A stretch of 36,209 nt of DNA from Bacteroidales bacterium (GTDB taxonomy: Bacteria; Bacteroidota; Bacteroidia; Bacteroidales; P3): NCBI GenBank assembly GCA_017940465.1, contig JAGAYN010000052.1, positions 1 through 36,209 of the forward strand. The letters run 5' to 3'. Positions 1-36,209 of the stretch are shown piece by piece. The stretch's first letter is position 1; each line of letters begins with the position of its first letter. The position numbers and the translations under genes were made by a program. Below the pieces are notes generated by a model, which worked only from the letters and a program-made list of their open reading frames with translations, was not told the DNA's origin and made no database searches.

Positions 1-1055
1 ACCTCCAGCGCCACGGGCTCCATGTCGGGACGGATGCCGACGGTGGCCGGCAGGCGGTATCCGGGGCTCCAGGGGCTCCAGACGGTCATGTTGCCGATGG
101 TGCAGCTGCGGCGCACGCGGTACCAGTAGCGCATGCCGGCCTCCAGGCCACGGAACGTGAAGAGGCTGTCCGGCGCGGCCGTGCGCTCGCCCGCCGTGGT
201 GTCCACCCCGAAACCGTCGCGGGCATAGACCACCTCATACTGGTGCTCCTCCCCGTCGTCCACGAACTGTATCACCACCGAATCCCCCTCGACCCGTATC
301 ACCTCGCCCTCCTTCGGTGCCGTGCAGCGCAAGCCGATGATGGGGAAGAATCCACCCCACCAGCGTTTCTCGTACGCAGCGGGCCAATCATCATGGAGCA
401 GACCTTTCAAGGAATCCCTTTCTTTTACTCCTCCGTTCCACCAATTATTCTGCTGCATACTGAGATCTCTTCCATAGACAATCAAAAATGACGAATCATC
501 GTTATTTACCAGAGTGTCCCTTTTATCGATGGCACCGATGTAGAATGTGTCATGCACCTGGAAGGGATGGTCGAAATAGTACTCATAGCAGTGCGACATG
601 GCACCGGTGGAGTCCAGAATGTAGCCGAATCTGCAATGCCTGAGGTGGGCATCCTTCCACACTGATGTAACTTCGCGGAAATCGCCATACACTAAATGTT
701 GGTGGAATGTGTCTGGTATATAGGTACTCAGTCTTTCATATACTCCCACAGAATAGGTGGGTGTGTCTGTTGGGATTGGCATAACCGTTGTCAATGCCAC
801 GCCATATATAGCGAGGTCTTCCTGGCCATTACCCATGCTTGGAGGGGCCACATAGGATTGCATTATCACTTGACCGTGAATATAATCAGAAACCCCGGGA
901 ATAGCTCCCCCCGCATATTCATCGTGATAGACAGAATAATTGTTGGGATAGCCTGGGTTGAACATATAATACGGATTGCCGTAATAGAGCGTGTCCTGGG
1001 CATTGGCACATACGGCAACAAGAAACGCAAAAATAAAGAATGCTTGTTTTTTCAT
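1..1055 (-). CDS. Secreted protein with fibronectin type III-like domain, C-terminus cut by window edge
   Basis: The frame opens with ATG at 1055 and stays open to base 1, so about 351 residues are visible and the C-terminus lies outside. Residues 1-19 form a signal peptide ending in ANAQ. The middle, to about residue 230, is rich in Tyr, Asp and Asn and matches no family I recognise. From about residue 245 a segment beginning LRCTAPKEGEV and containing FRGLEAGMRYWYRVRRSC has the strand pattern of a fibronectin type III domain. Such domains often precede a type IX sorting domain in Bacteroidales surface proteins, but that part is not visible. An AGGAG nine bases before the ATG is a Shine-Dalgarno-like site, rare in this phylum. 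The gene lies 55 bases downstream of another secreted-protein gene and may be co-transcribed with it. Base composition changes sharply near position 370. Function is unknown. Confidence 0.75.
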   Translation of the reverse strand, partial: MKKQAFFIFAFLVAVCANAQDTLYYGNPYYMFNPGYPNNYSVYHDEYAGGAIPGVSDYIHGQVIMQSYVAPPSMGNGQEDLAIYGVALTTVMPIPTDTPTYSVGVYERLSTYIPDTFHQHLVYGDFREVTSVWKDAHLRHCRFGYILDSTGAMSHCYEYYFDHPFQVHDTFYIGAIDKRDTLVNNDDSSFLIVYGRDLSMQQNNWWNGGVKERDSLKGLLHDDWPAAYEKRWWGGFFPIIGLRCTAPKEGEVIRVEGDSVVIQFVDDGEEHQYEVVYARDGFGVDTTAGERTAAPDSLFTFRGLEAGMRYWYRVRRSCTIGNMTVWSPWSPGYRLPATVGIRPDMEPVALE

Positions 1056-1110
1056 AAGTATTTTCTCCTAATTGTTTATTGTTTTTTTATTTTCTGACTG
1101 GTGCTGTTGT

Positions 1111-2562
1111 TTAGGGGAACGGCACAGGTTTTATGGGTTGGGGATAGGAATAGCATGAGGCTGATAGGAATTTTTGCATACTGTAATATCCAGAGAGAAC
1201 CGGAGCCATTGGGTAGATAGAGAACCAAATGTGAGGGGTATTTAATGTCTGTTTGGAAAGATTGCTTATAGCCTTGCGGCCCAGAAAATATTCATCGTAA
1301 CAGAATACAGGGCCCTTATTCCACACAGTGGGAAGCGTATACCTGTCATTTCTCAAGTAATACCTGTCGCCCCCATTATACATAGTTATATCCTGCTTAA
1401 GCCCAATGGTGTCAATTGTCAAAACATTGGCAGCGGAGGTATAGTTTATGGAGTCGAAACGGCTACACCAAACGCTTGACAGGTTGGACTTTATAGTAAA
1501 TACTTCCGATATAAAACCACATTCCTCTTTCGCCATATCAGAATGCAGCAGTGTAAATGAAGGTTGAAGACTTGTACCCGGAGCCATCGTCAGAGGTTCT
1601 TGCTTTGAGCAAATCGGGAACTCTATGGATTTCGTATTGTTCAGCGTGGCCACGTCGAATAGGCGGACCCTCGCCCAATTCGCACTGGTATCGTCAACGT
1701 GAACGTATGATACAGCCAGGGTTTGGTCGTTAACCTTGCATGAATATGTGAAGCCATTTATATCATTAGCTCCCGACATGAAACAACTTTTGGGATGAGG
1801 AGATGATGATGATGCCAGCTGGGATGGATTATACTTGCGGATGCTGATTCTGGAGAAACCGGACGAAACATCACTCCCTGTGATAATAATAGTAGAGTCT
1901 CCAAACAAGTGAATGTCGCCTGCTTTCTCATAGCTGGGGAGGTTGGCATAGTTTACTGACATACCTGATCCATTTACATTTGTAATTCTCACAATACCAT
2001 CGCTTTGTACATCGTATGGAGAACCATTGATATTGCATAAACCCACTATATCAACCCGGTTTGGGGAAACTTGCCGTAAAACCATCTTGTTAATGCTTCG
2101 CACCAGTTGGAATTTACGTATTGGCATGGTTGGCATCATGAGATTTCTTATTCTCAACGGTAGAGAAAGCATACTGACAAATCCTTTATAGGGCGCCGTC
2201 TTACTGGAGTCTATATAGTAGCCGCAAATATAGAGCGTATTATTCAGGACCTGGATATCCTGAACGTGCATCCTCCAAAAAATGTCTGTATATATTACAG
2301 GGGTTGATGGCGGCTGCTGGGAGGAAAAAGTATTCGTAAACGAATCGAGACTTACCATACTTATGCGACTACCATTCTGGTCGTGATGAAGCGTTATGGC
2401 ATACTGAAAGTTCCATGGCCGAGTAATTGTCTTGCTTGGATAGGGAGTATGCAACGCAGAGGCATCCAGCTCCGCAGAACAATAATACTGTGCCGAGGCA
2501 CTTAGACATGTTGCCAGAGCGATGCTCATGGCTAACTTTCGGAAGAGTGTTTGTTTCTTCAT
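1111..2562 (-). CDS. Secreted protein of unknown function
   Basis: This encodes 483 residues from ATG 2562, which starts MKKQTLFRKLAMSIALATC and gives a normal signal peptide ending in SASAQ. An in-frame upstream start at 2616 would bury the signal peptide and is rejected. The mature protein is rich in Ser, Tyr, Asn and Thr, with repeated short beta-strand-like stretches (for example DIHLFGDSTIIITGSDVSSG) suggestive of a beta-propeller-like secreted protein; that is inference only. I see no catalytic motif and no type IX sorting domain at the C-terminus, which ends in YPQPIKPVPFP. It is AT-richer than the operon to its right, like the first part of its downstream neighbour, so both may be fast-evolving or acquired. 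A promoter candidate lies about 170 bases upstream. Confidence 0.75.
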   Translation of the reverse strand: MKKQTLFRKLAMSIALATCLSASAQYYCSAELDASALHTPYPSKTITRPWNFQYAITLHHDQNGSRISMVSLDSFTNTFSSQQPPSTPVIYTDIFWRMHVQDIQVLNNTLYICGYYIDSSKTAPYKGFVSMLSLPLRIRNLMMPTMPIRKFQLVRSINKMVLRQVSPNRVDIVGLCNINGSPYDVQSDGIVRITNVNGSGMSVNYANLPSYEKAGDIHLFGDSTIIITGSDVSSGFSRISIRKYNPSQLASSSSPHPKSCFMSGANDINGFTYSCKVNDQTLAVSYVHVDDTSANWARVRLFDVATLNNTKSIEFPICSKQEPLTMAPGTSLQPSFTLLHSDMAKEECGFISEVFTIKSNLSSVWCSRFDSINYTSAANVLTIDTIGLKQDITMYNGGDRYYLRNDRYTLPTVWNKGPVFCYDEYFLGRKAISNLSKQTLNTPHIWFSIYPMAPVLSGYYSMQKFLSASCYSYPQPIKPVPFP

Positions 2563-2735
2563 AATTGTAGTTTTTTTATAAGTTAAAAAATTTTTGGTAA
2601 ATGTAATTAGATGCATATAGGGAGCCGGACCACATCGGGCGAGGTGGTTTTAAGGCCTTCGGGCGGTGTCGTATTGAGGGTAATTCGCTCATTATCTATA
2701 TACTTGTATAGTATAAGTGGATTGAAATCCTGTTG

Positions 2736-2743
2736 CAAATATA
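2736..2743 (-). promoter_or_regulatory. Candidate promoter -7 element for the secreted-protein gene
   Basis: On the minus strand this reads TATATTTG, matching the Bacteroidota -7 consensus TAnnTTTG. No good TTTG lies 19-21 bases upstream, only a T-rich run. Transcription from here would give a 5' untranslated leader of about 165 bases containing several short GC-rich stems. Confidence 0.5.
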
Positions 2744-2899
2744 CAAAACTTTTCGATTCTAGAATAAAAAAGTTGCTATCAGTTGTAAGTATTTTATTAA
2801 ACCACTGGGAATCAGAGGCCATACAGACCATACAACCGAACCCCTCCGACCCGAAAAACTTAAAAATTCACATTTAAAATTTCAAAATCCCACCCCTTC

Positions 2900-2955
2900 T
2901 CTACTCCTCATTCCACGCCCCCTCTCTTGAAAGGAGAGGGGGCTGGGGGGTGAGG
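2900..2955. repeat. REP-like imperfect palindrome
   Basis: A 10-bp perfect stem (GCCCCCTCTC at 2917-2926 with GAGAGGGGGC at 2934-2943, seven-base loop) is flanked by further complementary bases (CCTCA with TGAGG). No T-run follows on either strand, so it is unlikely to be a terminator. Similar CCCCTCTC/GAGAGGGG palindromes are common dispersed intergenic repeats in bacteria. Confidence 0.6.
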
Positions 2956-2960
2956 CCCTC

Positions 2961-3037
2961 CGAACTCGGTAGGTATTTGGTAGGTATCCTGTAGGTATTT
3001 ACTTCGACTGAGAACCGATATGAACGCTTATGGACCG
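2961..3037 (+). repeat. 77-bp element made of seven 11-bp units, copy 1
   Basis: Units start at 2961, 2972, 2983, 2994, 3005, 3016 and 3027. Units two to four begin GGTAT; the fourth is GGTATTTACTT. The last three (starting CGACTGAGAAC) are nearly identical to those of the copy at 16686-16762. It lies between the lipoprotein terminator and the promoter region of the next minus-strand gene. See findings. Confidence 0.85.
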
Positions 3038-3051
3038 TTTGGTTAAAAGAA

Positions 3052-3084
3052 ACCGGGGCGCGGCCTGGAAGGCCGCGCCCCGGT
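3052..3084 (-). terminator. Rho-independent terminator of the lipoprotein gene
   Basis: A perfect 14-bp stem (3052-3065 with 3071-3084) closes a five-base loop and is followed, in the minus direction, by TTCTTTTAA. It starts 20 bases after the stop codon of the lipoprotein gene. Confidence 0.85.
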
Positions 3085-3103
3085 CGGGTGATGCCAGGTG
3101 GCA

Positions 3104-3541
3104 TTATTTCAGCGTGTTGAGCAGCGAAAGGATGGTGGTGGCGGTGGTGGCCGTCTGGGCTATGTTGGAGGAGTTGACGTTGGCCAGTCCGTTGCTGGAG
3201 AGCATCTGGTCCACAAACTGGCCTGCGCTGGCGGTGGTGAAGAGGCCGGCGGAGGAGGCTACCATGCCGTTGATGAAGGACTTGCGGAATTGCTTGTCGT
3301 TTTTGTTTTCTTTGAGTTGGGAGTAGCAGGTGGCGAGCGCGAGGGCGTTGGTGAGGTTGGTGCCGGAGGTGATGTTGAGGTTGCCGGTGGATTTGTAGGA
3401 CTTGTAGAGTCCCTGCACGGCGCTGCCGCAACTCTGGCCGGAGGCCATGGCGACGGCGTTGTTGCCAGCTCCCTGGAGGGCGCTGCAGGCGGTGACGGTG
3501 AGTGCCGCGAGGCACATGAGAATGATACCGATACGTTTCAT
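3104..3541 (-). CDS. Small outer-surface or periplasmic lipoprotein
   Basis: This 145-residue protein begins MKRIGIILMCLAALTVTAC. The lipobox LTVTAC places the lipidated cysteine at residue 19, so it is a signal peptidase II substrate. The mature part is Ala/Ser/Asn/Thr-rich, contains two cysteines (CGSAVQGLY and LATCYSQL) and looks mostly helical; no enzyme motif is visible. ATG 3541 is chosen over an upstream TTG at 3547 because it gives a typical signal peptide. It has its own -7 promoter candidate and a strong terminator, so it is probably a monocistronic unit independent of the operon that ends at 3627. It resembles small conserved hypothetical lipoproteins of Bacteroidales; function unknown. 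Confidence 0.8.
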   Translation of the reverse strand: MKRIGIILMCLAALTVTACSALQGAGNNAVAMASGQSCGSAVQGLYKSYKSTGNLNITSGTNLTNALALATCYSQLKENKNDKQFRKSFINGMVASSAGLFTTASAGQFVDQMLSSNGLANVNSSNIAQTATTATTILSLLNTLK

Positions 3542-3584
3542 AATCAAATGTTTATTTGTTTAACCTATATGTTTATTGTCGGTG

Positions 3585-3592
3585 CAAAGGTA
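3585..3592 (-). promoter_or_regulatory. Promoter -7 element of the lipoprotein gene
   Basis: It reads TACCTTTG on the minus strand, followed by CAC, a strong match to TAnnTTTG, 43 bases before the ATG. A clear -33 TTTG at the usual spacing is not visible. Confidence 0.55.
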
Positions 3593-3626
3593 CAAAGTTT
3601 CTTTTGAAGTGAATAGTGAAAAAAAG

Positions 3627-5879
3627 TTAATTGGTTTCCAGTGCCTTCCGGATGGCTTTGGCGGCCTTGCGTCCGGCGCCCATGGCGAGGATGACGGTGG
3701 CGGCGCCGCTGACGGCGTCGCCGCCGGCAAAGATAAGGCGGCGGCTGGTCTGTCCGTTCTCGTCGGCCTTGATGCCGCCCCAGGGTTCGCATTCGAGGCC
3801 GGGCGTGGAGGTGCGGATGAGGGGGTTGGGGCTGGTGCCGAGGGCGGCCACGATGGTGTCGGCTTCGAGGTCGGTCTCGCTGCCTTCGATGGGTGCAAAA
3901 CTGCGGCGGCCTCGGGCGTCGGGTTCGCCCATCTCCATCTTCACACAGCGCAGGGCGCGGACGGTGCCGTCGTCGTGGCCGAGGATTTCGACGGGGGCGG
4001 TCTGGAAGAGGAACTGAACGCCCTCCTCCATGGCGTGGTGTACCTCTTCGCGCCGGGCGGGCATGTCCTGTTCTCCCCGGCGGTAGACGACGGTGACCTC
4101 GCTGCCGAGGCGCAGGGCGGTGCGGGCGGCATCCATGGCCACGTTGCCGCCACCGACCACTATTACCTTGCGGCCCAGATAGATAGGTGTGTCGTAGTGC
4201 TCGTCGTAGCCGTGCATGAGGTTGGTGCGTGTGAGCAGCTCGTTGGCACTGATGACGCCGATCAGCGTCTCGCCCTTCACGCCCATGAACTTGGGCAGCC
4301 CGGCACCGGAGGCTATGTAGACGGCGTCGTATTCCATCTCGGAGAAGAGCTGGTCGATGGTGATGCTCTTGCCGATGATGACGTTGGTGCGTATCTCCAC
4401 GCCGAGGCGGCGCAGGTTGTCGATTTCCGGCTCCACGACGCGCTGCTTCGGGAGGCGGAATTCGGGTATGCCGTAGACGAGTACGCCGCCAGCGTGGTGC
4501 AGGGCCTCGAAGACGGTGACCTGGTAGCCGTGCTTGGCCAGGTCGCCCGCGCAGGTGAGGCCGCTGGGGCCGCTGCCGATGACGGCCACTTTGCGCCCTG
4601 CCGGGTAGCATTGGCTTTGCGGTTTGGACTGTGCGCGGTGGTTGTCGGCCACGAAGCGTTCCAGGGCCCCGATGGCGATGGGTTCGCCTTTGGCGCCCAT
4701 CACGCAGCTGCCTTCGCACTGGGTCTCCTGCGGACAGACGCGCCCGCAGACGGCCGGGAGGGCCGAGTCGGCGCTGATGGTGATGTAGGCTTGGTTGAAA
4801 TTCTCCTCCTTGATGTTCTGGATGAACAGCGGTATGTTGATGCCCACGGGGCATGCTTCCACACAGCGGGGCTTCTTGCACTGGAGGCAACGGGATGCTT
4901 CGGCGAGGGCCTGCCGCTCGGTGAGGCCGAAGGAGACCTCGTCGAAGTTGCAGGCACGTGCCTTGGGGTCCTGCTCCTGGGGCTTCTGGCGCTGTCTGGC
5001 CTCGGCGATGGCGGCGTCGGCGGCGGGCGCGAGGTGGCATTGGTGGCCGCTCTCGGCGGTGGCTATGCGGTAGCGCCGCGCGTCGGGGGTCTTGAGTTTG
5101 CGGGCGGCTTCGTCGAAATCCACCAGGTGGCCGTCGAACTCCGGTCCGTCCACACAGCAGAACTTCACCTCGTCGCCCACGCGCACACGGCAGGCGCCGC
5201 ACATGCCCGTCCCGTCCACCATCATGCAGTTGAGGCTGACGATGGTGGGGAGGTTGTGCTTCTTGGTGGTGAGGCTTACGAATTTCATCATGGGCAGGGG
5301 GCCGATGGCGACGCAATGGGAATAGTCCATGCCCTTGGAGCACAGCTCGTCCACCTTGGCCGTGACGAGGCCCTGCTGGCCGTAGGAACCGTCGTCGGTC
5401 ATGATGTGCAGGTTGTGGCACACGGCCCGCAACTCGTCCTCATAGAAGAGGAGGCCTTTCGAGCGGGCGCCGATGATGACATCGGTCGGGATGCCCTTGC
5501 GGAACGCCCACTTGACCTGGGGGAACACGGGCGCGATGCCTACGCCGCCGGCCACGAAGAGGAGGCGCGAGGGGGCAGGGGAGAGGCCGATCAGCTCGCT
5601 GGGGTTGCCCAGGGGGCCCACGATGGTGTAGAGGTCGTCGCCCTCCTGCATGGCTGCCAGCTGGCGCGTAGTCTCGCCCACGACCTGGAAGACGATGACG
5701 ATGGACTGGCGCTGGTAGACGATGTCGCTGATGGTGAGCGGGATGCGCTCGCCTTTCTCCTGCGGGATGACGATGACGAACTGGCCGGGCTGGCCACTGA
5801 GCGAAATCCAGGGGGCATGGATTTCCATGCGGTAGATTTCGTGGCTGTTGAGGAGCCTCTTGCTGATGATTTCGTACAT
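3627..5879 (-). CDS. Fused NfnAB-like protein: DHOD-B-like FAD/NAD(P)-binding, Fe-S subunit plus NADPH-dependent glutamate synthase-like subunit
   Basis: The 750-residue protein joins two flavoprotein modules. Residues 1-250 match the ferredoxin-NADP reductase / dihydroorotate dehydrogenase B electron-transfer family: an FAD-binding barrel, GGVGIAPVFP near 111, and a [2Fe-2S] cluster from cysteines at about 218, 227, 230 and 241/242. Residues 300-750 match the glutamate synthase small subunit family: Fe-S cysteines at 331, 334, 339, 343 and 378, 382, 388, 392, an FAD fold at GSGPSG (435-440) and an NADP fold at GGGNVAMDAA. In separate-subunit organisms NfnA and NfnB form the flavin-bifurcating NADH-dependent ferredoxin:NADP oxidoreductase; the fusion is the PRK12778 architecture known in Bacteroidales. 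A balancing role between NADPH, NADH and ferredoxin is inferred. ATG 5879 is chosen over a TTG at 5888. It is the last gene of the rdgB operon, 21 bases after the transporter. Confidence 0.9.
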   Translation of the reverse strand: MYEIISKRLLNSHEIYRMEIHAPWISLSGQPGQFVIVIPQEKGERIPLTISDIVYQRQSIVIVFQVVGETTRQLAAMQEGDDLYTIVGPLGNPSELIGLSPAPSRLLFVAGGVGIAPVFPQVKWAFRKGIPTDVIIGARSKGLLFYEDELRAVCHNLHIMTDDGSYGQQGLVTAKVDELCSKGMDYSHCVAIGPLPMMKFVSLTTKKHNLPTIVSLNCMMVDGTGMCGACRVRVGDEVKFCCVDGPEFDGHLVDFDEAARKLKTPDARRYRIATAESGHQCHLAPAADAAIAEARQRQKPQEQDPKARACNFDEVSFGLTERQALAEASRCLQCKKPRCVEACPVGINIPLFIQNIKEENFNQAYITISADSALPAVCGRVCPQETQCEGSCVMGAKGEPIAIGALERFVADNHRAQSKPQSQCYPAGRKVAVIGSGPSGLTCAGDLAKHGYQVTVFEALHHAGGVLVYGIPEFRLPKQRVVEPEIDNLRRLGVEIRTNVIIGKSITIDQLFSEMEYDAVYIASGAGLPKFMGVKGETLIGVISANELLTRTNLMHGYDEHYDTPIYLGRKVIVVGGGNVAMDAARTALRLGSEVTVVYRRGEQDMPARREEVHHAMEEGVQFLFQTAPVEILGHDDGTVRALRCVKMEMGEPDARGRRSFAPIEGSETDLEADTIVAALGTSPNPLIRTSTPGLECEPWGGIKADENGQTSRRLIFAGGDAVSGAATVILAMGAGRKAAKAIRKALETN

Positions 5880-5900
5880 GGGTGACAATGGTTTTGTGTT

Positions 5901-6800
5901 TTATGGATTCCTACGCTTGGTGCGGGCCAGCTGCCAGGCGTTGAAAAGATTCTGATAGATGCTGTAGAAGGCGAGGAAGACGGAGGAGAGGGGGGTGAGG
6001 AAGGTGTTGGCCATCCAGATGCCTATGGCGGAATTTTTCTGTCCGAGGAGCTGTCCGCCGCTGACGACGTCGCCGTGCCGGCGTCCCAGCCAGCGGCCGA
6101 AGCCGAACTGGAGGGCGCAGTAGGCCAGCGCCAGTGCGCCGAGCCACGCGATGGAACCCCAGTTGCCTTCGCCGTGGCGGAAGATGTAGTCGATGGTCTG
6201 TCCGAGGGTGAAGAGGAGGGCGAGCGCCCAGAGGTAGAATCCGGCACCTTTGTAGCGTGCGATGAAGGCGTTGGCCGTAGGGAGCATGAACTGCAGCAGG
6301 ACGGCCAGGAAGAAAGGCAGGGCGAGGGTGGAGCCTATCTTGCCGAACATCAGGAGGAGGCTGTCGGTGAAGCTCATCTCGGGATGGTCGCCGACGAGGG
6401 TGAAGATGAAGGGGGCGGCCACGGCTACCATGAGGTTGCCGACGATGGTGTAGGTGGTGACTGTCTCGCGGTTGGCGCCCAGCATGGTGGCCACGACAGC
6501 CACCGCCGACGCCACGGGGCAGAGCACTCCGATGAGGACGCCTTCGGCCACGATGTGGCTTCCGCCGAGGAGGGTCACTGCGGCGTAGGAGCCGGTGCTG
6601 ACCACGAGCTGGAAGAGGATGAGCCACAGGTCGAGCATCGACAGGCGCAGCCGCCTGAGGTCGACGGCCGTGAAGGTGAGCAGCAGGATGCAGAAGATGA
6701 TGACAGGCACGAGGAACGAGAAGTAGGCGCACCATTTGTGGAGCAGCAGTCCCAGGACGATGGCGGCCGGAAGCACGTAGGGGCGTAGGCGTTCTTTCAC
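5901..6800 (-). CDS. Bile acid:sodium symporter (BASS)-like membrane transporter
   Basis: The 299-residue protein is almost entirely hydrophobic, with about nine to ten membrane segments separated by short polar loops, as in the BASS superfamily fold. The C-terminal segment GQKNSAIGIWMANTF lies in a crossover-helix-like region typical of this family in Bacteroidales. Substrate is unknown; the family carries organic anions, often with sodium. The start is a GTG at 6800 that overlaps the stop of the purine nucleoside phosphorylase gene (ATGTGA), and no in-frame ATG occurs before about residue 50, so translational coupling is likely. Neighbouring purine genes hint at a nucleobase- or cofactor-related substrate, but that is only context. 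Confidence 0.75.
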   Translation of the reverse strand: MKERLRPYVLPAAIVLGLLLHKWCAYFSFLVPVIIFCILLLTFTAVDLRRLRLSMLDLWLILFQLVVSTGSYAAVTLLGGSHIVAEGVLIGVLCPVASAVAVVATMLGANRETVTTYTIVGNLMVAVAAPFIFTLVGDHPEMSFTDSLLLMFGKIGSTLALPFFLAVLLQFMLPTANAFIARYKGAGFYLWALALLFTLGQTIDYIFRHGEGNWGSIAWLGALALAYCALQFGFGRWLGRRHGDVVSGGQLLGQKNSAIGIWMANTFLTPLSSVFLAFYSIYQNLFNAWQLARTKRRNP

Positions 6801-7612
6801 ATGCGGGCGATTAGGGTGGAGAAGAGGCCGGTCATCTGGCGGGCGGCGGCATCGGCGGCGCGCACCACGTCGTCGCCGTCGTTCACGGTGCCGTTGCCGA
6901 GGTCGGCGGACTGGTTGGTGATGACGCTCATGCCGAAGACTTCCATGCCGGCGTGGCGGGCCACGATGACTTCGGGCACGGTGGACATGCCGCAGGCGTC
7001 GCCTCCGATGGTGCGGTACATGCGGTACTCGGCGGGGGTCTCGTAGGCGGGGCCTGTGCCGGCCACATAGACGCCGTGGCGCAGCGCCAGCCCCAGCCCT
7101 TCGGCGGCCTCGTCGGCCAGGCGGCGCAGGCGCGGGCTGTAGACGTCGGTCATGTCCGGGAAGCGCGGGCCGAAGTCGTCGCGGTTGGGGCCTATGAGGG
7201 GGTTGGGCATGAAGGAGATGTGGTCGGTGATGACCATGAGGTCGCCCACGCGGTAGTCGGGGTTCACGGCGCCGGCGGCGTTGCTCACCAGGAGGGTCTT
7301 GATGCCCATGCGGGCGAAGACGCGCACGGGGAGGGTGACCTCCTGCATGGTGTAGCCCTCGTAGTAGTGGAACCTGCCCTGCATGGCCAGCACGGGCCGT
7401 CCGCCGAGGGTGCCTGTGATGAGGTTGCCTTTGTGGCCCACGGCGGTGGAGTGCTTGAAGTTGGGGATGTCGGCGTAGGGGATGGCGAGGGGGTTCTCTA
7501 TGTGGTCGGCCAGGGCCCCGAGGCCGCTGCCGAGCACCACGGCGGCTTGCGGCAGGGCCAGCCCGGCGGCGGCGATGCGCGATTGGATATAGTCTGCGGT
7601 GTCTTTATACAT
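6797..7612 (-). CDS. punA: Purine nucleoside phosphorylase (inosine/guanosine type, trimeric)
   Basis: The 271-residue protein converts purine nucleosides and phosphate to free base and ribose-1-phosphate in the cytosol. It shows the family-2 PNP features: VVLGSGLGALAD near residue 25, the phosphate-binding MQGRFHYYEG, SNAAGAVNP, GTGPAYETPAEYR and the base-binding VITNQSADLGNG near the C-terminus. The length is usual for trimeric PNPs. The product fits a purine salvage and clean-up cluster with rdgB two genes upstream. It lies 18 bases after the nuclease gene and overlaps the transporter start. ATG 7612 is the only good start. Confidence 0.93.
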   Translation of the reverse strand: MYKDTADYIQSRIAAAGLALPQAAVVLGSGLGALADHIENPLAIPYADIPNFKHSTAVGHKGNLITGTLGGRPVLAMQGRFHYYEGYTMQEVTLPVRVFARMGIKTLLVSNAAGAVNPDYRVGDLMVITDHISFMPNPLIGPNRDDFGPRFPDMTDVYSPRLRRLADEAAEGLGLALRHGVYVAGTGPAYETPAEYRMYRTIGGDACGMSTVPEVIVARHAGMEVFGMSVITNQSADLGNGTVNDGDDVVRAADAAARQMTGLFSTLIARM

Positions 7613-7630
7613 ATTATTGGGGTTGTTGGG

Positions 7631-8173
7631 TCACTGTTGTCTCCTGCGCCGCTCGATCTCCTGCTGGATGACGGCGGCCTGTTCGTAGGCTTCCTGCTCT
7701 TCGCATCGGCGCAGCTGCTCCTCCAGCTCGTCGAGGCTGCGGCTCTCCAGGGGGGCGTCGGCGGCGGGCGGGTCGGCCTGCACGCCGGTCTCTTCGATCA
7801 CCTGCTCGTCGGCATAGATGGGGCATCCGGCCATCAGGGCCAGGGCGATGGCGTCGGAGGCGCGGCTGTCGATCTGCTGTGTGTTGAAGCCGTCGCTCAC
7901 GTGGAGCGTGGCGTAGAAGATGCCTTCGCTGACGCGGTCGATGGTCACCTGCGTCAGCGTGAGGGCGAACTGCTGCATGAGGGTGGTCATGAGGCGGTGG
8001 GTGAGGGGCCTGCGGGTGGGGGTGCCTTCCTGCGCCAGCAGGATGCTCTGCGCCTCGGCGGCGCCGATGAAGAGGGGGATCTGGGTGCCGGTGCCGGATT
8101 CGCCGAGCATCAGGATGTAGCTGTTGCTCTGCGAGAGGCCGCTCTGGAGGGTGAGAGGGTAGAGGCGTTTCAT
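7631..8173 (-). CDS. Bifunctional nuclease (BFN/DUF151) family protein with C-terminal UVR motif
   Basis: The 180-residue protein begins MKRLYPLTLQSGLSQSNSY. Residues 1-130 show the bifunctional nuclease domain, including LFIGAAEAQSI, HVSDGFNTQQIDSRASDAIALA and CPIYADEQVIEE. The C-terminal 30 residues (LDELEEQLRRCEEQEAYEQA) form a helical hairpin of the UvrB/UvrC interaction type. This two-domain form is common in Bacteroidales. A nuclease with RNase and DNase activity has been reported in plant members; the bacterial role is not settled. Its ATG at 8173 overlaps the rdgB stop by four bases, so coupled translation is likely. Confidence 0.88.
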   Translation of the reverse strand: MKRLYPLTLQSGLSQSNSYILMLGESGTGTQIPLFIGAAEAQSILLAQEGTPTRRPLTHRLMTTLMQQFALTLTQVTIDRVSEGIFYATLHVSDGFNTQQIDSRASDAIALALMAGCPIYADEQVIEETGVQADPPAADAPLESRSLDELEEQLRRCEEQEAYEQAAVIQQEIERRRRQQ

Positions 8174-8775
8174 GGGACGAGGTGCTGTTTGAGGGCCTCC
8201 ACGGCGAGGCCGCGGTGGCTGATGCTGTTCTTCACCTCGAGGGGCATCTCGGCGAAGGAGACGGCGAAGCGGTCGGGCATGAACACGGGGTCGTAGCCGA
8301 AGCCGCCGTCGCCGAGGCACCGGGTGAGGATGGTGCCGTCGATGCGCCCCTCGAAGAGGTGCCTCTCCGTGCCGCCGGGGGCGGGGGAGAGGAGGCATAT
8401 CACGGTGCGGAAGCAGGCGCGGCGGTCGTCAATGCCGTGCAGGGCCCGGAGGAGCTTGTCGATATTGTCGTCGAAGGAGCAGTGCTCGCCGGCGTAGCGG
8501 GCGGAGTAGACACCTGGGGCGCCGCCGAGGGCGGCGACTTCGAGGCCGGTGTCGTCGGCGAAGACGCCGTCGAGGGCCAGGGCCCGGAGGTCGAGCCTCC
8601 GGTAGACCCATTCGGCCTTCTGCTGTGCGTTGCCCTCGAGGGTGGGGGCGGTCTCGGGGATGTCGGCGGCCAGGCCCACATCGGCGAGCGCGAGCAGCTG
8701 GACGCTCCCGCCCAGGGCGGCGCGCACCTCGTGGAGTTTGTGTCGGTTGTTGGTGGCGAAGACCAGTCGTTTCAT
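8170..8775 (-). CDS. rdgB: Non-canonical purine NTP pyrophosphatase, RdgB/HAM1 family
   Basis: The 201-residue protein hydrolyses dITP, XTP and similar damaged purine nucleotides to monophosphates, keeping them out of DNA and RNA. Family motifs are clear: the N-terminal MKRLVFATNNRHKLHEV, the metal and substrate region VFADDTGLEVAALGGAPGVY, SARYAG, LFEGRIDGTI, GDGGFGYDPVF and the C-terminal SHRGLAVEAL. An ATG three bases upstream (8778) is equally possible. It heads a five-gene operon reaching 3627 whose first four genes overlap or almost touch. The divergent region to gyrA holds an 11-bp array that could influence either promoter. Confidence 0.93.
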   Translation of the reverse strand: MKRLVFATNNRHKLHEVRAALGGSVQLLALADVGLAADIPETAPTLEGNAQQKAEWVYRRLDLRALALDGVFADDTGLEVAALGGAPGVYSARYAGEHCSFDDNIDKLLRALHGIDDRRACFRTVICLLSPAPGGTERHLFEGRIDGTILTRCLGDGGFGYDPVFMPDRFAVSFAEMPLEVKNSISHRGLAVEALKQHLVP

Positions 8776-8881
8776 CATGCCTTTGTTTTTGAAGGGAGAA
8801 CGCCCTTGCAGCCGCTTTATTGTGTGCCCGCAGGAAAAAATACACCGCCTCCGCGGCGCGGCCTGACGGGGGGGCATGGAC

Positions 8882-8936
8882 CAACTCCGAGACAACTCCG
8901 TGTCAACTCCGAGTCAACTCCGAGTCGACTCCGACA
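8882..8936. repeat. Five-unit 11-bp tandem array
   Basis: Units start at 8882, 8893, 8904, 8915 and 8926. The third and fourth are identical (CAACTCCGAGT); the others differ at one to four positions. No gene covers it. It belongs by period, not sequence, with the other 11-bp arrays of the window. Confidence 0.88.
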
Positions 8937-9022
8937 CCGGTGCGCTGCAGGGGCGGAACGGGTGTTTGTATGCTGTGTGTCAATGTGTTGTGTGCGGTGT
9001 GAATAGGCTGTTGAAAAAAAAC

Positions 9023-9054
9023 TTTGGCCATGTCGGGAAATCTTGCTACCTTTG
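9023..9054 (+). promoter_or_regulatory. gyrA promoter (Bacteroidota type)
   Basis: TTTG at 9023-9026, 20 bases, then TACCTTTG at 9047-9054 exactly fit the -33/-7 consensus of the phylum's housekeeping sigma factor. It drives gyrA and probably the three genes behind it. Confidence 0.8.
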
Positions 9055-9123
9055 TAATTCCGCACAGAATAGTGGTGCGGTTGTAATGATTTGTAACACA
9101 ATAAGATAAACGAAAAGCAACCG

Positions 9124-11688
9124 ATGGCTTCCGAGAACGAAAAAATCATTCGCGTCGACATCGAGCAGACGATGAAGACGGCCTATATCGACTACGCCAT
9201 GTCCGTCATCGTGGCGCGAGCGCTGCCCGATGTGCGCGACGGCTTCAAGCCGGTGCACCGCCGCATCCTCTACTCGATGAACGAGAACGGCATCCTCTAC
9301 AACACCCCCACCAAGAAGTGCGCCCGCATCGTGGGCGACGTCATGGGTAAGTACCACCCCCACGGCGACTTCTCCATCTACGGCGCCCTGGTCCGCCTGG
9401 CGCAGCCGTGGTCGATGCGCTACATGCTCGTCGAGGGGCAGGGCAACTTCGGCTCCGTCGACGGCGACGCGCCGGCCGCCATGCGCTACACCGAGGCCCG
9501 CCTCCAGCAAATCAGCAACGAACTGGTGGCCGACATCGAGAAGAACACCGTCGACATGGTGCCCACCTACGACAACGAGGGCCAGGAACCCTCCGTCCTC
9601 CCAGCCAAGCTGCCCAACCTGCTCATCAACGGCTCCAACGGCATCGCCGTCGGCATGGCCACCAACATGCCCACCCACAACCTCCGCGAGGTGCTCGACG
9701 GCTGCATGGCCTACATCGACGACCGCGACATCTCCATCGAGGGCCTCATGGAACACGTCAAAGCCCCCGACTTCCCCCTCGGAGGCATCATCTACGGCTA
9801 CAACGGCGTCCGCGAAGCCTACCACACCGGCCGCGGAAGCATCATACTCCGCGCCGTCACCACCATCGAGGAGGACAGCCACGGCCGCAACATCATCATC
9901 GCCTCCACCGTCCCCTACGGCGTGAACAAGAGCGAGATGATCAAGAAAACCGCCAACCTCGTCAAGGAAGGCAAGATAGAAGGCATCACCGACATCCGCG
10001 ACGAGAGCAACCGCGAAGGCATACGCGTGGTCTACGTGCTGCGCAACGACGTGGTGCCCAACGTCATCCTCAACAAGCTCTTCCAGCTCACCGAGCTGCA
10101 GTCCTCCTTCCCGGTGAACAACATCGCCCTCGTCCACGGCCGCCCGCAGCTACTCAACCTCAAGGACCTCATCTCCAACTTCGTCCTCCACCGCGAGGAG
10201 GTGGTCACCCGCCGCACACAGTTCGAGATGGACGAGGCCATGCGCCGCGCCCACATCCTCGAAGGCCTCCTCAAGGCCATCGACCTCATCGACGAGATAG
10301 TGGCCCTCATCCGCGCCAGCAAGACACCCGAAGAGGCCCGCCAGGGACTCATGGAACGCTACCAGTTCAGCGACCTCCAGTCGCGCGCCATCGTCGACAT
10401 GCGCCTCGCACAGCTCACCGGCCTCCAGCACCAGCGCCTGCAGGACGAATACGACGACAAGCTGCGCTTCATAGACCGCTGCAAGGAAATCCTCGGCGAC
10501 CACAACGTGCTGATGCAGGTCATCAAAGGCGAACTCCAGGAACTGCGCGACAAATACGGCGACGACCGCCGCACCGTCATCAAATACGACGCCGCCAACT
10601 TCCGCATCGAAGACACCATCCCCGACGAGCAGGTGGTCATCACCATCAGCCACAAGGGCTACATCAAACGCACCCCCCTCACCGAATACCGCGCCCAGAG
10701 CCGCGGCGGCGTCGGCAGCAAGGGCAGCTCCGTGCGCAGCGAAGACTTCGTCGAGCACATCTTCACCTGCACCAACCACAACTACCTCCTCTTCTTCACC
10801 GAGAAAGGCCGCTGCTACTGGATGCGCGCCTTTGAGGTGCCCGAGGGCGAGAAAAACACCAAGGGCCGCCCCATCCTCAACTGCATCAACATCGAACCCG
10901 ACGACAAGGTGAAGGCATACGTCAATGTGGAGTCCCTCTCCGACAGCGAATACGTCGGCAACCACTACATCGTCATGTGCACCAAGAACGGCATCGTCAA
11001 GAAAACCACCCTCGAAGCCTACTCGCGCCCCCGCACCAACGGCATCATCGCCGTCGGCATCCGCGAAGGCGACGAACTGGTCACCGCCCGCCTCACCGAC
11101 GGCGAGAGCTACATGCTCATCGCCTCCAAGAAGGGCAAGGTGATGATATGCCCCGAGAAAGAGTTCCGCGCCATGGGCCGCGGCGCCAGCGGCGTGAAGG
11201 GCATGGACCTCGAACCCGAGGGCGACGGCGTCATCGACATGCTCTGCCTCCCCAGCCCCGACGAGAACCTCCTCGTCGTCTCCGAGCACGGCTACGGCAA
11301 ACGCTCCTCGCTCGCCGACTACCGCGCCACGCTCCACCGCGGCGGCAAGGGCGTCAAGGCCATGCAGATCACCGACAAGACCGGCCCCCTGGCCGCCGTC
11401 ACCAACGTCACCGACGAGCACGACCTCATGATCATCAACCGCTCCGGCATCACCATCCGCCTCAAGGTGAGCCAGCTCCGCGTGCTGGGCCGCGCCACAC
11501 AGGGCGTGAAACTCATCGACCTCCGCGGCAAAGACTACATAGCCTCCATCACCAAGGTGCCCACCGACAACGAGGCCGACACCGCCGAGGACGGCGAAAA
11601 TATCGACCCCGAGAGCAATAATCCCGCCCCAGACGATACCAATAACCAAACGGACGGCACGCCCTCCGGCGAAACAGCAACCGAATAG
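9124..11688 (+). CDS. gyrA: DNA gyrase subunit A
   Basis: The 854-residue protein is the DNA-cleaving subunit of gyrase, which introduces negative supercoils with GyrB. The breakage-reunion domain fills residues 1-500; the catalytic tyrosine is Y122 in AMRYTEARL. The C-terminal beta-pinwheel contains the gyrase-specific box as [10 protein letters not shown] near 525, followed by further repeats (for example [11 protein letters not shown]). The last 40 residues form an acidic Asp/Glu/Asn/Thr-rich tail. The quinolone-resistance region reads [10 protein letters not shown], with phenylalanine at position 83 where most enzymes carry serine. ATG 9124 starts [21 protein letters not shown]. It heads a plus-strand operon of four genes with gaps of 23 and 34 bases and a one-base overlap. 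Confidence 0.96.
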
Positions 11689-11711
11689 CAACACCCAAAA
11701 ACAGATACATC

Positions 11712-12938
11712 ATGAAAATGAAAAAGCTCCTGATGACCGCCGCCCTGGCCGCCCTGACCCTAGCCGCCAGCGCACAGTCGCTGAACGTCTCCAGCGCTTT
11801 CGGCAACATGCGCAAGGGTTACCTCAACAAGGCCAAGGCTGAAATCGACGCCGCCTGCCTCCACGACGCCACCAAGGACGACGCCAAGACCTGGTGCTAT
11901 AAGGCCCTCATCTACGCCCGCATCGGCGGCGAGGCCTCCAACAAGAAGTCCAAATTCAAGGACCTCGCACCCGACTGGGCCGAACAGGCCTACGCCGCCG
12001 CGCTCGAGTGCAAGCGCCTCGACACACGGAACGAGTACGCCAAGGAAATCAACGAGGTCTTCTCCTTCGTGGGGCAGGACTTCTACGTCCGCGCCAGCGA
12101 AGCCTACAACGCCAAGAACTACGCCCTCGCCACGCAACTGGCCGAGAAGAGCACCGAGATGTTCTCCAACGCCGGCCAGGGACAGTTCTCCGCCGACGCA
12201 CTCTACATCGCCGGCCTCGGCGCCTACGCACAGCACGACACCGCCAGCGTCAAGAAGTACTTCAACCAACTCGTCCGCCGCCGCACCGACAAGAACTTCG
12301 TCTACACCACCCTCTTCGGCATCGCCAAAGCCGAAGGCAGCAACGCCGACGCCATGAAGGTGGCCACCAACTACACCCGCAACTGCAAAAACGACTACAA
12401 GGCCTACCTCCTCCTCGCCGACGGCTACCTGCTCGACAAGAACATCGACAAAGGCAAGGAAATGATCGGCAAGGCCCTCGAACTCACCAAGGACTCCGTC
12501 AACCTCTATCCGACCGTGCTCAGCCTGGCCGGCGGAGTGCTCGACGAAGCCGCCGACTACGAGGGCGCCGAGGCCAAATACAAGGAATCCCTCGCCCTCC
12601 TGCCCGACCAGTTCGCCGCCAACTTCGGCATGGGAAAGATGTTCTACAACCGCGCTGTGGACAAGAACAATGCCGCCAACGCCATCGACCCCTTCACCGA
12701 CGAGAGCGGCCTCATCGACAAGTACACCGCCGAATCCAAGGACCTCTTCGGCCAGTCCATCACCTACCTCGCCAAGGCCGTCACCTATATCGACAACCTG
12801 CCCACCCAGGAGGCCAAGGACGCCCAGCGTGCCAACCTGGCCAACGCCCTCCAGGCACTGGCCAACGCCTACGCCCGCATCGACAAACCCGAGGAGTCCA
12901 AGGCTGCACGCACCCGCTTCGAGAGCCTGGTGCAGTAA
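11712..12938 (+). CDS. Periplasmic tetratricopeptide-repeat protein
   Basis: This 408-residue protein has a signal peptide (MKMKKLLMTAALAALTLAA, cleavage after SAQ) and is otherwise helical. TPR-like helix pairs are recognisable at about residues 130-160 (EAYNAKNYALATQLAEKS), 225-260 (DYKAYLLLADGYLLDKNIDK) and 265-310 (DEAADYEGAEAKYKESLALLP). TPR proteins are protein-protein scaffolds; no partner can be read from the sequence. It follows gyrA by 23 bases. A TPR gene directly after gyrA is an arrangement I recall from other Bacteroidales genomes, so the linkage is probably inherited. Confidence 0.85.
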   Translation: MKMKKLLMTAALAALTLAASAQSLNVSSAFGNMRKGYLNKAKAEIDAACLHDATKDDAKTWCYKALIYARIGGEASNKKSKFKDLAPDWAEQAYAAALECKRLDTRNEYAKEINEVFSFVGQDFYVRASEAYNAKNYALATQLAEKSTEMFSNAGQGQFSADALYIAGLGAYAQHDTASVKKYFNQLVRRRTDKNFVYTTLFGIAKAEGSNADAMKVATNYTRNCKNDYKAYLLLADGYLLDKNIDKGKEMIGKALELTKDSVNLYPTVLSLAGGVLDEAADYEGAEAKYKESLALLPDQFAANFGMGKMFYNRAVDKNNAANAIDPFTDESGLIDKYTAESKDLFGQSITYLAKAVTYIDNLPTQEAKDAQRANLANALQALANAYARIDKPEESKAARTRFESLVQ

Positions 12939-12972
12939 GCCCTGACACATTACACACGACAAACGGACGCGC

Positions 12973-15411
12973 ATGACCCCGAAACGTCTGCTGCTCTACC
13001 TCACACTCACCCTGCCCCTGGCCGCCTGGGGGCAGGGTGTTGTGGAAGGTGTGGTGCGCGACGCCTCGGGCAACGGCACGCTGGAATATGTCAATATCGG
13101 CATCATCGGCCGCAGCGGAGGCACCGTCACCGACGCCCGTGGCCACTATCGCCTCGAGATCCCCTCGGCAGACAGCGTCACCCTCCGCTACTCCTTCACA
13201 GGCTTCCGACACGAAGAACGCCGCATCGCCCTGCGCGGAGGCCGCATACTGAAGATGAACGTGCTCCTCTCGCCGCTGGCCACCGTGCTGGGCGAGGTGG
13301 AAATCAGCGAGGAACAGAACCGACAAAGCTCCTTCACACAGATAGACATCCAGAAGCTGGAAAACACCACCGGCCCCACAGGAGGCGTGGAAAACCTGCT
13401 CAAACTGCTGCCCGACGTGCACTCCAACAACGAGCTCTCCTCGCAATACTCGGTACGCGGCGGCTCCTTCGACGAGAACCTCGTCTACATCAACGACGTG
13501 GAAGTCTTCCGCCCCATGCTCATCCGCAGCGGACAGCAGGAGGGTATGTCCATCATCAACCCCGACCTGGTAGACTATATCCTCTTCTCGCCCGGCGGCT
13601 TCGACGCCTCCTATGGCGACAAACTCTCCTCCGTGCTCGACATCACCTACAGCCGCCCCCGCCACTTCCACGGCAAAGCCTCGGCCAGCCTCCTCGGTGC
13701 CACAGCCACCGTCCAGGGCAGGGCAGGGGAGCGATGGAGCTATGCCGCCGGCCTGCGGCGCCACAGCAACCAGTACATCCTCGGCAGCCTGGACACCAAG
13801 GGCAGCTACACCACCGCCTACACCGACCTGCAGGCCCTGCTGGGCTTCAAGGTGAACGAGCGCCTCGACCTCGGCGCCCTCGCCATCTGGACCCACAACA
13901 TCTACGGCCTCGTGCCCGAAAGCCAGACCACCACTTTTGGAAGCTACTTCATGCCCCTCGTGCTGCGCATCTATTTCGACGGACAGGAGCAGGACCGCTA
14001 CAACACCCTCCTCGGGGCCTTCACCGCCGACTGGCGCCCCACCGACGACTGGCACATCACCTCCAGCCTCTCCCTCCAGCACATCAACGAGAGCGAACGC
14101 TACGATGTGCAAAGCCAATACTGGCTCTACGAGGTAACCACTTCAGGCACCGGAAACGAAAACGAAGAATTCGACCGCGGCGTAGGCACCTTCCTGGAAC
14201 ATGCCCGCAACCGCCTCGCCACCGACCTCGCCGCCCTCAACCTCAAAGCCAGCCGCTATGCCCGTCTGGGCAATTGGAACTTCGGCCTGAAGCTGCAACT
14301 GGAAAACATCGACGACCACCTGCGCGAATGGCGCTGGGTGGACTCGGCCGGCTACGCCCTCCCCACGCAATCCTTCCCCTACGGCAATGCCTCCAACGGC
14401 CCCGCCAGCCCTATCCTCCAGCAGTATGCCAACTCCAACCACACCATGAGCACCTGGCGCACCTCGGGATATGTGCAGCGCGAGCTGAACCTCTACACGC
14501 GACGGCAATCGGACATCAAGGTCCTCGCCGGCATCCGGGGGCAGATCTATGCCAATTCTGTTGCCCAGACCACGCGCTTCTTCCTCTCCCCGCGCGCCAG
14601 CGTCAACTACAAGCCCAAGCTCCGCCATGACATGCTCTTCCGGATCGCCGCCGGCATCTACCAGCAGCCCCCCTTCTATCGCGAGTACCGCACCCCGGAC
14701 GGCACCCTCTTCGCCAACCTCCCCCCTCAGGAATCCTACCAGGCCACCGGCTCGCTCGACTGGAACTTCCGCCTGTGGAACAAGCCTTTCACGCTGACTG
14801 CCGACCTCTACTACAAATACCTCTCCCACCTCATCCCCTACACCGTGGACAACCTACGCCTGCGCTACCAGCCCGACCAGTCCGCCGTCGGCTACGCCAC
14901 GGGCCTGAGCATCCGCCTCAACGGGGAACTCGTCAAGGGGTTGGAGTCGTGGGCCTCCCTCGGCATCATGCGTACACAGGAGGATATCGAAGGCGACGGC
15001 CTGGGATGGCTGGACCGTCCTACCGACCAACGCCTCAGCTTCAAGCTCTTCCTGCAGGACAATATTCCCGATATGCCGTGGTGGCGTATGAGCCTCAACC
15101 TCATATACGCCACCGGAATGCCCGTGTCCATCCCCATGGCCGGCCGCACAGAGGAGAGCTTCCGCCTGCCCTCCTACTACCGCGTCGACTGGGGCAACAC
15201 CATACGCCTCTCGCAATTCAGCCGCCTCCAGGACAAGCGTATCTTCCATTACGTGGAGGACATCCAGGTGAGCCTCGAGATATTCAACCTGTTCAACTTC
15301 CGCAATGTGGTGTCCTACCTTTGGGTATCGGACTATGAGAATAGGTTCTATCCTGTACCCAACTACCTCACCTCCAGGCAACTCAATCTCAAACTAACCG
15401 TCCTTTTCTGA
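12973..15411 (+). CDS. TonB-dependent outer-membrane receptor with carboxypeptidase-regulatory-like domain
   Basis: The 812-residue protein has a signal peptide (cut near AWGQG, residue 20). Residues 22-105 are a carboxypeptidase-regulatory-like Ig domain (VEGVVRDASGNGTLEYVNIG, then SFTGFRHEERRI). A plug domain follows at about 130-225 (LLKLLPDVHS, QYSVRGGSFDENLVYINDVE, LFSPGGFDASYGDKLSSVL), then a large beta-barrel with alternating aromatic strands ending in LNLKLTVLF, whose final Phe fits BAM-dependent insertion. It should import a large ligand using TonB energy. No SusD partner is adjacent, so it is not a typical glycan-utilisation pair; the substrate is unknown. Its TGA overlaps the ATG of the next gene by one base. 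Confidence 0.92.
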   Translation: MTPKRLLLYLTLTLPLAAWGQGVVEGVVRDASGNGTLEYVNIGIIGRSGGTVTDARGHYRLEIPSADSVTLRYSFTGFRHEERRIALRGGRILKMNVLLSPLATVLGEVEISEEQNRQSSFTQIDIQKLENTTGPTGGVENLLKLLPDVHSNNELSSQYSVRGGSFDENLVYINDVEVFRPMLIRSGQQEGMSIINPDLVDYILFSPGGFDASYGDKLSSVLDITYSRPRHFHGKASASLLGATATVQGRAGERWSYAAGLRRHSNQYILGSLDTKGSYTTAYTDLQALLGFKVNERLDLGALAIWTHNIYGLVPESQTTTFGSYFMPLVLRIYFDGQEQDRYNTLLGAFTADWRPTDDWHITSSLSLQHINESERYDVQSQYWLYEVTTSGTGNENEEFDRGVGTFLEHARNRLATDLAALNLKASRYARLGNWNFGLKLQLENIDDHLREWRWVDSAGYALPTQSFPYGNASNGPASPILQQYANSNHTMSTWRTSGYVQRELNLYTRRQSDIKVLAGIRGQIYANSVAQTTRFFLSPRASVNYKPKLRHDMLFRIAAGIYQQPPFYREYRTPDGTLFANLPPQESYQATGSLDWNFRLWNKPFTLTADLYYKYLSHLIPYTVDNLRLRYQPDQSAVGYATGLSIRLNGELVKGLESWASLGIMRTQEDIEGDGLGWLDRPTDQRLSFKLFLQDNIPDMPWWRMSLNLIYATGMPVSIPMAGRTEESFRLPSYYRVDWGNTIRLSQFSRLQDKRIFHYVEDIQVSLEIFNLFNFRNVVSYLWVSDYENRFYPVPNYLTSRQLNLKLTVLF

Positions 15412-16673
15412 TGATCAGATACCCCGATGTCAGCAGTCTCCTCGCACCGCAGACGCACCTCTGTGCCAGCGGCAGGCGGATCCACACCTTTCCTTCCGCC
15501 AGCACCGAACTGGTGAAGCTGGACTTCATGACCGACGCTGGCTACCTCCACCAGCCCCGGCTGCTGTGCGCCTCGGCGGCCGCCAGGCTTGTCACCGTGG
15601 CCACCCCCGGCATGTCCGCCCAGCGCCTTGCCGAATACCTCGATGCCCGGGGCGTATCCATCGAGGCCAACGCCTACCACTTCACCTCCAGTCTCACCGT
15701 CTACACCCACCGCCGCTACCTTCCCGACCTGATCCCCCTGCTGCACGACATGCTCTCCGCCCCGGCTTTCACCGAGGACGATTTCCAGGTGTGGCGTGCC
15801 GCCAAGCGGCAGGAGATAGCGGAGCATGGGAGGCGCACCTCGTCGGTGGCGCGTATCGCGTGGAACCAGGCCGTGTTCGGGAGCGGGCATCTGCTGGGGC
15901 GGTTCGCCACGCCCGAGGATGCCGACCGCCTGCAGGCCGACACGGTGCGCGCATTCATAGGCCGGCACTACGGGCCCTCCTCTTGCTCGATTGTCCTATC
16001 GGGGGCGATCGACGGGGCGACCGAGGCCCTCCTGGACCGTTATTTCCCCCTTTCCGCAGCGGAACCCGAGCCTGCCTCCGAGGCCCGGATGCCGGACCTG
16101 GAACCCCTCGCTCCCTCGCGCCAGCGATTGCCAGTGGAGGGCGCGCAGCAGGCTTCGCTGCGCATCGGCTGTGTGCTGCCGTCGCCCGAGGGCATGTCGG
16201 CCGAGGAGTCGGTGCGCCTGGCCCTCTGCTCCAACCTCCTCGGCGGCTATTTCGGCTCGCGCCTGATGAGCAACCTGCGGGAGGACAAGGGCTACACCTA
16301 CGGCATCGCTTCGCATATCCGCCAGTACCGCCCCTGCCGCACCTTCTATATCGACGCCGATGTGGCGGACGACTGCATCGAGGAGGCCGAGGCGGAGGTG
16401 ATGAAGGAATTGAGGCTTCTGACGGAGCAGCCACCGTCCAGGGAGGAACTCGACACGGTGCGCAACACGCTCTGCGGCGACGCGATGCGGATGCTGGACG
16501 GCGTCTTTGAGCGTTCCGACCGCTTCTGCGAGCAGTTCGAGACGGGAACTGTCGACCTGTGGAAGCCCTATTTCGCCTCCATCGTCGCTGAAACCACGCC
16601 GAAGCAGGTTATGGAACTGGCTGTGAAGTGGTTGAATCCCGATAGGATGACTACCGTCCTGGCCACACCCTGA
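15411..16673 (+). CDS. M16-family peptidase-like protein lacking the zinc-binding motif
   Basis: The 420-residue protein has the two-lobe fold of processing-peptidase-like M16 proteins: an N-terminal half with IHTFPSASTELVKLDFMTDAG and a C-terminal half with NLLGGYFGSRLMSNLREDKG and YTYGIASHIR, the R/Y region of the partner subunit. The inverted zinc motif HxxEH expected near residue 50-60 is absent; the place reads YLHQPRLLCASAAARL. No signal peptide is visible. Non-catalytic M16 proteins normally pair with a catalytic one, but none is adjacent. The start overlaps the TonB receptor stop (TGATG), so co-translation and a function linked to that receptor are plausible. Confidence 0.85.
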   Translation: MIRYPDVSSLLAPQTHLCASGRRIHTFPSASTELVKLDFMTDAGYLHQPRLLCASAAARLVTVATPGMSAQRLAEYLDARGVSIEANAYHFTSSLTVYTHRRYLPDLIPLLHDMLSAPAFTEDDFQVWRAAKRQEIAEHGRRTSSVARIAWNQAVFGSGHLLGRFATPEDADRLQADTVRAFIGRHYGPSSCSIVLSGAIDGATEALLDRYFPLSAAEPEPASEARMPDLEPLAPSRQRLPVEGAQQASLRIGCVLPSPEGMSAEESVRLALCSNLLGGYFGSRLMSNLREDKGYTYGIASHIRQYRPCRTFYIDADVADDCIEEAEAEVMKELRLLTEQPPSREELDTVRNTLCGDAMRMLDGVFERSDRFCEQFETGTVDLWKPYFASIVAETTPKQVMELAVKWLNPDRMTTVLATP

Positions 16674-16685
16674 CCGCAGCCTGCA

Positions 16686-16762
16686 GGGACCCTATAGGTA
16701 TCCGGTAGGTATCCGGTAGGTATTTACTTCGACTGAGAACCGATATGACCGCTTATGGACCA
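16686..16762 (+). repeat. 77-bp element made of seven 11-bp units, copy 2
   Basis: Units start at 16686, 16697, 16708, 16719, 16730, 16741 and 16752. The first is GGGACCCTATA and the next two are identical GGTATCCGGTA. It has the same orientation as copy 1 and lies between two convergent genes, starting 12 bases after the stop of the M16-like gene. Confidence 0.88.
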
Positions 16763-16781
16763 TGAGTCCGGAAGGTGGGGT

Positions 16782-17567
16782 TCAGTCGCACAAAATATAC
16801 AGGTCGTCTCTCGGGTTCAGGAAGAGCACCGGCAACCGTGGGAACCGCTTCAGGAGCAGGCGCTCCTGGCGAGGGAGGAGGTGGTCGATCAGGTCCTGTT
16901 CGCGGGGGTCGGTGGTCATGGCGATGAGCAGGCCGCCCTGCTCGCCGGCGGCGGCGAGGTCGACCCGCGTGGTGGCCCTCAACGCAGCCACCTCGTACTT
17001 TGTCCTGCCCCCCTCGCGTTCCGGCAGTACTTTGTCGGCGAAGCGCAGGTTGTTCTGCAGGCGCGAACGGAGTCCCTGGTCGCGGTAGTCGGGGGTGGCG
17101 ATGGTGATGCGGCTGCCGAGCAGACGGAAGAGGTAGGAGGCCCAGACGAGTTTCTCCTTGCCCTCGCGCTGGTGGGTGAGGGTGAGGCAGGCGCGGCTTG
17201 TGTCCACAACCGGCGGCGCCCCCGTGGGAACACATAGATAGGCGATGCGGCATTGGCGGAAGTGGCGCAGGAGGGTGGCGGGATGAGCCAGCGCGGTGCG
17301 AGGTGCCGTGGGGTCGTGAGGGGCCACGGCGAGGATGCCTTTGAAGGCGGTGGGCAGCCCGCCGATGGCGGTGCTCCAGTCGCCCACCAGGCTGGCGAAG
17401 GGCACTCCCAATGCCTCGAGCCAGCCGTCGTCCCCGCGCTCCTTGCCCACATGCAGCGCGATGATTCCCTTGTGGTTGAGCCGTTCGGCGAAGTGCCTGG
17501 CCCAGGCGAGAACGGATGGCGCGTCGGCCGGGCGGTCGATGCAGGCTACTACGAACTGGTCTTTCAT
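16782..17567 (-). CDS. Universal-stress-protein-like cytosolic protein
   Basis: The 261-residue protein starts MKDQFVVACIDRPADAPSVL, resembling the first beta strand and helix of UspA-type alpha/beta nucleotide-binding domains. A second similar lobe appears from about residue 135 (LTLTHQREGKEKLVWASYLF) and ends with LPVLFLNPRDDLYILCD. No signal peptide or membrane segment is present. I do not see the full ATP-binding GxxG-9x-G(S/T) motif, so nucleotide binding is uncertain. Its ATG overlaps the stop of the large T9SS cargo gene by four bases, so its translation is probably coupled to that secreted protein. It could also be an orphan domain specific to Bacteroidales. Confidence 0.6.
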   Translation of the reverse strand: MKDQFVVACIDRPADAPSVLAWARHFAERLNHKGIIALHVGKERGDDGWLEALGVPFASLVGDWSTAIGGLPTAFKGILAVAPHDPTAPRTALAHPATLLRHFRQCRIAYLCVPTGAPPVVDTSRACLTLTHQREGKEKLVWASYLFRLLGSRITIATPDYRDQGLRSRLQNNLRFADKVLPEREGGRTKYEVAALRATTRVDLAAAGEQGGLLIAMTTDPREQDLIDHLLPRQERLLLKRFPRLPVLFLNPRDDLYILCD

Positions 17568-20500
17568 CGGATGAGTGTGATGTCGCCCTTGAATTCGTTC
17601 TCCTCCCCGTTGTTGCAGCGGATGCGGCAGGTGTAGGTGTAGACGCCCGGCAGGCAGGGGGTGTTGCGGAAGGTGCCGTCCCAGCGGCAGTCGGAGGGGT
17701 TGTTGCACTCGAACACACACTGGCCCCAGCGGTTGAAGATGGCGATGTGCAATTCGGCCAGGATGCTGTTGGAGAGGTCTATCTCGTCGTTCACGCCGTC
17801 GCCGTTGGGGGTGAAGGCGTTGGGGATGACGAATTCGGGTGCGCCGCAGGAGATCATCTTGGCCCTGATGTGGACCGTGTCGCTGGACTTGCATCCGTTG
17901 TGCGAGACGTTCACGGTGTAGACGTTGAAGGTGTCGGCAGGCGTGGCGCGGGTGGCGGAGTCGTTGGGGGATTCCAGGTCGGTGTCGGGTTCCCAGCGGT
18001 AGCGGGCGCCCGGGATGGGGGTGGAGTGGAGGGTGACGCTGTTCCCATGGTAGATGTCAGTGGCGTCGGCCCAGGCGTGGAAGTGGTCCAGGGCGCGGTT
18101 ACGTTGCACGACGCTGGTGTCGCTGAAGGGGCACCCGTGGCGGTCGGTCAGGCTGAGGACGTAGGTCCCCTCGCAGAGGTTGGAGACAAGGGTGTCGCTG
18201 TAGCCCTCCTGGAGGATGCGTATCCAGGCGGTGCAGCTGTCGTGGCAGAGGGCCGGGGACTGGCTCTTGGTGTACTGCGGCATGGGCGGGTTGGGCACCC
18301 GGACGATGCCGTTGACCGAGCATCCATAGCCGGTGAGGGTATAGAGGGCGGCGATGCCTGCCGGCAGGGGTGCGTAGCGCAGCGTGTCGCCGTGGCGCGT
18401 GGGGGCGGGCATGGCGCTGTAGCCGCCGGTGAAGGTGGCCTGGACGGAGTCGGGGTGTATGCCCTGGCCCAGCACCAGCTCTATGGCCGCGTCGCTGTAG
18501 TCGTGGCACGAGGGCGGAGTGACAATCAGGGTGTCCAGCAGGTCGTAGGTATGCACCTCGAAGGTGTCCACCTCCGAACAGCCCGGAACGGAGATGCGCA
18601 TCAGGTAGGTGCCTGCCTGGGTGACGTAGGGATTGGCGATGGTGGGGTCACTGACCCCCTCGGTCATCCACTGGTAGGTGGCGCCGATTTGCGGTTGCAT
18701 GCCGATCTGGATGGAGGTGCCCTGGCAAGAGATGGAGGGGGTGAACGACTGGCCTTTGCCTATGACGTGCAGCGTGTGCCGCTGGGTGTCGGCTTCGGCG
18801 CAGCCGCCGGGGAGGTAGGCGATGAGGGTGACGGTGTAGATGCCGCCGTGCATATAGGTGTGCGAGGGGTTTCGGCTGGTGGAGTAGCCCCCGTCGCCGA
18901 AGTTCCAAAGGAACGAGGTGCCGCGGCCGGTGTTGCTGAAGTGCACATTGTAGGGCGCGCAGCCTGCAGTGGGAGGCACAAACTCGGCCACAGGGAAGTT
19001 GTCGGTGACGTTGAAGCGGAAGAGGGCGTTGTTGCAGTTGGCGGCATAGTTGGAGTCGCGCCATGCGCCGGCAGAGATGGGGAAGCCGTTGTAGCCGCCG
19101 CAGGAGGCGCAGACGGACTGGTAGAGGGTGGCCAGGCGGTCGAATCGCGACGTGCCGCCGTCCACATGGTCGCCTCCGCCGCGATAGTTGTTGTCCGGCC
19201 CGTCGTGCAACTCGCCGAAGAAGGTGGCATACTCCAGTTGGTTGGCATTCTCGTCGAGGGACAGGATGTAGAAGTCCTGCCCGTCGGTGGAGTCGCTCCA
19301 GGCGCCGGGGGTGGTCTCCATGCCGGCGGTGCCGGCGGTGTACCAGCGGTTGCTGCCGTAGCCCACGAAGTCGCGCCCCCATCCGGCGGCATAGACACGG
19401 TTGCAGATATCGGCCGCAAAGGCGGTGGGGGAGAGATTGACGCGCCCCGGGGTGCCGAAGGTGGTGCTCCACACCAGGCTGTCCAGCAGGGGATGCATGC
19501 GCATGAGGAGCATGCCGGAGTTGGGCACGCTGTAGCCGGCATTGTAGATGAAGGCGGCCCCTCCGGTAGGCTTAGTCTGCCCGAAAAGGAACACCTCGTC
19601 GTGTCTTCCGGTGCGGACGAAGTAGAGCTGGTCGTAGAGATTCATCCCCACATAGGTGGAGGCCATAAGCCGGTCGCCGTTGTAGGATATTTTGCTGACG
19701 AAGCCGTCGGCACCGCCGCCGCCATAGAGGGGTTGCCAGGCATGCTCGGTGGTGGGGAAGTTGCGGCTGTTGGTACCTCCGCAGACGAGGAGGTTGTATT
19801 CCGAATCGACATCGATGGAGTACACCGCGTCGTCGCCCGCGCCGCCCAGATAGGTGCTCCAGAGGAGGTTACGCAGGTTGTGGTCCAGCTTGAAGACCAC
19901 CCCGTCCTGCCCGCCGCCACGCTGGGGCTGCACACAGCCGGCGGTGACAGGGAAGTTGGCCGACATGGTGGTGGTACCGACATAGATGTTGTTGAGGTTG
20001 TCGGTGATGATCTCGCCACGCGCACCGTCGCCGTAGTTGTAGTAGAGCGAGTCGTTGCCCTGCATGGTGACGAGGATGTTGTTGTTATAGTAGTTCCGGT
20101 AATTGAGCCCGTCGTTGCCCGAGCCGCCAATATAGGTGGAGGCCAGCATCTGTGTGCCGTCGGCGCTGAGGCGGCTGACGAAGATGTCGCTGCCGTTGGG
20201 GTAGCGTATGGTGCTGGATTCGTAGTCGATCTGCTGCCCGCCGTTGAACTGTGTGCAGTAGGCGTCGGCGGTGACGGGGAAGTCGCCCGAGCCGGTGGTG
20301 CCGAAGATAAGAAGTTCGTCGAAGGAATTGACGAACATGCTGTGGGGCATGTCGGAGGAACTTCCGCCGAGGTAGGTGGCGAAGAGGCGCTGGCTCCCGA
20401 GGGTGTCGAACTTGAAGATGCCGATATCCACACCGCCGCCCGCGGCAGGCTGGTAGGCGCCGATGGAGGTGGGGTAGCCGATGGAGAAGACCAGTCCGGC

Positions 20501-21313
20501 GGTGTAGGAGTTCTTCTCCGAGTCGTAGGCGGCGGTGGTGCCCCAGTTGTCGGCCGTGGAGCCGGTGTAGGTGGAGAAGATGAGGAGGGGGTCGACGACG
20601 AGCTCCTTCCCGTGGTCGTAGGGCCCCAGGGCGATGCGGACGCCATCCTTCCCGATTTCCCAGCGCGCCGCGACGGGCACCTCGCGGCCTCCGTCAAGCT
20701 GGTAGACGTAGGGCTTGAGCTCCACGATGTCGCGCACCGTGGTCTTCACCAGCAGGTTGCCGTCGCGGTCGAGGGCGATCCCCTCGGTGCCTTCATAGGC
20801 CATGCAGATGGGCGAGGGGTCGGCTCCGGGGGCGACGATAAAGTTGTATTTCAACGCGTTGGAGGAACTGAAGAGGTCCAGGTCGATTCCCGGCCAGAGG
20901 CCGGCATAGTGCACCACGGAATAGGAACGCACGCGCGAGCGCCACCGCGAGGGGTCGCTGCCGAGGTAGTAGTTGCTGTAGCCCTCCTGGGGCTGCAGGC
21001 CGGAGGGGTTGGCGGCCGAGGCGCCGGGGAAGTGCATGCGGTAGGCGTGGTGCCGCACGGGGGCGGTCTGTGGGCCAGGGTGGGGGATGGGGGTGCGCAG
21101 GGCAACGGTGATGCCGTCGCTTTCGAGGAACACCGCGGCATTGTGGAGCTGCGCCTCGTAGCGCACGCGGCTGTCCCAATGGCCTGCGTTCTCCACAAAG
21201 GAGACCCTCGGCCCCGTGCCCAGCGTGTCGCGCTCGCGTCGCGCCTGCGCGTCGGCGAGCGTAAGCACGAGGAGCAGCACGAGGGCCATGCGTTTATATA
21301 TCCGGTTCTGCAT
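17564..21313 (-). CDS. Large type IX secretion cargo: SBBP-repeat, PKD and type B C-terminal sorting domain
   Basis: The 1249-residue protein has a signal peptide (residues 1-23, ending in ADAQA). The N-terminal 220 residues (FVENAGHWDSRVRYEAQL and after) match the domain that usually precedes SBBP beta-propellers. Residues about 245-700 carry repeated SBBP-like blades, for example STYLGGAGDDAVYSIDVD and ATYLGGSSSDMPHSMFV. A PKD domain lies near 775-830 (WNFGDGGYSTSRNPSHTY). Ig/SprB-like cysteine-rich repeats follow. The C-terminus (VIPNAFTPNGDGVNDEIDL to GDITLIR) is the gliding-motility-associated type B sorting domain, which directs export by the type IX system and attachment at the cell surface. 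This implies a T9SS elsewhere in the genome. Role probably adhesive or structural; the ligand is unknown. Confidence 0.93.
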   Translation of the reverse strand: MQNRIYKRMALVLLLVLTLADAQARRERDTLGTGPRVSFVENAGHWDSRVRYEAQLHNAAVFLESDGITVALRTPIPHPGPQTAPVRHHAYRMHFPGASAANPSGLQPQEGYSNYYLGSDPSRWRSRVRSYSVVHYAGLWPGIDLDLFSSSNALKYNFIVAPGADPSPICMAYEGTEGIALDRDGNLLVKTTVRDIVELKPYVYQLDGGREVPVAARWEIGKDGVRIALGPYDHGKELVVDPLLIFSTYTGSTADNWGTTAAYDSEKNSYTAGLVFSIGYPTSIGAYQPAAGGGVDIGIFKFDTLGSQRLFATYLGGSSSDMPHSMFVNSFDELLIFGTTGSGDFPVTADAYCTQFNGGQQIDYESSTIRYPNGSDIFVSRLSADGTQMLASTYIGGSGNDGLNYRNYYNNNILVTMQGNDSLYYNYGDGARGEIITDNLNNIYVGTTTMSANFPVTAGCVQPQRGGGQDGVVFKLDHNLRNLLWSTYLGGAGDDAVYSIDVDSEYNLLVCGGTNSRNFPTTEHAWQPLYGGGGADGFVSKISYNGDRLMASTYVGMNLYDQLYFVRTGRHDEVFLFGQTKPTGGAAFIYNAGYSVPNSGMLLMRMHPLLDSLVWSTTFGTPGRVNLSPTAFAADICNRVYAAGWGRDFVGYGSNRWYTAGTAGMETTPGAWSDSTDGQDFYILSLDENANQLEYATFFGELHDGPDNNYRGGGDHVDGGTSRFDRLATLYQSVCASCGGYNGFPISAGAWRDSNYAANCNNALFRFNVTDNFPVAEFVPPTAGCAPYNVHFSNTGRGTSFLWNFGDGGYSTSRNPSHTYMHGGIYTVTLIAYLPGGCAEADTQRHTLHVIGKGQSFTPSISCQGTSIQIGMQPQIGATYQWMTEGVSDPTIANPYVTQAGTYLMRISVPGCSEVDTFEVHTYDLLDTLIVTPPSCHDYSDAAIELVLGQGIHPDSVQATFTGGYSAMPAPTRHGDTLRYAPLPAGIAALYTLTGYGCSVNGIVRVPNPPMPQYTKSQSPALCHDSCTAWIRILQEGYSDTLVSNLCEGTYVLSLTDRHGCPFSDTSVVQRNRALDHFHAWADATDIYHGNSVTLHSTPIPGARYRWEPDTDLESPNDSATRATPADTFNVYTVNVSHNGCKSSDTVHIRAKMISCGAPEFVIPNAFTPNGDGVNDEIDLSNSILAELHIAIFNRWGQCVFECNNPSDCRWDGTFRNTPCLPGVYTYTCRIRCNNGEENEFKGDITLIR

Positions 21314-21339
21314 CTGTTTTTGGTATATGATTGGCGGTG

Positions 21340-21347
21340 CAAAGATA
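21340..21347 (-). promoter_or_regulatory. Promoter -7 element of the T9SS cargo gene
   Basis: It reads TATCTTTG followed by CACC on the minus strand, 26 bases before the ATG. The -33 position is not a good TTTG. Confidence 0.55.
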
Positions 21348-21378
21348 CAAACTTTTTTTGAATCGGCTGGGAAAAAAT

Positions 21379-21399
21379 GCCCTCCCGTCTGCGGAGGGC
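21379..21399 (-). terminator. Candidate terminator upstream of the T9SS cargo promoter
   Basis: A 7-bp stem (GCCCTCC at 21379-21385 with GGAGGGC at 21393-21399) is followed on the minus strand by ATTTTTT. It would stop read-through from the tRNA side before the cargo promoter. Confidence 0.55.
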
Positions 21400-21433
21400 T
21401 ACCCTGCGGCGCCTGTCCGGCGACGTTCCAGCA

Positions 21434-21545
21434 GGTATCCCCGGGGTATCCGGCAGGTACTTTCGAGGTCTGTTCTTTAACTGTTCTATAACTGTTCTAT
21501 AACTGTTCTTTAACCGCCCGTCGGTATCGGGTTGGTTTCCAGCAG
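21434..21545. repeat. Composite 11-bp-period array
   Basis: Ten units with an exact 11-base step begin at 21434 (GGTATCCCCGG), 21445, 21456, 21467, 21478, 21489, 21500, 21511, 21522 and 21533. The first three resemble the GGTAT units of the 77-bp element; the middle ones are TAACTGTTCTA or TAACTGTTCTT. It lies between the T9SS cargo promoter and the tRNA terminator. Confidence 0.82.
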
Positions 21546-21571
21546 GTTGAAAAATAGGGGGAATGGGCAAG

Positions 21572-21599
21572 AAAAAAGAGAAGGCCTGGGACCTTCTCT
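21572..21599 (-). terminator. Terminator of tRNA-Arg
   Basis: A perfect 8-bp stem (AGAGAAGG with CCTTCTCT, seven-base loop, 21577-21599) is followed on the minus strand by a run of six T. It lies four bases after the CCA end of the tRNA. Confidence 0.85.
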
Positions 21600-21602
21600 G
21601 GG

Positions 21603-21679
21603 TGGTGACTCCGGCAGGATTCAAACCTGCAACCTTCTGATCCGTAGTCAGATGCTCTATTCAGTTGAGCTACGGAGCC
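21603..21679 (-). tRNA. tRNA-Arg (anticodon ACG), CCA encoded
   Basis: The minus strand folds as a complete cloverleaf: acceptor GGCTCCG with CGGAGTC (one G-U), D stem GCTC/GAGC, anticodon stem TCTGA/TCAGA around loop CTACGGA giving anticodon ACG, and T stem GCAGG/CCTGC with TTTGAAT. The discriminator base is A and the CCA is encoded. ACG is read as ICG after deamination by TadA and decodes CGU, CGC and CGA. Confidence 0.97.
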
Positions 21680-21694
21680 TCTCGAATTCGGGTG

Positions 21695-21726
21695 CAAAAG
21701 TACTAACTTTTCAGATACTGGCCAAA
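21695..21726 (-). promoter_or_regulatory. tRNA-Arg promoter
   Basis: On the minus strand TTTG (21723-21726), 20 bases, then TACTTTTG (21695-21702) match the Bacteroidota -33/-7 pattern, 16 bases before the tRNA 5' end. Confidence 0.8.
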
Positions 21727-21811
21727 TTTTTTTTTCAAAAAGTGGCCCGCTATGGTTGCTAAATGCTGATTGACAAATTCTTAGGCTGGATTATTTTTTG
21801 CCTCCCAGGCG

Positions 21812-22336
21812 TCAGACAGCCGTCTTTCCATACACTTTGAGGTAGAGCAGGTCGCGTATTTCGGCGAATTCTTCGTCGTCGAGCTCGTATTTGGACATCA
21901 GTATCATCTCCACTTCCTGTCCGCCCGGGCGGTAGGGGGGCTGTGTGTAGGGTTGCGGGTTGCGGAAGAGGCCCATCGAGGCGTAGAACTCCACGCGGTG
22001 CTCGGACTCTTCGTTGTGCGGGGTCTCCACCTCGAGCACCACCTGCTCCTGCTGCTGCGAGAGGAAGTAGAGGAAGGCGGCCTTGCCGAGGCCCTGGTTG
22101 CGGAGCTCTTCGGCTATGGCAAAATGCTCGATATAAATGAGGTCGGGGAATGTCCAGTAGGTGAGTATGCCCACCGGTTCGTCGCCGTTCTCGGCGACCA
22201 GGAAACGGAATTGGCCGGCATCGCGCTGCCGGAGACTACTGAAGGGGGGGCGCTCCTGCTCGGGAAACGCCTCTTCAAACAGGTTTTGTGCAAAGTGCGA
22301 ATGGTCGCTTTCTGCAAGGGGGGTGAATGTAATCAT
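21812..22336 (-). CDS. GNAT-family N-acetyltransferase
   Basis: The 174-residue protein has the acetyl-CoA-binding pattern of the GNAT fold: strand 4 LIYIEHFAIAEELR and motif A RNQGLGKAAF (Q/RxxGxG/A) at about residues 98-108, followed by LEVETPHNEESEHRVEFYASMGL, the usual strand 5 and helix 4 region. The acceptor is unknown; members acetylate small amines, antibiotics or protein N-termini. The ATG directly follows the TAA of the sigma factor gene (no gap), so it is the last gene of a three-gene operon with the glycosyltransferase and sigma factor. Confidence 0.87.
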   Translation of the reverse strand: MITFTPLAESDHSHFAQNLFEEAFPEQERPPFSSLRQRDAGQFRFLVAENGDEPVGILTYWTFPDLIYIEHFAIAEELRNQGLGKAAFLYFLSQQQEQVVLEVETPHNEESEHRVEFYASMGLFRNPQPYTQPPYRPGGQEVEMILMSKYELDDEEFAEIRDLLYLKVYGKTAV

Positions 22337-22951
22337 TTATTGAATGAAATGGTTGTTTTCAAAGTTGATGCTTTTGCGCTTGGCTATGGCCGACAGCAGG
22401 CTCTTGGCGCGCGCCAGGCGCACCTTCACCGTGCCCATGGGCAGGTGCATCCGCTTGGCGATCTCCTCGTATGAGAGGTCCTCGTAGTAGCGCAGCTCCA
22501 CCATCTGGCGGTAGGGCTCCTTGAGCTGCGCCACCACCTCCTTCAGCGCCTCGTCGCGCTGCATGCGCATCAGGGCCTCCTCGGGGTTGGGCTGGCCGGA
22601 GGGAATCTGGTACTCGACGAAGTCGCCCTCGCCGTTGCGCTGCATCTCGTTCAGCGACACGGTGTCGGGCTGCCGCTTGCGCAGGTGGTCCAGGTAGGTG
22701 TTCACCCCGATGGAGTAGAGCCATGCCGAGAAGGAACCCGTCGGGGCATAGCGGTGCAGCTGGAGGAACGCCTTGCTGAAGGTCTCCACCGTCAGGTCGT
22801 CGGCCGTGGTGGTGTTGCGCGTCATGCGCAGCAGAAGCAGGTAGAGCGGACGGCGATAGGAAGCCATGAGAGAGGCATAGGCCCTGCCGCTCCCGTGGTC
22901 GCGGGCGTCGCAAACAAGCTGGTAGTCAAGCTGTCGCCGGTCTGTCGTCAT
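22337..22951 (-). CDS. ECF-type RNA polymerase sigma factor
   Basis: The 204-residue protein has sigma-70 region 2 at about residues 25-95 (RAYASLMASYRRPLYLLLLR, DDLTVETFSKAFLQLHRY, FSAWLYSIGVNTYLDHLRKR) and region 4 at about 130-190 (YRQMVELRYYEDLSYEEIAK, LPMGTVKVRLARAKSLL), with no region 3, as in group IV sigma factors. A GTG at 22963 directly after the upstream stop would add four residues; ATG 22951 is preferred. No anti-sigma gene is adjacent, which separates it from FecIR-type pairs. This type (beside a glycosyltransferase) resembles the widely conserved, anti-sigma-less Bacteroidales ECF factors. Its targets cannot be read here. Confidence 0.92.
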   Translation of the reverse strand: MTTDRRQLDYQLVCDARDHGSGRAYASLMASYRRPLYLLLLRMTRNTTTADDLTVETFSKAFLQLHRYAPTGSFSAWLYSIGVNTYLDHLRKRQPDTVSLNEMQRNGEGDFVEYQIPSGQPNPEEALMRMQRDEALKEVVAQLKEPYRQMVELRYYEDLSYEEIAKRMHLPMGTVKVRLARAKSLLSAIAKRKSINFENNHFIQ

Positions 22952-22963
22952 CGTCGTGTCCAC

Positions 22964-24157
22964 CTATTTCTTGAATTTTCTGTTGCTATGTAACGGCGTA
23001 AGTATCAAAATAGTATTTGCAACGATAAAATATATCTCCAGCAGCGGCGCCGCCAGGTAGACCAGCCCGGCGTCGAACCGCCGCGAGGGCTGCCACAGCG
23101 CCACAATCTGCCACGCCCACTTCAGCAGCACCAGCAGCAGCACCAGCCCCCACGGACCCCGTAGCATCAGGTAGGCCGCTGCGGCGTAGAACAGCAGGTT
23201 GCCCACCGGCAGGAGGTGCTCCGCAAGGCGGCTCCCCACGCTGTGGCGGTTGCGGGTGGCCACCCGGTCCAGCCGCAGCTGGTGCCACTGCGCGAAGCTG
23301 CCCTTCGGCTCGGTGGTCAGCAACGCGTCCTCGCCGATGCACACGGCGGTGTTCTTCCGGTCGGCGTTGTGGTAGACAAACAGGTCGTCCGAACCCGTCG
23401 CAATGTCGTAATGGCTGATGAAGGCACCCCGCTTGAAGAAGAACTGGCGCCTATAGCTGAGGTTGCGGCCCGAACCGGTGTAGGGGTGCCCCAGCAGGGC
23501 GCTGCCCAGGTAGTGGCAGCTGTAGGCCAGGTTGTCGTACTGCTGCATCGCGCCCAGCAGCGTCTTTGTACGCTTCAGCCCGCAGTAGCCCAGCACAATC
23601 TGCGTCTCGCGCGTCATGTAGCCCTTCACCATGCCCCGCAGCCACTGCATGTTCTTCGGCATGCAGTCCGGGTCGGCCAGCAGCACAATGTCGTTCTTGG
23701 CACTCTTGATGCCGATGGAAAGCGGGTACTTCTTCCCCTGGAAGAGGTTCACATCCTCGTGGAGGGCCACCCCCTCGCGCACCGAGATATTGCCCACGAA
23801 GGGCACTGCCTTCAGGTGGGGATAGTAGTCCTTGAGGAGCTTCAGCACGCTCGGCGTGTCGTCCTTGCTCAGGTAGTCCACCACCACTACCTCGAAGTCT
23901 GGATAGTCCTGCTCCAGCAGGTACACCAGGTTCTCCCTCAGCCAGTTGGCATCGTTGCACGCCGTGAGCACCACCGACACCGGCGGCGTGCCCCCCAGGC
24001 TCTGCGGCGTCTCGCCCGGTTTCTCCTTCAGCTTCCAGCGCCCCACACGGAAGTGGAAAAGCCCGTAGTAAAGGCATAGAATGGCCATCGTCACCACCAG
24101 GGTCACTGCGGCCGCAAGGGTGTGACTATTAGTGAGAAATGCAGAAAAATCAAACAT
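22964..24157 (-). CDS. Membrane-anchored family 2 glycosyltransferase
   Basis: The 397-residue protein has one N-terminal membrane helix (about residues 12-35), then a GT-A catalytic domain: VSVVLTACNDANWLRENLVY, VVVVDYLSKDDTPSVLKLLK, the metal-binding LLADPDCMP (DxD-like) near 187, and the acceptor region SGRNLSYRR. A later HQLRLDRVATRNRH segment resembles the QxxRW-type site of processive enzymes but is not an exact match. Two or three C-terminal membrane helices follow. It likely transfers a sugar to a lipid or nascent glycan at the inner membrane; the sugar is not predictable. ATG 24157 is 23 bases downstream of a TAATTTTG element. Confidence 0.9.
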   Translation of the reverse strand: MFDFSAFLTNSHTLAAAVTLVVTMAILCLYYGLFHFRVGRWKLKEKPGETPQSLGGTPPVSVVLTACNDANWLRENLVYLLEQDYPDFEVVVVDYLSKDDTPSVLKLLKDYYPHLKAVPFVGNISVREGVALHEDVNLFQGKKYPLSIGIKSAKNDIVLLADPDCMPKNMQWLRGMVKGYMTRETQIVLGYCGLKRTKTLLGAMQQYDNLAYSCHYLGSALLGHPYTGSGRNLSYRRQFFFKRGAFISHYDIATGSDDLFVYHNADRKNTAVCIGEDALLTTEPKGSFAQWHQLRLDRVATRNRHSVGSRLAEHLLPVGNLLFYAAAAYLMLRGPWGLVLLLVLLKWAWQIVALWQPSRRFDAGLVYLAAPLLEIYFIVANTILILTPLHSNRKFKK

Positions 24158-24179
24158 CTTGTCACTCGTTTTTGAGAGA

Positions 24180-24187
24180 CAAAATTA
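24180..24187 (-). promoter_or_regulatory. Candidate -7 element for the glycosyltransferase operon
   Basis: It reads TAATTTTG on the minus strand, 22 bases before the ATG. No TTTG is present at the -33 spacing, so it is a moderate call. Confidence 0.45.
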
Positions 24188-24281
24188 CTCAAAAGCCGCT
24201 GTTCGCGCACGCGTGTACCTATAAAAATATCAACAAGAAATCAACATCCCGCCCCGCAGGAACCGGCCTTACGCCCCGCCC

Positions 24282-25163
24282 CTACAGCCCGAAATCTTCT
24301 TTCAATCGGAGGGCGAATGCAGTGGCGCCTGGGCGGTTGAGGTGGGTCTGGTCGGAGAAGAGCGTGTCGGGGAACCGGTCGTCATTCAGGTAGCAGCGGT
24401 ATTCCACCGTGGGCCACTCGGCAGCCACCTCGTCCATCAACCGCTGCAGGCGGCTGTCGCAGTCGCCGTGGTCGGCACGGTAGGTGCTGTTGCAGGGGCA
24501 GGTAACCACGATGAGCCGCACCCCATGCTCGCCACACACCTTGGCCATGCGTAGCAGGGATGCCTTCACCATCGGCTCGCAGCCAGGGGCGGTGGTAACG
24601 TTTCTTCGTTCGGAATAGGCATTGCCCAGCGAGATGAACCCAAGCGAGTCCCAGTTCTCGTAGGCATGTAACGCTTGGAAGGATAACATGTGTTCCAAAT
24701 AGGTGTGCATGTATTTGATGCTGCGCAGCAGCCCTTTTAGCTCTTGCGGAGGATCAATGTCCAGAAAGCTTTTGTACTGGAATATCTTCTCGTATCGCGC
24801 CTCATCGTTGCAAAATATTGCGCCGGCCTCGTATTCACACAGCAACGGGAAGATTACGGCTTTGAGGTTGGGCATCTGTGGCACATACCGTTGCAGCAGT
24901 TGCGCGTCGTAGTGGCTGATGCGAGCGCTGATGGCCATGTTGAAAGCGCTGTCGAAAACTGCGGGATTTACACCGGAAACAAACTGCGAGTGCCCAACCA
25001 GCAGCACTGCGATGTCGGCCGTGTGGTTCTCGACGTAGTTCCGTTTGTAGGTGTATTCATTTGTTGCCAAAGGCTTGACGAATGGAAGCGCGACCACCGC
25101 AATAGCCGAGCCAATGAGTAGCGTTGTCAGTATATCCTTTATAAACAGTTTAATCATAATCAT
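24282..25163 (-). CDS. SGNH-like membrane-anchored protein, second of a tandem pair
   Basis: The 293-residue protein has one N-terminal membrane helix (about 10-30) and an extracytoplasmic domain. VLLVGHSQFVSG (S59) occupies the nucleophile block of SGNH/GDSL-like enzymes and FSDQTHLNRPGATAF (D271, H274) the Asp-x-x-His block; VTCPCNSTY lies between. This matches the AlgJ/AlgX/DltD-like accessory enzymes that work with MBOAT acyltransferases to transfer acetyl groups to a polysaccharide. It is clearly paralogous to the gene just upstream (shared GHS, QMPN, TNGIRLIV-like and THLN blocks). ATG 25157 is an alternative start and aligns better with the paralog. Acyl-transfer activity and substrate are inferred. 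Confidence 0.75.
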   Translation of the reverse strand: MIMIKLFIKDILTTLLIGSAIAVVALPFVKPLATNEYTYKRNYVENHTADIAVLLVGHSQFVSGVNPAVFDSAFNMAISARISHYDAQLLQRYVPQMPNLKAVIFPLLCEYEAGAIFCNDEARYEKIFQYKSFLDIDPPQELKGLLRSIKYMHTYLEHMLSFQALHAYENWDSLGFISLGNAYSERRNVTTAPGCEPMVKASLLRMAKVCGEHGVRLIVVTCPCNSTYRADHGDCDSRLQRLMDEVAAEWPTVEYRCYLNDDRFPDTLFSDQTHLNRPGATAFALRLKEDFGL

Positions 25164-25164
25164 T

Positions 25165-26031
25165 CTACAAGTTAAAGTCTTCTCTTACCCGTTGTGCAAA
25201 CAAGGTTGCGCCAGTGTGGTTAAGGTGGGTCCAGTCGCGGTAAAGGGTGTCATCGCGGAAATCGAGGTCATACATATAGTTGTGATATAGGATATGATGA
25301 TTTTTGCATACTTCGCTAATCACAGCATCCATGCGGTTCACCCCGGCCTCGGTTACGTGATCGAGGAATAGGTTACTTTGTGGTGCTGCCAGTACTATCA
25401 GGCGTATGCCATTGTTTTCGCATATCTTGGATACCTCTTCCAAGTAGCGGATGACTGCTGTATCTTCAGACTGGGTTGTGAGGATATGAGTTTCAATCTC
25501 GCTCATAGTTTGAGGCGTAGACCAGTCAATCACGTATCCTAAGGAGTCTACGTTGAAATGGTCAGACTGATATTTCCTATAGTGAGGTATCCAGCGAATG
25601 GGGCGTTTGAAACAATCGGCATATTCAGGTGGCGGCTGTAGGTTCCAGTTGAGATAGTAGTCCTCGAACAGTCCCTGCCGGAAACGTTCTTTGAAGAAGT
25701 CGTTGTCAGATAGCCGGTAACGCAAGGGGTAGATTATTGTTTTTACGTTGGGCATCTGCGGCAAGTATTGGCGCAGGATTTCTATATCATAGTAAAACGG
25801 GCGTCCTGCGGAGGATAGATTGAATGCGCTGTCGCCGAGTTGATGTGGGTTGAGTCCATTCTCGAAGTGTGAATGCCCCATGATTAGGGTTTTGATTTGT
25901 GCACCGTGATGGACGACATAGTGGTGTTTATAGCCTATGTTGCTGTTATATTCAGGTGCTCTTGGTAGTAGCATGAACATAAGCCCTATAGCTATAACAA
26001 CCATTATGCAGTCCCTCAGGAATAGCTTCAT
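25165..26031 (-). CDS. SGNH-like membrane-anchored protein, first of a tandem pair
   Basis: The 288-residue protein starts MKLFLRDCIMVVIAIGLMFM with a membrane anchor. LIMGHSHFENGLNP (S54) is the nucleophile block and YRDWTHLNHTGATLF (D266, H269) the Asp-His block of an SGNH-like enzyme. ICENNGIRLIVLAAP matches a similar stretch in its neighbour. Together with the adjacent MBOAT gene this suggests an O-acetylation system for a cell-surface glycan. It begins ten bases after the MBOAT stop and ends two bases before the next start. Its DNA is visibly AT-richer than the flanking genes, suggesting different ancestry or faster change. Confidence 0.75.
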   Translation of the reverse strand: MKLFLRDCIMVVIAIGLMFMLLPRAPEYNSNIGYKHHYVVHHGAQIKTLIMGHSHFENGLNPHQLGDSAFNLSSAGRPFYYDIEILRQYLPQMPNVKTIIYPLRYRLSDNDFFKERFRQGLFEDYYLNWNLQPPPEYADCFKRPIRWIPHYRKYQSDHFNVDSLGYVIDWSTPQTMSEIETHILTTQSEDTAVIRYLEEVSKICENNGIRLIVLAAPQSNLFLDHVTEAGVNRMDAVISEVCKNHHILYHNYMYDLDFRDDTLYRDWTHLNHTGATLFAQRVREDFNL

Positions 26032-26041
26032 GCGGGCAAGG

Positions 26042-27487
26042 TCAGAATTGGAAGTAGATGAACTCGGCGTAGTCGCCGCGGAAGAAGATGACGGCCACGA
26101 AGGCGAGGGCGTAGAGGAAGTAGCGCAGCCAGCGGCTCTTCACCACGCGGTCCACACCCTGCAGGGCATGTTCGCCTTGTCGGTTGAACCACTCGACCAG
26201 CAGCATGATACCGATGGGCAGCATGGTCCACTCGGTGAATATTTTGTAGAATCCGGTGAGGGTCTCGAGCGAGAGCATACTCTTGAAGTAGCCTATGGCG
26301 CTGGGGATGCCGGTGGCACGGAAGAATATCCACCCGACGACTGCCAGCAGGAAGGTCAGCGTCATCTGGCCCAATTCTTTGACCGAGGGGAGCCAGCGGC
26401 CAGCGGCCACCACGTCGGTATACTTGCGGTTCTTGCCCGTGGCGATGAGGGGCACGAAGAGGCAGGCGTGGAACAGGCCCCAGGCGATGAAGGTCCAGTT
26501 GGCACCGTGCCAGAAACCGCTGACGAGGTAGATGATGAAAGTGTTGCGCACCACCTTCCACTTGGCGCAGCGGCTGCCGCCGAGGGGGATGTAGATGTAG
26601 TCGCGGAACCAGGTGGTGAGGCTCATGTGCCAGCGGCGCCAGAATTCGGCGATGTCGCGGCTGAAGTAGGGGTTGGCGAAGTTGCGCATCAATTTGATGC
26701 CGAAGAGTTTGGCGGTGCCGATGGCGATGTCTGAATAACCGGAGAAGTCGCCGTAGATCTGGAATGTGAAGAAGATGGCACCCATCAGTTTCACGCTACC
26801 CGATGCCGGCGTGCCGAAGGCCATGTCGACATAGGAGGCGCAGGTGTCGGCCACCACCATCTTCTTGAAGAGGCCCCAGAGTATCTGGCGCGCGCCGTCG
26901 AGTGCGGTTTCATAGTCGAATTCGCGCTTGCGCTGGAATTGGGGCAGCAGGTTGGTGGCCCGCTCGATGGGGCCAGCCACTAACTGCGGGAAGAAGGCAA
27001 TGTAGGCGAAAAACTCGATGGGGTCGTGCGTGGGTTTCAGTTTCTGGCGGTAGACATCGATGCTGTAGCTCAACGCCTGGAACGTGTAGAACGAGATGCC
27101 TACCGGCAGGATGAGGTGCAGCAGCAGTTTGTCGCTCTCCAGATGGAAGAGGCGGGCAAACTCGGTGGCGAAGAAGTCGTAGTACTTGAACAGGCCGAGG
27201 ATGGCGATGTTGATGACGATGTTCACCCACATGATGATAAGGTTCCGCTTCTTCTCGCCTTCGCGCATGAGGATGCCGCTGAGGTAGGAGCAGAGCGAGG
27301 TGAAAGCGATGAGGATGAGGAATTTCCAGTCCCACCAGCCGTAGAACACATAGCTGGCCGTGAGTACGAAAGCGTTCTGTAGGCGCAGTTGATGCTTGGA
27401 TTTGGCAATCCATTTGTCGAACACAAACCAGTAGAGCAGGAATACTACCGGCAGGAAGATGGCGAATTGGATAGAATTGAAAATCAT
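26042..27487 (-). CDS. MBOAT-family O-acyltransferase (AlgI/DltB-like)
   Basis: The 481-residue protein is polytopic with about ten to eleven membrane segments. Family blocks are clear: LPVGISFYTFQALSYSIDVY, ERATNLLPQF, GYSDIAIGTAKLFG, FWRRWHMSLTTWFRDYIYIP and SGFWHGANWTFIAWG, which holds the conserved catalytic histidine. In AlgI and DltB such enzymes move an acyl group across the inner membrane to an acceptor outside. The two SGNH-like genes directly downstream would complete the transfer. The ATG overlaps the tgt stop by four bases, tying this cassette to the alaS-tgt transcript. The acceptor glycan is unknown. Confidence 0.92.
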   Translation of the reverse strand: MIFNSIQFAIFLPVVFLLYWFVFDKWIAKSKHQLRLQNAFVLTASYVFYGWWDWKFLILIAFTSLCSYLSGILMREGEKKRNLIIMWVNIVINIAILGLFKYYDFFATEFARLFHLESDKLLLHLILPVGISFYTFQALSYSIDVYRQKLKPTHDPIEFFAYIAFFPQLVAGPIERATNLLPQFQRKREFDYETALDGARQILWGLFKKMVVADTCASYVDMAFGTPASGSVKLMGAIFFTFQIYGDFSGYSDIAIGTAKLFGIKLMRNFANPYFSRDIAEFWRRWHMSLTTWFRDYIYIPLGGSRCAKWKVVRNTFIIYLVSGFWHGANWTFIAWGLFHACLFVPLIATGKNRKYTDVVAAGRWLPSVKELGQMTLTFLLAVVGWIFFRATGIPSAIGYFKSMLSLETLTGFYKIFTEWTMLPIGIMLLVEWFNRQGEHALQGVDRVVKSRWLRYFLYALAFVAVIFFRGDYAEFIYFQF

Positions 27488-28590
27488 ATTCTTACATTTA
27501 GTTTATTGATAATATTCTGTTTCCATGCAGTGAAATCGCCCTCCAGGATGTGGCGGCGTGCTTCGCCGACCAGCCACAGGTAGAACTTGAGGTTGACGAG
27601 GGAGCATATCTGCAAGCCAAGTATCTCCTCGGCCTTGATTAGGTGGTGGAGGTAGGCGAGGGTGTAATCCTTATAGATGGGTTCGAAGCAGGTTTCCCAC
27701 TTCTTGTTTTTGATGTTTATGGTGCCATCGGCGGTGAAGAGCAGGCCGTTGCGGCCGTTGCGGGTGGGCATTACGCAGTCGAACATATCCACGCCGCGCT
27801 CGATGGCTTCGAGCAGGTTCTGCGGGGTGCCCACACCCATGAGGTAGCGCGGGCGATCTTGGGGAAGGATGTCGTTGACCACCTCAATCATTCTGTACAT
27901 CACCTCTGTGGGTTCGCCCACGGCCAGGCCGCCTATGGCGCAACCCTCGGGGTCCTTGCCGGCTATGTATTCGGCCGATTGGCGGCGCAAATCCTCATAT
28001 TGACAGCCTTGTACGATGGGGAACAGTGCCTGGTGGTGGCCATAGAGGGGGGTGGTCTCGGAAAAGCGCTTCATGCAGCGGTCGAGCCATCGGTGGGTAA
28101 GTTCCATGCTTTGACGGGCATAGCGGTGGTCGGCATCGCCAGGGCAGCACTCGTCAAAGGCCATCATGATGTCGGCTCCGATGACGCGCTGGATGTCCAT
28201 GACATTCTCTGGGGAGAAGAGGTGGCGGCTGCCATCGATGTGGCTGCGGAAGGTGCAGCCCTCCTCTTTCAGTTTGCGGTTGGCCGAGAGGGAGAACACC
28301 TGGAAGCCTCCGCTGTCGGTCAGCAGGGGGCGTTCCCATGCGTTGAATTTGTGCAGGCCGCCTGCCTGGCGCAGGATGTCGCAGCCGGGGCGGAGGTAGA
28401 GGTGGTAGGTGTTGCCGAGTATAATCTGCGCGCCAATCTCGTCGCGCAGTTCGTGTTGGTGCACGGCTTTGACGGTGCCTGCTGTCCCAACAGGCATGAA
28501 GATGGGCGTCTGTATATCGCCGTGGTCGGTGTGTACGGTGCCGGCGCGGGCATTGCCACAGGTGGTGTGGATGTCGAATGTCAGCGGCAT
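27484..28590 (-). CDS. tgt: Queuine/preQ1 tRNA-ribosyltransferase
   Basis: The 368-residue enzyme exchanges guanine-34 for preQ1 in GUN-anticodon tRNAs. The catalytic aspartates are visible in LLTDSGGFQVFSL (D92) and MFDCVMPTRNGRNG (D271); GNTYHLYLRPG and GGLAVGEP are further family blocks. The usual CxCxxC zinc motif is missing: the region from 293 reads IKNKKWETCFEPIYKDYTLA and runs directly into YLHHL. The reading frame extends far upstream inside alaS in another frame, but the true start is ATG 28590, which overlaps the alaS stop by one base (TAATG). The protein is slightly shorter than the usual 370-380. Confidence 0.95.
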   Translation of the reverse strand: MPLTFDIHTTCGNARAGTVHTDHGDIQTPIFMPVGTAGTVKAVHQHELRDEIGAQIILGNTYHLYLRPGCDILRQAGGLHKFNAWERPLLTDSGGFQVFSLSANRKLKEEGCTFRSHIDGSRHLFSPENVMDIQRVIGADIMMAFDECCPGDADHRYARQSMELTHRWLDRCMKRFSETTPLYGHHQALFPIVQGCQYEDLRRQSAEYIAGKDPEGCAIGGLAVGEPTEVMYRMIEVVNDILPQDRPRYLMGVGTPQNLLEAIERGVDMFDCVMPTRNGRNGLLFTADGTINIKNKKWETCFEPIYKDYTLAYLHHLIKAEEILGLQICSLVNLKFYLWLVGEARRHILEGDFTAWKQNIINKLNVRI

Positions 28591-31196
28591 TAGGCGAGCA
28601 TCTCTTTGGCTGTGTTGAGTGCCTTGTCTATCCCGTCGGGGTTCTTTCCGCCGGCGGTGGCGAAGTGGGGCTGGCCGCCGCCTCCGCCCTGGATTTCCTT
28701 GCCGAGGGTGCGGACCATCTGGCCCGCATTGAGGCCGGCGTCGACGCGGTTCTGTCCCAGCACGATGAGCAGGGCGGGTTTGCCGTCGGTTACGCTGCCC
28801 AGCACCACGGCCATGTCGGGCCGCTCGGCGCGTAGGGCGATGAGGGCGTCCTTGAGGGTATTGACGTCGCAATCCATGCGCTCGACGAGGGTGGGGCAGG
28901 CATCCAGCCTGGTGGCCAGCGACTTGACCACGCCGGCGGCTTTCTCCTTTTGCAGGCTCTCCACGGTGGATCTCAGTGCCGTGTTGTCGTCCTGCAGTTT
29001 GGCGATGGAGGCAGCGAGGTCTTTGGTGCCCTTGAACAGGTCGCGCAGCTGGTCCAGCTGGTCCTGTTGGCTGTAGGCCAGTTGCTCGGCAGCGGCGGCG
29101 GTTACGGCTTCGATACGGCGCATACCGGCAGCCACGGCGCTTTCGCTCACGATGCGGAACGAGCCTATCTGTCCGGTGTTCTGCACATGGGTTCCTCCGC
29201 AGAATTCCACGCTGGGGCCATACTTCACCACGCGCACGTGGTCGCCGTATTTCTCGCCGAAGAGTGCCATGGCGCCCATCTGCTGTGCTTCGGCGATGGG
29301 CATCTGGCGGTGTTCCTCGAGGGGGATGCACGCGCGTATCATCTTGTTGACCTGTTGCTCCACCTCGCGGATTTCCTCGGGGGTAAGTTTGGCGAAGTGG
29401 CTGAAGTCGAAACGCAGGCGGTCGGCGTCGACGCTGGAGCCTTTCTGTTCTACATGTTCGCCCAGTACTTGGCGCAGGGCGTGGTGCATGAGGTGGGTGG
29501 CCGTGTGGTTGCAGGCCGTGGCCTGGCGGCACGAGGGGTCGACCACGGCGTGGAATGTGGTGTGCAGGTTGTCGGGAAGTTCGTCGACGATGTGGATAGT
29601 GAGGCCGTTATCTTTCTTGGTGTCGAGGACTCGGTTGAGCGAGGGCATGTCGCTCTCCGTGTCGACGAAAGCGCCCCGGTCGCCCGCCTGGCCGCCACTT
29701 TCGCCATAGAAGGGGGTGTGGTCGAAGACGAGCTGGTAGAATGCCTTGTCCTTGGTCTTGACATGGCGGTAGCGGGCGATGCGGATGTCGGCTTCGAGGG
29801 TGTCGTAGCCGATGAATTCCTGCTCGATGCCAGGCAGTAGCACCTGCCAGTCGTCGCTCTCCACTTTGGCGGCACCACGGCTACGCTCTTTCTGCTCGGC
29901 CAGGCCGCGGGCGAAGCCCTCCATGTCGACCGAGAGGCCTTTCTCCGAGGCCAGCAGTTGGGTGAGGTCGACAGGAAAGCCGTAGGTGTCGAAGAGTTCA
30001 AAGGCAAAGTCGCCCTCCACCACCTTGCCGGTGCACTTGGCGGCGTAGTCCTCGAAGCGTTTGATGCCTCCGGCCAGGGTGCGCAGGAAGGCCTGTTCCT
30101 CTTCCTGTATGATGCGTTGTATCAGTTCTCTCTGCTTCTCCAGTTCGGGAAACTGGTGCCCCATTTGGTCCACCAGCGTCGGCACCAGCGAGTGGAGGAA
30201 AGGCTCGCTGAAGCCGAGGAAAGTGTATCCGTAGCGCACGGCACGGCGCAGGATGCGGCGGATGACATAGCCGGCCTTGACGTTGGAGGGCAGCTGGCCG
30301 TCGGCGATGCTGAAACTGACGGCGCGCAGGTGGTCGGCGCAGACGCGCATCGCGATGTCGGCCTTCTCTTCCTGCCCATACTGCCGGCCTGCCTTGGCGG
30401 CAAGTTCCTGTATCAGAGGCTGGAAGACGTCGGTGTCGTAGTTCGAGCGTTTCCCCTGCATCACCATGCAGAGGCGCTCGAAGCCCATTCCGGTATCTAT
30501 ATGCTTGGCTGCCAGGGGTTCCAGGCTGCCGTCGGCCTTGCGGTTGTATTGCATGAACACCAGGTTCCATATCTCAATCACCTGGGGGTTGTCCTTGTTC
30601 ACCAGGTCTTTGCCCGGCACCTTGGCCTTCTCCTCGTCGGGGCGTATGTCGATGTGGATTTCCGAGCAGGGGCCGCAGGGGCCTTGGTCGCCCATCTCCC
30701 AGAAGTTGTCCTTTTTCGAGCCGCGCAGGATACGCTCTTCGGCGATGTGCTGTTTCCAGAAATCGTAGGCCTCGGTGTCCATGGCGAGGCCCTCCTTCTC
30801 GTCGCCGCCGAAGACGGTAACGTAGAGCCAGTCTTTGTTGATGCCCATCACCTCGGTGAGGAACTCCCAGCCGTAGGCGATGGCTTCCTGCTTGAAGTAG
30901 TCGCCGAAGCTCCAGTTGCCGAGCATCTCGAACATGGTGTGGTGGTAGGTGTCGTGCCCCACCTCCTCCAGGTCGTTGTGCTTACCGCTGACGCGGAGGC
31001 ACTTCTGCGTGTCGGTAGCGCGGGGCCACTGCGCTGGCGCATTGCCGAGGAAAATGTCCTTGAACTGGTTCATGCCCGCGTTGGTGAACATCAGCGTCGG
31101 GTCGCCCTTCACCACCATCGGCGCGCTGGGCACGATGTGGTGCCCCTTGCTTTGGAAGTAATCCAGGAATGCTTTGCGTATCTCGTTGCTTGTCAT
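28590..31196 (-). CDS. alaS: Alanyl-tRNA synthetase
   Basis: The 868-residue enzyme charges tRNA-Ala. The N-terminal catalytic domain shows FLDYFQSKGHHIVPSAP, DPTLMFTNAGMNQFKD and the motif-2 region EMLGNWSFGDYFK. The editing domain has CNHTATHLMHHALR and the zinc-linked VEFCGGTHVQNTG. The C-terminal C-Ala domain ends GGGGGQPHFATAGGKNPDG. Length is normal. It lies 123 bases downstream of the GroES-like gene without a clear promoter of its own and overlaps tgt by one base. Confidence 0.97.
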   Translation of the reverse strand: MTSNEIRKAFLDYFQSKGHHIVPSAPMVVKGDPTLMFTNAGMNQFKDIFLGNAPAQWPRATDTQKCLRVSGKHNDLEEVGHDTYHHTMFEMLGNWSFGDYFKQEAIAYGWEFLTEVMGINKDWLYVTVFGGDEKEGLAMDTEAYDFWKQHIAEERILRGSKKDNFWEMGDQGPCGPCSEIHIDIRPDEEKAKVPGKDLVNKDNPQVIEIWNLVFMQYNRKADGSLEPLAAKHIDTGMGFERLCMVMQGKRSNYDTDVFQPLIQELAAKAGRQYGQEEKADIAMRVCADHLRAVSFSIADGQLPSNVKAGYVIRRILRRAVRYGYTFLGFSEPFLHSLVPTLVDQMGHQFPELEKQRELIQRIIQEEEQAFLRTLAGGIKRFEDYAAKCTGKVVEGDFAFELFDTYGFPVDLTQLLASEKGLSVDMEGFARGLAEQKERSRGAAKVESDDWQVLLPGIEQEFIGYDTLEADIRIARYRHVKTKDKAFYQLVFDHTPFYGESGGQAGDRGAFVDTESDMPSLNRVLDTKKDNGLTIHIVDELPDNLHTTFHAVVDPSCRQATACNHTATHLMHHALRQVLGEHVEQKGSSVDADRLRFDFSHFAKLTPEEIREVEQQVNKMIRACIPLEEHRQMPIAEAQQMGAMALFGEKYGDHVRVVKYGPSVEFCGGTHVQNTGQIGSFRIVSESAVAAGMRRIEAVTAAAAEQLAYSQQDQLDQLRDLFKGTKDLAASIAKLQDDNTALRSTVESLQKEKAAGVVKSLATRLDACPTLVERMDCDVNTLKDALIALRAERPDMAVVLGSVTDGKPALLIVLGQNRVDAGLNAGQMVRTLGKEIQGGGGGQPHFATAGGKNPDGIDKALNTAKEMLA

Positions 31197-31319
31197 ATTT
31201 GCTATAATTACGTTCTGTCCTTTGTGTGTTGCAGTTTATTCAAATGCGAGTTGCTGTTGTGCCCCTGCAGCAAGCGGTGCCGCTGTGCACCCATAGTTCA
31301 ATACTGGTACTCCGTGGAG

Positions 31320-31679
31320 TCAGAACTCGTCGCGCTCCACCATGAGGATGCCGCCTTGGGGGGCGATGAAGTATTTCTCGCCGTTGTACTTGATTTCGAC
31401 GGCGTTCTTGAGCAGGAAGATGGCCAGGTCGCCGGGCTTGACTTGGAGGGGAATGTAGCGCGGCTCCTTGTCGGAGGGGTTCCACGCCTCGCCGTCGTCG
31501 CCGGAGGGGAGGGGGTAGCCGGGGCCTACCTTGAGCACGTAGCCGCTCTGCACCTCCTCCTTCTCCTGGTAGCCTGCCGGCAGCAGCAGGCCCCCTTTGG
31601 TCTTGCGGGCGGGCGCCGAGGGGTCGATCAGCACCCGGTCGCCTACCACTATCAGTTTGTCTATGTTGGAGTTACCCAT
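31320..31679 (-). CDS. GroES-like (Cpn10) co-chaperonin family protein
   Basis: The 119-residue protein starts MGNSNIDKLIVVGDRVLIDP and shows the Cpn10 fold: VVGDRVLIDPSAPARKTKGG, the mobile-loop-like GGLLLPAGYQEKEE, VLKVGPG, and near the end KYNGEKYFIAPQGGILMVER. It is about 20-25 residues longer than classical GroES, with an insert near LPSGDDGEAWNPSDKEPRY. No groEL is adjacent, so it is probably a second, stand-alone paralog; I recall such copies in Bacteroidales. ATG 31679 is chosen over upstream alternatives. A textbook promoter lies 25 bases before it. Confidence 0.88.
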   Translation of the reverse strand: MGNSNIDKLIVVGDRVLIDPSAPARKTKGGLLLPAGYQEKEEVQSGYVLKVGPGYPLPSGDDGEAWNPSDKEPRYIPLQVKPGDLAIFLLKNAVEIKYNGEKYFIAPQGGILMVERDEF

Positions 31680-31703
31680 TCTTTGCTTGCTAAAAACCAG
31701 GTG

Positions 31704-31734
31704 CAAAGTTACGAAAAAAGGTGTACATGGCAAA
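31704..31734 (-). promoter_or_regulatory. Promoter of the GroES-like gene
   Basis: On the minus strand TTTG (31731-31734), 19 bases, then TAACTTTG (31704-31711) match the Bacteroidota consensus exactly. Confidence 0.8.
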
Positions 31735-31831
31735 ATAAAAGTGACGCGCGTGAGGATGAAATGTTAAAAACGGCTCTTTTGGGAATCGGATTTTAACTTA
31801 ATTTTCCCCATTCGCCAAGAGCACTCCTACA

Positions 31832-31963
31832 GGATACGAAGTTGATACGAAGAGGAGAAGAAGGGGATGCCTATAAGATGCTGATTGCCAGCCTGCTGGA
31901 TACGGTTTGTGTTGATTTTGACTTATATGGTTGTATTTCAGTTGTATATGTAGATTTCCTTCT
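31832..31963. repeat. Degenerate 11-bp-period array
   Basis: Twelve units step by 11 bases from 31832. Clear neighbours are GGATACGAAGT and TGATACGAAGA (31832, 31843), and TTGTATTTCAG and TTGTATATGTA (31931, 31942); GGAT also recurs at 31865 and 31898. The middle units are weakly similar, so the full extent is less certain than for the other arrays. The stretch before it shares CCTACAGGATAC with the inverted 77-bp element at the right end. Confidence 0.6.
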
Positions 31964-32018
31964 GTTTTGGAAGTGGGATGCCGAGGGGTGCTTGAAATGT
32001 TAAAATTAGTCGGATGCG

Positions 32019-32038
32019 AAATGTTAATTTTAACATTT
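32019..32038. promoter_or_regulatory. Candidate operator palindrome upstream of carbamate kinase
   Basis: AAATGTTAA and TTAACATTT form a perfect 9-bp inverted repeat around two bases, 76 bases before the -33 element. The same half-site (GAAATGTTAA) occurs alone at 31994-32003 and 31758-31767. A dimeric regulator site is plausible; I cannot name the regulator. Confidence 0.5.
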
Positions 32039-32113
32039 TACTTTTGCTCCGGTGCTCTGGGGGCAGGGGAGGGGGGTGGAGAGGGTTTTTCAACGGAGTG
32101 TTGATAAAAAGTG

Positions 32114-32143
32114 TTTGTTATATAGTTTTTTTTCGTACATTTG
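32114..32143 (+). promoter_or_regulatory. Promoter of the carbamate kinase operon
   Basis: TTTG at 32114-32117, 18 bases, then TACATTTG at 32136-32143 fit the phylum consensus with slightly short spacing. The leader to the ATG is about 55 bases. Confidence 0.7.
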
Positions 32144-32204
32144 CATTTTCCACCTCACTGCATGAGGCGGTATAACAGATTGAAAACGAATAGAATAGAT
32201 TGAA

Positions 32205-33140
32205 ATGAGCAAACTCGCTGTCGTCGCTTTCGGAGGCAATGCACTCCTCCGCAGCGGCCAGAAAGGCACCTATCAAGAGCAGATACAGAATGTGGAAGCC
32301 ACCTGCCAGAGCCTCTGTGCCCTGCTGAAACGCAACTATAATGTGGTCATCGGCCATGGCAACGGCCCGCAGGTGGGCAATGTGATGCTGCAGCACGAGG
32401 CCGGCAGGCAGGCCAAGGTGGAGGCCATGCCGATGGATTTCTGTGTCGCCGAGACGCAGGGCTCCATTGCATACCTCATTGAAATGGGCTTGCGTAACGT
32501 CATGTCGCGCAACGGGATAGGCCGCGATGTGGTGACCTTGGTCACCCAAGTGGCCGTGTCGGCGGACGACCCCATGTTCCAGAACCCCACCAAGCCCGTC
32601 GGCCCCTACTACACGCAGGAGCAGGCCGACCAGCTGGCCGCCGCGACGGGCGCCCGCTACAAGGAGGACCCCAAGGGCAACGGCTGGCGCAAGGTGGTGG
32701 CGAGCCCCAAGCCTACGCGTATCAATAATATAGGGATTGTCAAGCAGCTGGCCGAGGCGGGCCACATCGTGGTCACTGTCGGCGGCGGCGGCATCCCTGT
32801 GGTGGAGGAGAACGGCACGGTGCGCGGCGTGGAGGCCGTCATCGACAAGGACCTCGCCTCGGCCCTGTGCGCTGTCGAAATCGGGGCCGACGAGTTCTAC
32901 ATCCTCACCGATGTGCCGAAGGTATACATCAATTTCCGCAAGGAGAACGAGCAGGCGCTGGACACCATCACCGTGGCCCAGGCCAAGCAGTACCTGGCCG
33001 AGGGTCAGTTTGCCGAAGGCAGCATGGCCCCGAAGGTAAGGGCGGCCATCATGTTTGTCGAGAACGGCGGCCACGAGTGCATCATCACCGAGGCCGGCCA
33101 GCTCGACAATCCCTCCTGCGGAACCCGCATCGTGAAATGA
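32205..33140 (+). CDS. arcC: Carbamate kinase
   Basis: The 311-residue enzyme interconverts carbamoyl phosphate plus ADP with carbamate plus ATP. Family features are [91 protein letters not shown] and [16 protein letters not shown]. Length is typical. Beside ornithine carbamoyltransferase it gives the last two steps of citrulline breakdown, yielding ornithine, ammonia, CO2 and ATP. No arginine deiminase gene is in the window. It is the first gene of a plus-strand operon, 37 bases before the next gene. Confidence 0.96.
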
Positions 33141-33177
33141 AGTCAACTTAAAATTCATAATCAAAAACCAATCAATC

Positions 33178-34179
33178 ATGGCTTACAACCTAAGAAACCG
33201 CAATTTCCTGAAGATCCTCGACTTCACGCCGAAGGAGCTCAACTACCTGCTTGACCTGGCCCGCGACCTGAAGCGCGCCAAGTATGCCGGCTGCGAGCAG
33301 CCGCGCATGAAGGGCAAGAACATCGCCCTTATCTTCGAGAAGACCTCGACGCGCACGCGTTGCGCCTTCGAGGTGGCCGCCAAGGACCAGGGTGCCCACG
33401 TGACCTACCTCGGCCCCACGGGCAGCCAGATCGGCGTCAAGGAGAGCATGAAGGACACCGCCCGCGTGCTCGGCCGCATGTATGACGGCATCGAATACCG
33501 TGGCTTCGACCAGGCCACCGTCGAGGAGTTGGCCCAATATGCCGGCGTGCCCGTGTGGAACGGCCTCACCAACGAGAGCCATCCCACCCAGATCCTGGCC
33601 GACTTCCTCACCATGCAGGAGCACAGCGACAAGCCGCTGAACCAGGTGACCTTCGCCTACATCGGCGATGCCCGCTTCAACATGGGCAACAGCCTCATGG
33701 TGGGTGGCGCCAAGATGGGCATGGATGTCCGCATCGTGGCCCCCAAGAAGCTGCAGCCCAGCAAGGAGCTCGTCAAGGAGTGCCAGAAGATCGCCAAAGA
33801 GACCGGCGCCAAGGTGACCGTCACCGACGACGTGAAGGCCGGCGTGAAGGGTTGCGACTTCCTCTACACCGACGTGTGGGTCTCCATGGGCGAGCCCGCC
33901 GAGGTGTGGAAAGAGCGCATCAAGATGCTCAAACCCTATCAGGTGAACGCCGCCATGATGAAGGCCACCGGCAACAAGAACTGCAAGTTCATGCACTGCC
34001 TCCCCGCCTACCACAACCTGGAGACCCAGGTGGGCCGCGACGTGTTCAAACAGTTCAAGCTGGACGGCATCGAGGTGACCGAGGAGGTCTTCGAGAGCGA
34101 TGCCAGCATCGTCTTCGACGAGGCCGAGAACCGCATGCACACCATCAAGGCTGTCATGGTGGCCACGTTGGGCGACTAA
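33178..34179 (+). CDS. argF: Ornithine carbamoyltransferase, probably catabolic
   Basis: The 333-residue enzyme transfers the carbamoyl group between carbamoyl phosphate and ornithine. The carbamoyl-phosphate site STRTR is in [31 protein letters not shown], the ornithine loop DVWVSMGEP and MHCLPAYH (HCLP) mark a true ornithine enzyme. Bacteroidota normally make arginine through acetyl- or succinyl-ornithine carbamoyltransferases that differ in these loops, so linkage to carbamate kinase suggests a catabolic (arcB-like) role here. The name argF reflects sequence type only. Confidence 0.94.
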
Positions 34180-34182
34180 ACG

Positions 34183-34314
34183 GTTATCGGTTAGAGATTA
34201 GAGGTTATAGAAGCTGCCGCACCCCAAAAATGCGTCAGGTTCTCTAACCTCTATTCTTTGACACGCATTCCATGGCTCATAACCTATAATCTCTAAACTC
34301 CAAACTATCAAATC
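34183..34314. repeat. 7-bp-period repeats in inverted arrangement
   Basis: The left part reads as 7-base steps (GTTATCG, GTTAGAG, ATTAGAG, GTTATAG) and the right part as their rough complements (ATAACCT, ATAATCT, CTAAACT, CCAAACT); a central TCTCTAACCTCTAT adds another complementary set. The arms can pair into a long imperfect hairpin between the carbamoyltransferase and transporter genes. Confidence 0.65.
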
Positions 34315-34315
34315 T

Positions 34316-35509
34316 ATGTGGTTTACTAACTTGCTTACCGGCGGCGGCGTGGGCACCACGGTGCTCATGCTCTCCGTCTCCATCTTTGCCGGCCTGCTGC
34401 TGGGCAAACTCAAAGTCAAGGGCATCTCCCTCGGCATCACCTGGGTGCTCTTCGTGGGCATCCTCATCAGTGCGCTGGGCGTGGCGTGCAACCACGACAT
34501 GCTGCACATCGTCAAGGAATTGGGGCTCATCCTCTTCGTCACCGCCGTGGGCCTCCAGGTGGGGCCGGGCTTCTTCCGCACCTTCAAGACGGGCGGATTG
34601 CCGATGAACCTCATGGCGGTGGTGAACGTGGCGCTGGGCGTGGGCCTCACGGTGTTGATAGCCAAGCTGGCCGGCGAGGAGCTGACCGACATGGCGGGCG
34701 TCTACACCGGCGCCATCACCAACACCCCCGGCCTCTCGGCCGCCCAGCAGGCCGTGGGCGACCTCGGCATCGAGGGCGCATCGGGCCGTCTGGCTGCGGG
34801 CTACGCCGTGGCCTACCCCCTGGCGGTGGTCGGCATGATCATGTGCTGCATCCTCCTCCGCCCGCTCTGCCGTATCGACATGGCGAAGGAGCCCACCACG
34901 GTGGAAGTCCAGGATAATGCCGGCAACCAGAATGTTCCGGAATCGCCCAAGAACCGGAAGCCCGTCCTCCTCATCCCCGTCTTCGTCGTCATCGCCCTCG
35001 GCATCCTGCTGGGCTCCATCCCCGTTCCGGTGGGCATGAAGGCCCCGGTGAAGCTGGGGCTGGCTGGCGGCCCCCTGGTGGTGTCCCTCGTGGCCGGATG
35101 GCTGGGGGTGAAGAAAGGCTGGTTCTCCACCGACTTCACCGAAGGCCACGGCATCCACATGCTGCGCGAGGTGGGCATCGCCCTCTTTCTGGCGGGCGTG
35201 GGCCTCAGTGCCGGCGCCGACTTCGCCACCACTGTCACCGACCACTACATGTGGGTGGTCTACGGTGTCGTCATCACCATGGTGCCGCCGCTGCTGGTGG
35301 CCCTCTTCGGCCGCTTGGTGCTGAAACAGAACTACTACACCCTCATGGGCTTCATCGGCGGCAGCCACACCGACCCGCCCACGCTGGCCTTCGCCAACAA
35401 CGTGGCGCCCGAGGGCTGCAAGCTGCCCAACATGGGCTACGCCACCGTCTACCCCCTCACCATGTTCCTCCGCATCTTCACCGCCCAGCTGCTGGTGCTG
35501 ATGGCGTGA
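34316..35509 (+). CDS. AspT/YidE-family membrane transporter, short form
   Basis: The 397-residue protein has two homologous five- to six-helix halves. Signature turns are TGAITNTPGLSAAQQAVGDL in the first half and GFIGGSHTDPPTLAFANNVA in the second, as in the aspartate:alanine exchanger and YidE/YbjL families. Those relatives are near 550 residues because two TrkA-C (RCK-C) domains lie between the halves; here only a polar linker of about 30 residues (KEPTTVEVQDNAGNQNVPES) remains. The operon position suggests exchange of an amino acid of the arginine route, such as ornithine, citrulline or agmatine, but family members carry aspartate, alanine or dicarboxylates. It is 136 bases after the carbamoyltransferase gene and ends before a strong terminator. 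Confidence 0.85.
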   Translation: MWFTNLLTGGGVGTTVLMLSVSIFAGLLLGKLKVKGISLGITWVLFVGILISALGVACNHDMLHIVKELGLILFVTAVGLQVGPGFFRTFKTGGLPMNLMAVVNVALGVGLTVLIAKLAGEELTDMAGVYTGAITNTPGLSAAQQAVGDLGIEGASGRLAAGYAVAYPLAVVGMIMCCILLRPLCRIDMAKEPTTVEVQDNAGNQNVPESPKNRKPVLLIPVFVVIALGILLGSIPVPVGMKAPVKLGLAGGPLVVSLVAGWLGVKKGWFSTDFTEGHGIHMLREVGIALFLAGVGLSAGADFATTVTDHYMWVVYGVVITMVPPLLVALFGRLVLKQNYYTLMGFIGGSHTDPPTLAFANNVAPEGCKLPNMGYATVYPLTMFLRIFTAQLLVLMA

Positions 35510-35556
35510 TCACCGAGGTCCGCCGCAGGACGGAGGCACTGCTTTCCCCATAACGA

Positions 35557-35596
35557 GGCAGTGGGCAAATCGTTGAAAACGAGCCCGCTGCCTTTT
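35557..35596 (+). terminator. Terminator of the arcC operon
   Basis: GGCAGTGGGC (35557-35566) pairs with GCCCGCTGCC (35583-35592), ten pairs with one G-U, around an inner CGTT/AACG hairpin, followed by TTTTC. It lies 48 bases after the transporter stop. Confidence 0.8.
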
Positions 35597-35622
35597 CTCG
35601 TCCCGTTTGCCTCCCCAATGAG

Positions 35623-35699
35623 CGGTCCATATCCGTTCATAACGGTTCACAGTCGAAGTAAATACCTACAGGATACCTACCGGATACCTATAGGGTCCC
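35623..35699 (-). repeat. 77-bp element made of seven 11-bp units, copy 3 (inverted)
   Basis: Read on the minus strand, units start at 35699 (GGGACCCTATA), 35688, 35677, 35666, 35655, 35644 and 35633. Length and unit order are the same as in the copies at 2961 and 16686. It lies between the arcC-operon terminator and the promoter of the candidate RNA. Confidence 0.88.
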
Positions 35700-35740
35700 C
35701 AGCATCCTCCATCCCCTCGCGCCCAGGGCCGAAATTATTT

Positions 35741-35771
35741 TTTGCCAATCCACAAAAAGTTCGTACTTTTG
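35741..35771 (+). promoter_or_regulatory. Promoter of the candidate structured RNA
   Basis: TTTG at 35741-35744, 19 bases, then TACTTTTG at 35764-35771 followed by CA match the Bacteroidota consensus. No protein-coding frame with a plausible start follows, pointing to an RNA product. Confidence 0.78.
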
Positions 35772-35776
35772 CAGCG

Positions 35777-36074
35777 TCGTTTCCGGACAGTCTGGTCCCT
35801 CGAGAGCGAGGGACCAGGCGGGTGGGATGTGGGTGTATGGCCCTGTGCCACAGGAAACGGCACATATAGGAAAGACGTTGTAACGGCGTTTATCTGCGGC
35901 ATTCTGAATCTCGCAAATTCAACAATCAAGTCGCAAATATGCAATGTTCCTCGTCCGTGAAATGGCATACAGTAGTCTCATTGTGTGTCAGCGGCGTGGG
36001 CTTCGGCATTGCTTGTTCTACTTGATTGGGTATGCGAGAGCCTAGAATGCGGGATAAGCAAGGAAAGCGGATTC
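35777..36074 (+). ncRNA. Candidate structured non-coding RNA, possibly truncated by an insertion sequence
   Basis: It follows a strong promoter and contains no convincing coding frame. An 11-bp hairpin CTGGTCCCTCG/CGAGGGACCAG with loop AGAG lies at 35792-35817. TTTCC at 35780-35784 and the bases before it (from 35772) can pair with GGAAAGACGTTG (35869-35880) to close a domain of about 105 bases, or alternatively CGTTTCC can pair with GGAAACG (35853-35859). A second domain has TTGCTTGTTCT (36009-36019) pairing with GGGATAAGCAA (36051-36061). I do not recognise RNase P, tmRNA or SRP RNA. The Rfam motif Bacteroidales-1 is known to begin directly after a Bacteroidota-type promoter and is one candidate identity; I cannot verify it. 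The 5' end is estimated and no terminator appears before the insertion sequence. Confidence 0.5.
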
Positions 36075-36209
36075 TGAAGTGCCCCCAAAAAGTTGGACGG
36101 ATTAATAAAATCAGTTAATTAGTCTGTAGAAATGAGTTCGGTATTGCACCGGGCTCATTTTTAGTTTCAGTTTGATGCGTTTGTTGTTGTAATAGTCGAT
36201 GTAGTCGGC
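36075..36209. mobile_element. IS3-family insertion sequence, one end only
   Basis: The element appears to begin with TGAAGTGCCCCCAAAAAGTT, an IS3-type terminal inverted repeat with the 5'-TG end, and contains the 3' end of a transposase gene reading toward this end. The rest, including the other terminal repeat and any target duplication, is outside the window. Confidence 0.8.
36111..36209 (-). CDS. IS3-family transposase OrfB, C-terminal fragment (window edge)
   Basis: The 32 visible residues include ADYIDYYNNKRIKLKLK and MSPVQYRTHFYRLIN before TGA at 36111-36113. The YIDYYNN.R....L...SP..YR pattern is the end of the DDE integrase domain (rve_3 region) of IS3-family (IS150-like) transposases. 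The open frame continues past the window edge. It lies 36 bases inside the terminal repeat, as expected for this family. Confidence 0.88.
   Translation of the reverse strand, partial: ADYIDYYNNKRIKLKLKMSPVQYRTHFYRLIN

Follow-up and report, generated by a model that had tools for sequence, protein, structure and literature searches.

The window, the whole 36,209-nucleotide stretch that was analysed, is contig C50 of an uncultured gut Bacteroidales genome (G000; 2.24 Mb, 56 contigs) and contains three copies of a dispersed element, at 2961–3037 and 16686–16762 on the plus strand and at 35623–35699 on the minus strand. The initial annotation had reported three copies of identical length; the coordinates and the length of 77 bp apiece were confirmed, and the copies agree with each other at 67 (copies 1 and 2), 66 (1 and 3), and 70 (2 and 3) of the 77 positions. 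A 19-base core gave 3 exact occurrences in the window and 0 in 100 shuffles. Copy 1 lies past the end of a predicted minus-strand gene (3104–3541). Copy 2 begins 12 bp past the stop codon of a peptidase M16-domain gene (15411–16673) and also faces the end of a predicted minus-strand gene (16782–17567), and the inverted copy 3 lies beyond the end of an AspT/YidE-like transporter gene (34331–35509). Two minor features adjoin copy 1. Immediately 5′ of it, at 2920–2960, is another dispersed repeat, GAGAGGGGGCTGGGGGGTGAGGCC with CCCTCTC as its partner, and in 10 of the 99 G000 copies described below the word GAGAGGGGGnTGGGGGG was found no more than 80 bp upstream of the core. A GC-rich inverted repeat at 3045–3085, noticed by eye, is perhaps the terminator of the minus-strand gene ending at 3104.

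Each copy consists of a left array, a centre, and a right arm. In copy 1, the left array (2961–3004) is composed of a lead unit followed by GGTATTTGGTA, GGTATCCTGTA, and GGTATTTACTT with an 11-bp step; the centre CGACTGA (3005–3011) follows, where the stretch in common with the sister species G004 is TACTTCGACT; and the right arm (3012–3037) reads GAACCGATAT, GAACGCTTAT, and GGACCG with a 10-bp step. The same steps of 11 and 10 bp are found in the left array and right arm of copy 2 (16686–16729 and 16737–16762, plus strand) and of copy 3 (35656–35699 and 35623–35648, minus strand). When lags of 9–12 were tested on the right 33 bp of the window copies, lag 10 scored highest in all three; the identities at lag 10 were 0.52, 0.43, and 0.65, versus 0.41, 0.36, and 0.36 at lag 11. 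Over 99 G000 copies (lags 5–17), the left part showed an identity of 0.70 at lag 11 and at most 0.33 at the other lags, and the right part was best at lag 10 (0.50), with 0.31 for the next best lag and 0.29 for lag 11. The element is a left part of 4 × 11 bp followed by a right part of approximately 3 × 10 bp. The left step of 11 (lag identity 0.62–0.74) and the right step of 10 (0.50–0.57) were both found in G000 and in the sister species G004, G001, and G111 (99, 54, 28, and 29 copies, respectively). The element had been described as seven 11-bp units, which must be corrected because only the left 44 bp step by 11 and the right half steps by 10 in all four species; conservation of the 11-base step holds for the left array of the four species and fails in their right arms. 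The turn of B-DNA is 10.5 bp. Steps of 10 and 11 bp bracket this value, and the units would therefore lie on about one face of the helix.

In G000, the lead unit is followed by GGTATCC-N-V-TA units, the last of which is GGTATTTACTT, and the right part is GAACCGATAT, GAACGCTTAT, and GGACCA stepping by 10. Three GGTAT units are present in 84 of the 99 copies and four in 12, and two, five, and ten units were found in one copy each. The least conserved columns of the left units are both N-V positions of each unit, which appear as low-information columns at −26/−25, −15/−14, and −4/−3 in the profile of the 99 copies and thus recur every 11 bp; columns 0 to 15 are fully fixed through the choice of copies by the exact core and are not evidence. 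Contact from one face would predict such a recurrence, and the column profile is consistent with the earlier proposal that the units are spaced at the helical pitch and that one protein could bind each unit on the same face. The right arm is mirrored into a hairpin in 4 of the 99 copies, and no terminal inverted repeat was noticed by eye in the 99 listed copies.

We searched the whole genome with a 16-base core, which gave 99 exact sites and 122 sites with three mismatches or fewer, versus 11 for the reversed control. BLAST of G000 returned 118 candidates, of which the best 40 were scored. The element is a family of about 100–120 copies in G000; the 99 copies analysed here are those with the exact core, a choice that leaves out roughly a dozen diverged copies. 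These counts bear out the claim of a dispersed multi-copy element as opposed to chance similarity. The claim that the copies are intergenic was likewise upheld, since no overlap of more than 20 bp with a predicted gene was found for 96 of 99 copies in G000, 54 of 54 in G004, 33 of 33 in G001, and 38 of 38 in G111, at a coding density of approximately 87% over the G000 and G004 stretches (gene calls from a hexamer model, which missed some ORFs). The elements tend to sit near stop codons and farther from starts. Over the four species, the element has its right end toward a gene end in 135 of 216 cases, which is a modest bias, and divergent gaps hold 39 of 204 two-sided cases.

The genes flanking 16 listed sites are of mixed function, and a reading of the elements as a single regulon was rejected on this basis. 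Those named by profile encode RlmN and a DNA polymerase III delta-prime-type subunit; another encodes what we take to be penicillin-binding protein 1A (pbp1A-like), of which the 100-residue piece tried gave no Pfam match. A scatter of the kind seen for uptake sequences was also rejected after six unit words were counted in the sequence outside the elements. Four were under expectation (TAGGTATCC 2, GGTATCCGG 1, and GGTATTTAC 0, versus 5.4 each; AGGTATCC 15, versus 21.6), and two were over it (ACCGATATG 10 and TACTTCGAC 13, versus 5.4), perhaps from diverged copies.

Neighbouring elements are on average 17–25 kb apart, and only 2 of 178 neighbour gaps in the four species are shorter than 3 kb, where approximately 25 would be expected under random spacing; this expectation is an estimate from the mean gaps that ignores gap availability, and the position lists of G001 and G111 are partial (61 and 68 positions). 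Pairs of elements are co-oriented in 85 of 109 cases below 15 kb, 64 of 146 at 15–40 kb, and 87 of 134 at 40–100 kb, compared with 48–69% for predicted genes up to 20 kb. Co-orientation is thus high below 15 kb, under half at 15–40 kb, and up again at 40–60 kb. A KOPS-like replichore polarity was rejected because the agreement in orientation fails to persist at 15–40 kb.

A scan of 190 genomes of the family with TACTTCGACT singled out only G000 (120 sites, control 7) and G004 (63 sites, control 9). Among the 62 distinct matches in G004, 8 without an array-type centre start were dropped by eye, and the 54 array-bearing copies that remained are composed of GGTRTCTGGTA units, GGTGAATACTTCGACT, and then 10-bp right units of TTTCCCATCA or TGGCGCGATT. 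The gap between the pbp1A-like and rlmN genes holds elements in other words in G111 and G001 as well, whereas the remaining 26 of the 30 best-matching congeners showed none by eye within 200 bp past the stop codon. Genome-wide searches of G001 and G111 gave 89 to 138 first-look candidates, of which the best 40 per search were scored; the counts used here are the 33 and 38 readable copies in the examined loci, with 28 and 29 for lag identity. The centres in G001 and G111 are several (ATAGGCC, TTCGACT, AAAGGCA, and TAGGGCA), and their right arms are of two kinds. Palindromic right arms are frequent in G004, G001, and G111, and T runs follow some of them. The architecture is the same in all three sister species, each of which has its own sequence words.

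We compared the positions of the elements among the four species through their flanking genes. Where both flanking genes matched, the orientation was the same in 36 species-pair cases and inverted in 1, and the 36 cases merge to 23 distinct gene gaps, each filled in at least two species and five of them in three or four. When one or both flanks in common sufficed, 81 pairs were same-side and 24 inverted, which indicates that one-flank matches are noisy. The left arrays are 0.85–0.91 identical within a species. Between species, in three of four comparisons, their identity at shared sites does not exceed the level of random cross-species pairs (shared versus all pairs: G000–G004, 0.63 versus 0.68; G000–G111, 0.44 versus 0.49; and G004–G111, 0.59 versus 0.64). 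The left arrays of G001 and G111 are above average at shared sites (0.92 versus 0.85), which counts against full replacement. Synteny between G001 and G111 was too low for an unbiased comparison of sites, and most of their shared pairs are seeds picked since both were filled. Right arms at shared sites are above average in three of four comparisons (0.39 versus 0.31, 0.56 versus 0.50, and 0.59 versus 0.43) and below it in G004–G111 (0.27 versus 0.36). Centres are also above average in three (0.83 versus 0.62, 0.72 versus 0.62, and 0.82 versus 0.71), the fourth comparison being fixed by the selection of copies. At the pbp1A-rlmN site, the elements of G001 and G111 are equal in length, with a homologous left array and a different right arm.

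It had been proposed that the element was duplicated as a whole after the 11-mers formed. This proposal fits one genome and does not account for the sister species, which fill some of the same gaps with different sequences. Such filling indicates that the sites are old and that the sequences were homogenised within species. On the sequence comparisons given above, the sites look old and oriented, and the sequences, the left arrays above all, look homogenised within each species. At L219 and L236, the stretch around one element is near-identical in G001 and G111, the other shared regions being approximately 87% identical; a recent transfer is possible.

The wider distribution was examined with the pattern TAGG-N7-TAGG-N7-TAGG, which occurred in 72 of the 190 family genomes, that is, in 70 of 120 within the genus and 2 of 70 outside it. 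Counts reached 208 in G010 (reversed control 174) and were 80 in G000 (control 26); the control count of G010 is itself a sign of other 11-bp arrays. Across the order, the pattern was found in 40 of 393 sampled genomes, 25 of which had 1–2 matches, and high counts were obtained for G278 (75), G476 (42), G432 (31), G444 (19), and G056 (88, reversed control 103). The high counts in a few genomes across the order indicate that the class is patchy in Bacteroidales and extends beyond the genus, and the claim that it is confined to the genus was weakened accordingly. The reversed control GGAT-N7-GGAT-N7-GGAT is high in G010, G084, G140, G247, and G056, where it marks other versions of 11-bp arrays.

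When periodicity was scanned without reference to TAGG, the density of period-11 arrays was 28.9 per Mb in 31 top-ranked relative loci (346 kb), and the 49 lower-ranked loci (539 kb) of the same protein search had none. The 31 loci are from named, mostly ruminant-gut MAGs that are 64–84% identical to the query, which is within the range of the genus, and are putatively congeneric. In 694 kb from 51 relative loci, 18 of which were picked through TAGG hits, 40 of 41 arrays lie outside predicted genes. Upstream of the delta-prime (holB-like) gene, an 11-bp array was found in 10 of 28 loci, and all lags apart from 11 and 22 together accounted for 3 hits; three of the 31 loci were omitted, as two lacked the gene and its start was ambiguous in the third. 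The unit words of these arrays fall into five groups (at least 8 of 11 in the best rotation and strand, which random pairs reach in 2%), one of which is common to four loci in related form and one of which consists of four loosely chained words. In G007 and G072, which are about 90–95% identical, the aligned stretches contain 3 array sites, all of them common to both, the stretches having been chosen for array hits and thus being biased. In several relatives, a palindromic centre is flanked by 11-bp arms in inverted orientation. Named ruminant MAGs (L272, 7438–7532; L277, 491–586; L251; and L255) also show a short centre surrounded by inverted 11-bp arrays.

Several described repeats resemble the element in part. 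BOX elements of pneumococcus are modular and intergenic with a repeatable inner module, as is the element here, which differs in having modules of 10–11 bp in helical phase. Plasmid centromeres such as parC carry 11-bp direct repeats bound by ParR. The left arm is such an 11-bp direct-repeat array in four species, whereas the right arm steps by 10 bp and there are about 100 chromosomal copies. REP/BIME elements are palindromic and accompany RAYT genes. In the part of the REP/BIME account drawn on here (PMC2817692), the likeness lies in about 100 or more intergenic copies per genome and a mosaic arrangement; in contrast to REPs, the window copies have no significant fold, and the family as a whole has no clear RAYT association. 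In some archaea, tandem repeats of 6–11 bp are over-represented in intergenic DNA, which matches the unit length range and the intergenic place, but a dispersed element of fixed architecture is not among the features described in the available portion of that work (PMC4060949). The STAR elements of staphylococci, as presented in the excerpted text of PMC3532100, are interspersed intergenic direct repeats and are the nearest described ones that were found. They also are short direct repeats at many intergenic places that are maintained in a lineage; STAR loci vary between species, whereas here some loci are shared, the sequence differs, and the step is that of the helical pitch (PMC3532100). 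No description of the present family was found in searches of an open-licence library, and the only Rfam match in the window was a tRNA, which agrees with the earlier statement that no named repeat family fits. We claim no membership in a described family.

The reading that we prefer, with a probability of roughly 0.4, is that the copies are phased binding arrays for a putative protein and form an architectural or centromere-like class of sites in which the recognition sequence is replaced while the sites persist. The conserved columns, fixed unit number, orientation, spacing, and shared sites lead to this reading. We infer the protein, its binding, the architectural role, and the conversion mechanism from these features together with the copy number, the 11- and 10-bp steps, the periodic variable columns, the intergenic place, and the species-specific left arrays, all of which were observed. 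Each copy would act in cis as a DNA site and would be neither a gene nor an RNA nor an element that is hopping at present. A putative sequence-specific protein (or two) would bind along a single DNA face with one protomer for each helical turn, giving about 3–4 protomers on the left 11-bp array and approximately 3 on the right 10-bp array. The two arrays around the centre would yield an oriented nucleoprotein complex, and approximately 100 such sites would be kept in gene gaps as centromere-like or insulator-like sites of chromosome architecture. The recognition sequence would shift between species, with conversion between copies spreading each change over the existing sites; in co-evolution with the protein, the letters would be replaced and the sites and their spacing would persist. 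Against the architectural reading, the information per element is far above the need for marking 100 sites and also fits recent copying. The dip of co-orientation at 15–40 kb, the orientation bias toward the right-hand gene of only 135 of 216, and the incomplete overwriting of shared sites count against it as well.

The main rival, and a serious one although we regard it as less likely, is a selfish, non-autonomous repeat (MITE- or REP-like) that is mobile or homing and is spread by an enzyme, with target immunity and with new versions overwriting old ones at existing sites. The close similarity of copies within one genome, the avoidance of neighbours within 3 kb (2 of 178), and the replacement of a module at a fixed site (the right arm at pbp1A-rlmN in G001 and G111) are consistent with such a repeat, as are the modular flanks, where a GAGAGGGGG-type repeat precedes 10 of 99 copies and 4 of 99 right arms are mirrored into a hairpin. 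Y1_Tnp (RAYT-type) genes are present in G000 (6), G001 (7), G111 (4), and G004 (2), but they were not found in the array-rich G069, G097, and G075, nor in G078, and they occur in genera where TAGG arrays are absent or nearly so. Over the 190 genomes, Y1_Tnp has no clear association with arrays, and RAYT transposition was not favoured. No insertion versus empty site was seen, the 3 sites of G007 and G072 being shared in the biased stretches described above; the core (three versions, exact words) was absent from the viral contigs searched, and copy 2 was absent from the phage and plasmid records searched. In G000, single-domain Y1_Tnp (IS200/RAYT-type) genes are located at L098 634–1053, 2628–3101, and 14435–14899 and at L048 13173–13640, some of them within 1–2 kb of an element.

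An action at the RNA level, as a 3′ end hairpin or a stability signal, is improbable. The frequent palindromes and occasional T runs of the right arms in G004, G001, and G111 and the inverted arms in several relatives would suit it, but the three window copies, folded as RNA on either strand (6 strands), did not surpass shuffles (z of −0.60 to 1.32), and part of the sites lie in divergent gaps. An Rfam scan of the window at the gathering threshold placed no family at the copies. A structured RNA was rejected for the window copies on the basis of the scan and the folds.

Rho utilisation sites were considered because the complementary strand is C-rich with cytosines approximately every 11 nt, and its RNA might recruit Rho and end transcripts. 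In line with this explanation, RhoTermPredict, in the part of its description used here (PMC6407284), looks for RUT sites of 78 nt in which C > G and a cytosine recurs at intervals of 11–13 nt. The C-rich strand is downstream of the right-hand gene in the 135 of 216 cases given above. However, the 39 of 204 two-sided cases in divergent gaps are places where no predicted gene ends, and many arrays of other congeners have little C/G strand bias, so we assign this explanation a very low probability. It is just as improbable that the arrays are ordinary functionless minisatellites made by slippage: relatives have tandem 11-bp arrays that differ in length, one G000 copy has approximately 10 units, and units 1–2 and 1–3 within a copy share the variable dinucleotide above chance (p = 0.008 and 0.03), but the unit number is equal in 84 of 99 copies, units 2–3 show no excess likeness within a copy (p = 0.42), and the oriented shared sites, the single version genome-wide, and the 10-bp right arm also speak against slippage.

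Extended beyond the four species, the reading as phased protein-binding arrays would describe a patchy Bacteroidales-wide class of sites set by helical phase and not by sequence, with arrays of 10–11 bp, conserved positions and orientation, and a recognition sequence replaced in step with a putative DNA-binding protein; we put this extension forward tentatively and consider it somewhat unlikely as a whole. If true, bacteria would have in this class a counterpart to the fast-evolving systems of centromeres or recombination hotspots. A set of places, the orientation, and the helical spacing persist here while much of the sequence is exchanged, whereas the nearest described intergenic direct repeats change location between species. 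If the pattern holds, the genomes would offer a natural series on how a DNA-binding protein and approximately 100 sites shift their specificity together and would point to a hitherto unrecognised level of chromosome organisation among uncultured bacteria of the ruminant gut. The genus still has the canonical chromosomal parS word, which indicates that the arrays are not a replacement for parS; the word is retained in 112 of the 190 genomes, including G000 (2 sites) and G004.
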